DNA from: an uncultured Anaeromassilibacillus sp.
GTDB taxonomy: Bacteria > Bacillota > Clostridia > Oscillospirales > Acutalibacteraceae
NCBI GenBank assembly: GCA_930987725.1
Contig: CAKNKY010000002.1
Location: 1-64,000, forward strand
Direction of reading: 5' to 3'
DNA length: 64,000 bases
Within the stretch, counting starts at the first letter, position 1. Each line of letters begins with the position of its first letter. A model generated the notes under the pieces. It worked only from the letters and a program-made list of their open reading frames with translations. It did not search any database and was not told the DNA's origin. A program made the position numbers and the translations under genes. Shown here piece by piece: positions 1-64,000 of this stretch.

Positions 1-39
1 ATCGCAGGGTCGTTGGTTCGAGTCCAACTTGGGGAGCCA
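1..39 (+). tRNA. 3' end of a tRNA gene truncated by the window start
   Basis: T-arm-like GGTCGTTGGTTCGAGTCCAACTT followed by acceptor end and CCA (positions 37-39); identity cannot be assigned without the anticodon. Confidence 0.8.
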
Positions 40-43
40 GAAA

Positions 44-73
44 AGCCCCGGATGCGACGCATCCGGGGCTTTT
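44..73 (+). terminator. intrinsic terminator after the tRNA
   Basis: AGCCCCGGATGCG/CGCATCCGGGGCT stem followed by TTTT. Confidence 0.8.
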
Positions 74-173
74 GTCATACCGGTTTGATAGCGGGCCTCT
101 GCACCATCTCTTTTCTGCGGCAAACGGTGCGGCGGGGCGAACCGGAAAAAGAAAAGAAAGGTTTGAGGGTGCA

Positions 174-1709
174 ATGCAAACGAAGGGTACGGTTCAGAAA
201 GGGATCTTTCTGGTTGTGGCGGTCCTGTTCCTGCTTTCGCTGATTCCGGTTTTTGCGATGGCCTTTTACGCCTATCCAAGCGCGGACGATCTCACCTATG
301 GCGTGTCAACGGCTCGCGCTTGGCAGGAAAACCATTCTCTGTCTTCCGTCGTGTCTGCCGCCTGGGAAGGCACGATGGAGAAGTACCAGACATGGCAAGG
401 AAGCTTTTTTGCGGTGCTGCTGATGCATTTGCAGCCGGCAGTGTTTGGAACATCCTGTTATTCCGTCGGGGTGCTTCTGCTCCTGATTGGGTATCTTACC
501 TTTGGAGCTCTGCTTCTTTATACAATTTCCCGGCGGCTCTTTTCCTGTGCCCGTCTGCCGGCAGGCATTATCACACTCGTGCTCCTTTTCCTGTCTCTTT
601 CTTTCACATATGATCCTGTGGAATCATTTTTCTGGTATAACGGCGGCGTCTATTACACCTTTTTCTATTCCCTGTCGCTGCTGCTTTTCAGCCTGCTGAT
701 CCTGGCCGCCACGGCGAAGGGCAAGGCCGCTGCCGCCGTGCCTGCCATCCTCAGCCTGCCGCTCGCGTTTTTCATCGGCGGGGGCAATTACTCCTCCGCC
801 CTCATGAGCGCTTCCCTGCTCTTCCTGCTGCTTGTGCTGTCCGTCTGGAAGCGCAGAAAGAAGGAGGCGATCGTGCTGCTGCTTGTCTTTGCGTCGCTCA
901 TGGCGTCGTTCCTCATCAGCATTCTGGCCCCCGGCAATGCCGTGCGCCAGATGGAGGCCGGCGGGGCCAGCTCTCCCGTGAAGGCGATCCTGCTCTCGCT
1001 TGTCTATGGCGTCTATGCGTTCTGCAACAGCATGACGCTTCCCGTCGTGGTGGGGTGGGCCTTCCTGACGCCGTTCCTCTATCGGGCGGTTTCCCGGCTT
1101 TCCTTCCGCTTCCCGTATCCTCTCGCCGTCTTTCTTCTGGCATACGGCGTGTTCTGCACCCAGGGGACGCCCGTCTTTTACGCGCTGGGGTTCAGCATGC
1201 CGGAGCGTGTGATCGACATCATCTATTTCAGCGTCTATCCCTTTTTCCTGCTGGTGTGGGCGTATTTCCTGGGCTGGCTTTCCCATCGGGATTGGTGGCT
1301 CACGCGCTGGGCGCGTGTGTCATCCGAATTGCCGAAGGGAAAGGCGGGGCTTTGCGCCTTCTTTGCGCTGATCTGCTTCTGCGCCGGCACCGTCGGCCTC
1401 ATCCGAATCGACAAGGATCCCGAAACGGGCGCCATGCGGCTGCAGGGCTTGCCGCTCAGCGCGCAGGCGGCCCTTTCCCTTGTCACGGGCGAAGCGCAGT
1501 CCTTTCACGCGCAGCTTACGGCGCGGGAAGCGCTCTATGAAGATCCTACCATCGCCGATGTGCGGGTGGAGCCGCTGCAGGAAAAGCCGTATCTGCTCTT
1601 CCAGGAGGACATCACCGAGGACCCGGCCTACTGGGTGAACACATCCACGGCAGCCTATTACGGGAAAGAATCGGTTGCGCTTTCCGGCGCGGCGCCGCAG
1701 GCTGAGTGA
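174..1709 (+). CDS. polytopic membrane protein, DUF6056-like
   Basis: Long ORF with many hydrophobic segments and YPSADDLTYG near the N-terminus; ATG at 174 preferred over 72. Confidence 0.7.
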   Translation: MQTKGTVQKGIFLVVAVLFLLSLIPVFAMAFYAYPSADDLTYGVSTARAWQENHSLSSVVSAAWEGTMEKYQTWQGSFFAVLLMHLQPAVFGTSCYSVGVLLLLIGYLTFGALLLYTISRRLFSCARLPAGIITLVLLFLSLSFTYDPVESFFWYNGGVYYTFFYSLSLLLFSLLILAATAKGKAAAAVPAILSLPLAFFIGGGNYSSALMSASLLFLLLVLSVWKRRKKEAIVLLLVFASLMASFLISILAPGNAVRQMEAGGASSPVKAILLSLVYGVYAFCNSMTLPVVVGWAFLTPFLYRAVSRLSFRFPYPLAVFLLAYGVFCTQGTPVFYALGFSMPERVIDIIYFSVYPFFLLVWAYFLGWLSHRDWWLTRWARVSSELPKGKAGLCAFFALICFCAGTVGLIRIDKDPETGAMRLQGLPLSAQAALSLVTGEAQSFHAQLTAREALYEDPTIADVRVEPLQEKPYLLFQEDITEDPAYWVNTSTAAYYGKESVALSGAAPQAE

Positions 1710-1715
1710 CGGCGC

Positions 1716-2327
1716 TCAGGCGTGACGGCCTTGCTTTGGCGGCCGCCTGCGCAGCACGAGCGAGCCGTAGCCCCGCTTCACAAGCCCTTCCCGCTCCATG
1801 CGGGCGAGGGCGCGGCTCACCGTCACGCGCGAAAGGCCGGCGAGGTTGGCCAGCTCCTCCTGCGTGGCGTGCACGGCGCCCGTCTCGTCTGCCAGCCGCG
1901 TGAGCAGGCGGGCGATCCGCTCGTCGGCGCGCAGGAAGGCCATGGCGTCCACCTGGGCGGAGAGCAGGCGGATGGTCCCGGCAAGCGACTGCAGCAGCTC
2001 CACCGCCAGGCCCGGCTGCATCGCAAAACACCGCAGCAGCGTGCGCCGGTTCACGGGGATGATCTGTGATTTTTCGAGTGTGCGCGCCGAGGAAACGCGC
2101 GGTGCGCCGTCGAAGAAGGAGGCTACGCCGAAGGGCTCCCCCGGCTGCACAAGCCGCAGCGTGTGCTGCGCGCCGTCCTCCGCCGCGAGGAAGATTTCCA
2201 CGCTGCCGCTCACGAGGTAATAAAACTGGACGGCCGTCTGCTCCTGCAGATAGACGATCGTGTGCCGCGCATAGAGCCGCGCGGGCTCCGTCTGCTCCAG
2301 AATGGCCCATGGATTTTCCTTTGGCAT
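1716..2327 (-). CDS. Crp/Fnr family transcriptional regulator
   Basis: cNMP-binding-like N-terminus and C-terminal HTH ([29 protein letters not shown]). Confidence 0.85.
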
Positions 2328-2358
2328 CGCGCACGCCTCCCTTTCCTTTTCTCAATTG

Positions 2359-2370
2359 TATCACATGATA
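2359..2370. promoter_or_regulatory. palindrome TATCACATGATA between the divergent regulator and leuC
   Basis: Perfect TATCA-CA-TGATA dyad in the shared intergenic region. Confidence 0.4.
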
Positions 2371-2433
2371 TATTCTTTCCGCAAGAAACGGTGTATGATG
2401 AAGAAAAACAAAGCAGAAGGAGAGACCATCACC

Positions 2434-3696
2434 ATGGGAATGACGATGACCCAGAAGATCCTGGCGGCGCATGCCGGTCTGGACCATGTGGAGCCGGGCC
2501 AGCTCATCGAAGCGAAGCTGGATCTGGTGCTCGGCAACGACATCACGTCGCCGGTTGCCATCAACGAATTTGAAAAGTGCGGGGCCGATTCCGTGTTCGA
2601 CAAATCGCGCATTGCGCTTGTGCTGGACCATTTCACCCCGAACAAGGACATCAAGGCGGCGGAGCAGTGCCGCCAGGTGCGCCGCTTTGCCTCGAAATAT
2701 GACATTGACAATTTCTTCGACGTGGGCCGCGTGGGCATTGAGCACGCGCTGCTGCCGGAGCAGGGCATTGTGGTGCCGGGCGACTGCGTGATCGGCGCGG
2801 ACTCCCACACCTGCACGTATGGCGCGCTCGGCGCATTCTCCACGGGCGTCGGTTCCACCGATATGGCGGCGGGCATGATCGCGGGCAAAACGTGGTTCAA
2901 GGTGCCGCAGGCGATCCGCGTCACGCTGCATGGCAAGCTGCCCAAGTGGGTGAGCGGCAAAGACGTGATTCTGCACCTCATCGGCGAGATCGGCGTGGAC
3001 GGCGCGCTGTATGAGTCGCTGGAATTCACCGGAGACGGCGTGAAGAGCCTTTCCATGGACGATCGCCTCTGCATCGCGAATATGGCCATCGAGGCCGGCG
3101 CGAAGAACGGCATTTTCCCGGTGGACGAGGTCACGCTGGCATACGGCAAGGATCGTTTCCGCCGTGAGCCTGTGATTTACACGGCGGACGACGACGCGGC
3201 GTATGTTTCCGAGGTTACCATCAATCTCGACGAGCTGCGCCCGACGGTAGCGTTCCCGCATCTGCCGGAGAACACCCGCACCATCGACGAGGTGGGCGAG
3301 GTGAAGATCGATCAGGTTGTGATCGGTTCCTGCACGAACGGCCGCATGGAGGATCTCCGCACGGCGGCTGAAATCCTTAAGGGCCGCAAGGTGGCGGACG
3401 GCGTGCGCTGCATCATCATCCCGGCCACGCAGAAGATTTACCTTGACGCCGTGCACGAGGGCCTGGTGGACATCTTCATCAATGCCGGCGCCATTTTCAG
3501 CATGCCGACCTGCGGTCCCTGCCTGGGCGGCCACATGGGCGTGCTCGGCAAGGGCGAGCGCGCCGTTTCCACCACAAACCGCAATTTTGTGGGCCGCATG
3601 GGGCATGTGGAGAGCGAGGTTTACCTCGCGAGCCCGGCCGTTGCCGCCGCCAGCGCGGTGACCGGTTTTATCACCGACCCGGAGAAACTTGACTGA
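2434..3696 (+). CDS. leuC: 3-isopropylmalate dehydratase large subunit (aconitase family)
   Basis: [51 protein letters not shown] motifs; followed by leuD. Confidence 0.92.
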
Positions 3697-3708
3697 GGAG
3701 GCAGCAGC

Positions 3709-4194
3709 ATGAACGCACATGGCTTTGTACACCGTTACGGTGATAATGTTGACACGGACGTGATCATTCCCGCCCGGTATCTGAACACGGCTTCCCACGA
3801 GGAACTGGCCGCCCACTGCATGGAGGACATCGACAAGGAGTTTGTCCACAACGTCAAGCAGGGCGACATCATTGTGGCCGGCAAGAACTTCGGCTGTGGG
3901 TCCTCCCGTGAGCACGCGCCCATCGCCATCAAGGCGAGCGGCATCTCCTGCGTGATTGCGCCCACGTTTGCGCGCATTTTCTACCGCAACTCGATCAACA
4001 TCGGCCTTGCCATTCTGGAATGCCCGGAGGCGGCGGCCGAGATTCAGGGCGGCGACGAGGTCTCCGTCGATTTCGACACCGGCGTCATCACGGACGTGAC
4101 CACCGGCAAAACCTACAAGGCGCAGCCCTTCCCGCCCTTCATCCAGAACATCATCGAAAAGGGCGGCCTCCTGAACAGCCTCAAGCAAGGCTGA
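3709..4194 (+). CDS. leuD: 3-isopropylmalate dehydratase small subunit
   Basis: [16 protein letters not shown] and [14 protein letters not shown] motifs. Confidence 0.93.
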
Positions 4195-4630
4195 GCCTTG
4201 ACGCACGACCCGCGCGAGGCTGAGCCTCGACGCACGACCCGCGCGAGGCTGAGCCTCGACGCAAGACCCGCGGGTGAGCCCGCAGGGTTCGAAAAGCCTG
4301 TTCGTGCGGGTGGCTGGTGACGACGAGGCTGAGCCTCGATGCAAGACCCGCGGATAGGCCCGCAGAACTCGAAAAGCCTTCTCGCGCGGGTGGGCTGGTG
4401 ACGAGGCTGAGCCTCGATGCACGCCCCGCGCGAGGCTGAGCCTTGACGCACGACCCGCGGGCGAGCCCGCAGAGCTCGAAAAGCCTTCTCGCGCGGGTGG
4501 CTGGTGACGAGGCCGAGCCTCGATGCACGCCCCGCGCGAGGCTGAGCCTCGACGCAAGACCCGCGGGTGAGCCCGCAGGGTTCGAAAAGCCCGTTCGCGC
4601 GGGTGGCTGGTGACAAGGCTGAGCTTGGAA
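4186..4630. repeat. degenerate GC-rich palindromic repeat array downstream of leuD
   Basis: About 8 copies of (C)RAGGC-TGA-GCCTYG plus about 4 copies of a longer CCCGCGG...GAAAAGCC...GCGGGTGGCTGGTGAC unit; first copy contains the leuD stop codon. Confidence 0.85.
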
Positions 4631-4656
4631 AGCCTGCCCGCGGCAAATTTGCACGG

Positions 4657-4703
4657 AAAAACCCCGGCATCCCGGGCCGTTCAGGCCGGGATGCCGGGGT
4701 TTT
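4657..4703. terminator. bidirectional intrinsic terminator
   Basis: AAAAACCCCGGCATCCCGGGCC...GGCCGGGATGCCGGGGTTTT. Confidence 0.85.
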
Positions 4704-4723
4704 GTGTCTCAAAGAGGAAAGGC

Positions 4724-6784
4724 TCAGTCGAAGCGCAGGTCCTCGAGCTTGCCTTCGCGGATGAACACGGGGATCTCGCTGAGCGGGGCGGCGCAGGAAA
4801 TCGTCTGGCCGCCTTCCGAGACGGAGCCGTCGTTCAGGTTGCGCCAGCGGCAGCCTGCGGGCAGATAGACCTCGCGCTCGCGCTGGTTCTCCCACAGGAT
4901 GGGCGCCACCAGGATGTCGTCGCCCAGGAAGAACTCGTCTTCCACCTCCCAGGCGTGCTTGTCGCCGGGGAAGTTGTAGAACAGCGGGCGGATGACGGGC
5001 GAGCCCTTCTCATGGGCCTGGCGCATCGTCCCCTTCACATAGGGACGCATCTTTTCGCGCAGGAACAGATACTTTTTGCAGATCTCGTAGACTTCCTCGC
5101 CGTACGTCCACACCTCGTTGGAGGCGCCGCTCGGCGTGGAACCGCCGCCGGTGGGGCCGATCGGGGGCTTGTGGGGCTCGCGGTCGCCGTGCAGGCGCAT
5201 GACGGGGCAGAACGCGCCGAACTCAAACCAGCGCGCCAGGCACTCGTGGAAGGCGGGGTCGCGGATATCGCCGCCGTGGAAGCCGCCGATATCGGTTGTC
5301 CACCACGGGATGCCGGCAATGCCCATGTTCAGGCCGGCGGCAAACTGGTTGCGCAGCGAGCGGAAGCTCGAATCGATGTCGCCGCTCCACACGAGCGCGC
5401 CGTAGCGCTGGCTGCCCGCCCAGGCGCAGCGCACCAGGCTCACGATCTCCTGCTCCCCCTCGCCCTGCAGGCCCTCATAGGCCATCTTCGCGTATTCGCG
5501 CGGGTAGAGGTTGCCGATCTCGAGGTCGCTGCCGCGCCAGTAGCGGTAGTGCTCGAATTCATAGCGCGTGAACTCCGGCTCGGCCTCGTCCAGCCAGAAC
5601 ACGCGGATGCCGTAGCGGCGGTAATTGTCGTGGATCTTCTGCCACACATAGCGGCGGGCCGCCGGGTTCGTCATGTCCGCGAAGCAGGCGTTGCCGAGCT
5701 GGTGCATCCGGTTGCCGTGCTCCGTGCGGGTCAGCAGGCCGAGCTCGCGCATCTCGCGGTAGTTCACGCTGTCCTCCTGCACGGTGGGCCACACGGAGAT
5801 CATCAGCTCGATGCCCATCTCCTTGAGCTCGCGCACCATGGCGTCCGGGTCCGGCCAATATTCCGGGTCAAAGCACCAGTCGCCCTGGTGCGGCCAGTGG
5901 AAGTAGTCGATGACGATCACGGAGATCGGCAGGCCGCGGCGCTTGTACTCGCGGGCGATCTCCAGCAGTTCGTCCTGCGTCTGGTAGCGCAGCTTGCACT
6001 GCCAGAAACCGGTGCCGAAGTCCGGCATCATGGGCGGCTTGCCCACGGCCGTCATGTAGGCTTCCTCGATCTCGGCCGGGGTGTCGCCCGCCGTGATCCA
6101 GTAGTCCATCTGCCGGGTGGAGCGCACCGTCCACTCCGTGACGTTCTTGCCGAACGTCACGCGGCCCACGGCGGGATTGTTCCACAGGAGGCCGTAGCCG
6201 CGGTTCGAGAGCACAAACGGCACGCTTGCCTGGGAATTGCGGTGCGCCAGCTCTACGATGCAGCCCTTCAGATCCAGGCAGTCCTGCTGGTATTGGCCCA
6301 TGCCATAGAGTTTTTCGCCGCCGTTGGCCTCAAAGCGGACCTCCAGGCTGAAATTGTCTGTGCCGGCGATGGGGCGGAAGGTGCGCGGGCAGATTTCCAG
6401 CGCGCTGTTGAAGCCCTCGTCCTCCTCGCGGAAGCGGTTGCGGTCATATTCCTCCAGCAGCGTCTCGCCGGTGTCCGCACGCGAAAAGCGCAGCTTGCCG
6501 GAGGGGAAGACGTCGCAGCGGAGCTTGCCGTTCACGATGCTGGCACGTGTGCCGTTCACAGTGATCTGCGCCTTGGTTTCTGCGTGTTCGGGCAGCAGGG
6601 CGAAGTCCTCGTCCGCCAGCAGCTCGCCCTGCACGGTGGCGCGCACGCGCAGGCTGTTTGCGCCCCAGGGCTCGATGCAGAGCAGCTCCTCGTCGAAGCG
6701 GCGCAGGATCCTGTTTTCTTCTGCGTAAAGCAAGGTCAACTCTCCTTTTCTGAAAAATAACATCCGCGGCCGGAAGGCCGCCAT
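4724..6784 (-). CDS. glycoside hydrolase family 31 (alpha-xylosidase/alpha-glucosidase-like)
   Basis: GH31-type motifs (VIVIDYFHWP, FWLDEAEPE, SGDIDSSFRSLRNQ, GIPWWTTDIGGF). Confidence 0.9.
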   Translation of the reverse strand: MAAFRPRMLFFRKGELTLLYAEENRILRRFDEELLCIEPWGANSLRVRATVQGELLADEDFALLPEHAETKAQITVNGTRASIVNGKLRCDVFPSGKLRFSRADTGETLLEEYDRNRFREEDEGFNSALEICPRTFRPIAGTDNFSLEVRFEANGGEKLYGMGQYQQDCLDLKGCIVELAHRNSQASVPFVLSNRGYGLLWNNPAVGRVTFGKNVTEWTVRSTRQMDYWITAGDTPAEIEEAYMTAVGKPPMMPDFGTGFWQCKLRYQTQDELLEIAREYKRRGLPISVIVIDYFHWPHQGDWCFDPEYWPDPDAMVRELKEMGIELMISVWPTVQEDSVNYREMRELGLLTRTEHGNRMHQLGNACFADMTNPAARRYVWQKIHDNYRRYGIRVFWLDEAEPEFTRYEFEHYRYWRGSDLEIGNLYPREYAKMAYEGLQGEGEQEIVSLVRCAWAGSQRYGALVWSGDIDSSFRSLRNQFAAGLNMGIAGIPWWTTDIGGFHGGDIRDPAFHECLARWFEFGAFCPVMRLHGDREPHKPPIGPTGGGSTPSGASNEVWTYGEEVYEICKKYLFLREKMRPYVKGTMRQAHEKGSPVIRPLFYNFPGDKHAWEVEDEFFLGDDILVAPILWENQREREVYLPAGCRWRNLNDGSVSEGGQTISCAAPLSEIPVFIREGKLEDLRFD

Positions 6785-6799
6785 GGTTCGATCGCCCCC

Positions 6800-6828
6800 A
6801 TTATAGCGGAAGCGTGCGGGAAATGCAA
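6800..6828 (-). promoter_or_regulatory. sigma-A-like promoter upstream of GH31
   Basis: minus strand TTGCAT - 17 nt - TATAAT. Confidence 0.55.
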
Positions 6829-6864
6829 TTCCTTCTCAAAAGTTTTGTGCCCGCAGGCAACGCT

Positions 6865-7749
6865 TTATTCCTTTACAGCGCCCAGCATAATGCCGGTAAC
6901 AAAATATTTTTGTAAAAACGGATAGACGACGAGCATGGGGATCATGGCGATAAAAATCTTGGCCGCATCCAGCGATTTGTTGGAAAGCTGGCTCATCAGC
7001 TTGAGCTCATCCGGGTTGAGCATATTGGTCTGTGTGTTCACGACCATCTGCTGAATGTAGGTTTGCAGCGGGTAGTGTGCGTCGCTGCTGGAAAGCACCA
7101 TGCCCTGGAAAAACTCGTTCCAATACCCGACGCTGGTGAACAGGATGATGGTGGCCAGCATGGGCACGGAGCAGGGCACTACAATGCTGAACAGGATGCG
7201 CCACGGACCGGCCCCGTCTACCAGGGCGGCTTCCTCCAGGTTTTGCGGCAGGTTGCGGAAGAAGTTCATCACCAGCAGCAGGTTGAACACCGGCAAACCG
7301 CCGCACAACACCAGGCCCCAGATGGTGTCGATGGCCCTATAATTGACCATGGTAATGTACCACGGAATCACACCACTGTTGAAAACCATGCAGAACATGA
7401 CGATCCACATGATGATGTTGCGGGCTTTGAACAGGCGTTTTGGTTTGGAGAGTGCATATCCCATGGTGATCATGACCAGCAGCGAGACAATGGTGCCGAG
7501 GACGGAGCGCAGAATGGAGATCCAGAAAGAGTGGAAGAATTTCCAGTCTCCCATAATTTCCGAATAACTCACAGTGGTGAACCCCACGGGAAAGAACGTG
7601 ACCATGCCGGAATTTGCTGCTGTTTTGTCGGAAAATGAAAGGCAAAATGCATACCAGATGGGATAGAGACAACTCAGTGCCAGAAGCGCCATGAGCAGAT
7701 ACAGAAACACCGTGAAGATCCGGGTGCCAAGTGTTTTGCGTTGTACCAT
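6865..7749 (-). CDS. carbohydrate ABC transporter permease (LplC/YtcP-like)
   Basis: Multispanning permease with EAALVDGAGPWRILFSIVVPCSVPMLATI (EAA loop); GGAGG upstream of ATG at 7749. Confidence 0.9.
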   Translation of the reverse strand: MVQRKTLGTRIFTVFLYLLMALLALSCLYPIWYAFCLSFSDKTAANSGMVTFFPVGFTTVSYSEIMGDWKFFHSFWISILRSVLGTIVSLLVMITMGYALSKPKRLFKARNIIMWIVMFCMVFNSGVIPWYITMVNYRAIDTIWGLVLCGGLPVFNLLLVMNFFRNLPQNLEEAALVDGAGPWRILFSIVVPCSVPMLATIILFTSVGYWNEFFQGMVLSSSDAHYPLQTYIQQMVVNTQTNMLNPDELKLMSQLSNKSLDAAKIFIAMIPMLVVYPFLQKYFVTGIMLGAVKE

Positions 7750-7769
7750 AACGAGATCGCCTCCTTTCC

Positions 7770-8624
7770 TCAAAAAACTTTATAGTCGGCAAATTTGTAG
7801 GCGGCCGTGTAAGAGAGGACGATCATGACAAAGCTGATCAGGGATTTGAACAGGCCTGCTGTGGTGGCCAGGGAGAATTGCAGGTTGACCAGGCCGATGC
7901 GGTACACCCAGGTGTCAAGAATATCGCCGGTGGAGTACACCATGGGATTGTACAGATTGAACACCTGATCAAAGCCGGCGTTGAGCACGTTGCTCAGGCC
8001 CAGAACGCCCACCAGGACGATGGTCGGCATGATGCCGGGCAGCGTGATGTAAAACACGGAACGGAACTTGCCGCACCCGTCGATGGAAGCGGCCTCGTAC
8101 AGGTTCGGGTCGATGCCGGTGAGGGCGGCCAGGAATATGACGGCGTTGAAGCCGAATTCCTTCCACACATCCGTGCCGATAACCAACTGGCGGAAATAAG
8201 ACGATTCGCTGAACCAGATGACCGGCTCCGCGCCGAACAGGCCGCCGATTTTGTTGACAATGCCGTCCAGACCGAAAATGTTCAAAATCACGCTGGCCAG
8301 GATAACCCACGAGAGGAAATGCGGCAGATAGACGGCTGTCTGGATGAATTTCTTGTACCGCAGGTTTTTTACCTCGTTGAGCAGCAGGGCAAAGAGGAGC
8401 GGCACCACCAGGTTCAGCACCACTTTGGAGCAGGCGATGACAATGGTGTTGACGATAACGCGCTTCGCATCTGCCATGGAAAAGAGATATTCAAAATTTT
8501 CCAGACCGTTAAATTCCGATCTCCACGGCCCAAGGCCGGGGACATAGTCTTCAAACGCGATGATGATGCCGAAGAGCGGGACCAGGTTGAAGAAAAGAAG
8601 CCACAGCAGGCCGGGGACCACCAT
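7770..8624 (-). CDS. carbohydrate ABC transporter permease (LplB-like), 5' end apparently frameshifted
   Basis: PGLLWLLFFNLVPLFGIIIAFEDY and EAASIDGCGKFRSVFYITLPGI; conserved-looking HYWLM continues upstream in frame but ends at a stop beside a 7-A run. Confidence 0.85.
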   Translation of the reverse strand: MVVPGLLWLLFFNLVPLFGIIIAFEDYVPGLGPWRSEFNGLENFEYLFSMADAKRVIVNTIVIACSKVVLNLVVPLLFALLLNEVKNLRYKKFIQTAVYLPHFLSWVILASVILNIFGLDGIVNKIGGLFGAEPVIWFSESSYFRQLVIGTDVWKEFGFNAVIFLAALTGIDPNLYEAASIDGCGKFRSVFYITLPGIMPTIVLVGVLGLSNVLNAGFDQVFNLYNPMVYSTGDILDTWVYRIGLVNLQFSLATTAGLFKSLISFVMIVLSYTAAYKFADYKVF

Positions 8625-8700
8625 TAGCCAATAATGCGTTTGAAGCTTAAAACTTCTTCGTTTTTTTCATGGTTACCATCCTTTTGCATAAATCTTTCCT

Positions 8701-8745
8701 GAAAAAGGAAAAGTCTCTGTCCGGCGGTCCCGCCGGACAGAGACT
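8701..8745 (-). terminator. intergenic hairpin with U-tract between the solute-binding protein and permease genes (likely partial terminator)
   Basis: 16-bp perfect stem AGTCTCTGTCCGGCGG/CCGCCGGACAGAGACT, T-rich on minus strand. Confidence 0.7.
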
Positions 8746-8789
8746 CCCGGTGTCTAATCGTGAAAGAGAACCGGCCGGCTGCTCTCGAA

Positions 8790-10548
8790 TCAGTCGGCGT
8801 CAGCCATAGCCTGGACCTCGGCGGTAATTTCCGTGCCGCCCTCAGCGTACCATCTGTCTACAAAGGCGTCAAATGCGCTGATATCGTCTTTGCCGGTGAT
8901 GATGCGCAGGCCCATCTCATTTTCAGCGGTTTCCAGATTTGCCCACTTGGACTCCATGGTTTCCGTCTGGCTGTAGCACACGCTGTACACACTCTTATCA
9001 GGCGTATCGATGGCGCAGGGACGATCGCCCGCCAGGATGGAGTACAGGCGCGGGAAGTTCGGGTCTTCAATGTTGAAGTTTTCGATGGAAAGCGTGTTGC
9101 TGCCCACCTCGTAATCCTTGATGCCCGTTTCCAGGGAAACGCAGTCATTGTACAAAAGCTTCATGGCGCTGTCCGTCTCATTGTAGTCTTCCGCAGTCGC
9201 TTCGCCATTGAGCACATCGTAAAGGGCATGGTAGGTTACCTCACATTCGTCCAGAAGAGCCATAGAGTTGCGCAGCGGGTACCAGTAGATGGAGGTGTTC
9301 TGGCCGTAATCCGTGGTCAGCTTGTTTTCGTCGCGGATCCACACGTTGTTCATGATGATGGCAGCCTTGGCGACATCCTCAAGAGATGTTCTTGTTGCAG
9401 ATGACATAGGAGCCGACGGGGCATTGCTCGCGGGTGTTCCACTGCCCGTCATCCGTATATACAGTGTAGGCTTGCCAGTTTGCGTGTGGATCGTTGTGGT
9501 AAGCGTCGGTAATGCCATAGCCCATCTTCCACCAGGCACAGAAATACATACCCGTTTTGCCGGAATTGATGGCTTCGTCGGAGGAATCGCGTACGCCCAT
9601 CTCCGGGTCGATGAGTCCCTTGGCATACCAGTCGGCCAGCCGCTCAAAGGCTTTCCGGCTGCCCTCGCTCAGGGTGCCGTATTCCACCTTGCCGTTCTCG
9701 TCTTCTACCCACCAGCCTGGATAAGCGTCATAGGCGGCGAACACCGGTTCAAAGCCGCAGCTTGCAACGCCGTTAGCCAGAAAGTTGGAGTAACAGGCGC
9801 TGCCGTTCTTGTCCGGGCCGGCGATCGGGATGGTGCCCTCGCCGCCGGGCTGCGCGTCGCGGAATGCGATAGCGATCTCTTCAATGTCGTCCAATGTCTT
9901 TGGCGGCTCCAGTCCCAGTTCATCCAGCCAGTCCTGGCGCACATTCACAACGGAGCGGCCGGAGGCAGAAACATCCACGCCCACCATGCACAGCTGACGG
10001 CCCTCGTACATGGAATATTCATAAGCCAAATTGTCTCCGGATTCCATGATAGCAAGTACTTGGGGGGAGGCGTACTGTGGGAATAGATCCGTGAAATCAT
10101 AGAGCATGTCGGACTTGGCGGCTGCCAGGAAGTCCTTCCGGCCACAGGACATGCCGTCCGGCAGCGTGTTGCTGGCGATACACAGGCTAACCTTCTGGCT
10201 GTAGTCATTGCCGGAGGCAGCGGACCAATCCACTACAACTTTAATATTGAAGTTGTCCAACAGATAGCGGGTGTACACATTGTCTTCGTTTGTGTCACCC
10301 TCAGGGAAACTCATTGTCGGCTGCGCCATCTGCCCGATGTGGATTTCCACCGGTTCGTCGAATTTCATGAAGGGGTCGCCCTTCTCCTCTTCCGCCGTCC
10401 CGCCGGAATTTCCGGAGGCCGTGTCCGCCGCGGAAGGCGTATCGGTTGTGGATGACGTGCCGCCGGGTGCAGAACAGCCGGTGATAGAAGCCGCCGCAAG
10501 CAGGCCGGCGATTAGCAGCGTGCTGGCTCTTTTCAAACCCTTTTTCAT
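8790..10548 (-). pseudogene. extracellular solute-binding protein (sugar ABC transporter) split by an apparent +1 frameshift near 9379-9395
   Basis: ORF 9379-10548 starts with a lipoprotein signal (LLIAGLLAAASITGC) and ends NKNIS*; overlapping ORF 8790-9647 continues as EDVAKAAIIMNNVW. Confidence 0.75.
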
Positions 10549-10641
10549 CTTACTAAAACTCCTCCTTCGTTTTTTGGAAAGTTGATAGTTTCATTTTACA
10601 AATAACCGGCAAATAAAACAAAAAAAATTGTGCGAGCTTTA

Positions 10642-10691
10642 CAAAACAAAATTCTCCCCCACCGCTTTTCCCAGGAGCGAAGGGGGAGAAT
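10642..10691 (-). terminator. hairpin between response regulator and solute-binding protein genes
   Basis: ATTCTCCCCC/GGGGGAGAAT stem with T-rich run on minus strand. Confidence 0.6.
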
Positions 10692-10698
10692 TGTTTCG

Positions 10699-11766
10699 TC
10701 ATGATTTTGCGGAGGGCGGCGTGACATCCTTTGCAGGAGAAAATTGTTTTGCGTAGGCCGAACAACTGCACCCTACCTGCTCCAGAAAGATGCGGGAAAA
10801 GTACTTTTTATCCTCATAGCCGACGGATTCAGCCAGGTCGCCCGGCCGCACGGCCCGGCTGCGCAGCAGTTTTTTGGCGAGCTCGATGCGCCGGTTGCGC
10901 AAAAAGTCGTTGAATGTCAGGCCTGCCACTGCTTTGAAGTTGACGGAAAAGTAGCCGCGGCTCATGTTGACCTGGGCGGCCACCTGTTCCGCTTTCAGCT
11001 TTTCCGTCAGGTGGGCGTCCACATAGCCCGCCGCGCGCAGGATGCACACCGGCACGCGGGAAAGGTCGCCCTGCTCCTGTGCCCAGGCGTACAGCTTCGG
11101 CCGCAGTCCTTTCAGCCAGGCAGCGGCCTCCCCTTTTTGTGAGAGGAATGGCGGTGCGGCGGGCCAGCCAAACGCACTTTCCAGCTCCTGTGAGATACGG
11201 AGCAGCAGGCGTTCTTCCTGCCGGAGGGTCAGCGGGGAGCGGGCAAGCGCCCCGCACAGGCTGCAAAACAATCCTTCGTCGAACAGCCAGCGCAGGCCGC
11301 GCCACTGCCGGGTATACGCTTCCAGCGAGGCTTCCGCCCCTCCGCCCGGTTCCGGGGAGGGGGACGGCCGGTCCGGGTTTCCCGCCAGGCTGTCCAGCAG
11401 GCTGCCGACGCGGCGGAAAATCTCGGTGCAGTCCATCTCTTCCATGCGCAGCTTGGAAATATAGTCGAGCGCACCCAGGCGCAGGGCGCTCTGCACATAT
11501 TCAAAACCCTCGTGGAAACTGAGGACGACGTATTGCAGGCGGGGGTAAAGGGCGCGGCTTTCCCGGATGAAATCCAGGCCGGAGAGCATCGGCATGGAGA
11601 TATCCACTACGCACAGATCCACCGGGTGGGCTTTGAGAAAGTCCAGCGCCAGCACGGCGTTGGCCACATCCCCGGCGATGGCCATGCCGCAGGATTCCCA
11701 GGAGACAGAGGAGATCAAACCTTTGCGCTCCAGCTTGTCGTCATCAATGATCAGAACTTGATACAT
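10699..11766 (-). CDS. response regulator with AraC-type DNA-binding domain (YesN-like)
   Basis: MYQVLIIDDDKLERKGL receiver start, CVVDISMPMLSGLDFI, C-terminal AraC HTH. Confidence 0.9.
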   Translation of the reverse strand: MYQVLIIDDDKLERKGLISSVSWESCGMAIAGDVANAVLALDFLKAHPVDLCVVDISMPMLSGLDFIRESRALYPRLQYVVLSFHEGFEYVQSALRLGALDYISKLRMEEMDCTEIFRRVGSLLDSLAGNPDRPSPSPEPGGGAEASLEAYTRQWRGLRWLFDEGLFCSLCGALARSPLTLRQEERLLLRISQELESAFGWPAAPPFLSQKGEAAAWLKGLRPKLYAWAQEQGDLSRVPVCILRAAGYVDAHLTEKLKAEQVAAQVNMSRGYFSVNFKAVAGLTFNDFLRNRRIELAKKLLRSRAVRPGDLAESVGYEDKKYFSRIFLEQVGCSCSAYAKQFSPAKDVTPPSAKS

Positions 11767-13468
11767 GGGGCTCTCCCTTCTTTTGTATGGGCAGCAGCAG
11801 GCAGACCTCCGTCCCCCTGCCCGGCTCGCTGTGAAGCTGCAGAGAAGCTTTACCGCCATAATACGATTCCAGGCTCATCTGCACATACCGCAGACCGATC
11901 CCTTTGTTTATCTGGCTGATTTCCTGTCCGGAGACCAGGCCGGAAATGCCGTGCCCATCGTCGCAGATAGAGATCCGCACCCAACGCCGGCTGTCCTCTT
12001 TCAGCGCGTGCATGGAGACGCGCAGCAGGCCAAAATCATTCATGTTATGGCACACGGCGTTCTCTGCCAGCGGCTGCAGGATAAGGCGTGCGCAGGGGTA
12101 ATCCAGGTAATCCCCCGGCTCTATATCCATCTCCACGTCAAAGTCATAGCGCGTCTGCTGCAGGTCCAAATAGACCTCCAGACTTTTCAATTCTGTGCGG
12201 AAGGTGGAGCGTTTATCCGTTTTGCCCAGGCTGTAGCCCAAAATATAGTTCAGCTGGTAAATAAAGCGGTCGATTCCCGGCTGGTGGTTCGCCACGGCCA
12301 TCCAGTGCACGGAGTTGAGCGCGTTCATGAGAAAATGAGGATTGATCTGGTAATACAGTTTATCGATCTCCAGCTGGCGCTTCTCCTTTTCCTGTTGGCT
12401 ATTGTTCTCGATGAGGGCGGAAATCTTGGTTTTCATTTCGTCAAACCGGCGAAAGAGGGAGTCAAATTCCTCCATGTGAAACTGCCGGTTGACGGGGGAG
12501 AAATCGCCGCGCCCTGCCTGTGCCATATCGTGGCTCAGAGTCTGGATTGGTCGGTAAATGAGGTGGATGAGCAGGAAGATGGATAGAGCCGTCATCACAA
12601 ACGTTAGCAGCAAAACGCTGATGAACCCCATCGTCCATCGGAACAGAATGTGGTCGTATTCCGCAGCTGGCATCAGCAGGACATACTGGAAGCCCATGTC
12701 ACTCGCTTCGGTAATGGAACTGTATGCTCCCAGACGCCCGATCTCCCCTTCCGGCTGTGCAGGCAGCGTGCCGGAGGAATATTCCGCGCAGGTGCTGTAA
12801 AGAATTTGCCCGTTCTCGCTGCACAAAAGGAAGGCATATGGAAAACCACGAATTTGCTCCAGGGTGTGAAAATACTCCTCAAAATTCGGGAAGGCTTCCA
12901 CATAGATGAACAGGTCTTCTCCATTGGACATGGGAAAACGCCGCGTGATGGAGATGATGTCCTTCTTCATATAATTGTTCAGTGTCTGATGCGGAACCTG
13001 CAGCGCAATCGAACCGCTTTCCATCACAAGCGGAATGTCGCTGAACGATGGATCCTGCCGCATGGGCATGATGGAGAACAGGGATTCCTGCCGCTGAGGC
13101 AGCAAATAAGAAACCATCGTAATGTTTTGATGGCTGAAAATCATGGTGTTGATGCTGGCGGTGATGTTGGAGGTCAGCAGGATCCGCTCATAGGGCTCGG
13201 CGGTGGAAAAGTAGCTCATCACGTCCTTTCCGATAAGGCCATCGGCAGACATTTGCTGCGACATCTGCACCAGGGTGTAATATTCCTTGTCCATTAGCTC
13301 GGAAAACTGATGAAGATCCGACTTTAAGATGCTTTTCAGGCGCGTCTGTTCTGAAAATTGCAGAAGCATGTTGGAGACGATTGCCATTGGGATTAGCCCG
13401 CCCAGCACACAGACGCAGACGGTCAGCACCAGACGCTTTTTCAGCGTGTTCAGTATCCGCTTTTTCAT
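11744..13468 (-). CDS. sensor histidine kinase (YesM-like)
   Basis: YYQINPHFLMNALNSVHWMA H-box and HATPase domain. Confidence 0.9.
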   Translation of the reverse strand: MKKRILNTLKKRLVLTVCVCVLGGLIPMAIVSNMLLQFSEQTRLKSILKSDLHQFSELMDKEYYTLVQMSQQMSADGLIGKDVMSYFSTAEPYERILLTSNITASINTMIFSHQNITMVSYLLPQRQESLFSIMPMRQDPSFSDIPLVMESGSIALQVPHQTLNNYMKKDIISITRRFPMSNGEDLFIYVEAFPNFEEYFHTLEQIRGFPYAFLLCSENGQILYSTCAEYSSGTLPAQPEGEIGRLGAYSSITEASDMGFQYVLLMPAAEYDHILFRWTMGFISVLLLTFVMTALSIFLLIHLIYRPIQTLSHDMAQAGRGDFSPVNRQFHMEEFDSLFRRFDEMKTKISALIENNSQQEKEKRQLEIDKLYYQINPHFLMNALNSVHWMAVANHQPGIDRFIYQLNYILGYSLGKTDKRSTFRTELKSLEVYLDLQQTRYDFDVEMDIEPGDYLDYPCARLILQPLAENAVCHNMNDFGLLRVSMHALKEDSRRWVRISICDDGHGISGLVSGQEISQINKGIGLRYVQMSLESYYGGKASLQLHSEPGRGTEVCLLLPIQKKGEPHVSSSDH

Positions 13469-13488
13469 GGCGCGCGCATCCTCCCTCC

Positions 13489-13537
13489 GCAAACGGGCGT
13501 GCGCGCCTCCCGCCTGAAGGCGCGCACGCCCGTTTGC
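13489..13537 (-). promoter_or_regulatory. 5'-UTR stem-loop of the histidine kinase transcript
   Basis: 19-bp perfect stem GCAAACGGGCGTGCGCGCC/GGCGCGCACGCCCGTTTGC, 11-nt loop, between the promoter and the RBS. Confidence 0.75.
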
Positions 13538-13541
13538 TTCC

Positions 13542-13569
13542 ATTATAACGAAGGAATACGAAAAAAACA
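13542..13569 (-). promoter_or_regulatory. promoter of the histidine kinase gene
   Basis: minus strand TTGTTT - 16 nt - TATAAT. Confidence 0.55.
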
Positions 13570-13641
13570 ATCAAGGCCGCAAATTTTCGGACGCCTTTTT
13601 CGGTTTCGCGTTTTTTCTTTGCAATTTCGTGCGGGGACGGC

Positions 13642-13670
13642 TTGAAAAGGGGAACGGATTTCGATATAAT
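13642..13670 (+). promoter_or_regulatory. sigma-A-like promoter for the oadB-like gene
   Basis: TTGAAA - 17 nt - TATAAT. Confidence 0.7.
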
Positions 13671-13853
13671 TAGTAATGCTTTTCGTTCATACGGTTCACG
13701 CGGTCCGGTTCAGGCCGCGCGTGTTTGCAGGGAAGCCGCGCGCCCGGCCGCTCCGGGGCGCCATGCAAAAATGTAGATCACAAGGCGGGCTGCCTGGCCG
13801 CGCCGCGGGCGGAGTGTATCGAAAGAAAACGAAAGGAAAAGGAGAGAACCAAC

Positions 13854-14990
13854 TTGCTTAGCGAATTTCAGTTTTTGATCGAGGGCCTCCAGGTCATCAC
13901 CTGGCAGATGGTGCTCATGTGGGCCATCGGCGGCCTGCTCATCTGGCTGGCAATCAAGAAGAATTTTGAACCGACTCTTCTGCTGCCCATGGGCTTCGGC
14001 GCCATCCTTGTGAACCTGCCGCTCTCCGGCGTGATCGGGGAAAACGGCATCGTGACGTGGCTGTTTGAAAAGGGCATCGACGTCTATGAGGTGTTCCCGA
14101 TCGTCCTCTTCATCGGCATCGGCGCCATGATAGACTTTGGCCCCCTGCTTTCCAACCCGCGCATGCTGCTGTTCGGCGGTGCGGCGCAGTTCGGCATCTT
14201 CCTCACGGTGGTGCTGGCCGTGCTGCTCGGCTTCGACATGAAGGACGCCATGAGCGCCGGCGTCATCGGCGCGGCGGACGGCCCCACCTCCATCATGGTT
14301 TCCCAGGAGCTGCAGAGCAACTACATGGGCGCCATCGCCGTAGCGGCGTATTCCTACATGGCGCTCGTGCCCGTCATCCAGCCGGTGTGCATCCGCCTTG
14401 TCACCACGAAGAAGGAGCGCATGATCCGCATGCCGTATAACCCGGCCAAGGTCAGCAAGACGACGCGCATCCTCTTCCCCATCATCGTCACCTTCATCGC
14501 CGACCTCATCGCCCCCGATTCCGTGGCGCTCGTCGGCTTCCTCATGTTCGGCAACCTGATCCGCGAGAGCGGCTGCCTGGAGAGCCTTTCCCAGACGGCG
14601 CAGGGCCCGCTCGCAAACCTCATCACGATCTTCCTCGGCATCACGATCGCCTATCAGATGCGCGCCGAGGTCTTCGTGACCGGCGGCACCCTCCTCGTGA
14701 TGGCGCTCGGCCTGTTCGCCTTCATCTTCGACACGATCGGCGGCGTGCTCTTTGCAAAGCTGCTGAACCTCTTCCTGCCCAAGGATAAGAAGATCAACCC
14801 GATGGTCGGCGGCGCCGGCATCTCCGCATTCCCGATGTCCGCCCGCGTGATCCAGAAGATGGCGCTCAAGGAAGACAACCAGAACCACCTGCTTATGCAC
14901 GCGGTGGGCGCGAATGTGGCGGGCCAGATCGGTTCCGTCGTGGCCGGCGGCATCATTCTTTCGCTGGCCCCGCAGTTCCTTGGCCTGTGA
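13854..14990 (+). CDS. sodium ion-translocating decarboxylase beta subunit (OadB/GcdB/MmdB family)
   Basis: IGAADGPTSIMVS, LMHAVGANVAGQIGSVVAGG; likely TTG start at 13854 with GGAGAG upstream. Confidence 0.85.
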   Translation: MLSEFQFLIEGLQVITWQMVLMWAIGGLLIWLAIKKNFEPTLLLPMGFGAILVNLPLSGVIGENGIVTWLFEKGIDVYEVFPIVLFIGIGAMIDFGPLLSNPRMLLFGGAAQFGIFLTVVLAVLLGFDMKDAMSAGVIGAADGPTSIMVSQELQSNYMGAIAVAAYSYMALVPVIQPVCIRLVTTKKERMIRMPYNPAKVSKTTRILFPIIVTFIADLIAPDSVALVGFLMFGNLIRESGCLESLSQTAQGPLANLITIFLGITIAYQMRAEVFVTGGTLLVMALGLFAFIFDTIGGVLFAKLLNLFLPKDKKINPMVGGAGISAFPMSARVIQKMALKEDNQNHLLMHAVGANVAGQIGSVVAGGIILSLAPQFLGL

Positions 14991-15008
14991 GAAAGGAGAG
15001 GTAGCAAC

Positions 15009-15206
15009 ATGATGCAGAACATCTTCTTCACGCTGTCCGTCCTGTTCCAGAGCGCCCTCGGCGAGGTGACGGACACAGACCTCATCAATTCCCTCAAGCT
15101 CATGCTCTTCGGCATGGTGGGCATCCTGATCGTCATGATCTTCATCTGGATCGTGATAGCGGTCCTCAACCGCCTGCCCAGCAAGGACAACAAGCAGGGG
15201 AAATAA
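15009..15206 (+). CDS. small single-TM protein, OadG-like gamma subunit
   Basis: 65 aa, one hydrophobic helix, directly downstream of the beta-subunit gene. Confidence 0.6.
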   Translation: MMQNIFFTLSVLFQSALGEVTDTDLINSLKLMLFGMVGILIVMIFIWIVIAVLNRLPSKDNKQGK

Positions 15207-15249
15207 CGAAAAAAGCAAGTAACGCAACGGAAAAAGAGGAGAGACTCTC

Positions 15250-16686
15250 ATGGCTGAACAAAAAAAGATGGTCGAAGCCATTACCCCCATGGAGGAGGAC
15301 TTCGCCCAGTGGTACACCGATATTGTGAAAAAAGCGGAGTTGATGGACTATACCAGTGTGCGCGGCTGCATGGTGATTGAGCCTTACGGCTATGCCATTT
15401 GGGAAAACATCACGCATTTTCTCGACGCCCGCTTTAAGGAGCTGGGCCACGAGAACGTTTCGATGCCGCTGTTTATCCCGGAGAGCCTGCTCCAGAAGGA
15501 AAAGGACCACGTCGAGGGTTTCGCGCCCGAGGTGGCGTGGGTGACGATGGGCGGCGAGGAGAAGCTGGAGGAGCGCCTGTGCGTGCGCCCCACCTCCGAA
15601 ACGCTGTTCTGCGATCACTACGCCCGTGTGATCCATTCCTGGCGCGACCTGCCGAAGCTGTATAACCAGTGGTGCAGCGTGGTGCGCTGGGAAAAGACGA
15701 CCCGCCCCTTCCTGCGCAGCGTGGAATTCCACTGGCAGGAGGGCCACACCATGCATGAGACGGCCGAGGAGGCGATGGCGGAGACGGAGCAGATGCTGCG
15801 CGTCTATGCCGATTTCTGCGAACAGCAGCTCGCCATCCCGGTGATCAAGGGCCGCAAGACCGACAAGGAAAAGTTTGCCGGCGCCGAGGCCACCTACACG
15901 ATCGAGGCCATGATGCACGACGGCAAGGCGCTGCAGAGCGGCACGAGCCATTATTTCGGCGACGGCTTCGCCCGCGCCTTCAACGTCACCTTCCAGGGCC
16001 GCGACAACAAGCCCCAGTATCCGCACCAGACGTCCTGGGGCATGAGCACCCGCATCATCGGCGGCATCATCATGACGCACGGCGATGACAGCGGCCTCGT
16101 GCTGCCGCCGGCCATCGCGCCCATCCAGGTTGTGGTGGTCCCCGTGGCGCAGCACAAGCCCGGCGTGCTCGAAAAGGCTGCCGAGCTGCGCGACCGCCTC
16201 AAGAGGTCGTTCCGCGTCAAGCTCGACGACAGCGAGCAGAGCCCCGGCTGGAAGTTTGCCCAGTATGAGATGAAGGGCGTGCCGCTCCGCCTGGAGATCG
16301 GCCCGAAGGACATCGAAAAGGGCCAGTGCGTGCTTGTGCGCCGCACCGACCGTGAAAAGCTCTTCGTGCCCCTCGATCAGCTCGAGGACGCCATCCAGGA
16401 GCAGCTCTCCCTCATCCGCCGGCAGATGTACGACAAGGCCCTCGCCCGCCGCGAGAGCATGACGTATGAAGCCCGTACGTTCGACGAGATGAAGGACATC
16501 GCCGCCAACAAGCCCGGCCTTGTGAAGGCCATGTGGTGCGGCGACGAGGCGTGCGAGCAGAGGATCAAGGACGAAGCCGGCCTTTCCTCCCGCTGCATCC
16601 CCTTTGAGCAGGAGCACCTCTCGGATGTGTGCGTCTGCTGCGGCAAGCCCGCCAAGTCCATGGTGTACTGGGGCAAGGCGTACTGA
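15250..16686 (+). CDS. proS: prolyl-tRNA synthetase (short, archaeal/eukaryal-type)
   Basis: [58 protein letters not shown]. Confidence 0.93.
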
Positions 16687-16751
16687 GTCCGTTTTCCCAT
16701 TGCTGTTTGGGGGCTGCTGCAAAACAGCCCTCCCCAAACATAATAAGGTAC

Positions 16752-16802
16752 AAAAAGCGGCCTCCAAAGGAAGCAAAAAAGCTCCTTTGGGGCCGCTTTT
16801 TA
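16752..16802. terminator. bidirectional intrinsic terminator
   Basis: AAAAAGCGGCCTCCAAAGGA...TCCTTTGGGGCCGCTTTTT. Confidence 0.85.
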
Positions 16803-16867
16803 TGTTTTGCGGCTTTCCGTGAAGATTGCTGCTGCCTCTTCCTTTTGCAGCATTCCTTCTTTTTTTC

Positions 16868-16896
16868 TTGTCATTCCGCGCGAATCTTGTTATAAT
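16868..16896 (+). promoter_or_regulatory. sigma-A-like promoter of the DRTGG/hydrogenase-like operon
   Basis: TTGTCA - 17 nt - TATAAT. Confidence 0.7.
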
Positions 16897-16982
16897 GAAA
16901 ACTACTGTGAATCGCCAGAATTTTCGATCAGAACGATGGTTTTTTGGCGATATTTTCAAAAGAGCGAAGGGAGCAAAGCCAG

Positions 16983-17333
16983 ATGACGGTCAACGAGGTA
17001 GTGCGTATCCTGAACGCCAGGGTTCTGGTGGAGGGTGACATGGAAGCCGAGATCAAGACGGCCTGCGGCAGCGATATGATGAGCGACGTGCTTGCCTTTG
17101 TGAAGGATCAGGCCCTGCTGCTCACCGGCCTGTGCAACCCGCAGGTGATCCGCACGGCGGAGATGATGGACATGCGCTGCGTGGTGTTCGTGCGCGGAAA
17201 AGGCGTGGACGAGGCGATCCTCCGCCTCGCACAGGACCGCGACATCATCGTGCTGCAGACGGATTACCGCATGTTCACCGCCTGCGGCCTGCTGTTTGAG
17301 GGCGGCCTGCGGGGGGAGTGTGAGCAGGCATGA
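16983..17333 (+). CDS. DRTGG-domain-like protein
   Basis: ILNARVLVEGDMEAEIKTACGSDMMSDVLAFV; paralogue of 19088-19426. Confidence 0.7.
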   Translation: MTVNEVVRILNARVLVEGDMEAEIKTACGSDMMSDVLAFVKDQALLLTGLCNPQVIRTAEMMDMRCVVFVRGKGVDEAILRLAQDRDIIVLQTDYRMFTACGLLFEGGLRGECEQA

Positions 17334-17749
17334 GCATGCTGACGCTGCGCTATGAGGTGCCGGGCGATGATTTCACGCGCGCGGGCGAGGCTTCCAGCGA
17401 TGTGAAGCGCAAGCTCAAGCAGCTCGGCTACAATCCGGAGGCCATCCGCAAGGTGGCCATCGCCATGTATGAGGGTGAGATCAACATGGTGATCCACGCC
17501 GGCGGCGGCGAAGCCATTGTGGACATCGATCCCCGCCAGGTGCACGTCGTCCTGCGGGACCACGGCCCCGGTATCCCGGATGTGGAAAAGGCTATGCAGG
17601 AGGGCTGGAGCACCGCGCCGGACAACGTGCGCAACCTGGGCTTCGGCGCCGGAATGGGGCTGCCGAACATCAAGAAATACACAGACGAGTTCCGCATCGA
17701 CACCGCGGTGGGCGAGGGCACTACCCTGACCATGACGGTGTTTGCCTGA
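17330..17749 (+). CDS. ATP-binding protein, anti-sigma-factor kinase-like (HATPase)
   Basis: DHGPGIPDVEKAMQEGWSTA and LGFGAGMGLPNIKKYTDEF. Confidence 0.8.
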   Translation: MSMLTLRYEVPGDDFTRAGEASSDVKRKLKQLGYNPEAIRKVAIAMYEGEINMVIHAGGGEAIVDIDPRQVHVVLRDHGPGIPDVEKAMQEGWSTAPDNVRNLGFGAGMGLPNIKKYTDEFRIDTAVGEGTTLTMTVFA

Positions 17750-17777
17750 GGGGGAGCGCGATCAAGGGGGGGATCAG

Positions 17778-19091
17778 ATGGAGCGTTTTTTCCATTCCGT
17801 TACGCTCGACAGCGACAAGTGCATGGGCTGCACGAACTGCATCAAGCATTGCCCGACGGAGGCCATCCGCGTGCGCAGCGGCAAGGCGTGCATCATCTCG
17901 GAGCGGTGCATTGACTGCGGCGAGTGCGTGCGCGTGTGCCCGCATCACGCCAAGCGCGCCCAGTCGGACCCGCTCTCCGTCATCGAGTCGTTTCCGTACG
18001 CCATCGCGCTGCCCGCGCCCACGCTGTACGGCCAATTCAACCATCTGGACGACATCGACATCGTGCTCACCGGCCTGAAGCGGCTCGGCTTTGACGAGGT
18101 GTTCGAGGTCTCGCGCGCCGCGGAGCTCGTGAGCGAAGCCACGCGCCGCCTCATGCGCGAGGGGAAGCTGCGCCTGCCGGTCATCAGTTCCGCCTGCCCG
18201 GCCGTGGTGCGGCTCATCCGCGTGCGCTTCCCCGATCTGTGCGGCCACGTGCTGCCCCTGGCTTCTCCCATGGAACTGGCGGCCCGCACGGCGAAGGACG
18301 AGGCCGCGCGCCGCACCGGCCTGCCGCGCGAGCAGATCGGCGCGTTCTTCCTCACCCCCTGCCCCGCCAAGGTCACGGACGCGCGCACCCCGATCAATTT
18401 TGAGCACTCCGAGGTGGACGGCGTCATCGCCATCAGCGAGATTTTCCCGAAGCTGCTCGACAAGATGGACCATCTCGACCGCACGGAGCCGCTGCAGGGC
18501 TCCGGTGTGATCGGCGTGAGCTGGGCCTCGAGCGGCGGCGAGAGCGCCGCCCTGCTCAACGACAAATATCTGGCCGCCGACGGGGTGGAGAACGTGATCC
18601 GCGTGCTCGAGGAGCTCGAGGACGAGCACATCCGCGAGCTGGAGTTCATCGAGCTGAACGCCTGCTCCGGCGGCTGCGTGGGCGGCGTGCTCACGGTGGA
18701 AAACCCGTATGTCGCGCGCGCGCGGCTGCAGCGGCTCCGGCGCTATCTGCCGGTGTCGCGCAACCACCTGGAAGCGGGCGGCGTGCCGGATTCCATGCAC
18801 TGGCAGTCCGAGCTGGAATACGCGCCGGTGCTCAAGCTTTCCGACAACATGGAGGAGGCGCTGCGCATGATGGCGGACATTGACCGCATCTGCGCCACGT
18901 TCCCGGGCCTGGACTGCGGCTCCTGCGGCGCGCCGTCCTGCCGGGCGCTGGCGGAGGACGTGGTGCGCGGCGAGGCGCGGCAGAGCGACTGCATTTTTGT
19001 GCTGCGCGAGGAGATCCGCAGCATGGCCGAGGCGCTCGGCGCAATGGGCGGGCGCCATGCCGGAGAACAGGGAAGGGGAGAGGACACATGA
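17778..19091 (+). CDS. [Fe-Fe] hydrogenase large-subunit C-terminal domain protein with N-terminal 2[4Fe-4S] ferredoxin domain
   Basis: CMGCTNCIKHCPTEAI, CIDCGECVRVCPHHA, FLTPCPAKVTD, NACSGGCVGG, CGSCGAPSCRALAEDV. Confidence 0.85.
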   Translation: MERFFHSVTLDSDKCMGCTNCIKHCPTEAIRVRSGKACIISERCIDCGECVRVCPHHAKRAQSDPLSVIESFPYAIALPAPTLYGQFNHLDDIDIVLTGLKRLGFDEVFEVSRAAELVSEATRRLMREGKLRLPVISSACPAVVRLIRVRFPDLCGHVLPLASPMELAARTAKDEAARRTGLPREQIGAFFLTPCPAKVTDARTPINFEHSEVDGVIAISEIFPKLLDKMDHLDRTEPLQGSGVIGVSWASSGGESAALLNDKYLAADGVENVIRVLEELEDEHIRELEFIELNACSGGCVGGVLTVENPYVARARLQRLRRYLPVSRNHLEAGGVPDSMHWQSELEYAPVLKLSDNMEEALRMMADIDRICATFPGLDCGSCGAPSCRALAEDVVRGEARQSDCIFVLREEIRSMAEALGAMGGRHAGEQGRGEDT

Positions 19092-19426
19092 CGGTGCGGG
19101 ACCTGGCACAGCGGCTGGGAGCCGAGATTCTGGTGGAGGGCGAGCTTGACCGCCCCGTGACGGCCGGCTATGCCGGCGATCTGCTGAGCTGGGTGATGGC
19201 CCGCCTGCCGGAGGGCGCGGCCTGGCTCACGGTGATGGGCAACCTGAACGCCGTGGCTGTTTGCTCGCTCAAGGACGGCGCGTGCATTGTGCTCACCGAA
19301 AACGCATCGCTTGACGCGAACGCGCAGGCGCGCGCCGGGCTGGAGGGCATCCCCGTGCTGCGCGTGGAACAGGGCAGCTATGAAACGGCCGTGCGCCTGG
19401 CCGCCCTGCTGGGGGAGCAGCCGTGA
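19088..19426 (+). CDS. DRTGG-domain-like protein (second copy)
   Basis: LAQRLGAEILVEGELDRPVTAGYAGDLLSWVM. Confidence 0.7.
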   Translation: MTVRDLAQRLGAEILVEGELDRPVTAGYAGDLLSWVMARLPEGAAWLTVMGNLNAVAVCSLKDGACIVLTENASLDANAQARAGLEGIPVLRVEQGSYETAVRLAALLGEQP

Positions 19427-20163
19427 AGCTCTTTTACGATCTGCATCTGCACTCCTGCCTGTCCCCCTGCGGCAGCGACGACATGACGCCGAACAATCTC
19501 GTGAACATGGCGGCCCTGCTGGGCTTCCAGCTCATCGCCGTCACAGATCACAACGCCTGCGCCAACACGGAGGCCGCCGTGCGCGCCGGCCGCGCCGCGG
19601 GGATCACCGTGGTGCCGGGCATGGAGCTGTGCACGAGCGAGGAAGCCCACATCGTGTGCCTGTTCCCCACGCCTGCGGCGGCGCTCGCGTTTGAGCAGGA
19701 GGTGGCGCGCCGCAGTCCGCCCGTGCGCAACCGGCCGGAAATCTTCGGCCGCCAGCTTGTGCTGGACGCGGACGACGCCCTTTTGCGTGAGGAGGATCGC
19801 TATCTGCTGGCCGCGGCCGATCTCGGCGCGGCGGAGGCGGCGGAGCGGGTGCGCGCGCTCGGCGGCGCGTGCTTCCCGGCCCACATCGACCGAGAGGGCT
19901 ACAGCCTGCTCTCAAGCCTGGGGGCGATCCCGCCGGAGCCGGGCTACCGCGCCGTGGAAATCAGCCCGCGCGGCGATTTTCCCTCGCTTTTGCGCGATCA
20001 CCCGGAGCTGCAGCACCTGCTGCTGCTCCAAAATTCCGATTCGCACGATCTGGCGCAGATGCCGGATCCGCAGGCGTGGGTGGATCTGCCGGAAAACTCC
20101 GCCGCCTGCCTGCTGGACGCGCTCAACGGGCGCTTTGCGGCGCGCTGGTCCCGCCCCGGCTGA
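19423..20163 (+). CDS. PHP domain protein (metal-dependent phosphoesterase)
   Basis: YDLHLHSCLSPCG, AVTDHNACAN, NSDSHDL motifs. Confidence 0.85.
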   Translation: MKLFYDLHLHSCLSPCGSDDMTPNNLVNMAALLGFQLIAVTDHNACANTEAAVRAGRAAGITVVPGMELCTSEEAHIVCLFPTPAAALAFEQEVARRSPPVRNRPEIFGRQLVLDADDALLREEDRYLLAAADLGAAEAAERVRALGGACFPAHIDREGYSLLSSLGAIPPEPGYRAVEISPRGDFPSLLRDHPELQHLLLLQNSDSHDLAQMPDPQAWVDLPENSAACLLDALNGRFAARWSRPG

Positions 20164-20197
20164 GGGGGACGCGGCGCGCCGTCTGTTTTGCACCAGT

Positions 20198-20215
20198 TCG
20201 TTAATTTTTTCACAA
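20198..20215. promoter_or_regulatory. Rex-like operator 1
   Basis: TCGTTAA-TTTT-TTCACAA, 7-4-7 dyad resembling the Rex consensus TTGTTAANNNNTTAACAA. Confidence 0.55.
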
Positions 20216-20370
20216 TTTATTTCCTGCATTTTCCTCTGTTTCCCGGCGTGATAAAAAAGAATTTTGGAAAGTATTCTCAAAAAAGAAAAGACAATCACAC
20301 AAAAACGTAAAACAGAGGAGAGATCTGATCCGAATGAGACAAATTCCGCCTGTTTTTACTCTTGTACACC

Positions 20371-20388
20371 TTGTTAAAAAGTTATCGA
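20371..20388. promoter_or_regulatory. Rex-like operator 2
   Basis: TTGTTAA-AAAG-TTATCGA, upstream of the nuoE-hydA genes. Confidence 0.5.
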
Positions 20389-20556
20389 TTTGGAAATTCT
20401 TTTTTTGATGGATCAAACAGAAAGTTCTGGATTTTGAGAAAGCGGTATGTTATACTGATCGGTGTAAAATGAGTTGGAGTGCGCCGGGCGCAGTGCGCGG
20501 AGGCCCTTCACAGTTGAAAGACCGCACACACAGCAACACAACAGGGAGGAACAAGA

Positions 20557-21063
20557 ATGCAAAAACGGATCAGTAACCTGCCCTTCAGCGGGACGCCGGA
20601 GCAGGAACAGAAGCTGAACGCCATCATCGCCCGCCACAAAGGGGAGAAGGGAGCGATCATGCCCTGCCTGCAGGAGGCGCAGGAGGTTTACGGCTATCTG
20701 CCCGTGGAAGTGCAGACGATGATCGCAAAGGGACTGGAGGTTCCGCTGGAAGAAGTCTTCGGCGTGTCCACTTTTTATTCCCAGTTTTCCCTCACGCCGA
20801 AGGGGAAATACAACATTTCCGTGTGCCTGGGCACGGCGTGCTACGTCAAGGGCGCGGCAGGTGTGCTCGACGCCATCTCGAAGAGCCTGGGCATCCAGCC
20901 GGAGGAATGCACGCAGGACGGCATGTTCTCGCTCACGGCCTGCCGCTGCGTCGGCGCCTGCGGCCTTGCCCCTGTCATGACGGTGAACGACGAGGTGTAT
21001 GGCCGCCTCGTGCCGGAGGACGTGGAAGGCATCCTGGAGAAATACAAGAACGGCAATGCGTGA
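20557..21063 (+). CDS. NADH dehydrogenase subunit E-like / hydrogenase electron-transfer subunit (2Fe-2S)
   Basis: VSTFYSQFSLTPKGKYNISVCLGTACYVKGA ... CRCVGACGLAPVM. Confidence 0.9.
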   Translation: MQKRISNLPFSGTPEQEQKLNAIIARHKGEKGAIMPCLQEAQEVYGYLPVEVQTMIAKGLEVPLEEVFGVSTFYSQFSLTPKGKYNISVCLGTACYVKGAAGVLDAISKSLGIQPEECTQDGMFSLTACRCVGACGLAPVMTVNDEVYGRLVPEDVEGILEKYKNGNA

Positions 21064-21613
21064 GCTGGCGCTGAACGTCATGGACGTGGCCCAGAACTCC
21101 ATCTCCGCGAAGGCGGATCTCATCCGTCTCACGGTGGAGGAGGACACGGCCGCAGACAGGCTCACCATCCGCCTGGAGGACAACGGCTGCGGCATGACGC
21201 CGGAGCAGGTGAAAAGCGTTGTCGATCCGTTTTACACCACGAGGACCACGCGAAAGGTCGGCCTGGGCGTCCCGCTCTTCAAGATGGAGGCGGAGATGAC
21301 GGGCGGCAGCTTTTCCGTTTGGTCGCAGAAGGGGGAGGGGACCGCGCTCACGGCGGTGTTTGTGCCTTCCCATGTCGACATGATCCCGCTCGGGGACATG
21401 GCCGGCACGGTGCGCCTTCTGATCACCTGCAACCCGGATCTCGATTTCGTGTATACGCGCAGCCGCGACGGCCGCTCGTTCACGCTCGACACGCGGGAGC
21501 TGCGCGCTGTGCTGGGGGGAGAAGTCGCCCTCAGCGAGCCGGAGGTATCGGAATGGATCGCGTCGTATTTGCAGGAACAGACGGCAGTAGTAGAAGGAGG
21601 AAATGAGGAATGA
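21056..21613 (+). CDS. stand-alone HATPase (GHKL) protein in the hydrogenase operon
   Basis: LTIRLEDNGCGMTPEQVKSVVDPFYTTRTTRKVGLGVPLFK. Confidence 0.85.
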   Translation: MRELALNVMDVAQNSISAKADLIRLTVEEDTAADRLTIRLEDNGCGMTPEQVKSVVDPFYTTRTTRKVGLGVPLFKMEAEMTGGSFSVWSQKGEGTALTAVFVPSHVDMIPLGDMAGTVRLLITCNPDLDFVYTRSRDGRSFTLDTRELRAVLGGEVALSEPEVSEWIASYLQEQTAVVEGGNEE

Positions 21614-21978
21614 AGTCTTTAGCAGAGCTTCAGGCGATTCGGGACAGAGCGCGCGCGCAGGTGGGTCTGCGCGCGGAAAGCGGCGCTTCCACCCGCGTGC
21701 AGGTCGGCATGGCCACCTGCGGCATCGCGGCCGGCGCCCGCCCCGTGCTCAACGCTTTTGTGGAGGAGGTCGCGAAGCGCGGCCTGAAGGACGTCATGGT
21801 CACGCAGACGGGCTGCATCGGCATCTGCCAGTATGAACCCGTGGTCGAGATCGTGGAGGACGGCAGAAAAACGACATATGTGAAGATGACGCCGGAAAAG
21901 GCTGTGCGCGTGGTGAACGATCACCTGGTGAACGGCAACGTGGTGACGGAATACACCATCGGCGCAAACACGCAGTGA
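21610..21978 (+). CDS. thioredoxin-like (2Fe-2S) ferredoxin
   Basis: VGMATCGIAAGARPVLNAF ... TQTGCIGICQYEPVVE. Confidence 0.85.
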   Translation: MKSLAELQAIRDRARAQVGLRAESGASTRVQVGMATCGIAAGARPVLNAFVEEVAKRGLKDVMVTQTGCIGICQYEPVVEIVEDGRKTTYVKMTPEKAVRVVNDHLVNGNVVTEYTIGANTQ

Positions 21979-21994
21979 GAAGGAGGCGTCTGTA

Positions 21995-23785
21995 TTGTAT
22001 CGTTCTAATGTTCTGGTTTGCGGCGGTACGGGCTGTACCTCCTCGAACAGCGAGCTGATTATCGAGCGCCTGCGCGAAGAGATAGCGGCCCACGGGCTGG
22101 AGAAAGAGGTCAACGTGATCCGCACCGGCTGCTTCGGCCTGTGCGCCCTCGGCCCCATCATGGTTGTCTATCCGGAAGGCGCGTTTTACAGCATGGTCAA
22201 GCCGGACGATGTGCCGGAGATCGTGGAGGAACACCTGCTCAAGGGCCGCATCGTGAAGCGTCTGCTGTATCAGGAGACGGTGGTGGACGACAACACCGTG
22301 AAGGCGCTCAACGAGACGACGTTCTACGGCAAGCAGCGCCGCATCGCCCTGCGCAACTGCGGCGTGATCAACCCGGAAAACATCGATGAATACATCGCCG
22401 TGGACGGCTACCAGGCGCTCGGCAAGGTGCTCACGGAGATGACGCCGCAGCAGGTTATCGACGAGATCAAGGCCTCCGGCCTGCGCGGCCGCGGCGGCGC
22501 GGGCTTCCCCACGGGCGTGAAGTGGGGCTTTGCCGCCGCCAACCAGGCGGATCAGAAATATGTGTGCTGCAACGCGGACGAGGGCGACCCCGGCGCGTTC
22601 ATGGACCGCTCCATCCTCGAGGGCGATCCGCACGTGGTGCTTGAGTCCATGGCCATCGCGGGCTATGCCATCGGCGCCTCCCAGGGCTACATCTACGTCC
22701 GCGCCGAATACCCGATCGCCGTCAAGCGCCTGCAGATTGCCATCGATCAGGCACGGGAATACGGCCTTTTGGGCGATGACATCTTCGGCACGGGCTTTTC
22801 CTTCGACATCCAGCTCCGCCTCGGCGCCGGCGCATTCGTGTGCGGCGAGGAGACGGCGCTCATGACGAGCATCGAGGGCAAGCGCGGCGAGCCGCGGCCC
22901 CGCCCGCCGTTCCCGGCCGTGAAGGGCCTGTTCCAGAAGCCGACGATCCTGAACAACGTGGAGACGTGGGCGAACGTGACGCAGATCATCCTCAACGGCG
23001 CGGAGTGGTTCCGCTCCGTTGGCACGGAGCGCTCCCCCGGCACGAAGGTGTTCGCGCTCGGCGGCAAGATCAAGCACACCGGCCTCGTGGAGGTGCCCAT
23101 GGGCACCACGCTGCGCGAGATCGTGGAGGAGATCGGCGGCGGCGTGCCGAACGGCCATTCCTTCAAGGCGGCGCAGACGGGCGGCCCCTCCGGCGGCTGC
23201 ATTCCCGCCTCCGAGATGGACGTGAAGATCGACTACGACAGCCTGATCGCCATCGGCGCCATGATGGGCTCCGGCGGCATGATCATCATGGACGACACCA
23301 CCTGCATGGTGGACATTGCGAAGTTCTTCCTGGAATTCACCGTGGACGAGTCCTGCGGCAAGTGCACGCCGTGCCGCGTCGGCACGCGCCGCCTGCTCGA
23401 GCTCCTCAACAAGATCACGAGCGGCAACGGCACGCTCGAGGACATCGACCGCATGGAAAAGCTCTGCTATTATCTCAAGGAAAATTCGCTGTGCGCCCTT
23501 GGGCAGACGGCCCCGAACCCGGTGCTCTCCACGCTCAAGTATTTCCGCGATGAGTACATCGCCCACGTGGTGGAGAAGCGCTGCCCGGCCGGCGTGTGCA
23601 AGGCCCTCACGAATTACCACATCGATCCCGAAAAGTGCCGCGGCTGCACGCTCTGCGCGCGCAACTGCCCGGTGGGCGCCATCACCGGCAGCGTGAAGCA
23701 GCCCCATGTGATCGACACGAAGAAGTGCATCAAGTGCGGCGCCTGCATGGAAAAATGCAAGTTCGGCGCGATTGACAAGAGATAA
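21995..23785 (+). CDS. NuoF-like NADH-binding subunit of electron-bifurcating hydrogenase
   Basis: SGLRGRGGAGFPTGVKW, CNADEGDPGAFMDRSILEGDPH, SCGKCTPCRVGTRR, C-terminal 2x[4Fe-4S]; TTG start. Confidence 0.9.
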   Translation: MYRSNVLVCGGTGCTSSNSELIIERLREEIAAHGLEKEVNVIRTGCFGLCALGPIMVVYPEGAFYSMVKPDDVPEIVEEHLLKGRIVKRLLYQETVVDDNTVKALNETTFYGKQRRIALRNCGVINPENIDEYIAVDGYQALGKVLTEMTPQQVIDEIKASGLRGRGGAGFPTGVKWGFAAANQADQKYVCCNADEGDPGAFMDRSILEGDPHVVLESMAIAGYAIGASQGYIYVRAEYPIAVKRLQIAIDQAREYGLLGDDIFGTGFSFDIQLRLGAGAFVCGEETALMTSIEGKRGEPRPRPPFPAVKGLFQKPTILNNVETWANVTQIILNGAEWFRSVGTERSPGTKVFALGGKIKHTGLVEVPMGTTLREIVEEIGGGVPNGHSFKAAQTGGPSGGCIPASEMDVKIDYDSLIAIGAMMGSGGMIIMDDTTCMVDIAKFFLEFTVDESCGKCTPCRVGTRRLLELLNKITSGNGTLEDIDRMEKLCYYLKENSLCALGQTAPNPVLSTLKYFRDEYIAHVVEKRCPAGVCKALTNYHIDPEKCRGCTLCARNCPVGAITGSVKQPHVIDTKKCIKCGACMEKCKFGAIDKR

Positions 23786-23805
23786 GAAAGGAGCTGCCCG
23801 AGCAG

Positions 23806-25551
23806 ATGAATACAGTCAATATCAAAATCAACGGCATGCCCCTCTCGGTGCCTGCCGGGTCCACCATCCTGCAGGCCGCCAAAAGCGCCGGGATCGACAT
23901 CCCCACGCTGTGCTACCTCAAGGATCTCAACGAGATCGGCGCCTGCCGCATGTGCGTGGTGGAGGTCAAGGGGGCGCGTTCCCTGGTGGCTTCCTGCGTC
24001 TACCCCGTGAACGAGGGGATGGAGGTGTTCACCAACACCCCGAAGGTGATCGAGTCCCGCAAAATGACGCTTGAGATGCTGCTTTCCGTCCACAACAAGT
24101 CGTGTCTCACCTGCAAGCGCAGCGGCACCTGCGAGCTGCAGGCGCTGTGCCAGGAGCTCGGCGTGGAGGATTCCACCAGCTATGAAGGCGCCATGCCGGA
24201 TTCCCTCTATGACGACAGCACCTATCACCTCGTGCGCGACAATTCCAAGTGCATCCTCTGCCGCCGCTGCGTGGCCGCCTGCGCGAACCAGCACGTGGCC
24301 GTCATCGGCCCGAACAGCCGCGGCTTTGACACCCACATCGGCTGCATGTTTGAGCAGCCGCTGGCCAATGTGGCCTGCGTCTCGTGCGGCCAGTGCATCG
24401 TGGCCTGCCCCACGGGCGCGCTCACCGAAAAGGATCAGTGCGCAGACGTGCTCGCCGCGCTCAACGATCCCACGAAATACGTCGTCGTGCAGACGGCGCC
24501 GTCCATCCGCGCCACGCTCGGCGAGTGCTTCGGCATGCCCGTGGGCACGAACGTCGAGGGCAAGATGGTGGCCGCCCTGCGCCGCCTCGGTTTCCAAAAG
24601 GTGTTCGACACCGATTTCGGCGCCGACCTCACGATCATGGAGGAGGCCAACGAGTTCATCGAGCGCGTGCAGAACGGCGGCACGCTGCCGATGATCACCT
24701 CCTGCTCCCCCGGCTGGGTGAAGTTCTGCGAGTATTATTTCCCGGAGCTTCTGCCGAACGTTTCCTCGTGCAAGTCGCCGCAGCAGATGACCGGCGCGAT
24801 GATCAAGACGTGGTTCGCCGAAAAAGAGGGCCTCGATCCGAAGGACATCGTCGTCGTGAGCGTGATGCCCTGCACCGCCAAGAAGTTTGAGATTCACCGC
24901 GACGACATGGACGCCGCGGGCGAGGAGATCCCGGACACCGACATCGTGCTCACCACGCGAGAGCTCGGCCGTCTGATCAAGCTCTGCCGCATCGACTTCG
25001 CCTCCCTGCCGGATGAGAAGTTCGACCCGGCCATGGGCGAATCCACCGGCGCGGCCGTGATCTTCGGCTCCACCGGCGGCGTCATGGAGGCCGCGCTGCG
25101 CACGGCCGCCGACACGCTCGAGGGCCGCAGTGTGGATCACATCGAATATGAGGAAGTGCGCGGCGGCGCCGGCTTCAAGGAGGCCGTCTACAAGATCGCC
25201 GGCATGGACGTGAAGGTTGCCGTCGTGAGCGGCCTGAACAATGCCAACGAGCTGCTCACCCGCGTGAAGAACGGCGAGGGCGGTTACCATTTCATCGAGA
25301 TCATGTGCTGCCCCGGCGGCTGCGTCAACGGCGGCGGCCAGCCGATTCAGCCCTCCTCCGTGCGGAATTTCACGGATCTGCGCGCGGCACGCGCCCAGGC
25401 GCTCTATACGCAGGATCAGAACATGCCTCTGCGCAAGAGCCACGAAAACCCGCTCATCAAGAAGGCTTACGACGAGTTCCTCGGCAAGCCCGGCAGTCAC
25501 AAGGCCCACGAGATCCTGCACACCACCTACGTAGCCCGCAGCCGCTATTAA
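23806..25551 (+). CDS. hydA: [FeFe] hydrogenase catalytic subunit
   Basis: ITSCSPGWVKFCEYYFPELLPNVSSCKSPQQMTGA, VMPCTAKKFE, EIMCCPGGCVNGGGQP (H-cluster motifs). Confidence 0.93.
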   Translation: MNTVNIKINGMPLSVPAGSTILQAAKSAGIDIPTLCYLKDLNEIGACRMCVVEVKGARSLVASCVYPVNEGMEVFTNTPKVIESRKMTLEMLLSVHNKSCLTCKRSGTCELQALCQELGVEDSTSYEGAMPDSLYDDSTYHLVRDNSKCILCRRCVAACANQHVAVIGPNSRGFDTHIGCMFEQPLANVACVSCGQCIVACPTGALTEKDQCADVLAALNDPTKYVVVQTAPSIRATLGECFGMPVGTNVEGKMVAALRRLGFQKVFDTDFGADLTIMEEANEFIERVQNGGTLPMITSCSPGWVKFCEYYFPELLPNVSSCKSPQQMTGAMIKTWFAEKEGLDPKDIVVVSVMPCTAKKFEIHRDDMDAAGEEIPDTDIVLTTRELGRLIKLCRIDFASLPDEKFDPAMGESTGAAVIFGSTGGVMEAALRTAADTLEGRSVDHIEYEEVRGGAGFKEAVYKIAGMDVKVAVVSGLNNANELLTRVKNGEGGYHFIEIMCCPGGCVNGGGQPIQPSSVRNFTDLRAARAQALYTQDQNMPLRKSHENPLIKKAYDEFLGKPGSHKAHEILHTTYVARSRY

Positions 25552-25562
25552 CACTTGCAGTG

Positions 25563-25830
25563 AGCAAGTCACGCACCGGGTTTGTGTTTTTGCCCAGCCG
25601 CGCACGCCCGCGGTTCTTTCTGGCTGCTTGCCCACACCGGGCTCCTGTTTTCCCGGGCAGGGAGAAATCCCGCGCCTGCGGCGGGCAAGTCGCGCACCGG
25701 GTTTGTGTCTGCATTTGGACCTCGCACGCACGCGGTTCTTTCTGGGTGCAAGCCCATGCCGGGCTCCTGTTTTCCCGGGCAGGCAGGAACCCTGTCTTCT
25801 GTTCCCTGCGGCCGGGCAAAAGCCCGCGCC
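25563..25830. repeat. imperfect tandem repeat (~120-130 bp x 2 plus fragment) downstream of hydA
   Basis: GCAAGTCRCGCACCGGGTTTGTGT ... CGCGGTTCTTTCTGG...CCGGGCTCCTGTTTTCCCGGGCAGG occurs twice. Confidence 0.8.
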
Positions 25831-25869
25831 AAACCTCAATTTGATAAAGAATAACGTGGGGCCACCCGT

Positions 25870-26140
25870 TCCCCCACGCACGGAAACGTCTGAAAAGCTG
25901 AGCTTTGCTCCTTGGCTTTTCAGACGTTTCCCTTGCCAGCCGGCGGTTTGCGGCCGAAAGGCCGCGTAAGCCGGCCAGCAGCGAGATAAAGGGGGTGAGC
26001 AGCCTCAGGGCGCAGGCGTCCCCCTTCGCACAGAAACGCTTGAAAAGCTGAGCTCTGCTCCTGGGCTTTTCAAGCGTTTCCCCGTCAGCCGGCGGTTTGC
26101 GGCCGAAGGCCGCGTAAGCCGGCCAGCAGCGCGGAAGAAG
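25870..26140. repeat. two copies of a double-hairpin repeat (~150 bp spacing)
   Basis: GAAACG(TCT/CTT)GAAAAGC...GCTTTTC(AGA/AAG)CGTTTC arms plus GCCGGCGGTTTGCGGCCGAA(A)GGCCGCGTAAGCCGGC, both copies. Confidence 0.85.
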
Positions 26141-26860
26141 GAAAGAACGGCCGCAGGGCACAGGAATGGGGTTCAAAGGGGCGAAGCCCTTTTGCGAATC
26201 TTTGTCTACTTTCTTTTCGGAAGAAAGTAGAGGCCCGTCGCGGCCTGAGCGACAAATGAAAAGAAATTTGAGAGGCAAAAGTCAGTCAGGAAAGGGCGAA
26301 AAAACAAGAGAGAAAAGCCCGGCGCACATAGCACAGAACAGGCAAACAGGCAGCCAAAACAAGGCAAAAATGTGTGCAAGAAAGCGCACGGCGGGCAAAA
26401 AGGCAGCGGGCGCAAAAATCCGCACAAAACCGGCAGGAGGCGAGGCACGCGGGCCGGGAACAAAGCCACAGAACGCGGGTGCACCAGCGGGAAGTCCCGC
26501 ACACAGCCGCCGGGCGGCGGCAGCGCAGGCCAAACAAAAAACGGTGGCCAGCCCGCCGGTTGGGAACAAGGCAGCGACACACTGGCGGAAAAAACGCCGG
26601 AGCACCGGTCACAAAAGCCGCCACAACAGCGGCAGGCCGCGCAAGAACGGCCAGCCCGCCACATGGCGCGGCACATTGGGCGCAGAAAAATCCCTCCGAA
26701 CAGGCAAAATTCGCGTTCGCTCTTTTGCCTGCCCGGAGGGGCCTTGTGAAACGGGGCCGCCAAAAAACGCTTCGCTGTTTTGGCTGGCACGGTCTTTTTG
26801 CTGCGCGCTTTTGATGACAGCGCGTTTCGCGCGCGTTTTGCGGCGCGCAGCGCTGCGTCA

Positions 26861-26924
26861 AAGGGGGCGCCGCCCCCTTTCATCCCCTGCAAGCTTTTTG
26901 AAAAAAGCTTGACCAAAAACTTTC
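26861..26924 (-). repeat. dispersed palindromic repeat, minus-strand copy of the 36.7-37.0 kb family
   Basis: minus strand AAAGTTTTTGGTCAAGCTTTTTTCAAAAAGCTTGCAGGGG. Confidence 0.8.
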
Positions 26925-26941
26925 ATGTTGGGCCGGGTGTG

Positions 26942-27280
26942 TCACAGCAGCGCGAAAAGTCCTGCAATCAGCAGCGCTGCCGCGCTCACGGCTCCCAGCA
27001 CCGCCACCGCGCACCCCATGCAGCCGCCGCGTCCGTATCCCATGGGCGGACGGCGCCACGGCCGCCCCCACGGCCGCGGAGGAGGCGGAGGCGGCGGGTC
27101 TCCCGGTCCCCGCTGACCCCAGCGGGGGCCCCACGGCGTAAACCCGCGCATCCCGCCGGGTGGTCCGGGCGGAGGGCCTCCCGGGCCTCTGCCCATGGGC
27201 CCCCTTCCGCGCATTCCGCCCGGTCTGCGCATGCCGCCGGGGCCGCCGCGCAGCCCTCTCATTCCACCTGGTCTCGGCAT
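26942..27280 (-). CDS. Gly/Pro/Arg/Met-rich low-complexity protein with C-terminal TM helix
   Basis: MPRPGGMRGLRGGPGGMRRPGGMRGRG...PPPPPPPRPWGRPW...GGCMGCAVAVLGAVSAAALLIAGLFALL; AGGAGGAAACAGG before ATG. Confidence 0.6.
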   Translation of the reverse strand: MPRPGGMRGLRGGPGGMRRPGGMRGRGPMGRGPGGPPPGPPGGMRGFTPWGPRWGQRGPGDPPPPPPPRPWGRPWRRPPMGYGRGGCMGCAVAVLGAVSAAALLIAGLFALL

Positions 27281-27449
27281 CCTGTTTCCTCCTTTCCGCA
27301 TTCCGAATTTCTTTCCCTTATCATACGGCAAAAAACATGTTATGCCAACCCCTGAGATCCCCGCCTTTTCAAAAAATTTGCATTGCCTTCATCTCCTGTT
27401 GATACTTTTCAGGTAAAAAAGAAAGAAAAAACGGGAAGGAGGGGAAGGG

Positions 27450-28211
27450 ATGAAGCGTGTCCTGCACGGCCTCGTGCTCTGGGGCGCCATCGCCGTGTGT
27501 GCCGTGTTCCTGTTCTGTGCCCTCCTTTTCCGCGTGTGGAGCCTCGGCACTTGGGCGGGCCTCGCCGCCTCCGGCCTGGTGGCCGCAGCCGCAGCGCGCT
27601 GGCCGCACTGGCGTGCCCGGTACACCGTGGGGTGGAAAAAACGATTCCTTTCCGGATTATTCGCGATTTTTATCCTTTTTGTAATCTATTCTGCCGCTTT
27701 GATCGGCTGCATGACGGCCGGCGCCCTGCGCATCGTGCCGGAAGGGCAGACCGGAACGGTGGTGGTGCTCGGCAGCAAGGTGAACGGCGAAACGCCGAGC
27801 GCGGATTTGCAGGCCCGCATCGACAGGGCCGCCCGCTATCTTCTGGAACACCCGGAATGCCCCGTGATAGCCTCAGGCGGGCAGGGCGCGGGTGAACGGA
27901 TCTCCGAAGCGGAGGCCATCCGCACCGGCCTGATTGCGCAAGGCGTGGAGGCCGACCGGATCTATCTGGAAGACCGCTCCTCCTCCACGGCGGAAAACAT
28001 CGCCTTCTCCAAAGAGGTTATGGCGGCGAACAATCTGCCGGAAACGATGCTGTTTGTCACGGATGAATACCACGAGTTCCGAGCCTGGCGGCTGGCCGAG
28101 CGCGCCGGGGTGGAGAGCTGGGCCATCCCGGGCCGCACGCCGCTTTATCTGCTCCCCGCCTGTGTGGCCCGCGAGATGCTGGCCATCACCGGAATGTTCC
28201 TTAACGTATAA
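27450..28211 (+). CDS. YdcF/SanA family (DUF218) membrane protein
   Basis: VVVLGSKVNGETPSADLQARID ... SGGQGAGERISEAEAI ... EDRSSSTAENI. Confidence 0.85.
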   Translation: MKRVLHGLVLWGAIAVCAVFLFCALLFRVWSLGTWAGLAASGLVAAAAARWPHWRARYTVGWKKRFLSGLFAIFILFVIYSAALIGCMTAGALRIVPEGQTGTVVVLGSKVNGETPSADLQARIDRAARYLLEHPECPVIASGGQGAGERISEAEAIRTGLIAQGVEADRIYLEDRSSSTAENIAFSKEVMAANNLPETMLFVTDEYHEFRAWRLAERAGVESWAIPGRTPLYLLPACVAREMLAITGMFLNV

Positions 28212-28233
28212 TAATTATCTTCTATACAAAATG

Positions 28234-28272
28234 TAAAACGGCTGGAAGCGTGAAACGCGTCCGGCCGTTTGG
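28234..28272. terminator. hairpin between convergent genes
   Basis: AAACGGC...GCCGTTT inverted repeat. Confidence 0.5.
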
Positions 28273-28285
28273 CGTGCGGAAAACC

Positions 28286-28621
28286 TCAGGCGTTTCTCCT
28301 CCTGGCGTGCTCGAGCATGACGTCAATCACGTCGTAAATTTCGGCGCGCTCGTCCGGGGCAAGCTGCTCCAGTTTCCGGGAAAGCAGCGAATCTTTCGCA
28401 TCATATCCTTTGCCGATCGCGTCGGCGAGAATGCGATCGGCGGAAACATCCAGTGCAATCAGAATTTGAATCAGCGTGTCGAGGGCGGGCAGCTTTTCTC
28501 CCCGTTCAATTGCGCCGATATAATTGGGGCTCAAAAAGGTTTTTTCCGCGAGATCTTCCTGCCGCAGTTTTTTCTCGATCCGGCAGCTGCGGATGTTTTT
28601 TCCGATTGACTCCAATCCCAT
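28286..28621 (-). CDS. XRE-family helix-turn-helix regulator
   Basis: IGKNIRSCRIEKKLRQEDLAEKTFLSPNYIGAIERGEKLPALDTLIQIL; CCTCC (RBS) next to start. Confidence 0.85.
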   Translation of the reverse strand: MGLESIGKNIRSCRIEKKLRQEDLAEKTFLSPNYIGAIERGEKLPALDTLIQILIALDVSADRILADAIGKGYDAKDSLLSRKLEQLAPDERAEIYDVIDVMLEHARRRNA

Positions 28622-28653
28622 GGAAAAACCTCCTGTCAGAGTGGGTATCATTT

Positions 28654-28717
28654 CTATTAGTATAGAAAACAGCAAGAAGAATATATACACTCTATTAGGA
28701 AGAAAAAACTCTAATAG
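28654..28717. promoter_or_regulatory. three CTATTAG/CTAATAG sites between divergent XRE and SLOG-like genes
   Basis: CTATTAG at 28654 and 28692, inverted CTAATAG at 28711. Confidence 0.5.
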
Positions 28718-28768
28718 AATTGCTTTTTAGGCAGATTCCTGCTATTCTTTGTGCAGGAGGGGAAGAAG

Positions 28769-29206
28769 ATGCAGAAAGAACATACAGCCGTTTTTATTGG
28801 ACATCGTGAACTGTTTGGTGTGGATGCCGCTGCCGTAGAGACAGAAATAAAGAAATTGCTGGCATCCGGTGTGACTCATTTTTTGAATGGTGGAATGGGC
28901 CGCTTTGACTGGTTGTGTGCACAAACGGTTTTTTCCCTTAAAAAGACAGACAAACGGATTCAAAACATTCTCGTAATTCCCTATTTGTCATTTCATATTG
29001 AGGAAAGAGAATATTTCGATGCTATTCTTTATCCGGAAGGGTTTGAGCGATACCATTTTAAAGAGGCCATTATTAAGCGAAATGAATACCTTGTGCACCA
29101 TGCAGCTTATGCCATTTGTTACGTGACGCATTCCTGGGGAGGCGCGGCGCAGACGTTGAGAAAGGCGAAACAGCGCGGCGTTCAAATCATACATTTAAAC
29201 CGATAA
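28769..29206 (+). CDS. SLOG-superfamily-like protein (DUF1273/YpsA-like)
   Basis: AVFIGHRELFG ... FLNGGMGRFDWLCAQTV ... YVTHSWGGAAQTLRKAKQRG. Confidence 0.6.
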   Translation: MQKEHTAVFIGHRELFGVDAAAVETEIKKLLASGVTHFLNGGMGRFDWLCAQTVFSLKKTDKRIQNILVIPYLSFHIEEREYFDAILYPEGFERYHFKEAIIKRNEYLVHHAAYAICYVTHSWGGAAQTLRKAKQRGVQIIHLNR

Positions 29207-29263
29207 ACAGGCGGAGGATCTTCTGCGCAGCGGGCGAAATGTCTGCGCGGAGATCCTCTGTTC

Positions 29264-29292
29264 TTGTAAAGGGCGGCCCGCTATTGTATAAT
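29264..29292 (+). promoter_or_regulatory. sigma-A-like promoter of the pyr operon
   Basis: TTGTAA - 17 nt - TATAAT. Confidence 0.7.
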
Positions 29293-29410
29293 AAGAACGT
29301 CATCGGAAAGCGATTGGCGGCGGCGGACAGGGCGTGAAGCCGGGTGCGCGGGAAACGCGCGCTGCCTTTTTCCGGCACAGATTCCGCCGCAGGCGAAAGG
29401 ATGTGAGCTC

Positions 29411-30691
29411 GTGAGTACCATTTTGCTCAAGCATATGAAGGTGTACGACCCCGCAGGCGGGAGGGACGGCGCGCTGGCCGATCTCCTGCTGGAGGAGGGC
29501 GTGGTGCGCGCCGTGGGACGCGATCTGGAAGCGCCGGGAGCGGAGCGGCTCGACGGCGAAGGCCGCCTGTGCGCGGCGCCCGGTTTGGTGGACATGCACG
29601 TCCACCTGCGCGACCCCGGCTTTACGGAGAAGGAGGACATCCTCACCGGCTGCCGCGCGGCTGCCGCGGGCGGCGTGACCAGCCTGCTGTGCATGCCGAA
29701 CACGAAGCCGGCCGTCGACACGCCGGAAACGGTGCGTTACATTCTGGAAAAGGCGGAGCAGGCGGACGCCCGCGTCTATGTGGCGGCGGCCATCACGAAA
29801 GGGCTGGGGGATGATGGCGAACTGTGCGATCTTGAGGCGCTGCGCGAGGCGGGAGCCTCAGCCTTCAGCAACGACGGACGCCCCGTGGTGGATTCCCGCA
29901 AGATGGCGCAGGCCATGCGCACGGCCGCGAAGCTGGGCGTTCCGGTTGTGTCGCACTGCGAGGATCTCTATCTCTCAGCGGGCGGGCTCATGAACGAGGG
30001 GCGCGTCAGCCGTGAGCTGGGCGTGCCCGGCGTGCCGGCGGCGGCCGAGGACTGCGGCACGGCGCGCGAGATTGCGCTCGCCGCGGCTTACGGCGTGCCG
30101 GTGCACATCTGCCACGTGAGCACGGCCACGAGCGTGGCCCTCATCCGCGACGCGCGCCGCCGCGGCGTGCCCGTGACGGGGGAAACGGCGCCGCATTACT
30201 TTTCCCTCACGGACGAGGAACTGCGCGCCCGCGATGCAGATTTGCGCATGAGCCCGCCCCTGCGCACGGAGGACGACCGCCGCGCCGTCATCGAAGCGCT
30301 GCGCGACGGCACGCTGCAGGCCATCGCCACCGACCATGCGCCCCACACCCCGGCCGAGAAGGCCGTGTTCGAGAAAGCGCCGAACGGCGCCGTCGGCATG
30401 GAAACGTCGCTGGCCGCGGGCATCACGTGGCTGGTGCGGCCGGGCTTTCTCACGCTGTCCCAGCTCATCCGCCTCATGAGCACGTCCCCGGCCCGCATGC
30501 TCGGCCTGCACGCCGGCACGCTGGCGTCCGGCGCGCCCGCCGACGTCGTCGTGTTCGACCCGGAGGAGAGTTGGCGTGTGGACCCGGACGCGCTGCACGG
30601 CAAGAGCCGCAACGCCGTGTTCAAGGGGAAAACACTCACCGGCCGCGTGAAGGCCACCATCTGCCGCGGGCGCTTTGTATTCCGCGCGTAA
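29411..30691 (+). CDS. pyrC: dihydroorotase
   Basis: PGLVDMHVHLRDPGFTEKEDI, ATDHAPHTPAEK. Confidence 0.93.
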   Translation: MSTILLKHMKVYDPAGGRDGALADLLLEEGVVRAVGRDLEAPGAERLDGEGRLCAAPGLVDMHVHLRDPGFTEKEDILTGCRAAAAGGVTSLLCMPNTKPAVDTPETVRYILEKAEQADARVYVAAAITKGLGDDGELCDLEALREAGASAFSNDGRPVVDSRKMAQAMRTAAKLGVPVVSHCEDLYLSAGGLMNEGRVSRELGVPGVPAAAEDCGTAREIALAAAYGVPVHICHVSTATSVALIRDARRRGVPVTGETAPHYFSLTDEELRARDADLRMSPPLRTEDDRRAVIEALRDGTLQAIATDHAPHTPAEKAVFEKAPNGAVGMETSLAAGITWLVRPGFLTLSQLIRLMSTSPARMLGLHAGTLASGAPADVVVFDPEESWRVDPDALHGKSRNAVFKGKTLTGRVKATICRGRFVFRA

Positions 30692-30737
30692 CGGCGCGGG
30701 GAACGAGGCAAACCGGAATCGAAGAAGGAGGACTACC

Positions 30738-31676
30738 ATGTCTTTTGACAGATTGATCGAAAAAATCGCAGCTCTGCAGAACCCCACGGTGGCCGGGCTG
30801 GACCCGAAGCTCAGCTATATCCCGGAGCACATCAAGAAGGAGGCCTTTGCGCTTCACGGCCGCACGCTCGTGGGCGCGGCGGCCGCCATTCTCACCTATA
30901 ACCGCGGCCTCATCGACGCCCTCGCCCCCATCGTGCCGGCCGTGAAGCCGCAGGCCGCCTATTATGAAATGTACGGCTGGCCGGGCATGCGCGTGCTGGC
31001 GGAGACGATCCGCTATGCCCGCTCGAAGGGCATGTTTGTCATCACGGACGGCAAGCGCAACGACATCGGCGCCACCATGGAAGCCTACGCCGCCGCGCAC
31101 CTGGGCGCCACGGAGATCGAGGGAAAGACGGAGGAAGCCTTCGGGGCGGACGCCCTCACGGTGAACGGCTACCTGGGCAGCGACGGCATCCGCCCGCTGC
31201 TGCAGGTGTGCGCGGAGCGCGACAAGGGCATTTTTGTGCTTGTCAAGACCTCCAATGCCTCCTCCGGCGAACTGCAGGACCAGCAGCTCGAGGGCGGCAA
31301 CACCGTATACCGCGCCATGGGCGATTTCTGCGAGGAGTGGGGCCGCGAGCTGCCGGGCCGCTTCGGCTATTCCGGCGTGGGCGCCGTGGTGGGCGCCACG
31401 TATCCGGCGCAGCTCGGCGAGCTGCGCGCGGCGCTGCCCTCCACCTTCTTCCTCGTGCCGGGTTACGGCGCGCAGGGCGGCGGCGCGAAGGACGTGTCCC
31501 CCGGCTTTGACCGCAACGGCCTTGGTGCGATTGTGAACGCCTCCCGCTCCATCCTGTGCGCATGGCAGAAGGCCGGCGTACCCGGCGAGGAGTACGCCCG
31601 CGCCGCCGCCGCGGAAGCGGTGCGCATGCGCGACGACATCATGGGAGAGCTGGGCGAAATCCGCCTGCCGGAATGA
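30738..31676 (+). CDS. pyrF: orotidine 5'-phosphate decarboxylase
   Basis: VAGLDPKLSYIP, ITDGKRNDIGATMEAYA, LVPGYGAQGGGAKDV. Confidence 0.92.
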   Translation: MSFDRLIEKIAALQNPTVAGLDPKLSYIPEHIKKEAFALHGRTLVGAAAAILTYNRGLIDALAPIVPAVKPQAAYYEMYGWPGMRVLAETIRYARSKGMFVITDGKRNDIGATMEAYAAAHLGATEIEGKTEEAFGADALTVNGYLGSDGIRPLLQVCAERDKGIFVLVKTSNASSGELQDQQLEGGNTVYRAMGDFCEEWGRELPGRFGYSGVGAVVGATYPAQLGELRAALPSTFFLVPGYGAQGGGAKDVSPGFDRNGLGAIVNASRSILCAWQKAGVPGEEYARAAAAEAVRMRDDIMGELGEIRLPE

Positions 31677-31686
31677 GGTGGCAGCC

Positions 31687-32451
31687 GTGAAAGCATTTGA
31701 CGTGCGGCAGTGCCGCATTCTCCGCAGGGAGGAGCTTGTCCCCGGCGTGTTCAGCGTGTGGGTGGAGGCCGGCGAGCTGGCCGAAAAGGCCGCGCCCGGC
31801 CAGTTTGCGCAGATTGCCGTGCCGGGAAAGACGCTGCGCCGCCCCATCTCCATCTGTGAGATCGATAAGGCGCGCTGCGCGCTGCGCTTCGTGTTCCAGA
31901 TCCGCGGCGAGGGCACGGAGATCCTCGCCCGCTATGAGGAGGGCCGGAGCTGGGACATCCTCGCCCCGCTGGGCCATGGCTTTGAGCTCGGCGATTGCTC
32001 CCGCAAGGTCTGTTTTGTGGGCGGCGGCATCGGCGTGCCCCCGCTGCTGGAGGCCGCGAAGCCGTTCGGTGCGAACGCCTCAGCCGTGCTCGGCTTCCGC
32101 ACAAAGGCGGCCGCCATCCTGCTCTCTGATTTTGAGCGCCAGGGCAACCGTGTGATCCTCGCCACGGACGACGGATCCGCCGGGTTCCACGGCCTTGTCA
32201 CAGGCTGCATGCCGGAGGACTGCGAGGCCGTGTTCGCCTGCGGCCCCACGCCTATGCTGCGGGCCGTGGCTGCCTGGGCGGCGGAGCGCGGCGTGCCGTG
32301 CCAGATTTCGCTCGAACAGCGCATGGCCTGCGGCGTGGGCGCCTGCCTGGGCTGCGCCTGCAAGCTGAAAGCGGAGGACGGCGGCTGGCGGTTCGGCCAT
32401 GTCTGCAAGGACGGCCCCGTGTTCCGCGCCGACTGCGTCCTGTTTGAGTAA
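31687..32451 (+). CDS. pyrK: dihydroorotate dehydrogenase electron-transfer subunit
   Basis: PGQFAQIAVPGKTLRRPISI, CFVGGGIGVPPL, QRMACGVGACLGCACK. Confidence 0.9.
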   Translation: MKAFDVRQCRILRREELVPGVFSVWVEAGELAEKAAPGQFAQIAVPGKTLRRPISICEIDKARCALRFVFQIRGEGTEILARYEEGRSWDILAPLGHGFELGDCSRKVCFVGGGIGVPPLLEAAKPFGANASAVLGFRTKAAAILLSDFERQGNRVILATDDGSAGFHGLVTGCMPEDCEAVFACGPTPMLRAVAAWAAERGVPCQISLEQRMACGVGACLGCACKLKAEDGGWRFGHVCKDGPVFRADCVLFE

Positions 32452-32464
32452 GGAGGGGAAGAGT

Positions 32465-33376
32465 ATGGCGGATTTGCATGTGAACCTGGCCGGCGTCACG
32501 CTGGCCAACCCGCTGATTGCGGCTTCCGGCACGTTCGGCTTCGGCCGCGAATACGGCGAACTGTACCCGCTTTCCACGCTGGGCGGGATCTCCTGCAAGG
32601 GCCTCACGCTGCGGGAGCGCCCCGGCAACCCGCCGCCGCGCATCGCGGAGACGCCGGGCGGCATGCTCAACGCCGTGGGGCTGCAGAACCCAGGCGTGGA
32701 ATCGTTCATCGCGCATGAGCTGCCGTGGCTGCGGCAGCAGGGCACGGTGGTCATCGCGAACATTGCCGGCAACACGCCGGAGGAATATAGGGAAATGGCC
32801 GAGCGCCTTTCCGAAACGGACGTGGACATGATCGAGATGAACATCTCCTGCCCGAACGTGAAGCAGGGCGGCGTGCAGTTCGGCACCACGTGCGAGGGCG
32901 TCACGGCCGTGACCAGCGCGGTGCGCCGCTCGTGCAAGAAGCCGCTCATGGTGAAGCTCTCCCCGAACGTTTCCGACATCGGGGAGATGGCCGCGGCCGC
33001 CGAGGCCGCCGGGGCGGACGCCGTCTCGCTCATCAACACGCTCACCGGCATGCGCATCGACATCCGCACCCGCCGGCCCATCATTCGCAACAACACCGGC
33101 GGGCTGAGCGGCCCGGCCGTGTTCCCCGTGGCCGTGCGCATGGTGTGGCAGGCTGCGCAGCGCGTGAAGATCCCCGTGGTGGGACTGGGCGGCATTTCCA
33201 CCTGGCAGGACGCCGTGGAGATGCTGCTGGCCGGCGCCGCGGCGCTGCAGATCGGCACCGTCCTGTTCCAGGACCCCTATGCCCCGGTGAAGATCCTCGA
33301 AGGGCTTTCCCGCTTCCTCGAGGAGGAGGGACTTTCCTCCGTCACGGAGCTCACGGGCGCGGTGCGCCCCTGGTAA
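32465..33376 (+). CDS. pyrD: dihydroorotate dehydrogenase catalytic subunit
   Basis: NPLIAASGTFGFG, EMNISCPNVKQGG, GLGGISTWQDAVEMLLAGA. Confidence 0.93.
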   Translation: MADLHVNLAGVTLANPLIAASGTFGFGREYGELYPLSTLGGISCKGLTLRERPGNPPPRIAETPGGMLNAVGLQNPGVESFIAHELPWLRQQGTVVIANIAGNTPEEYREMAERLSETDVDMIEMNISCPNVKQGGVQFGTTCEGVTAVTSAVRRSCKKPLMVKLSPNVSDIGEMAAAAEAAGADAVSLINTLTGMRIDIRTRRPIIRNNTGGLSGPAVFPVAVRMVWQAAQRVKIPVVGLGGISTWQDAVEMLLAGAAALQIGTVLFQDPYAPVKILEGLSRFLEEEGLSSVTELTGAVRPW

Positions 33377-33391
33377 AAGGAGGCTTTTCGC

Positions 33392-35149
33392 TTGGAGTTT
33401 CAGTTTTATCTGCCCGTGCGCGTCGTGGCCGGGCCGCAGGCCGTGCGCCGCTGCGGGCCGCGCTTCGCCGCACTCGGAAAAAAATGCCTGATCGTCACGG
33501 GCCGCCACGCGGCGGCCGCCTGCGGTGCGCTCGGCGACGTCACCGAGGCGCTGCGCGAAAACGGCGTGTCGTGGGAATTGTTTGACGAGGTGGGCGAAAA
33601 CCCGCTTCTCAGCGACTGCGTGCGCGCTGCCGCGCTGTGCCGTGCGTGCGGCGCATCGTTTGTCGTGGGCATCGGCGGCGGCTCGCCGATGGATGCGGCC
33701 AAGGCGATCGCTCTGCTGGCCGCCAACCCGCAGATCACGGGCGACGATCTCTACACCGCCGCCGACCGGCATCCGGCGCTGCCCATCGCCCTCGTGGGCA
33801 CCACGAGCGGCACCGGCAGCGAGGTGAGCGCCGCTGCCGTGCTCACCGATTCCACGGGCCGCAAGAAGTCCGTGAAGGGCGACGATCTCTATGCCGCCTT
33901 CGCCGCCGCGGACGCCAAATATACCTTCACGCTCAGCCGTGCCGCCACGATCTCTACGGGGCTCGACGCGCTCTGCCACGCGATGGAGGGCTATCTTTCG
34001 CCGAAGTGCGATCCGATCTCCGCCGGCTTCGCGGAGCTCTGCCTGCCGGATCTGTGGAATAATCTGCTCGCGCTGTGGCAGGGCGAAGCGCTCACCGAGG
34101 CGCGCCACCGCGCGCTCTACGGCGCGTCCATCCAGGCCGGGTTCGTGCTGAACACGGTGGGCACCTCGTTCCCGCACCCGCTGGGCTACGTGCTCACGGA
34201 GCGGTTCGGCGTGCCGCACGGCCGCGCCTGCGCCGCCTTTGCCGCCTCGCTGCTCGATCTCGCGCTGGAGCGCGGCGAGGAGCGGGCAGAACGCTTCCTG
34301 CAGGTGATCGGCGCGGAGCGCCAGCTCTTTGTCCGCGTCATGGACAGCCTCGCGGGCTGCGGCGATCTCCGCCTTTCGGAGGAGGAGATCGCGTCGCTGC
34401 GGACGAGGCTCACGAAGGTGAAAAACTACGCAAACGTGCCCGGCGGCTTCGACGAGGACCAGGCGCTCGCGCTGCTGCGGCGTCTGTTCGGCACGCAGAC
34501 GCGCATCTATCTCGTGCGCCACTGCGAATCGACGGGGAACAGCGACCACATCTTCCAGGGCCGCGTGGACTGCGGCGTGAGCGAGAACGGCCAAAAGCAG
34601 CTCGATCTGCTCAGCGTGCGGCTGCGCAACGTGAAGCTGGACGCGATGGTGTCCAGCCCGCTTTCCCGCGCCGTGCGCACGGCGGAGGCCGTGAACCGCT
34701 TCCACCACCTGCCGGTGGAGACGTGCGCGGATCTCATCGAGATCGACGGCGGCGGCTACGACGGCCTCCACTGGGAGGACCTGCCCGCCCGCTTCCCGGA
34801 GCAGAACGAAAACTGGTATCATCACCCGGCCCGCTTCGAGGCGCCGGACGGCGAGACGATGAAGCAGGTGTATGACCGCGTGTGGCGCGGCCTGCTGCAC
34901 GTGGTGGAGACGCACCGCGGGCAGACGGTGTGCGTCGTCTCCCACGGGTGCGCGCTGCGCAATCTGCTGTGTCGCCTGCTGTACGGGACGATCGACCGGC
35001 TCGGCGACACGCCCTGGTGCGAAAATACGGGCGTGACCATCGTCGATTTCGCGTCGGACAACACGGCCCGCATCCGCCTGCTGGACGACGCCTCCCACCT
35101 CACGCCGGAGACGGCGTCGCTGCCGAAGCAGCCGTGGTGGGGCGCATGA
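33392..35149 (+). CDS. fusion: iron-containing alcohol dehydrogenase + histidine phosphatase
   Basis: N-term GIGGGSPMDAAKAIAL and GTTSGTGSEV (Fe-ADH); C-term RIYLVRHCESTGNSDHIFQG and VVSHGCALRNLLC, in one uninterrupted frame. Confidence 0.9.
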   Translation: MEFQFYLPVRVVAGPQAVRRCGPRFAALGKKCLIVTGRHAAAACGALGDVTEALRENGVSWELFDEVGENPLLSDCVRAAALCRACGASFVVGIGGGSPMDAAKAIALLAANPQITGDDLYTAADRHPALPIALVGTTSGTGSEVSAAAVLTDSTGRKKSVKGDDLYAAFAAADAKYTFTLSRAATISTGLDALCHAMEGYLSPKCDPISAGFAELCLPDLWNNLLALWQGEALTEARHRALYGASIQAGFVLNTVGTSFPHPLGYVLTERFGVPHGRACAAFAASLLDLALERGEERAERFLQVIGAERQLFVRVMDSLAGCGDLRLSEEEIASLRTRLTKVKNYANVPGGFDEDQALALLRRLFGTQTRIYLVRHCESTGNSDHIFQGRVDCGVSENGQKQLDLLSVRLRNVKLDAMVSSPLSRAVRTAEAVNRFHHLPVETCADLIEIDGGGYDGLHWEDLPARFPEQNENWYHHPARFEAPDGETMKQVYDRVWRGLLHVVETHRGQTVCVVSHGCALRNLLCRLLYGTIDRLGDTPWCENTGVTIVDFASDNTARIRLLDDASHLTPETASLPKQPWWGA

Positions 35150-35592
35150 AGATTCTGGCTGTCGATCTGGGCAAGGCGCGCACCGGCCTCGCCCTGTGCG
35201 ACGAAGGGGAGATCCTCGCCAGCCCGGCGGGTGTCATCACGCAGTATAACCGGGAAAAGCTCGTGGGCGAGGTCGCGCAGAAGGCTCGCGAGCTCGGCGC
35301 GCGGGAGATCGTGGTGGGCCTGCCGCGCAACATGGACGGCTCCGAGGGCGAGAGCGCCCGCGGCGCGCGGGAGTTCGCCGCCGCTCTGCAGGAGGCCGCT
35401 GGCCTTCCCGTGACGATGCGCGACGAGCGGCTCACCACCGTGACGGCGCACGGCTACCTGAACGAGACGAACACGCGCGGGAAGAAGCGCAAGGCAGTCG
35501 TGGACGCCGTGGCCGCCGTGGTTATCCTGGAGGAATATCTGGCGTTCCGCCGCCGGCGCGCCGCACTGCGGCCGGAGGAGGAACAGGACTGA
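35146..35592 (+). CDS. ruvX: Holliday junction resolvase-like (YqgF/RuvX)
   Basis: MKILAVDLGKARTGLALCD, VGLPRNMDGSEG, DERLTTVTA. Confidence 0.9.
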   Translation: MKILAVDLGKARTGLALCDEGEILASPAGVITQYNREKLVGEVAQKARELGAREIVVGLPRNMDGSEGESARGAREFAAALQEAAGLPVTMRDERLTTVTAHGYLNETNTRGKKRKAVVDAVAAVVILEEYLAFRRRRAALRPEEEQD

Positions 35593-35632
35593 AACAAGAC
35601 GCCGCCCCAGGGGCGGCAGAGGGAGGAACAGC

Positions 35633-36643
35633 ATGAGAACTGTCACATTGGGAAAAACCGGCATCACCGTAAACAAAAACGGGTTCGGCGCGCTGCCGAT
35701 CCAGCGCGTCTCCCACGAGGAGGCCGCGCTGCTGCTGCGCAAGGCGTATGACAACGGCATCCGCTATTTTGACACCGCCCGCGGCTACACGGACAGTGAG
35801 GAAAAGATCGGCGAGGCGCTCAGCGATGTCCGCCAGAACCTTTTCCTCGCCACGAAGACGCCTTCCCACACCGTAGAGGGCTTCTGGAACGACCTCGAAA
35901 CGAGCCTGCGCCTGCTGCGCACCGATTACATCGACGTCTATCAGTTCCACAATCCGCCGTTCTGCCCCAAGCCGGGAGACGGCACGGGTCTCTATGAGGC
36001 GATGGAGGAGGCCAAGCGGCAGGGGAAGATCCGCTTCATCGCCATCACGAACCACCGCCTGCCTCTGGCGCGCGAGGCCGTGGAATCCGGCCTTTACGAT
36101 GTGCTGCAGTTCCCGTTCAGCTATCTGGCCAGTGAGAAGGATCAGGAGCTCGTGCACCTGTGCGCTGAGAAGAACGTGGGCTTTGTGGCCATGAAGGCGC
36201 TCTCCGGCGGCCTCATCACGAATTCTGCGGCCGCCTATGCCGCCCTCGCGGAGTATGAGAACGTGCTGCCCATCTGGGGCGTTCAGCGGGAGCGCGAGCT
36301 CGATGAATTCCTCTCCTATCAGGAGAACGAGCCGCAGCTCACCGGCGAACTGCGCGACGTGATTGAGAAGGACCGCAGGGAGCTGGCCGGCAGCTTCTGC
36401 CGCGGCTGCGGCTATTGCCTGCCCTGCCCTGCCGGCATCGATATTCCGACGGCGGCGCGTATGTCGCTGCTGCTGCGCCGGTCGCCCACGGCGAACCTGC
36501 TCACGCCGGAATCGCAGGAGAAGATGAAGCGCGTGGAAAACTGCATCCACTGCAACCACTGCGCCAACCATTGCCCCTACGGCCTCGACACGCCCTCGCT
36601 CCTCGCGGAAAACTATGAGGATTACAAGACGTTCCTCCCGTAA
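35633..36643 (+). CDS. aldo/keto reductase with C-terminal [4Fe-4S] motifs
   Basis: YFDTARGYTDSEEKIGEAL; CRGCGYCLPCPAGIDIP; CIHCNHCANHCPYGLDTP. Confidence 0.9.
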   Translation: MRTVTLGKTGITVNKNGFGALPIQRVSHEEAALLLRKAYDNGIRYFDTARGYTDSEEKIGEALSDVRQNLFLATKTPSHTVEGFWNDLETSLRLLRTDYIDVYQFHNPPFCPKPGDGTGLYEAMEEAKRQGKIRFIAITNHRLPLAREAVESGLYDVLQFPFSYLASEKDQELVHLCAEKNVGFVAMKALSGGLITNSAAAYAALAEYENVLPIWGVQRERELDEFLSYQENEPQLTGELRDVIEKDRRELAGSFCRGCGYCLPCPAGIDIPTAARMSLLLRRSPTANLLTPESQEKMKRVENCIHCNHCANHCPYGLDTPSLLAENYEDYKTFLP

Positions 36644-36657
36644 CCGCCAGTTGCAGT

Positions 36658-37040
36658 AAAGTTTTTGGTCAAGCTTTTTTCAAAAAGGTTGCGGGGCGCG
36701 GGGTGGAACCCCGCAGTGCCGCGAAGCGGCAGGGAAAACGGCCAGCAGAGAGGGGCCCGAAGGCCCCAAATCTGCGGCGGGAGCGCGCACACAGCCCCGG
36801 CTCCTGCCGGGCACAGTAAAGTTTTTGGTCAAGCTTTTTTCAAAAAGCTTGCAGGGGGCGGGGGGCAGAGCCCCCTGAGTGCCGTGAAGCGGCAGGGAAA
36901 ACAGCCAGCAGAGAGGGGCCCGAAGGCCCCGAATCCGCGGCGGGAGCGCGCACTCAGCCCCGGCTCCTGCCCGGTACAATAAAGTTTTTGGCCAAACTTT
37001 TTTCAAAAAGCTTGCGGGGCACGGGGTGGAACCCCGCAGC
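36658..37040 (+). repeat. three tandem copies (~160 bp period) of dispersed palindromic repeat
   Basis: AAAGTTTTTGGYCAARCTTTTTTCAAAAAGSTTGCRGGG at 36658, 36818 and 36981, with GAAGCGGCAGGGAAAACRGCCAGCAGAGAGGGGCCCGAAGGCCCC spacers. Confidence 0.9.
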
Positions 37041-37049
37041 GCCGCAGAA

Positions 37050-37087
37050 AAAACCGCGCAGACCCCTTTTCAGGGCCTGCGCGGTTT
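37050..37087. terminator. intrinsic terminator
   Basis: AAACCGCGCAG.../CTGCGCGGTTT. Confidence 0.75.
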
Positions 37088-37114
37088 CATTTTGTCAGGC
37101 GTGTGCCTTTGCCT

Positions 37115-38194
37115 TCAGGAAAGCCGCATCTGCTCCCAGTTCTTTTCCATGTCGGAGACGAGCTTGAACTGCGTGCGGCAGCGGTCCAGGTTCTGGCCGG
37201 GGCGCTGAATGCGGAAGTAGGTGTCGCCCTCGAGGTAGTCCGTGAGGAAGCGGATGCCGCACTCGAGCGTCATCAGCTTTGCGCCCCAGGGCAGGAAAGC
37301 GATCTCCTCCGCCGTGAGCGAGCCGCCGGAGCCCTCCAGGAACCCGGCGGCGCAGGCCCGGTACAGCTCGAGGTCAAACGAAACCTTCGAGAGATCGCGC
37401 TCGTCCTCCTCGCAGTGGTTCGCGCCGGAACGGATCGCGTCGCCGAAATCAAAGATCGAGAACCCCGGCATCACGGTGTCGAGGTCGATCACGCACACGG
37501 CGCGGCGCGTCTCGCTGTCAAAGAGCACATTGCTCAGCTTCGTGTCGTTGTGCGTCACGCGCAGCGGCAGCCTTCCCTCGCGCCAGGCGCGCAGCGCCTC
37601 GCCGCAGTCGTGCTCCCGCGCGGCCGCAAAGCGGATCTCCTCGCCCACCTCCTGCGCGCGGCCCAGCGGGTCGCGGCGGACGGCGTCAAAGAGGGCGCTC
37701 AGGCGGCGTTCCGTGTCGTGAAAATGGGGAATCGTCTCGGCCAGCGTGTCGGCCGGGTAGCCGTCCAGCATCCGCTGGAAGCGGCCGAAGGCGCGGCCCG
37801 CCTCGGCAAACGTTTCGGGGGAATCGATCGTCTCCATGCTCAGGCTGTGGTCATGGTAGACGTACACGCGCCAGGCGGCGCCGTCCGCATCCGTAAAATA
37901 GGGCTTTCCGTCCGTTGTGGGCAGGAAGCGCAGTGTTTCGCGCTCCGGGTCGCCGCCCGATTGGCGGATGGAGCGCCGCAGCCAGTGCGTGACGGACGTC
38001 ACGTTCGCCATCACCTCGTCCGGGTGGGGGAAAACGGCGGGGTTCAGCCGCTGCACGAGCCTGCGGAATCCCGGCCCCTCCGCCAGGAAGGTGTCGTTGA
38101 TGTGGCCGGTCCCGCAGCGCGACACGGAGATGCCCGGTCCCTCCAGCCCGAAGGCCGCCAGCGCCTGCGGGAGCCTCTGTTCCGCCGCGCTCAT
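37115..38194 (-). CDS. aminoglycoside phosphotransferase-family kinase (possible sugar kinase, NahK-like)
   Basis: GTGHINDTFLAE ... VTHNDTKLSNVLFD ... CVIDLDTVMPG. Confidence 0.75.
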   Translation of the reverse strand: MSAAEQRLPQALAAFGLEGPGISVSRCGTGHINDTFLAEGPGFRRLVQRLNPAVFPHPDEVMANVTSVTHWLRRSIRQSGGDPERETLRFLPTTDGKPYFTDADGAAWRVYVYHDHSLSMETIDSPETFAEAGRAFGRFQRMLDGYPADTLAETIPHFHDTERRLSALFDAVRRDPLGRAQEVGEEIRFAAAREHDCGEALRAWREGRLPLRVTHNDTKLSNVLFDSETRRAVCVIDLDTVMPGFSIFDFGDAIRSGANHCEEDERDLSKVSFDLELYRACAAGFLEGSGGSLTAEEIAFLPWGAKLMTLECGIRFLTDYLEGDTYFRIQRPGQNLDRCRTQFKLVSDMEKNWEQMRLS

Positions 38195-39114
38195 GCCCAG
38201 AGCTCCTCCGGGTAAAGCCCGGCTGCCGTCATGGCGGCGATCGCCTGCACCACGGCGGGCTTGTCCTCGCGGTAGGTCACGCCGTACCACTTGTCGGCGC
38301 TGCGCAGCACCTTCACGCGGGCCTTGCCCTCCTCGAGCAGCTGCGTCACCACGCTGGGCAGGAAGTATTCGCCCTTGAGCGGGTTTTCCGACTCCGCCCG
38401 GCGCAGGAAGGCCGGGAAGCGCGCCTCCGCCTCCGTGAGGAAGCTGTGCGTGAAGCCCCACAGGTTCATCGAGACGATCGCCCCGCCCGGCAGGCTCTGC
38501 CAGGTGCGGCCGCCATCCTCCGTGAAGCGGGCGTTCTCGCCGTCCTTTTCGATGTTCGTGTGCTCCGTGACGCGCACGAGGAAGCCGTCTGCATCCTCCT
38601 CGCACACGCCGCGGGAAACCTGGCCGTGCTCCGTCACGGTGTTGCCCAGGCGGTAGCCCACCATGGCGAACTCATAGCAGCCCGGCCGGTCGGGGTGATC
38701 GGCGAGGTATTGATAAATCCGGCGGAACGATTCGGCGCCGTAGTAGTCGTCCGCGTTGATCACGGCGAAGGGCCCCTCCACCTCGCGGCGCGCGGCCAGA
38801 ACGGCATGGCAGGTGCCCCAGGGCTTTTCGCGCCCCTGCGGCACGGAAAAGCCTTCCGGCAAGTCTGAAAGCTCCTGGAAGGCATAACGCACGTCCATGT
38901 GGTGGGCGAGCCTGTCGCCGATGGAGGCGCGGAAAGCGCCCTCGTTTTCGCGCTTGATGACGAACACCACCGTGTCGAACCCGGCGCGGTGCGCGTCATA
39001 CAGCGAATAGTCGATGATGAGCTGCTGGTGGCTGCCCACCGGATCGAGCTGCTTGAGCCCGCCGTAGCGGCTGCCCATGCCGGCTGCCATCACAACAAGA
39101 ACCGGCTTGTGCAT
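38191..39114 (-). CDS. sugar nucleotidyltransferase family protein
   Basis: VVMAAGMGSRYGGLKQLDPVG; INADDYYGAESF. Confidence 0.8.
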   Translation of the reverse strand: MHKPVLVVMAAGMGSRYGGLKQLDPVGSHQQLIIDYSLYDAHRAGFDTVVFVIKRENEGAFRASIGDRLAHHMDVRYAFQELSDLPEGFSVPQGREKPWGTCHAVLAARREVEGPFAVINADDYYGAESFRRIYQYLADHPDRPGCYEFAMVGYRLGNTVTEHGQVSRGVCEEDADGFLVRVTEHTNIEKDGENARFTEDGGRTWQSLPGGAIVSMNLWGFTHSFLTEAEARFPAFLRRAESENPLKGEYFLPSVVTQLLEEGKARVKVLRSADKWYGVTYREDKPAVVQAIAAMTAAGLYPEELWA

Positions 39115-39177
39115 GGTGCATTCTTCCTTTCACGCAGGGGGCGGCGCCGCATTTTGCCGCGCGCGCCGCCCGCCTGA

Positions 39178-40053
39178 TCAATATTTGTTTTCGGCCATAA
39201 AGAACAGGGCCATGGTGCCGGGGCCGGAATGCGCGCCGATCACGGGGCCGATCATGTTGATGTAAACCTTCGTGCCGGGGAACTTTTCGCGCACCTGGTC
39301 GGCGACATATTCCGCATCCTCCTGGCAGTCGCCGTGGCTAATGAACACCGTCTTGGCGTTTTCCAGCTTTGCGGTGGTGCTCATGTGCTTCACGAGCGCG
39401 TCAAGCGACTGGCGGCGTCCGCGCACCTTCTCCATGGGAATGAGGTGGCCCTCGTCGTCCACGTGCAGCACCGGCTTAATGCCCAGCATGGTGCCGAAGA
39501 ACGCCGCCGTGCCGCTCACGCGGCCTCCGCGCTTGAGGTGGTTGAGGTCGTCCACGGTGAACCAGTGCGCCAGGTGGTTGCGGTTGTCCTCCACCCATTT
39601 TTCGAGCTCATGAATCGAAAGGCCGGCGCGCTTCTGCTGCACGGCGTAATACACGAGCAGCGCCTCTCCCATGGAAGCGGCCAGCGTGTCCACCACCACG
39701 ACTTCGCGCTCCGGGTAGCGGGCGCGCAGTTCCTGGGCGGCCATGCAGGCGCTGTTGTAGGTGCCGGAAAGGCCGGAGGAAAACGCCATGTAGAAGATGT
39801 CCTCGCCGCCCTCCAGGATGGGGGCGAACAGATCGAGGAACGTGGCCGTGTTGATCTGGTTGGTGGTGCACGTTTCGCCGGCGCGGATGCGGCGGTAAAA
39901 CTCCTTGGCACTCATGTCGTGCTCGTCGGGGTAATTGTGATAAACCTTGCCGTTCATGACAAATTCCATGGGGATGATCTGCACGCCCAGCTCCTGGATC
40001 ATGGCCGGGGTGAAATCACAGTTGGAATCCGAGATAATTCTGTATTCGCTCAT
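39178..40053 (-). CDS. DegV family fatty-acid-binding protein
   Basis: IISDSNCDFTP ... MAFSSGLSGTYNSACMAAQEL ... FMGTMLGIKP-like region. Confidence 0.9.
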   Translation of the reverse strand: MSEYRIISDSNCDFTPAMIQELGVQIIPMEFVMNGKVYHNYPDEHDMSAKEFYRRIRAGETCTTNQINTATFLDLFAPILEGGEDIFYMAFSSGLSGTYNSACMAAQELRARYPEREVVVVDTLAASMGEALLVYYAVQQKRAGLSIHELEKWVEDNRNHLAHWFTVDDLNHLKRGGRVSGTAAFFGTMLGIKPVLHVDDEGHLIPMEKVRGRRQSLDALVKHMSTTAKLENAKTVFISHGDCQEDAEYVADQVREKFPGTKVYINMIGPVIGAHSGPGTMALFFMAENKY

Positions 40054-40100
40054 CAAAAACACCTCTCAAACGTAAAGTTCGCGGCTGCGATACTTTTTTT

Positions 40101-40129
40101 ATTATAGCCTTTTTTTGGGGGGCTGTCCA
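40101..40129 (-). promoter_or_regulatory. promoter for degV
   Basis: minus strand TGGACA - 17 nt - TATAAT. Confidence 0.65.
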
Positions 40130-40143
40130 CCGCCGGAAGGCAG

Positions 40144-40181
40144 AAAAAGCCCCCGCAGGGGAAAAATCTCCTGCGGGGGCG
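40144..40181. terminator. intrinsic terminator hairpin
   Basis: GCCCCCGCAGG...CCTGCGGGGGC. Confidence 0.75.
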
Positions 40182-40189
40182 TCTGTTCT

Positions 40190-40389
40190 GAAAAAACCCG
40201 CCTGGCCGTATTGTGCAAGAATAACCTGCCTACGATGAGCAGGTGGGTGCCCGCCCAACGGGTTCACGCTCCCTTCCTCCGGCAAAGCCGGGAGGTCTGC
40301 AATCCACCGCCGGAGCTAAGCTCCCGAATAAAAATTGTAGGGTTATCTGTCGCACAGGTCCGCGAACCAGGCAGGCTGCGAAAGCGGGT
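40190..40389 (-). ncRNA. structured ncRNA candidate, possibly 6S (ssrS)-like
   Basis: Long closing rod on minus strand (AACCCGC/GCGGGTT, CCTGG/CCAGG, TGTGC/GCACA, ATAACC/GGTTAT), internal bubble with CCTGC/GCAGG hairpin, upper stem GGTGG/CCACC; 3' end followed by T6; no ORF. Confidence 0.5.
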
Positions 40390-40692
40390 TTATTCCTCGC
40401 TGTCTTCCCCTTCCTCGAACATCTCGTCAAAGCGGCGTTCGAACTCGGCGGAAAGACGGTTGATCAGCTCCTCGTCCTCGACTTCGGCGAGCTGCTGTTC
40501 GCCATCCTCGTCGATGGCCTCGAAAATGTAATAGCCCTCCGAGTCCAGCTCTTCCTGCGGGTCCTCGAAGGTGGGCAGCAGCGCATAGAAAACACCGTCG
40601 TCATTTTCAATGACGTCGAGGATTTCAAACTCGTGTTCCTGGCCGTCTTCGTCGACTAGCGTGAGCAAATCCGCGCTGAAATCTTCATTCAT
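40390..40692 (-). CDS. DUF1292 family small acidic protein
   Basis: LLTLVDEDGQEHEFEILDVIENDDGVFYALLP; very acidic. Confidence 0.85.
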   Translation of the reverse strand: MNEDFSADLLTLVDEDGQEHEFEILDVIENDDGVFYALLPTFEDPQEELDSEGYYIFEAIDEDGEQQLAEVEDEELINRLSAEFERRFDEMFEEGEDSEE

Positions 40693-40728
40693 AAAAGATC
40701 GCCCCTTCCTGTGAACTCTTTCGTATGT

Positions 40729-40757
40729 ATTGTACATGCGATCCGGGAGGAAGTCAA
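40729..40757 (-). promoter_or_regulatory. promoter for the DUF1292 gene
   Basis: minus strand TTGACT - 17 nt - TACAAT. Confidence 0.65.
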
Positions 40758-40826
40758 CTGGAAAATCGGAGAAAGTGAGAAGAAACAAAAATTTTTCACT
40801 ATCTTAAATTTTTTATTGAAAAGTGC

Positions 40827-40855
40827 TTGACAAATGCGAAAAAAACCTGTATATT
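40827..40855 (+). promoter_or_regulatory. sigma-A promoter driving the large ncRNA candidate
   Basis: TTGACA (40827-40832) - 17 nt - TATATT (40850-40855). Confidence 0.8.
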
Positions 40856-41714
40856 AGAATCACAGAAAGGGAAGAGAAAAGGAAGCAGGAACCCACAGAA
40901 AAAAGGAAGGCTGAGGAAGTTTCCTGAATGTTCTTTTCCGAAGCAGGATTTGTTCTTTCTTTCATTTGGCTTTGAAAACCTTTTCGGCAGTACGTTTTCC
41001 CGAGGGGGAAAGAGGAACCAAAGGGGAAAAGCAGAGAGGAAAGGGCGAAACGGAGAGAAAGCGAAGAACCGGGAAGCTGCACAAAGGGATTTGGCAGAAA
41101 GGGAATCGGTTCAAAGGAAACGCTTTTGAAGGTTCGGGAAAGGAATGCGGGAGAAAGCATTCGGAAGAAGGGCTTTCGGAAAGCAGGAAGCTTGTGAAGA
41201 ATCCTTTTCAGGCAGTGGGAAAAGGAAGATCCTGCAGCGTATCTCTCACTTTTCGAATTAACGTGTGAATGAGAAAGGGGTGCAGTCCAATGGATGGGAA
41301 ACCGCAGCAGTATCTGGCAGGCGTGGCGTTGTTGGGCTGCGTCTGCTGAGATAAAATAGAATCGCATTTCCTCAAAAAAAGCGGTTGGCTTTTCGGGCAT
41401 GAAAAAGGGATCACAAAGGCGTAGAGGTACGTATTGTGAAAGAACCGAATGAACATCCTGGAGAGCGAAGCCGTAAATAGAAAGTTCAGAGAAAAGGACT
41501 GAGTCCAAAGAACAGTTTGATTTGAACCGAGACTTGAACGGAAAGTTCAGAAAGGGATGGAATTTTTTCCAGTGCAGTTTCTGAAGATGGGTTCAAGAAA
41601 ATATAGTTTGACAGAAACAGCGTGATCTATTTTCAAAAACCCTGTTTTTGCTTTTTTCAAAAGCATGAAGCGGATGTGCTTCATGAGACAAATGAATGAG
41701 CGGTAGATCTGGAA

Positions 41715-42232
41715 AATAGCTAAGCACGCAATACGTTCCTGAAAACTGTTTCTTAGGTGAAATCCCATGTGCTGAATGTTAACCCTTCTTGTTACAGAAG
41801 GTCGGATATGACCCCAAGCGCTGAATAATGCATGTTCCAGCAACGTCCTTTCTGGAAAAGGAAGACTGGAAACAAAGACTCCTAAGCAGTGATAAAGTGG
41901 AAGCTCCGGAGAAGGAGTGGATTTTCTACCCCAGCATTGACGAAAAACGTTACGGCAACGATCTTTGCACAGAAGACGACCGGAAACAACTTTCTCCCAT
42001 GCAGTGATGATAGAAAACGCTTCAAAGAAGAAGCGGTGTTCTCAGCAGTGATTTATAATCGTTACGGCAACGATTCCTGAGGAGGAACGACCGGAAACAA
42101 ATGATTCCCATGCAGTGAACATGATAGGCTTCAAAGAAGAAGCTCCCATTTATCGCCGTATTATCAAAAATGGAGTTGTTCAGAGGTTCCCCGGAGCGGG
42201 AGTGCTGAACATCAGGTGAACTCCCATGTACA
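41715..42232 (+). repeat. five-fold ~115-nt module array inside the large ncRNA candidate
   Basis: TCCCATG at 41763, 41995, 42106, 42222 and variant TCCTAAG at 41880; spacings 117, 115, 111, 116 nt. Confidence 0.85.
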
Positions 42233-42245
42233 AATAAAACAGACG

Positions 42246-42277
42246 AGAGCCCCGGTTGGTACCGCCGGGGCTCTTTT
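42246..42277 (+). terminator. intrinsic terminator of the large ncRNA candidate
   Basis: AGAGCCCCGG/CCGGGGCTCT stem followed by TTTT. Confidence 0.85.
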
Positions 42278-42399
42278 GCTCTCTTTTTTCGCACAAAGCC
42301 GGTTCTTTTTCCCCGGCGGGCCGGCGTTCCCATCTGCCGATCGGCCTTTCTTCCGCATGTGCGGCGCGTCTGGTGGGATTCCTGACGGCCCTGCCTGTT

Positions 42400-42642
42400 T
42401 TATCGAATTTCTTGCTCAATGTGCCGGAACAGATCGCAGTGAAAAAAATCTTCCAATGTGATGTTGAGGCCGTCGCAAAGCTTCTGCAGCGTGGAAACCG
42501 TGACGCTGTGATTTCGGCCGCTGATAATGTTGTTCACGGTTGACTGTGTGACCCCGCTGCGGGTGCACAGTTTGTTGAGGGACAGGTTCCTCTCCTGGCA
42601 CAACTCGAGAATCCGCATCCTCACCGCCTGGCCAACGTCCAT
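42400..42642 (-). CDS. XRE-family helix-turn-helix regulator
   Basis: MRILELCQERNLSLNKLCTRSGVTQSTVNNIISGRNHSVTVSTLQKLCDGL. Confidence 0.85.
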   Translation of the reverse strand: MDVGQAVRMRILELCQERNLSLNKLCTRSGVTQSTVNNIISGRNHSVTVSTLQKLCDGLNITLEDFFHCDLFRHIEQEIR

Positions 42643-43140
42643 GGATTCCTTCCTCTCTATCAAGAATTAAGGAAAAGGATATCCATTTTCGCTTGAAAAA
42701 ATTACCCCTTTTGAGTTAAAATTAACCCAAAAGAGGTGAAAAGAACATGCAGGAGCAGAGAGGCTTTTGAAAGATCGGATCTCATTCCTGCGGGATTTGA
42801 CGAGAGTATTTACCCATCTGTCCTGGAATCTGTTCCCCGCAGCGCTGCAATTGTTCGGGCCAATCAGTGGATGATGTGCCATTGCCTGTATCTTGTCTGC
42901 CATGTCGTTCATCTGAACAGCAATTCGGGCAGAATCCTGCAGGAAGCGCAGAGGAGGGGGAAAGTGATTTTCAATTTGGCACAGCGGGCAGGAAACGAAG
43001 GGACTCCCCTGGCCTGACATGCCCCTCCGGCTTTCCAAAAAAATTTTCCCCGGGGTGAGAAAATCACTTTTCTCTCCCCGGGTTTTTGCTATAATAGGGA
43101 ACAGAAACACCGAATCACCGGCAGAAAGGCGGAATTCACC

Positions 43141-44073
43141 ATGGAAAATAGAGTTTGGGATGTCATCATCATCGGCGGCGGCCCCGCCGGCTACACGGCG
43201 GCGCTGTACTGCGGGCGCGCGGCGCTCTCTGTGCTGGTGCTGGAGGAGATGGCCCCCGGCGGGCAGATGGGCACGACGGATCAGATCGACAATTACCCCG
43301 GTTTCCCGGAGGGAATCAACGGGTTTGAGCTGGCCATGCAGATGCAGAAGAGCGCGGAGCGCTTCGGCGCGGTGACGAAGCTGGAGCGCGTGACGGAGCT
43401 TTCGCTGGCGGACGAACCCAAGATTGTGAAGACCTCGGCGGGCGAATACAGCGCCCGCACGGTCATCCTCGCCACGGGCGCTGCGCCGCGTGAGCTGGGC
43501 CTGCCGCGGGAACGCGAGCTGCGCGGCCGCGGCGTCTCCTACTGCGCCACGTGCGACGGCATGTTCTACCGCGGCAAGGAGGTCACCGTGGTGGGCGGCG
43601 GCAACACGGCCGCGGCCGATGCCGTCTACCTCGCCAAGCTGTGCAGCAAGGTGACCATTGTGCACCGCCGCGATTCGCTGCGCGCGTCCAAGGCGTATCT
43701 GCAGCCGCTGCGGAGCTGTGAAAACATCTCCATCGTGTGGGACAGCGTGCCGGAGGAAATCCTGGCGGACCAGACGGTGACGGGACTGCGCGTGCGCAAT
43801 GTGAAGACGGGCGAAACGCAGGAGATCCCCTGCTCCGGTATCTTCGTGGCGATCGGCAACGAGCCGAACGTCTCCCTGTTTGAAAACAGCGTCGCGCTCG
43901 ACGGCCGCTATGTGGACGCCGACGAGACGACGCGCACGAACCTGCCCGGCGTGTTCGCTGTGGGGGACGTGCGGAAAAAGCCGCTGCGCCAGGTCGTGAC
44001 GGCCGTGGCGGACGGCGCCGTGGCCTCGCACTTTGTGGAGGAATACCTCTCCCAGCGCGACGCGGACCGCTGA
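43141..44073 (+). CDS. trxB: thioredoxin-disulfide reductase
   Basis: VIIIGGGPAGYTAALYCGRA, SYCATCDGMFYRGKEVTVVGGGNTAAADA. Confidence 0.92.
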   Translation: MENRVWDVIIIGGGPAGYTAALYCGRAALSVLVLEEMAPGGQMGTTDQIDNYPGFPEGINGFELAMQMQKSAERFGAVTKLERVTELSLADEPKIVKTSAGEYSARTVILATGAAPRELGLPRERELRGRGVSYCATCDGMFYRGKEVTVVGGGNTAAADAVYLAKLCSKVTIVHRRDSLRASKAYLQPLRSCENISIVWDSVPEEILADQTVTGLRVRNVKTGETQEIPCSGIFVAIGNEPNVSLFENSVALDGRYVDADETTRTNLPGVFAVGDVRKKPLRQVVTAVADGAVASHFVEEYLSQRDADR

Positions 44074-44129
44074 CCGGCGGCGCGCATGAGAAGGGCCGGT
44101 TCCGGCCGGACGCTTTCCAAAGCAGCAAA

Positions 44130-44170
44130 AATCCCTTCCGTCTCCAAATGGGAACGGAAGGGATTTTTTA
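44130..44170. terminator. intrinsic terminator
   Basis: AAATCCCTTCCGT...ACGGAAGGGATTTTTT. Confidence 0.8.
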
Positions 44171-44233
44171 TGCAATGCTTTGCGCAGGCTGTTTCAAGCG
44201 CCTGCAGGGGCGGGGGGAGAGAATCTCCGCTTT

Positions 44234-45385
44234 TCAAATCTCCGGAATCTTGATCTCGATCTCGCGGCCGAGTTCGGCGGATTCCTGGATGCCGGAAATG
44301 ATGGCCTGGTTATAGAGGATCTGGCTGGTGGGCACGGGGGCGGAACCGCCGTTCTTCACCGCGTCCAGGAAGGAGCGGATCTTCTTGTAGAACAGGCCGC
44401 CGAAGGAATCGCCCTCGGGGCAGAGCGGGATGGTCGTCTGCGTCTGCTCGCCGGCAATGTCGCGGTAGAGCGTCATGGGGCCGCCTACGGTGCCGTTCCA
44501 GCACTCCGTGGAGGGGATGCGCAGCGCGCCCTTCGTGCCCATGAGAATCGTGTCACCGGGCGTGTCCACATGCATGGCCCATGCAATGCGGAAGTCGAGG
44601 ATGATGCCGCCCTCGAGGCGGATGAAGGCCGCGGCAAAGTCGTCCACGTTGAAGCGGGCGGCGTCGGCCGGGTTGTTGTAGAGCGGGTTCGTGCCGAAGA
44701 AATTCGAGGTGTAGCCTGTCACGGTGAGCGGCTTCGGATAGCCGATGGCGTTGAGCACCATGTCGAGCGAATAGCAGCCGATGTCGCCCAGGGCGCCGAT
44801 GCCGGCCGTCTTCTTCTCGATGAACGTGCTGTTCGGAATGCCGCGGCGGCGGCCGCCGCCCGTCTGGATGTAATAGATCTGGCCGAGCTCGCCGGATTCG
44901 ACGATCTTCTTGATCATCTTCATGTTGTCATCCATGCGGGGCTGGAAGCCGATGGAGAGGAGCTTGCCGCTCTCCTTTTCCGCCTTGCAGATGGCGACGG
45001 CCTCGTCCATGGTGACGCACATCGGCTTTTCGAGCAGCACGTTCACACCGGCGTGCAGCGCGTCGATGGTGCATTCCGCGTGCGTCGCGTTGTAGGTGCA
45101 GATGCTCACGGCGTCCAGGTTCTTCGCCTCGGCGTCGAGCATCGACTTGTGGTCCGGGTAAAGGCGCACGCCCTCCACGCCGTAGCGCTTGAAGAACTTC
45201 TCGGCCTTGCCGGGGATGAGATCGGCTGCCGCCACGATTTCGACGTCGGGCATCTGCTTGTAGCTCTCAATGTGGGACTCGGCGATCCAGCCGGTGCCGA
45301 TGATGCCCACCTTCAGCTTGCGGGAGGTGTCGATGACCTCCTCCTCGGCGGGAGGGGTGAACTGGTTCAGAACGTTGTCGGACAT
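44234..45385 (-). CDS. Gfo/Idh/MocA family oxidoreductase
   Basis: LKVGIIGTGWIAESHIESY; GVNVLLEKPMCVTMDEA. Confidence 0.9.
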   Translation of the reverse strand: MSDNVLNQFTPPAEEEVIDTSRKLKVGIIGTGWIAESHIESYKQMPDVEIVAAADLIPGKAEKFFKRYGVEGVRLYPDHKSMLDAEAKNLDAVSICTYNATHAECTIDALHAGVNVLLEKPMCVTMDEAVAICKAEKESGKLLSIGFQPRMDDNMKMIKKIVESGELGQIYYIQTGGGRRRGIPNSTFIEKKTAGIGALGDIGCYSLDMVLNAIGYPKPLTVTGYTSNFFGTNPLYNNPADAARFNVDDFAAAFIRLEGGIILDFRIAWAMHVDTPGDTILMGTKGALRIPSTECWNGTVGGPMTLYRDIAGEQTQTTIPLCPEGDSFGGLFYKKIRSFLDAVKNGGSAPVPTSQILYNQAIISGIQESAELGREIEIKIPEI

Positions 45386-45399
45386 TTTTTTAACTCCTC

Positions 45400-46224
45400 T
45401 CAAAACAGCGTTTTCAGGTATTCCATGCTGATCTGCGCGCATTCCATGGGGGATTTGCCCATGCTGGGCTCGTCCTGCTCCACGATAACCCATTCGGCGC
45501 CCGCGTCCTCGGAAGCGGCGAGAATGGCGGGCATGTCCTGCATGCCCTTGCCCAGCGGGCGGAATTCAAACGTCTTCTTTTCCTCTTCCTTCTTTTCGGA
45601 TTCGATGCCGATGAGCTCATACATCTGCTCCGGCTTTTCCCCGGACAGGTAGAAGTCCTTCAGATGCACGACGGGCGCGCGGCCGGCGTATTTGCGCACA
45701 TAGGCGGAGGGATCCTCGCCGCCCACGTTTACCCAGCAGGTGTCGAGCTCCGTCTGCAGCAGATCGGCCGGCACGGTGTCATACAGCACGTCGAGCGCAT
45801 ACTTGCCGCCGATCTTCACGAACTCGAAGTCGTGGTTGTGGTAGAGCAGCGTCATGCCGAGCTTTTTGGCCGTCTCGCCCAGCAGCCGTGCGCCGTCCAG
45901 TGTTTTCTGAAAGCCGGGCGTGCCGGGGCGGTATTCCTCCGTGAGGTAGGGGATGGCCACATATTTGCAGCCGATGGCCGCGTAATCGCCCAGCACCTTC
46001 TCAGGGTCGGCCATCATGTCCACAAACGGCACGTGCGCCGAGATCGGCACGAGGCCGTTCGATGCGCACAGTTCCTTTACCTCGGCCGGGCTGCGGCCGT
46101 ACAGGCCCGCGAACTCCACGCCGTCATAGCCGAGGGCTTTCACCTTTTTCAGCGTGCCCTCAAAATCCTGCTCCAGATCCCCGCGCACGGAGTAGAGCTG
46201 CAGGGCAATCGGGAATTTTTTCAT
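45400..46224 (-). CDS. sugar phosphate isomerase/epimerase (xylose isomerase-like TIM barrel)
   Basis: IALQLYSVRGDLEQDFEGTLKKVKALGYDGVEFAG; LLYHNHDFEF. Confidence 0.9.
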   Translation of the reverse strand: MKKFPIALQLYSVRGDLEQDFEGTLKKVKALGYDGVEFAGLYGRSPAEVKELCASNGLVPISAHVPFVDMMADPEKVLGDYAAIGCKYVAIPYLTEEYRPGTPGFQKTLDGARLLGETAKKLGMTLLYHNHDFEFVKIGGKYALDVLYDTVPADLLQTELDTCWVNVGGEDPSAYVRKYAGRAPVVHLKDFYLSGEKPEQMYELIGIESEKKEEEKKTFEFRPLGKGMQDMPAILAASEDAGAEWVIVEQDEPSMGKSPMECAQISMEYLKTLF

Positions 46225-46270
46225 CGCAAAACAACTCCTTTTCAATGAAACTGCGCCGCCGGCGGCGCGC

Positions 46271-47320
46271 TCAGATGTGCAGCGAAACGGACGCGCCCTT
46301 TTCGGCGGAGGCAAAGACGGCGTCAATGACGCGCATCACGCGCATCGCTTCCTCCGGTTTCACGGCCAGCGGGGCCTTGCCCTCGTCCGCGTCGCGGAAA
46401 TTGCGGTAGTAATCGCGGCAGTCGCTCTCGATCTCCGGCAGCGGCAGCTCCTCCACGCTCTCCTTCGGGCGCGGGGCCATCGTGCGGGTGGGGCCTGCCA
46501 CCGTGTAAACGATGCCGGGCTCCCAGCGCATCTCCTCCGTGCGGGCGCGCACAATTTTGCCCGTGCAGGAGAAATCGTCGATCTGCGCCGTGCCTGCCGT
46601 GCCGGACACATGCCACCGGGGCAGGTTGATGAAGGTGTAGGTGTCCACCTCCACGAGGGCGGAGAGGCCGTTGGCGAAGCGCAGGAGCAGCTTGAAATTG
46701 TCGTCCACGCCGGGGAACTTCACGGAGAGCAGGTGCGCGTAGACCTCGGTGACGGGGCTGTCGATGAGGTACAGGAGCTGGTCAATGAGGTGCACGCCCC
46801 AGTCGAGCAGCATGCCGCCGCCGGCTTCGCGCACGCAGCGCCAATCGCCGGGAATGCCCTTGCTGCCCTGCACGCGGGATTCAATGTAGAAGGGCTTGCC
46901 GATCGTGCCGTCCTCCAGCATCTTCTTCACCATGAGGAAATCCTTGTCCCAGCGGCGGTTCTGGTGCACGGAGAACTGACGGCCCGTCTCCTTCGCAACG
47001 GCCAGCACCTCCTCGAGCTCCTGTGCGTTGAGCATCACGGGCTTTTCGCAGATCACGTTTTTCCCGGCGCGCATCGCCTCGATGGAGAGGGGCTTGTGGA
47101 AATTGTTCGGCACGGCGAGAATCACGGTGCGGATCTCCGGGTCCGCCAGAAGCGCGTCGAGCGAGCGGTAACCGCGGATGCCGTCGCGCTCCGCCGCGTC
47201 AATCCGCTCGGGGTTGATGTCATAAATCCCGGCAAGCCGGAATTCCTCCGGCAGCGAGAGGAGCTGGCGCGTATGCCAGCCGCCCATGCCGCCGTAGCCA
47301 ATCACTGCAATGGTATACAT
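46271..47320 (-). CDS. Gfo/Idh/MocA family oxidoreductase
   Basis: IAVIGYGGMGGWHTRQL; GKNVICEKPVMLNAQEL. Confidence 0.9.
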   Translation of the reverse strand: MYTIAVIGYGGMGGWHTRQLLSLPEEFRLAGIYDINPERIDAAERDGIRGYRSLDALLADPEIRTVILAVPNNFHKPLSIEAMRAGKNVICEKPVMLNAQELEEVLAVAKETGRQFSVHQNRRWDKDFLMVKKMLEDGTIGKPFYIESRVQGSKGIPGDWRCVREAGGGMLLDWGVHLIDQLLYLIDSPVTEVYAHLLSVKFPGVDDNFKLLLRFANGLSALVEVDTYTFINLPRWHVSGTAGTAQIDDFSCTGKIVRARTEEMRWEPGIVYTVAGPTRTMAPRPKESVEELPLPEIESDCRDYYRNFRDADEGKAPLAVKPEEAMRVMRVIDAVFASAEKGASVSLHI

Positions 47321-47358
47321 GATAATCCGTTCCCCTTCCAAATCCGTCCGGGCTCGGT

Positions 47359-48324
47359 TCAGGCCCAGTACATTTCGCTGTTTCGCTCTTCAAAGATGAT
47401 CGTGCGCTTGAGCACCTCAATCGCTTTTTCCAGCCCTTCGCGGGTGGACATGAGGCCGTCCTCGTGCTCGATAGAGATGATCCCGTCATAGCCTACGCGG
47501 CGCAGCTCGCTGAAAATGGCGCGCCACACGTCCTCGCCGTGGCCGTAGCCCACGGTGCGGAAATCCCAGGAGCGGCCGGGCGTGCCGAATTTCTTCGTGT
47601 CCAGCACACCGTTCACGGCGCAGGCATACGGATCGATCGCCGTGTCCTTCGCGTGGAAGTGATAGATGGCGCCCTTGAGCGCGCGGATCGCCGCCACCGG
47701 GTCAATGCCCTGCCAGAACAGGTGAGAGGGATCGAAGTTCGCGCCGATCACCGGGCCCACAGCCTCGCGCAGGCGCAGCAGCGTTTCGGGGTTGTAGACG
47801 CAGAAGCCGGGATGCATCTCGAAGGCGATGTGCGTCACGTGGTGCGCTTCGGCGAATTTTGCCTCCTTCTGCCAGTAGGGGATGAGCTTTTCGTTCCACT
47901 GCCATTCCTTGATCTTCTGGAAATCATCGGGCCAGGTGGCCACGACCCAGTTCGGGTATTGCGAATTGTCGCAGTCGCCCGGGCAGCCGGAGAAGCCGAC
48001 GACAGTGTCCACGCCGATCTTTTCCGCAAGGCAGATGGCCGCTTCGAACTGTTCGTGGTAGGCGCGGGCGATCTCCTTGTTCGGGTGGACGGGGTTGCCG
48101 TGGCAGGACAGCGCCGCCACGCCGATGCCATATTTCGCGATCGTTTCCTGGAATTGATCGATGAGCTCCGGGTGCTCCATAAACCGCACGGCATCCGCGT
48201 GGGCGGTGCCGGGCGTGCCGCCGCAGCCGATCTCCACCTGCTGCACGCCGAGCGATTTCAGGTACTTGAGCGTGTCGTCGAGCGAAAGATTGCCCAGCAG
48301 AACGGTCATTACGCCTAATTTCAT
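47359..48324 (-). CDS. sugar phosphate isomerase/epimerase (TIM barrel)
   Basis: LKSLGVQQVEIGCGG; VIGANFDPSHLFWQGIDP; ISIEHEDGLMSTREGLEKAI. Confidence 0.88.
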   Translation of the reverse strand: MKLGVMTVLLGNLSLDDTLKYLKSLGVQQVEIGCGGTPGTAHADAVRFMEHPELIDQFQETIAKYGIGVAALSCHGNPVHPNKEIARAYHEQFEAAICLAEKIGVDTVVGFSGCPGDCDNSQYPNWVVATWPDDFQKIKEWQWNEKLIPYWQKEAKFAEAHHVTHIAFEMHPGFCVYNPETLLRLREAVGPVIGANFDPSHLFWQGIDPVAAIRALKGAIYHFHAKDTAIDPYACAVNGVLDTKKFGTPGRSWDFRTVGYGHGEDVWRAIFSELRRVGYDGIISIEHEDGLMSTREGLEKAIEVLKRTIIFEERNSEMYWA

Positions 48325-48493
48325 ACGTCAAAGGCTCCTTCCTTTTTCTTTTTTGCAGCCGCAGAAAACCTGCGGTTGATTTCTTTGCTACCTGCATTAT
48401 AATAAAGAGGAGATCTTTTGTCGTGCCAAGGCGTTCTGTTTTTGTGACAAAAATGGCTGGCTTCCGCCGGCCCGGAGAGGGAGGGAAAACAGG

Positions 48494-49360
48494 GTGGAAG
48501 GCTACTATGAACACAACCGGGACACGGAGACGTTTCCCTCCTGCTGGGTGAGCGAGAACAACACCTGTCTGCCGCATTTCCACAGCAGCGTGGAGATCAC
48601 TTATGTGCTCGGGGGGACGATCGATTTCATCCTCAACGGCCGCGGCGGGACGGCCTGCGCCGGTCAGGTTGTGGTGGCGCCAAGCTACACGGTGCACTGC
48701 TTCACCACGCAGGGAACCTCGCGCTCCATCGTGCTGCTCGCGCCGCTCGACTATGTGCCCTCATTCCGCCGGCACACGGCGCACCGCACCTTTGCCGGCT
48801 CCGTGTGGGACGACACGGACCCGCAGCACGAGCTGCTGCACTGCATGCGCCGCCTCTGCACGCTCTGCTCCATGGACGGGCGCGAGCCGCCGGAGCTGCT
48901 CACGAAGGGCTGCCTCTACACGGTGCTCGGCGTCCTCGAGGAGGGCCTCGGCCTGAAGCCGGGCGAGGAAGGCGCGGACGCCTTTCTCGCCCGCGACATC
49001 CTGCAATATCTCGACCGCCACTACCGCTTTAACGTCACGCTGGAAACGCTCGCGGAACAGTTTGGCTACAGCAAGAGCCGGTTTTCCCACCTGTTTCACG
49101 ACTATTTCGGCTGCGGCATCCCCGAGTACGTGAACACGCTCCGCTGCCGCCGCGCCGCGCTGCAGCTCACGCAGGAGTCCGTTTCGCTCACCACGGCGGC
49201 CATGAATGCCGGGTTCGAGAGCATGCGCACCTTTTACCGCAGCTTCAAGCGCGTGTTCGGCGTCTCTCCCAGCGAGTACCTGAAAAAGAACGGCAGCCGC
49301 CCTTCCCGCGACATGCTGCACAACCCCTTCTACCTTTCCGGCGGCACCCTGCTGCCGTGA
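48494..49360 (+). CDS. AraC family transcriptional regulator
   Basis: C-terminal HTH: LAEQFGYSKSRFSHLFHDYFGCGIPEYVNTLRCRRA...AGFESMRTFYRSFKRVFGVSPSEYLK. Confidence 0.9.
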   Translation: MEGYYEHNRDTETFPSCWVSENNTCLPHFHSSVEITYVLGGTIDFILNGRGGTACAGQVVVAPSYTVHCFTTQGTSRSIVLLAPLDYVPSFRRHTAHRTFAGSVWDDTDPQHELLHCMRRLCTLCSMDGREPPELLTKGCLYTVLGVLEEGLGLKPGEEGADAFLARDILQYLDRHYRFNVTLETLAEQFGYSKSRFSHLFHDYFGCGIPEYVNTLRCRRAALQLTQESVSLTTAAMNAGFESMRTFYRSFKRVFGVSPSEYLKKNGSRPSRDMLHNPFYLSGGTLLP

Positions 49361-49378
49361 GGCGCACGGCAGGACAAA

Positions 49379-49423
49379 GCCCCCGGCGGTTCCGGGCGCA
49401 AAGGCTGCGGAACCGCCGGGGGC
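49379..49423. terminator. bidirectional terminator hairpin between convergent genes
   Basis: CCCCCGGCGGTTCC/GGAACCGCCGGGGG. Confidence 0.75.
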
Positions 49424-49443
49424 GGAAAATCAGGAGGGTACGG

Positions 49444-50277
49444 TCAGGAAATGGTTGCGACGGCCACCGGCGAGGGCGCGCCGTTGATGTAGAACCCGCA
49501 GCCGTCTCCCACTTTCCCGACTGCGTGGACTTTGAAGAAATAGCGGTTGCCAAAGTTTCCCGCATAGCTGACTGTGAAGCTGGGAGAGCCTGCGGCAAAC
49601 GACGGCCTGCTTTGGGCTGTCAGCTGGAACTGATAGGTTGCGCCCTGCTTCACGGAGAAGGGCGCGGTGGTGTCGCAGATGACTTTATCGCTTGATGTTT
49701 CAGACTGAAAATCACGAAGCCGGGAAGAAAAATCATAGTCGTCATATCCCGGTATCCAATGGAATGTGTCAAGATATGTTTCATTATAATAAGAAATGTA
49801 TTCGGGAGAAGTGTCGCTGCTTCTGAAATTAGCCCAGGAAAGAAAAGCAGTAGAATGGAACCCTTCATGAATTGATTCATACTTCCAGTAATAACTATAG
49901 TAACCTCCTTTTATTTTCTTCCCCGGAAAACATTGTTCGGCAATTTTAGCAACGTTTCTCTGCACATCGGCCAGAATTTCAATCGTTTCCTGCTTTTCCG
50001 CATCGGAGTAGGAGATGGAATCTTCAATCTTATATGGCTCAACGCCAAACCAATCTGCCTCAATGTCATAATCATATGGCATTCTATTAGAATCGTTCTG
50101 AGAAACAGAAAAAGTCAGTTCCTCCACTCCCATAGGCGTATCAACTGATCCATAGGTAGCATTCAGATACCGTTCCAATTCTTCGGCGCTGGTGATCCCG
50201 TTTCCCTGCGCAAAAGCGGCTGTGGGAAACGTAAACAACAGCGCAAGGGTTAAAAGGGCTGAAAAAAGTCGTTTCAC
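49444..50277 (-). CDS. secreted protein of unknown function
   Basis: signal peptide MKRLFSALLTLALLFTFPTAAFA. Confidence 0.65.
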   Translation of the reverse strand: MKRLFSALLTLALLFTFPTAAFAQGNGITSAEELERYLNATYGSVDTPMGVEELTFSVSQNDSNRMPYDYDIEADWFGVEPYKIEDSISYSDAEKQETIEILADVQRNVAKIAEQCFPGKKIKGGYYSYYWKYESIHEGFHSTAFLSWANFRSSDTSPEYISYYNETYLDTFHWIPGYDDYDFSSRLRDFQSETSSDKVICDTTAPFSVKQGATYQFQLTAQSRPSFAAGSPSFTVSYAGNFGNRYFFKVHAVGKVGDGCGFYINGAPSPVAVATIS

Positions 50278-50325
50278 AAAAATTCCTTCCTTCTAAAATA
50301 TGTTATATGTTGTCTTTTCCTGATT

Positions 50326-51120
50326 TCAGGAAAGGCTTTGCTGAAATGCTGCAAACGCTTCCGTTTCCTGTTCAATCCAATCCTGCGCTTCTAAAACCAA
50401 ATCCAGACCGGCGCTCATTTTCTGCTGGACATCGTTTGCGGCGTTGGAAAAGGCGTCGGCATTTTGGGTGATGCAGGCACTGTAAACCCTTCGCGCATTT
50501 TGAACTACATCGGCCCGGTTTTCTTCCAGCTCGGAAACGCCGTCGTTTTCCAGACCATACGGTGCATAGGTGATCGCTTCCATTGCTTTAATCGCGTTGG
50601 CCAGCGTGTCGGTGTATCCGGTTAAAAAGGCTGTGCGCATGGAATCGATAAACAGGTTGATCTGGTTCATGTATTCTTCCATCTCCGGCGAGAGCACCGC
50701 GTCGATAAACGGTTCGTAAGGGGCAAATTTTTCCATCTGCAAATAAAGATCCAGGCTGCTTTCTGTCCCGCCGGGCTGTTCGAGGCCTGCCGCGTTTTTT
50801 AGATTTTGAAGGGCTTTGCCCTTCGCCAGCAGATCGCTGTCCAGATAGTTTTCTTCCGTAATGCCCAGCAGGAAGCTTTTTTCTTCCATGGAGATCTGCG
50901 CCTGCAGGGAAGGCAGAAGCTTTTCTCTGACGTCCGGATCAAGGGCCTGGATCAAAGAAACGGCTTCGTCATAGCCGCCAGCTTCTATGCTGGAAACGAT
51001 GGCTTGTTTCGTTTCCTCCAGCTTCTGATTTTGCAGAAAGAAAAAGGTGAAAACGCCCGCCCCGATCACCAGCAGGGCGGCAAGGGGAATGATAATGCGT
51101 TTCACGGGAAAGCGTTTCAT
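50326..51120 (-). CDS. membrane-anchored protein of unknown function
   Basis: single N-terminal TM (RIIIPLAALLVIGAGVFTFFFLQ) and helical extracellular domain. Confidence 0.65.
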   Translation of the reverse strand: MKRFPVKRIIIPLAALLVIGAGVFTFFFLQNQKLEETKQAIVSSIEAGGYDEAVSLIQALDPDVREKLLPSLQAQISMEEKSFLLGITEENYLDSDLLAKGKALQNLKNAAGLEQPGGTESSLDLYLQMEKFAPYEPFIDAVLSPEMEEYMNQINLFIDSMRTAFLTGYTDTLANAIKAMEAITYAPYGLENDGVSELEENRADVVQNARRVYSACITQNADAFSNAANDVQQKMSAGLDLVLEAQDWIEQETEAFAAFQQSLS

Positions 51121-51270
51121 GGTGTAAATTCCTCCTTGTACCGGCGGTTTGTTTTTTATATCCCGAACTTTGATCCCTTTTTTCCTCATTTCAGGCAGCA
51201 AAGAACATCTTCCGCGTATAGGGATTTACATTTGTAAGAACCATAGAATCTTCTTCTTTCCTGCCGGAAT

Positions 51271-53067
51271 TCAATACCCGTTTTGTTCCACGCCGTAGAT
51301 GGACTGCGAATAGGTAAAGCCTTCATATTCCAGCTGTTCGATCAGGCCCTGCCGCGAAAAAGACATGGTGCTCAGATATTGGCGCGCTGCAAGAACGGCC
51401 TGTTCGTCCCAATCGGCGCCGCAGTGGTCCAGCGCGTACTGTATCTCGCCGGAACTGAAACCTTCATATTCTAATTGTTCGCCTAATCCTTCACGGGAAA
51501 ACCCGCCGACGTAAGTTAAGTATTCCAGAGCCTTTTGCAAGGCGTTTTCTTCTCCCAGCGTTGCGGTATCCGTATAAACGGGAGTATTGTCAACCGGTTC
51601 GCTTTCCGGTCCTTCTTCCGGTTTTTTCTCCTGTCCCATCTGAATATCGTTTACAATCGCAATTTTCAAAAAAGCGGCGGGAACGGTTTCACCCTGGACG
51701 GACGCTGTTTCAGCGCCATAGCATACCATTTGCACAGCGAGCCCCGGGCTTTCCTGCACGGCGTTGTAAAAATCAGAACTGGAATCCCATTCGCAGAAAA
51801 TATACCAGTCGGATCCGGATTCTGCCTCCACCTTGACGCAGAAATAGCGGTCGGAATAGTTCCCAGGCACTTCGGGTTCGCTACTTGTCTCCAGCGCCGC
51901 GCTCCCTTCCAGGCTGAACTGCATATATTCAGGATTTTCCCCTTCCTGAAGAAGGTCTTCAATCTCCGTATAGGTAAAGCGGATGTTGTCCCGTTCCAAA
52001 ATGGTTTGAAAATCGGCGGCTGTGCCGTTTCGCGATGTCCGCCGGTAAATTTGCCCGTTTGATTCCAGGCAGAAACCCTTTTTCTGCACAATGAATTTTT
52101 GATCGCCAATGTAGAAAATCCCGCGGGAGGGCGTATAACCGATCTGCACGTCCCCCTGCGCTGTGTCCCTGGCGACGCCGTAATCGAGGATCAGTTGGCC
52201 GTCTGTTCCGCCGCCCTCCGGCGTCCAGACACCGCTGATGCTGGCGGCCATCTGCTCGGCGCTGTCGTAGATCATGCGGGAGGACAGGATGGAGCGGTTG
52301 ATCCCGGTGGCAATGGAGAAGGCGGCGATCAGCACGAGGACCACAAGCCCTGCCGTTATTATTCTCCGCCTGCTTTTCTTTTTCCGCTTTTCCTCCTGGG
52401 CGCGCATCTCTTCATTCTGGATCCGTTCCTTTTCTTCCATCCAGCGCTGGTGTTCCACCTCTTTTTTCTGTTTTTCGTGAGCCAGGCGTATGATTTGTTC
52501 CAGGCTGGAAAAATTTTGAAGCCTGCTGCGGTGTATCCTGCACCGCACGCAGTTTTCCTGCTCTGGTTCGTTCCATCTGCCGCAAATGCATACCCAGCCA
52601 TCCTCCTGCGGCTCATAAAGGCAGACGGCGGATTTCTCTATCTCCTGCAAATACTGAAGGGCCAGACCTTCCTCCCCGCCCCTGCTTAACTGGGAAATTT
52701 GATAGGGATGCGGCAGCGCTTCGTTGTGAAAATGGATGCTGCCGTCCGCAAAAGCGGTCTTTTCCTCCTGTAAAAAGAGAGTGCGTATTTCTGCACCCAA
52801 CAAGGGAAAAGTAAAGTCAGGACTCTGTACGCCAGGCGAAATATTCAAATCCTGCAGCAAAACAGTAAATGTAGAAGAACCGTTGATCAGCACACGTTCC
52901 CCAAAGATGTTTGTTCCATATCCACGCAGCCTGGCTGCCCGCAGGGTTTTATCGGCTACATTTCGAAACTGCACATGCCCAAACGATTGCCCGTTTTTGA
53001 CCTCCACCTGACAGAGGATTTCTTCCAGCATGGCATTCTGATCGACTGCTTTCTGTACAGTTTGCAT
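51271..53067 (-). CDS. zinc-ribbon / single-TM / Ltp-repeat protein
   Basis: CxC..CxxC (WVCICGRWNEPEQENCVRCRIHR), TM (RIITAGLVVLVLIAAFSIATGI), two C-terminal ALxxAxxYL..FSxxGLxxQLEYEGF repeats (Ltp-like). Confidence 0.75.
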   Translation of the reverse strand: MQTVQKAVDQNAMLEEILCQVEVKNGQSFGHVQFRNVADKTLRAARLRGYGTNIFGERVLINGSSTFTVLLQDLNISPGVQSPDFTFPLLGAEIRTLFLQEEKTAFADGSIHFHNEALPHPYQISQLSRGGEEGLALQYLQEIEKSAVCLYEPQEDGWVCICGRWNEPEQENCVRCRIHRSRLQNFSSLEQIIRLAHEKQKKEVEHQRWMEEKERIQNEEMRAQEEKRKKKSRRRIITAGLVVLVLIAAFSIATGINRSILSSRMIYDSAEQMAASISGVWTPEGGGTDGQLILDYGVARDTAQGDVQIGYTPSRGIFYIGDQKFIVQKKGFCLESNGQIYRRTSRNGTAADFQTILERDNIRFTYTEIEDLLQEGENPEYMQFSLEGSAALETSSEPEVPGNYSDRYFCVKVEAESGSDWYIFCEWDSSSDFYNAVQESPGLAVQMVCYGAETASVQGETVPAAFLKIAIVNDIQMGQEKKPEEGPESEPVDNTPVYTDTATLGEENALQKALEYLTYVGGFSREGLGEQLEYEGFSSGEIQYALDHCGADWDEQAVLAARQYLSTMSFSRQGLIEQLEYEGFTYSQSIYGVEQNGY

Positions 53068-53213
53068 GTATATTCCCTCCTCACTGTGTTCCGGGGCGGC
53101 CCGGTGTGAAAAAGTCCGTTTCATTTTCGGGGGTCAGGTGCGCCGGTTCGGCACACATCTCCCTTTTTCGCCGGCCGGGCGCCGGTTCAGAAATCTGCAG
53201 CTGAAAGCGTGTG

Positions 53214-53612
53214 TTATAACGCAGGAGTTCCGCCGCCATCGTTTTGTTCAGGCTGATCGAAGGAGACGGTGACGCTGTAGGCGGACGGGGCCGGCTGTTC
53301 CTCGCGCGCAGGCGCACAGCCGCACGGTGAAGAGGCTTTCGGCGTGCGCACGAACAGAATGGTTCCCGTGCAAAGCAGGACAACAGCTCCCAGCGCGGCT
53401 GCCGAACCGATGGTGGAATATCCTGTGAAATAGGTGCCGTTGATGATGTAGTTGTAGGCGTCTCCGCCTACATAAGCGTACTGGTTGAGGGAGGGGTACG
53501 ATTCACTGCGGTAGTAGTCGTTTTTCAGGGCAAACCCCTTCGCGAAAGACAGACAGGACAGAACAATCAGGACGGCAGAGAGAATCCAGAACCCCACGGC
53601 AGCTTTTTTCAT
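53214..53612 (-). CDS. small membrane protein of unknown function
   Basis: two hydrophobic segments. Confidence 0.5.
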   Translation of the reverse strand: MKKAAVGFWILSAVLIVLSCLSFAKGFALKNDYYRSESYPSLNQYAYVGGDAYNYIINGTYFTGYSTIGSAAALGAVVLLCTGTILFVRTPKASSPCGCAPAREEQPAPSAYSVTVSFDQPEQNDGGGTPAL

Positions 53613-53757
53613 TTTAAAAGAACACCACCTTTTCTTGTTTTTTCTAGTATAGCAGATCCAAATACAAGATTCAACTATTAGTTGTTTTAATTAAACCTAA
53701 AGTTTTTTGTAATCATGTAAGATGAATATAAATCAGGGCGCGAAGGAGGGGAGTGCA

Positions 53758-54129
53758 GTGGAACATCCAAACGAAAAGCTCGGGGAGAAAATCCGGATGT
53801 ATCGGACGGCCATCAATCTGACGCAGGCCGAATTCGCGCGCAGGCTTGGCGTGACCGGCGCTTCCGTCTCCGCCTATGAAAACGGCATCCGCAGCCCTTC
53901 TTTCGATGTTTTGCTCAAGATTTCCACCATTTTGGGGATTTCCACGGATGAACTTTTGGGGCGAAAAAAAGAGACGGTGCAGATGCTCGATGTGTCCGGC
54001 CTGAACGAGCAGCAGCTTTCCTCCCTCCGGCAGATGGTTGCCTTTTTCCGGAAGTACAACAAGATGTATGAAGCCCTTTCCAGTGAGCCGGGAAGCAAAA
54101 ACGTGCTCAACTCTCTGTTGAACGAATAG
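53758..54129 (+). CDS. XRE-family helix-turn-helix regulator
   Basis: LGEKIRMYRTAINLTQAEFARRLGVTGASVSAYENGIRSPSFDVLLKI; GGAGGGG before GTG. Confidence 0.85.
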   Translation: MEHPNEKLGEKIRMYRTAINLTQAEFARRLGVTGASVSAYENGIRSPSFDVLLKISTILGISTDELLGRKKETVQMLDVSGLNEQQLSSLRQMVAFFRKYNKMYEALSSEPGSKNVLNSLLNE

Positions 54130-54184
54130 CTGATATTTCAATATGAGCTTTTTCTGTGACGCGCTTGTGATGCACCGGCTTTCG

Positions 54185-54238
54185 GGCGCGCAAAAAGCCG
54201 CCCTCTCCCGGTTCCCCGGGAGGAGGCGGCCTGCTTTT
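54185..54238. terminator. hairpin terminator between convergent genes
   Basis: AAAAAGCCGCCCTCTCCCGG...GGAGGAGGCGGCCTGCTTTT. Confidence 0.7.
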
Positions 54239-54282
54239 GTGCCGGGAGGATAACCGCGCCCGAAACGGGCGGGGGTCCCGCG

Positions 54283-55119
54283 TTATTCCGCGGCGGCGGC
54301 AGACTGGGCGCTTTCCAGAATGGAATCCATGCTGAACAGCGCCTGCCCGTCGGAGACGACGGTGGGCAGCTTGCCGTCCCACTTGTCAATGAATTCCATC
54401 ATGATCATCTCGTCCGTCAGCTCCTGCGATTTCAGGCGGTAGCTTTCGGCTTCGGCCTGCGCCTGGGTGATCGCCTGCTCGGCCTCCACCTTCACGCGCG
54501 CCAGGTCCTGCTCCGCCTTCAGGGCGTTCTGCTGGGCCGTCTGTTTGGCTTCGATGGCGGCGTTGAACTCTTCGGAAAACTGGAAATCCACAATGTTCAC
54601 GCTCTCGGTGGAAAAGCCGTAAGGCACGAGCTTTTCGCTGATGTTCTGCTGCATCTCGTTGCCCACCGTCTGGCGCATGGTGATGAGCTCTTCGGCTGTG
54701 TACTGGGCCATCACCGATTTCACGGCCTCCTGGATGGCCGGGATGACGACGACGTTCTCATAGTTCACGCCAATGTTCTGATACACGTTGGCGGCGCTCT
54801 GGCTGTCGATGCGGTAGTTGAGGGCCACGGTGCTGTTCACCGTCTGCAGATCCTGCGACGCGCTGTTCGACGTGACCTCCGCCTTCATCACCTGGTTGTT
54901 GATGTCCACCACGCGCGTCACAAAGGGCAGCACTACGTGCAGGCCCTCGCTGAGCACCTGCTGGTCCACGGCGCCGAAGCGCGTGACAACGCCGGTGTGG
55001 CCTGCCGGCACGGCGTGCAGCGAGTTGGCGCCCACAAACACGAGGGCGGCGGCGAGCACGATGCCCACCACGGCGCGGCGCACGGTTTTGCCGTTCGGCA
55101 TGGGAAAATTGTTGTTCAT
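54283..55119 (-). CDS. SPFH/prohibitin domain protein
   Basis: GHTGVVTRFGAVDQQVLSEGLHVVLPFVTRVVDINNQVMK; AEAESYRLKSQELTDEMIMMEFIDKWDGKLP. Confidence 0.88.
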   Translation of the reverse strand: MNNNFPMPNGKTVRRAVVGIVLAAALVFVGANSLHAVPAGHTGVVTRFGAVDQQVLSEGLHVVLPFVTRVVDINNQVMKAEVTSNSASQDLQTVNSTVALNYRIDSQSAANVYQNIGVNYENVVVIPAIQEAVKSVMAQYTAEELITMRQTVGNEMQQNISEKLVPYGFSTESVNIVDFQFSEEFNAAIEAKQTAQQNALKAEQDLARVKVEAEQAITQAQAEAESYRLKSQELTDEMIMMEFIDKWDGKLPTVVSDGQALFSMDSILESAQSAAAAE

Positions 55120-55467
55120 GTGTTTCTTCCTCTCCATTCGTCAGATATCCCGCGAGGGGGTATGGCACCTCCCCTTCCGGCCGCATGCGCTTTTCCTTAA
55201 GGTCCGTGAATGGGGTGATGAGATGATCATACCGGAAAGCGGCGGAAAACACAACGGCGCTTTTGGGCCGTTTCCGGCTGTTTCAGCCTTTTTTGGCAGG
55301 CGGCGGCGCGTGGCCTTCCCCGCTTGCAGGGGGGAGAGCCCCCGCCTGCCCGCGCGCGCTCCCCGCCGCCGCGCTTGTATTCCCCGCCCGTTCGTTTTAT
55401 AATAGAGGGAGTTTTTTGATTGGCAGCCGCCGTCGCCCCGCCGGGGCGGGAAGGAGGAAAGGCGGAC

Positions 55468-56700
55468 ATGCAGTTTTTTGCCTGCGGCGTGAGCTTCCGT
55501 GAGACGCCGCTTGCTTTGCGCGCCAGGGCTTCGTTCACCGATACACAAAAGCTGGAGGCGATCGATCGGCTGGCCGCCGCCGGCGCAGCCCAGGCGGCCG
55601 TGCTCTCCACCTGCAACCGGAGCGAGATCTATCTCTTCGCCGGGGAGGGGGAGGAGGCGGCGCGCGCCCTGTTTCTCGAGCGGGAACCGGCGCTCGCGCC
55701 CACGCTCTTCAGCCTGCGCGGCCGGGAGGCCGTCGCCCACCTGTTCGAGGTGGCCGCGGGCCTCGACTCCCTCGTGCTGGGGGAGGACCAGATCCTCGGC
55801 CAGGTGCAGGAAGCGCTGGCCTGCGCGCGCGGCGCCGGTTCGGCCGGGAAGGAGCTCACGCGCGTGTTTCTCTCCGCCGTCACAGCGGCCAAGCAGGTGA
55901 AAACCTCGCTGCACATCAGCGAAAACCCGCTCTCGCTCTGCTCCATCGGCGTGCGCCGCCTGCAGGCGGCCGGGGCGGTGCAGGATCAGCCCGCGCTCGT
56001 CATCGGCAGCGGGAAGATGGCGCGCCTCGCGCTGCGCTACCTCGCGGACGTCGGCGCCGCCTCGCTCACGGTGTGCAGCCGCAGCATGGACCACGCCCTC
56101 GCGCTGCGCGGGGAGTTCCCCGGCCTGTGTGTGCGGCCGTTCGCGGAGCGGTATGAGGCGGCGCGCGATTGCCGTGTGATCGTCTCGGCCACGTCGGCGC
56201 CGCACACGGTGCTGCGGGAGGGGGAGATGCCCCGGGCGGGTGGCCCCCTGTTCCTGCTCGACCTCGCCGTGCCGCGCGACATCGACCCGGCGATCGGCGA
56301 GCGGCCGGGCGTCGAGCTGTTCGACGTGGATTCCCTGCGGCAGACGGCGGAGGAAAACAGGGAGCACCGCCGCGCGCTCGAAGCGCAGGGCCGCGCCATG
56401 CTCGATCGGGCCGTGGACGAGACGATGGACTGGCTCGCCTCCGTGCGCGTGGACGGCGCGGTGCAGAGCCTGCAGGCGCTTTGCCGCGAGGCGGAGGAGG
56501 ACACCTGCTCCCTGCTCGAGCGGAAGCTGCAGCTCGGCGAGCACGAGAAGCAGATCCTGCGCAAGTTCGTGCACGCGGGCATGCGCCGCCTCGTGCGCCA
56601 GCCCATCCTCACGCTCAAGAGCCTGCGCGGCGAGAGCGAGCAGGAGCAGGCGCTGCGCGCCGTGGAAAAGCTTTACGGCTGGGAGGAGGAAGAATCATGA
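55468..56700 (+). CDS. hemA: glutamyl-tRNA reductase
   Basis: VLSTCNRSEIY, GLDSLVLGEDQILGQVQEA. Confidence 0.92.
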   Translation: MQFFACGVSFRETPLALRARASFTDTQKLEAIDRLAAAGAAQAAVLSTCNRSEIYLFAGEGEEAARALFLEREPALAPTLFSLRGREAVAHLFEVAAGLDSLVLGEDQILGQVQEALACARGAGSAGKELTRVFLSAVTAAKQVKTSLHISENPLSLCSIGVRRLQAAGAVQDQPALVIGSGKMARLALRYLADVGAASLTVCSRSMDHALALRGEFPGLCVRPFAERYEAARDCRVIVSATSAPHTVLREGEMPRAGGPLFLLDLAVPRDIDPAIGERPGVELFDVDSLRQTAEENREHRRALEAQGRAMLDRAVDETMDWLASVRVDGAVQSLQALCREAEEDTCSLLERKLQLGEHEKQILRKFVHAGMRRLVRQPILTLKSLRGESEQEQALRAVEKLYGWEEEES

Positions 56701-57596
56701 CCATCAGGCTGGGAACGAGGGGGTCCAAGCTCGCCCTCGCGCAGGCGGAGGCCGTGGCGGGCCGCCTGCGGGAAAACGGCTGCGCGTGCGAGCTCGTCAC
56801 CATCCGCACAAGGGGGGACGCGGTGCAGGACCGGCCGCTCTCCGAGCTCGGCGCCGTGGGCGTGTTTGCCGGGGAGATTGAGCGCGCCCTGCTCGAAGGT
56901 TCGATCGATCTCGCGGTGCACAGCCTCAAGGATTTGCCGGGCGAACTGGCGCCCGGCCTGCGCCTCTCGCGCTTCTGGAAGCGGGAGGATCCGCGCGACG
57001 CCCTCGTGCTGCGGCCGGGCGTCAGCCCCGCCGATCTGCCGGAGGACGCCGTCATCGCCACAGGCAGCGCGCGGCGCGCGGCCCAGCTTCTGCTGCTGCG
57101 CCCGCGGCTGCGCGTGGCGGGCGTGCGCGGCAACGTGGACACAAGGCTGCACAAGCTCGACACGGGCGAGGCGGACGGCCTCATCCTGGCGGCGGCCGGG
57201 CTGCGGAGGCTCGGCCTTGAAGGCCGCGTGACGCGGCTTTTCGATCCGCAGCGCGAGATGGTGCCCGCCTGCGGCCAGGGCGCGCTGGCGCTGGAAAGCC
57301 GCGCGTCCGACGCGTCGCTCGCCGCCCTGCTCGCCGGCCTTGCCGATGAGGAGACGGATCGCTGCGTCTCGGCGGAGCGCGCCTTTTTGCAGGCCGCGGG
57401 CGGCGGCTGTCACGCGCCCGCCGGGGCGTATGCCCGGCTGTGCGAAGGGAAACTGGAGCTCACGGCCTTCCTCGGCGGCGAAGCGGGCGGCGGCGTGCGC
57501 CGCACTGTCTGCGGCCCGGCGGAGCAGGGCGAGGCGCTGGCGCGCTGCCTGGCGCAGGAGCTCCGCGTTTCGCTTGCGGAAGGGGGAAGGGCGTAA
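56697..57596 (+). CDS. hemC: hydroxymethylbilane synthase
   Basis: IRLGTRGSKLALAQAEAV, DLAVHSLKDLP, GGGCHAPAGAYA. Confidence 0.92.
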   Translation: MTIRLGTRGSKLALAQAEAVAGRLRENGCACELVTIRTRGDAVQDRPLSELGAVGVFAGEIERALLEGSIDLAVHSLKDLPGELAPGLRLSRFWKREDPRDALVLRPGVSPADLPEDAVIATGSARRAAQLLLLRPRLRVAGVRGNVDTRLHKLDTGEADGLILAAAGLRRLGLEGRVTRLFDPQREMVPACGQGALALESRASDASLAALLAGLADEETDRCVSAERAFLQAAGGGCHAPAGAYARLCEGKLELTAFLGGEAGGGVRRTVCGPAEQGEALARCLAQELRVSLAEGGRA

Positions 57597-59065
57597 TGGG
57601 CACGGTCTATCTCGTGGGCGCGGGTCCGGGGGATCCCGGCCTTCTCACGCAGCGCGGCCTTTCGCTGCTGCGCCGCGCCGACTGCGTCGTCTATGATTCG
57701 CTGGCCGGGCCGCTCCTTCTGGCGGAGACGAAGCCGGGCTGCGAGCTGATCCACGCCGGCAAACGCGCAGGGCGCCATGCCATGGAGCAGGACGCGATCA
57801 ACCGCCTCCTCGCGGAGAAGGGCCGCCAGGATGCATGCGTGGTGCGGCTCAAGGGCGGCGACAGCTTTGTCTTCGGCCGCGGCGGCGAGGAGGGGCTGTA
57901 CCTGCGCGAGCAGGGCGTCCCGTTTGAAGTGGTGCCGGGCGTGACCTCGGCCATTGCGGGCCCGGCGCGCGCCGGGATCCCCGTGACGCACCGCGGCATG
58001 GCGCGCGGCTTCCGCGTGATGACGGCGCACGACAGCGGCGGCCTCGCCAATCTCGACTTCGATTCCCTGGCGCACACCACGGACACGCTCGTGTTCCTCA
58101 TGGGTCTGGGGCTGCTGGGGGAGATCGCGTCGCGCCTGATCGGCGCCGGCATGGATCCGCAGACGCCCGCCGCCGTAATTGAGAACGCGACGCTGCCGCA
58201 GCAGCGCACGGTGCGTGCGGCGCTGGCCGATCTGGGGCGGTGCGCCCGGGAAGCGCATGTGCGTGCCCCGGCGCTCATCGTGGTGGGGCGGACGGTGTCG
58301 CTGGCCGATCGCCTTGCCCCGCCTGCGCCGCGCGGCCTTGCCGGTGCGCGGATCCTGCTGCCGTGCGTGGGGGAGCTGCCCTCGCGGCTCGGCGAGCGGC
58401 TGCGCGCGCGCGGCGCGGCGGTGGAGGAACTGGCCGTCTGCCGCGTGGAGGAAAAGACCGGCGCGGTGCGGCGGGAAGCCGTCGGTGCGGCGGACGCCGT
58501 GGCCTTCACGAGCCGGCGCGCCGTGCAGCTCTTTTTCGGTGCGCTGTTCGGCCTGGGGCTGGACGCCCGCGCGCTGGCGGGCAGGCGGATCGCCGCCGTC
58601 GGCCCCGGCACACAGGAGGCGCTGCGCGCGTTCGGCCTTCTGGCGGACTGCGTGCCGCCGGTGCACACGGGCGAGGCGCTCGGCGCGCTCCTGCGCGAAA
58701 CACTGCCGCGCGGGGCGCGCGTGCTCTTCCCGCGGGCGGCGGGCGCTTCCGGTGCGCTGCGGCAGGCGCTTGCCGGTTGGGCGCAGGTGGAGGACCCGGT
58801 GCTGTATGAGACGGTGCCCTGCCTGAGCGCGGAGGCAGCCGCGGCCACGCTGGACGGCCGCTCCTTCGACGCGGCCGTGTTCACCTCGGGCTCCGCCGTG
58901 CGGGCGCTGCTCGGCGTGTGGAAGCTGCCGGAGGGCTGCCGTACGCTGGCCATCGGGCCGAAGACGGCCGCCCGGCTCGAAGCGTGCGGCGTGGCGTGCG
59001 CGGAATCGCCGCACGCCGATCTGGAGGGCATTCTGGAAAAACTGGAGGAATGGTTTCATGCATAA
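57596..59065 (+). CDS. uroporphyrinogen-III C-methyltransferase / uroporphyrinogen-III synthase fusion
   Basis: VYLVGAGPGDPGLLTQRGL, RLKGGDSFVFGRGGEE (SUMT); C-terminal HemD-like domain. Confidence 0.9.
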   Translation: MGTVYLVGAGPGDPGLLTQRGLSLLRRADCVVYDSLAGPLLLAETKPGCELIHAGKRAGRHAMEQDAINRLLAEKGRQDACVVRLKGGDSFVFGRGGEEGLYLREQGVPFEVVPGVTSAIAGPARAGIPVTHRGMARGFRVMTAHDSGGLANLDFDSLAHTTDTLVFLMGLGLLGEIASRLIGAGMDPQTPAAVIENATLPQQRTVRAALADLGRCAREAHVRAPALIVVGRTVSLADRLAPPAPRGLAGARILLPCVGELPSRLGERLRARGAAVEELAVCRVEEKTGAVRREAVGAADAVAFTSRRAVQLFFGALFGLGLDARALAGRRIAAVGPGTQEALRAFGLLADCVPPVHTGEALGALLRETLPRGARVLFPRAAGASGALRQALAGWAQVEDPVLYETVPCLSAEAAAATLDGRSFDAAVFTSGSAVRALLGVWKLPEGCRTLAIGPKTAARLEACGVACAESPHADLEGILEKLEEWFHA

Positions 59066-59675
59066 CGAGGAAAGACGCACTGCCGGCAGACTGTATGATC
59101 CGGGCGATCCGGAGATCCTGGCAAAGCAGGCGAAGGCACTCGACGACATTTATGAATACAATCAGACGCGCCCCGTGCAGGAGGAGCTGCGGCAGTCGCT
59201 GCTCCGAAAGATCTTCGCGGAGGTGGGCGACGGCTGCCACGTGGAGCCGCCGCTGCGCGCAAACTGGGGCGCGAACACGCATCTGGGCGATAGCGTGTAT
59301 GTGAACTTCAATCTCACGCTCGTGGACGACACCGACATCTACATCGGCAGCCACACGATGATCGCGCCGAACGTCGTGATCGACGCGGCCACCCATCCCA
59401 TCTCGCCGGAACTGAGGAAGCGCGGGCTGCAGTACAACCTGCCGGTGCGCATCGGCGAGAACGTGTGGATCGGCGCGGGGGCGATCATCCTGCCGGGCGT
59501 CGCCATCGGCGACAACGCCGTGATCGGCGCGGGCAGCGTCGTCACGCACGACATTCCCGCCAATGTGGTGGCCGTGGGCTCGCCGTGCCGCGTGCTGCGG
59601 GAGATCGGAGAGGAGGACCGGCAGTATGACCGCCATGGCATGAAGATTGACGTGCCGGAAGAACAGGAGGAATAA
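59058..59675 (+). CDS. sugar O-acetyltransferase (maltose/galactoside acetyltransferase family)
   Basis: left-handed beta-helix hexapeptides: GSHTMIAPNVVIDAATHPISPELR, IGENVWIGAGAIILPGVAIGDNAVIGAGSVV. Confidence 0.88.
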   Translation: MHNEERRTAGRLYDPGDPEILAKQAKALDDIYEYNQTRPVQEELRQSLLRKIFAEVGDGCHVEPPLRANWGANTHLGDSVYVNFNLTLVDDTDIYIGSHTMIAPNVVIDAATHPISPELRKRGLQYNLPVRIGENVWIGAGAIILPGVAIGDNAVIGAGSVVTHDIPANVVAVGSPCRVLREIGEEDRQYDRHGMKIDVPEEQEE

Positions 59676-59679
59676 GAAC

Positions 59680-60651
59680 ATGTACAGAGGAAGAAGACTG
59701 CGCGCCACGCCCGTGTCGCGGGCGCTGATCCGCGAGACGAGCCTTTCCGTTTCCGATCTCGTGCTGCCGCTGTTTGTCGTGGAGGGGGAGGGCATCTGCC
59801 GTGAGATCCCCTCGCTGCCGGGCGTGTTCCACTATTCCGTCGACCGGCTCGACGGAATAGTGGAGCAGATGCGCGCCTGCGGCGTCTCCGCCTGCCTGCT
59901 GTTCGGCATCCCGGATCACAAGGATGCGTGCGGCAGCTCGGCCTATGAGGAGAACGGCATCGTGCAGCGGGCCATGCGCCGCCTGCGCGCGCTGTGGCCG
60001 GAGCTCTACATCATCGGCGACGTGTGCCTGTGCGAATATACCGACCACGGCCACTGCGGCCTGCTCGACGGCTGCGGCCATGTGCTGAACGACGAGACGC
60101 TGCCTGTGCTGGCGCGCGTCGCCGTGAGTTACGCCCGCGCCGGGGCGGACATGGTGGCCCCCAGCGACATGATGGACGGCCATGTCGCCGCCATCCGCGC
60201 CGCGCTCGACGAAGCGGGCTTCGGCAATGTGGCCGTTATGGGCTACAGCGCAAAGTACGCCTCCGCCTTCTACGGCCCGTTCCGCGAGGCGGCCGGTTCC
60301 GCCCCGTCCTTCGGCGACCGCAAGTCCTATCAGATGGACCCGGCCAACGGCCGCGAGGCGCTGCGCGAGATCGCCGCGGATCTCGACGAGGGGGCCGACG
60401 TCATCATGGTGAAGCCTGCGCTCGCCTATCTCGATGTGATCCGCGAAGCCAGCCGCACGTTCAACGCGCCGCTGGCGGCCTACTGCGTGAGCGGCGAGTA
60501 CGCCATGCTCCGCCTGGCCGTAGACCATGGCGTGCTGGCCGAGAGCGCCGTGTGGGAATCGCTGTTGGCCGTGAAGCGCGCCGGCGCCAAGATCATCATC
60601 ACCTACAGCGCGCTCGACGCGGCACGCCGCATCAAGGAGGGATTGCTGTGA
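59680..60651 (+). CDS. hemB: delta-aminolevulinic acid dehydratase (porphobilinogen synthase)
   Basis: VAPSDMMDGHVAAIR, GYSAKYASAFYGPFREA, VMVKPALAYLDVI-like motif. Confidence 0.93.
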   Translation: MYRGRRLRATPVSRALIRETSLSVSDLVLPLFVVEGEGICREIPSLPGVFHYSVDRLDGIVEQMRACGVSACLLFGIPDHKDACGSSAYEENGIVQRAMRRLRALWPELYIIGDVCLCEYTDHGHCGLLDGCGHVLNDETLPVLARVAVSYARAGADMVAPSDMMDGHVAAIRAALDEAGFGNVAVMGYSAKYASAFYGPFREAAGSAPSFGDRKSYQMDPANGREALREIAADLDEGADVIMVKPALAYLDVIREASRTFNAPLAAYCVSGEYAMLRLAVDHGVLAESAVWESLLAVKRAGAKIIITYSALDAARRIKEGLL

Positions 60652-61943
60652 AACGCGACGCTTCCGCTGCCGCCTACGCGCGCGCCTGCCGCGTGCTGCC
60701 GGGCGGCGTGAATTCGCCGGTGCGCGCCTTCCGCGCCGTGGGTGTGCCGCCCGTGTTCGCCGCGCGGGCCAGAGGCTCCCGTGTGTGGGACGAGGACGGC
60801 AACGAGTACATCGACTACATCTGCTCCTTCGGCCCCATGATCTTCGGCCACGCGCCCGATTTTCTCCTCGAAGGAATGGAGGAGGCCGCAGCCCACGGCC
60901 TGAGCTACGGGCTGCCCACCGTGCGCGAGATCGAGATGGCCGAGCAGATCACGGCCGCCTATCCCGCCGCCGAGATGGTGCGCATGGTCAACTCCGGCAC
61001 GGAGGCCACAATGAGCGCCATCCGCGTGGCGCGCGGCTACACCGGGCGCGACAAGTTTATCAAGTTCGAGGGCTGTTACCACGGCCATAGCGACTGCCTG
61101 CTCGTGCAGGCCGGGTCCGGCGCGCTCACCTACGGCGTGCCCACCAGCCCCGGCGTGCCGGCAGAGGTTGTGCGCGATACGATCGTCTGCCGCTATAACG
61201 ACCTGGAGTCTGTGCGCGAGGCCTTCGTGCAGAACCCGGGCGAGATCGCGGCCGTCATCGTGGAGCCAGTGGCCGGAAACATGGGCGTCGTGCCGCCGAA
61301 GCCCGGTTTCCTGCAGGGACTGCGGGAGATCTGCACGCGCGAGGGCGCGGCCCTTCTCTTCGACGAGGTGATCACCGGCTTCCGCCTTGCATACGGCGGG
61401 GCGGCGGAGCGGTTCGGCGTGAAGCCGGACCTCGTCTGCTTCGGCAAGATCATCGGCGCGGGCATGCCGGTGGGCGCTTACGGCGGCCGCCGCGAGCTCA
61501 TGGAGTACGTCTCCCCCACGGGCCCGGTGTACCAGGCGGGCACGCTCTCCGGCAACCCGCTCGCCATGTTCCTGGGATTGCGGCAGCTGCGCATGCTGGA
61601 AAGCCGCCGCGAGGTGTATCAGGAGCTGGAGGACAACGCCGCGTTCTTCGAATCGGAGCTGCGCGCGGCGCTCGATCGCCTCGGCCTGCCGTTCTGTGTG
61701 AACCGCGCCGGGTCCATCCTGTCGCTGTTCTTCACGCAGGGGCCGGTGGAGAGCTATGACGACGTCAGCCGCTGCGACACGGAGCGCTTTGCCCGCTATG
61801 ACCGTGCGCTGCTCGAGCGCGGCGTGCTGGCTGCGCCCTCGCAGTTTGAGGCGCTGTTCCTCTCCGCCGCGCACTCGCGCAATGATCTGGCGCGCACGGC
61901 CCGCGCCATGGAGGAAGCGCTGGCCGCTTCCGCGGAGGGCTGA
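60648..61943 (+). CDS. hemL: glutamate-1-semialdehyde 2,1-aminomutase
   Basis: VNSGTEATMSAIRVARGYTGRDK, FDEVITGFR, FGKIIGAGMPVGAYGG. Confidence 0.93.
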   Translation: MKRDASAAAYARACRVLPGGVNSPVRAFRAVGVPPVFAARARGSRVWDEDGNEYIDYICSFGPMIFGHAPDFLLEGMEEAAAHGLSYGLPTVREIEMAEQITAAYPAAEMVRMVNSGTEATMSAIRVARGYTGRDKFIKFEGCYHGHSDCLLVQAGSGALTYGVPTSPGVPAEVVRDTIVCRYNDLESVREAFVQNPGEIAAVIVEPVAGNMGVVPPKPGFLQGLREICTREGAALLFDEVITGFRLAYGGAAERFGVKPDLVCFGKIIGAGMPVGAYGGRRELMEYVSPTGPVYQAGTLSGNPLAMFLGLRQLRMLESRREVYQELEDNAAFFESELRAALDRLGLPFCVNRAGSILSLFFTQGPVESYDDVSRCDTERFARYDRALLERGVLAAPSQFEALFLSAAHSRNDLARTARAMEEALAASAEG

Positions 61944-61947
61944 AGCC

Positions 61948-62556
61948 GTGGCGCTCTGCGTGCAGCTCTTTCTCGAGGGGGCGCGCGTCCTCGTGGTGGG
62001 CGGCGGGCGCCTGGCCGCCCGCCGCGCCCGGCAGCTGCGCGGGGAGGGCGCACGGGTGACCGTCCTCTCGCCGTCCTTCCTGCCGGAGCTGGAAGCGGGC
62101 GGTTTTGATCTGATCCGCGCGCCGTACAGCCCCGATTACCTGGAGGGCTGCCTGCTCGCGGCCGCGGCCGCCGCGCCGGAGGTCAACCGCCGCCTCGCGC
62201 GCGACGCCGCCGCGCGCGGCATCCTCACGCTGGCTGCCGCGCCGGGGGAGGGGGCCGCCGCCCGCGTGATGAAGGCGGGGCAGGAGGGCGTCGTCACAAT
62301 CGCCTGCGCCACGGGCGGCGCGTTCCCGGCCGCGAACGGGCAGCTCCTCGCGGATCTGCGGCGGGCGGCCGTTCCGTGGGCCGAAAAGCTGCCGCTTCTC
62401 GGCGAGATCCGCCGCCTGCTCCTCGCGCAGGAAGGCAGGGATGCCGGCCCGCTGCTGCGCGGACTCGCGGAAAAACCGGCCGGCGAGCTGGAAGCGCTGC
62501 TGCACAGCCTGCGGGAAGCGGCGGGACAGGGCGGAAAAAGCGGGCGGCCTGCCTGA
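61948..62556 (+). CDS. precorrin-2 dehydrogenase / siroheme synthase N-terminal domain
   Basis: ARVLVVGGGRLAARRARQLRGEGARVTVLSP; located at the end of the hem operon. Confidence 0.85.
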   Translation: MALCVQLFLEGARVLVVGGGRLAARRARQLRGEGARVTVLSPSFLPELEAGGFDLIRAPYSPDYLEGCLLAAAAAAPEVNRRLARDAAARGILTLAAAPGEGAAARVMKAGQEGVVTIACATGGAFPAANGQLLADLRRAAVPWAEKLPLLGEIRRLLLAQEGRDAGPLLRGLAEKPAGELEALLHSLREAAGQGGKSGRPA

Positions 62557-62582
62557 GCAGACCGCCCGCTTTTGTTCTTTTT
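62533..62582. terminator. bidirectional terminator
   Basis: AAAAAGCGGGCGG...CCGCCCGCTTTTGTTCTTTTTT. Confidence 0.8.
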
Positions 62583-62605
62583 TCCTTCAGGGGAGACGCG
62601 TTCTC

Positions 62606-63541
62606 TCAGCAGCTTGCGCCGCCGATCGTCTCCTGCTCGAGGATCTCTTCCTTGCGCTTGAGCAGGTTGTCGGAGATCAGCATCTTCTCCACCTTTGCCG
62701 CGCCGAGGCGATCGACCGTCATGCCGAAGCGTTCGCCCGTTTCGCCCTTGCTCTTGAAGAGCAGGATGGCCTTCTCCACCACGTCGAGCGCTTCCTCGCG
62801 GGTGAACAGCTTGGAGAGCGGCGTGCCGATGCGCACCTTCTTGCCCCAGCGCCCGCCGACGTACACCTTGTAGAGCGTCTCCGTCTCTTCCATGGCGCCG
62901 AAGGGGCAGGCGTGGCGGCAGCGGCCGCAGTTGTTGCATGTTTCGCGGTCAAAGGCCGGCTGCGTGCCGCCGGCCTCGACGGCCTTCATCGGGCAGCTTG
63001 CCTGCACGGCGCACTTGGCGCAGGAGCGGCACTTTTCCGGGTTGAATTTCGGCACGCGCTGGCCCACGATGCCCAGGTCGTTCAGGTCGGGCTTCATGCA
63101 GTTGTTCGGGCAGCCGCCCACGGCAATCTTGAATTTGTGGGGCAGCGTGACGCCGGCATAGCCCACAAAGAAACGGTCGTGGATCTCCTTGGCGAGCGCC
63201 TGCGTGTCATACAGGCCGAACACGCACGTCGTGCCCTTGCAGGATACGACGGGGCGCACGCGGGAGCCGGTGCCGCCGGTGACGAGGCCGTCCTGTGCGA
63301 TGAAGGCCTTGAAGTCCTCGATCTTCTCATAGGGGATGCCCGGCAGCTCCACCGTCAGGCGGGAGGTGAACGCCACCTTGCCGTCGCCGAACTGCTCGGC
63401 AGCCTCGCCGAGGCGGCGGGCCTGGGCGGCGGTGATCACACCGTTTTCGGTGATGACGCGGGCGGAGAAATTCTCCGTGCCGCGGTTGAGCAGGAAACCC
63501 TGCCCCTTGACGCGTTTGATATCGTTCGGGGAAATGGACAT
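62606..63541 (-). CDS. nitrite/sulfite reductase-like hemoprotein with 2[4Fe-4S] ferredoxin domain
   Basis: LTVELPGIPYEKI, GGCPNNCMKPDLNDLGIVGQ, CRSCAKCAVQASCPMKAV, CNNCGRCRHACPFGA. Confidence 0.88.
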   Translation of the reverse strand: MSISPNDIKRVKGQGFLLNRGTENFSARVITENGVITAAQARRLGEAAEQFGDGKVAFTSRLTVELPGIPYEKIEDFKAFIAQDGLVTGGTGSRVRPVVSCKGTTCVFGLYDTQALAKEIHDRFFVGYAGVTLPHKFKIAVGGCPNNCMKPDLNDLGIVGQRVPKFNPEKCRSCAKCAVQASCPMKAVEAGGTQPAFDRETCNNCGRCRHACPFGAMEETETLYKVYVGGRWGKKVRIGTPLSKLFTREEALDVVEKAILLFKSKGETGERFGMTVDRLGAAKVEKMLISDNLLKRKEEILEQETIGGASC

Positions 63542-63595
63542 GCTTTGCGCCTCCGTTCTTTCTCTTTCCTGCGCGGGGCGGCCCCGCGCGGTTTG

Positions 63596-64000
63596 TCAAA
63601 TTTCGTAGCAGGGGTGATCGGGAGCCTTCTGCTCCTTCGTCACAAGGCTGTAGAAGCGGTAACCGCCCGTGAGGTTGTAGCAGTCGAAGCCGTGGCCCGA
63701 AAGGATGCGGCACGCCAGATAGCTGCGCAGGCCGCTCTGGCAGTGCACATAGATCGGCTTGGACGGGTCGAGCTCATCGAGGTGCTGGCGCAGCTCGTCG
63801 AGCGGGATGCCGGTGAATCCGTCGATGGCGCCGGCGGCGCGTTCCGCGGGGGTGCGCACGTCCAGCAGCGTCACGCTGCCGTCGCGCGGGAGCGTGGCCA
63901 CGTCGTGCCAGTGGAACGTCTTCACCTTGCCGGTGAGCACATTCTCGATGGCGTAGCCGGCATAGTTCACCGGATCCTTCGCGGAGCCGAACGGCGGGGC
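63596..64000 (-). CDS. C-terminus of FAD-dependent (CoA-disulfide reductase-like) oxidoreductase with rhodanese domain, truncated by window end
   Basis: APPFGSAKDPVNYAGYAIENVLTG followed by rhodanese core IYVHCQSGLRSYLACRIL; frame open through position 64000. Confidence 0.8.
   Translation of the reverse strand, partial: APPFGSAKDPVNYAGYAIENVLTGKVKTFHWHDVATLPRDGSVTLLDVRTPAERAAGAIDGFTGIPLDELRQHLDELDPSKPIYVHCQSGLRSYLACRILSGHGFDCYNLTGGYRFYSLVTKEQKAPDHPCYEI

Follow-up and report, generated by a model that had tools for sequence, protein, structure and literature searches.

The window (the whole 64,000-nucleotide stretch of DNA analyzed here) comes from a genome of 2.55 Mb in 98 contigs, hereafter the home genome, for which Candidatus Caccousia (Oscillospiraceae) is the closest named genus. 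Immediately behind the stop codon (25551) of a 581-aa iron-only hydrogenase-like gene, hydA, self-BLAST against the home genome delimited a composite repeat of ~1.4 kb at 25552-26940, in which module A is followed by module B and then by a tail with three more hairpins. The gene names hydA, ydcF, and pyrC were read from translations. The parts of the repeat, with the evidence for each, are as follows.

25552..25857, plus strand: module A, a 61/121-bp tandem repeat directly after the upstream stop codon (self-BLAST, repeat search)
25858..26007, plus strand: module B, tandem unit 1 (150 bp), with hp1a and hp2a (repeat search, folding, copy alignment)
25882..25931, plus strand: hp1a, a 17-bp stem with the variable triplet TCT/AGA (repeat search, arm counts)
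25939..25974, plus strand: hp2a, a hairpin with outer GCCGGC..GCCGGC and inner GCGGCC..GGCCGC (folding, pair counts)
26008..26164, plus strand: module B, tandem unit 2, with hp1b and hp2b (repeat search, folding, copy alignment)
26032..26081, plus strand: hp1b, a 16-bp stem with the variable triplet CTT/AAG (repeat search, arm counts)
26088..26122, plus strand: hp2b (folding, pair counts)
26174..26194, plus strand: hp3, a CAAAGGGGC..GCCCTTTTG hairpin, of different sequence but still paired in other genera (cross-genus comparison)
26199..26253, plus strand: conserved 3' core of TCTTT linker, hp4, and hp5 (family-wide covariance search, covariation counts)
26205-26231, plus strand: hp4 (family-wide covariance search, covariation counts)
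26237-26253, plus strand: hp5, a 5-bp covarying stem with the loop GGCCTGA (family-wide covariance search, covariation counts)
26254..26940, plus strand: module C tail, a lower-copy repeated non-coding sequence (self-BLAST)

An earlier note on this DNA had picked out two perfect hairpins at this locus, and the sequence and a repeat search of the window agree with it. Two tandem 150-bp units at 25858-26164 each contain a perfect 16-17 bp stem (hp1) and a second hairpin (hp2), and hp1a and hp1b lie within a direct repeat with 150-nt spacing. The arms of hp1a (25882-25898/25915-25931; 17 nt) and hp1b (26033-26048/26065-26080; 16 nt) are 100% complementary, in each case across a 16-nt spacer. By simple counting, ~1.5e-5 perfect 16-bp arm pairs at one fixed spacing are expected by chance per 64 kb; the pairing of the hp1 arms is far beyond chance. 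As the note had reported, the differences between the two hp1 copies are compensated, and a second element, GCCGGCGGTTTGCGGCCGAA(A)GGCCGCGTAAGCCGGC, stands directly after hp1 in both. RNA folding gave -80.8 kcal/mol for copy 1 (z -5.2 versus shuffles) and -73.2 kcal/mol for copy 2 (z -2.3). Module A is present at many loci of the home genome; its self-BLAST coverage is 45-72 matches over 25561-25781 and drops to ~20 by 25861. Coding potential of 26166-26916 was considered and set aside, because the indels between repeat copies have lengths not divisible by three. Convergent to the composite element lies a Gly/Pro/Arg-rich 129-aa ORF with a hydrophobic C-terminal segment (26942-27331, minus strand), within the hydA-ydcF interval that is ~0.15-0.2 kb long in congeners.

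The earlier note had proposed a search for further copies, with just two copies and uncompensated changes elsewhere as the outcome that would tell against a maintained structure. There are many copies, and their stems covary. The home genome gave dozens of BLAST matches; the hp1 core could be aligned over 42 copies, and parts of the element fall into ~27 clusters. Many contigs end inside the repeat, which therefore breaks this assembly in intergenic regions, and since most home clusters stop at contig breaks, the full-length structure was seen at few loci. The 36 complete hp1 copies have matching arms in 30 cases, differ from matching by G·U only in five, and contain a C·A in one. Their variable triplet is CTT/AAG in 16, CCC/GGG in 12, and TCT/AGA in two; the mixed-arm stems with G-U on the plus strand are CTT/GGG (three), CTT/GAG (one), and TCT/GGG (one), and the one with a C-A mismatch is CTC/AAG. 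A truncated copy also contains a C-A, and in the L034 copy one arm carries an additional A and the opposite arm an additional T. Most mixed-arm forms look like crossovers within the conserved loop between allelic copies.

These stems could also have been re-matched by mutation. Template switching between the arms during replication would restore their complementarity and yield compensation without selection for structure, as published for RNA hairpins (PMC8794818); such a mechanism has also been published for E. coli quasipalindromes (PMC7202029). The long perfect stems with few wobbles are consistent with this, as is the fact that whole triplets (TCT/CTT/CCC) differ rather than single sites. 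We consider template switching a serious contender, although one that we would not bet on as the main cause of pairing. Correction by itself leaves unexplained the outer and inner stem segments and the hp5 loop, which are conserved across species; selection or recent common descent is needed in addition. Single-base intermediates also speak against it: the L158 hp1 (CATC/GAGG) lies between those of L060 and L172.

We then compared the locus with congeners. The gene order hydA-ydcF-pyrC is kept in three congener genomes (G001, G003, and G004), where the hydA-ydcF spacer is ~0.15-0.2 kb versus 1.9 kb in the window; a named record (L077) has the same short spacer, and the hydA end of a further genome, G002, matches a record of Ca. 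Caccousia avistercoris (L078). The three congener spacers represent the empty site, and they align too poorly to define junctions; of the MITE features (terminal inverted repeats and a target-site duplication), no target-site duplication could be defined. Where the element occupies orthologous sites in G001 and G004, three sites have one version in both genomes, L192 and L188 differ by a single compensated pair, L158 and L203 differ by an uncompensated change, and at L206/L195 and L189/L197 the hp1 and hp2 classes are different. This mixture is as predicted by copy exchange at fixed sites. Three G004 loci (L195, L196, and L197) have a second hp1 class (GAACAGTTTCGCAATC..GATTGCGAGTTGTTC), accompanied by an hp2 particular to it; at two of these loci the corresponding site in G001 holds the first class.

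Outside the home genome, a covariance model of the home hp1-hp2 gave weak matches only, through which elements with the same hairpin order were located. Other Caccousia genomes contain hp1-hp2-hp3-hp4 with different yet paired hp1 sequences: GGAAAACCTCAAAATTA/TAATTTTGAGGTTTTCC, GGAATCTCCCCAAATTA/TAATTTGGGGAGATTCC, and others, each followed by a GCCGGC hairpin and the same tail. Across 16 distinct haplotypes, 108 of the 112 cells in hp1 columns 5-11 are paired, against 98 in the best of 5000 shuffles, and these seven stem columns hold 11 extra Watson-Crick pair types; the copies are related, so here and below the shuffle controls overstate independence and are not probabilities. G-U pairs (six) and non-standard pairs (four) are nearly balanced in hp1 across the genus.

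The 3' part of the element reaches further. A model of hp3-hp4 matched 28 of 198 well-assembled family genomes, in 20 of the 107 sampled genera, and also three genomes of other families in a sample of the class. The shared core reads TCTTT, hp4 (a covarying stem of 10-13 bp), GCC, and hp5, whose 5-bp stem closes a GGC(C/A)(T/C)GA loop; its stem variants include GTCGC/GCGAC, GCCCC/GGGGC, TCCGC/GCGGA, TGCGC/GCGCA, and GCTGC/GCAGC. A MAFFT alignment had the hp4 arms out of register, and pairs were counted by anchoring on TTTCTT/AAGAAA. Pairing holds in 184 of 190 hp4/hp5 cells with 14 extra pair types, whereas the maximum of 5000 shuffles was 154. Thus, the maintained pairing that the note had suspected extends from ~36 home copies to the genus and, in hp4/hp5, across genera, beyond every shuffle. 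The single-contig genome G249, of a related genus, has 19 hp3-hp5 matches (L244-L251), many in tandem arrays in long intergenic islands with a spacing of mostly 700-760 bp, and would be a good model genome for the repeat family.

Such covariation, together with the conserved TCTTT linker and the hp5 loop shared across genera, raises the idea that the plus-strand hairpins are transcribed, as a 3' UTR or an independent ncRNA, and are selected as RNA with the hp4-hp5 core as their functional heart. The mixed-arm home hp1 copies, which mostly keep a plus-strand G-U (five versus one with C-A), point the same way. However, this strand asymmetry of G-U versus A-C becomes weak once congeners are added, and G-U pairs fill only 3 of the 190 hp4/hp5 cells and none of the 95 in hp4 alone, against ~7% in 31 crudely defined terminator hairpins of the same genus; selection purely as RNA therefore fits poorly. 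The orientation of the elements to flanking genes is mixed, no Rfam family matches the element, and neither hp1 nor hp2 overlaps a terminator-like site. We regard a role as structured RNA as rather unlikely, at perhaps a one-in-several level of belief. A related idea is likewise tentative and less likely than not: the hp4-hp5 core may be an undescribed structured nucleic-acid class of Clostridia, either an ncRNA or a single-strand DNA hairpin recognized by a recombinase, that recruits lineage-specific hairpin cassettes and reaches up to ~20 copies per genome. The core may have been noticed computationally before, among candidate RNAs of the human microbiome (PMC8040213).

Searches for known classes were run on the window and on the element with its relatives. 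At the Rfam gathering score, the whole window gave only a 6S RNA (40191-40380, minus strand; 67.5 bits) and nothing at the element, and lax searches of the element and relatives returned sub-threshold matches only. One of these, Clostridiales-2 RNA (RF02937), aligned weakly over its full length to hp3-hp4; at 17.8 bits against a gathering score of 58.6, and absent from the other-genera searches, it was treated as chance. Phage and plasmid collections gave no match to the element. The hp4 pattern had a single exact match in 2.9 million viral contigs (L269 7190-7218, minus strand), possibly host-derived.

The note had also placed the hairpins at an operon end. That label fits the hydA locus, where the element follows the 581-aa gene, but not the repeat family. 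Using crude gene calls (a six-frame codon model seeded with known genes), we scored the upstream neighbor as 3'-facing versus 5'-facing at 11 versus 9 positions in the home genome, 12 versus 5 in congeners, and 13 versus 12 in other genera, or 36 versus 26 in total with copies within one array counted separately. On these calls, operon-end specificity of the family was rejected for its mixed orientation. The same counts bear on whether these are ordinary intrinsic terminators, or mRNA 3'-end stabilizers, duplicated at operon ends. The element does follow the hyd operon on its 3' side, and the short congener spacers there contain short hairpins resembling native terminators. However, neither hp1 nor hp2 has a T-tract and a search for terminator-like sites at either found none, and so we think this origin unlikely.

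A transposase of the RAYT type had been suggested as a possible partner, which would make the element a REP or REPIN mobilized by a Y1 enzyme. Like those repeats, it is palindromic, intergenic, dispersed, and clustered, it forms mosaics of dispersed intergenic palindromes, and the home genome does have Y1_Tnp genes. But the intact one encodes a 155-aa IS200-type TnpA by sequence, and no element lies near the five Y1_Tnp loci that were retrieved (flanks of ~1.5 kb on each side where the contig allows); no transposase or integrase tied to the element was identified. Nor did the ends of hp1, hp2, or hp4 carry a GTAG or CGTC tag that was consistent across copies and species, and its stems, at 16-17 bp, are longer than the 5-13 bp reported for REPs, whose GTAG and CGTC groups are listed from phyla that do not include Firmicutes (PMC3733652). 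A REP/RAYT origin is thus very improbable. The note's reading is partly supported: the stems do stay paired, but a RAYT/REP origin and a general operon-end position find no support.

We reasoned that the element is probably a BIME-like, modular, non-coding intergenic repeat of the chromosome, spread and homogenized by copy-to-copy recombination. Its copies are dispersed, congeners have an empty site, one site holds different hairpin versions in two sister species, and the stems covary. Each element would be a mosaic: in the home species, tandem module A plus one or more of the 150-bp double-hairpin units, and across relatives the widely conserved 3' core of hp3-hp4-hp5, preceded by a 5' hairpin module that can be exchanged. 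Elements may insert or be copied into intergenic spacers, and homologous recombination or gene conversion may swap segments between copies, producing tandem duplication and mixed arms. The property that is maintained is pairing, presumably since the folded form matters for persistence of the element, most likely as a DNA or RNA hairpin recognized during copying, or as a tolerated insulating or terminating 3' structure; template switching during replication may help re-match the arms. We therefore favor a hairpin repeat that is non-autonomous, recombines, and persists with the help of its folded form. The confidences that we attach to this reading and to its rivals are not exclusive, as one repeat can be transcribed and undergo template switching as well, and support for any single molecular role is less than that for the repeat reading itself. 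Pairing may be kept through selection acting on RNA or on a DNA hairpin, or through correction of the arms by template switching.

Families of repeated stem-loops are well established (PMC2267715, PMC3733652, PMC3446304). The element resembles the BIMEs and REPs of enterobacteria and pseudomonads (PMC3733652) in being intergenic, palindromic, dispersed, clustered, and mosaic, and, as in their subfamilies, its stems have alternative complementary residues; unlike them, it has longer perfect stems, several different hairpins in a fixed order, no consistent tag, and no RAYT link. The repeats bcr1-bcr18 of the Bacillus cereus group, about half of them transcribed and some conserved in secondary structure (PMC3446304), are likewise dispersed intergenic repeats of Bacillota found in different genomic settings, and our element is set apart from them, by description, as a mosaic of several hairpins whose stem cassettes can be exchanged and whose core is shared between genera. 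Also by description, it can be likened to the 92 stem-loop families from 40 genomes, two thirds of which have a shared structure and are intergenic (PMC2267715). It is similar to dispersed palindromic repeats already known, was assigned here to none of the described families, and is a new modular variant in Clostridia. The best-known repeats of this sort are those of RAYT-bearing Proteobacteria; here, a well-populated system of gut Clostridia, for which no RAYT link was found, joins a conserved core with swappable hairpins. Since a single genome, and likewise the orthologous sites of sister species, hold many alleles of one stem, the system offers a natural data set on how compensatory hairpin changes arise, whether from RNA selection, DNA selection, or template switching. 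Elsewhere in the window, 4150-4700 (plus strand) contains another repeated hairpin set (GAGGCTGAGCCTCGACGCACGACCCGCGC...), and related GGCTGAGCC units occur three times in L052.
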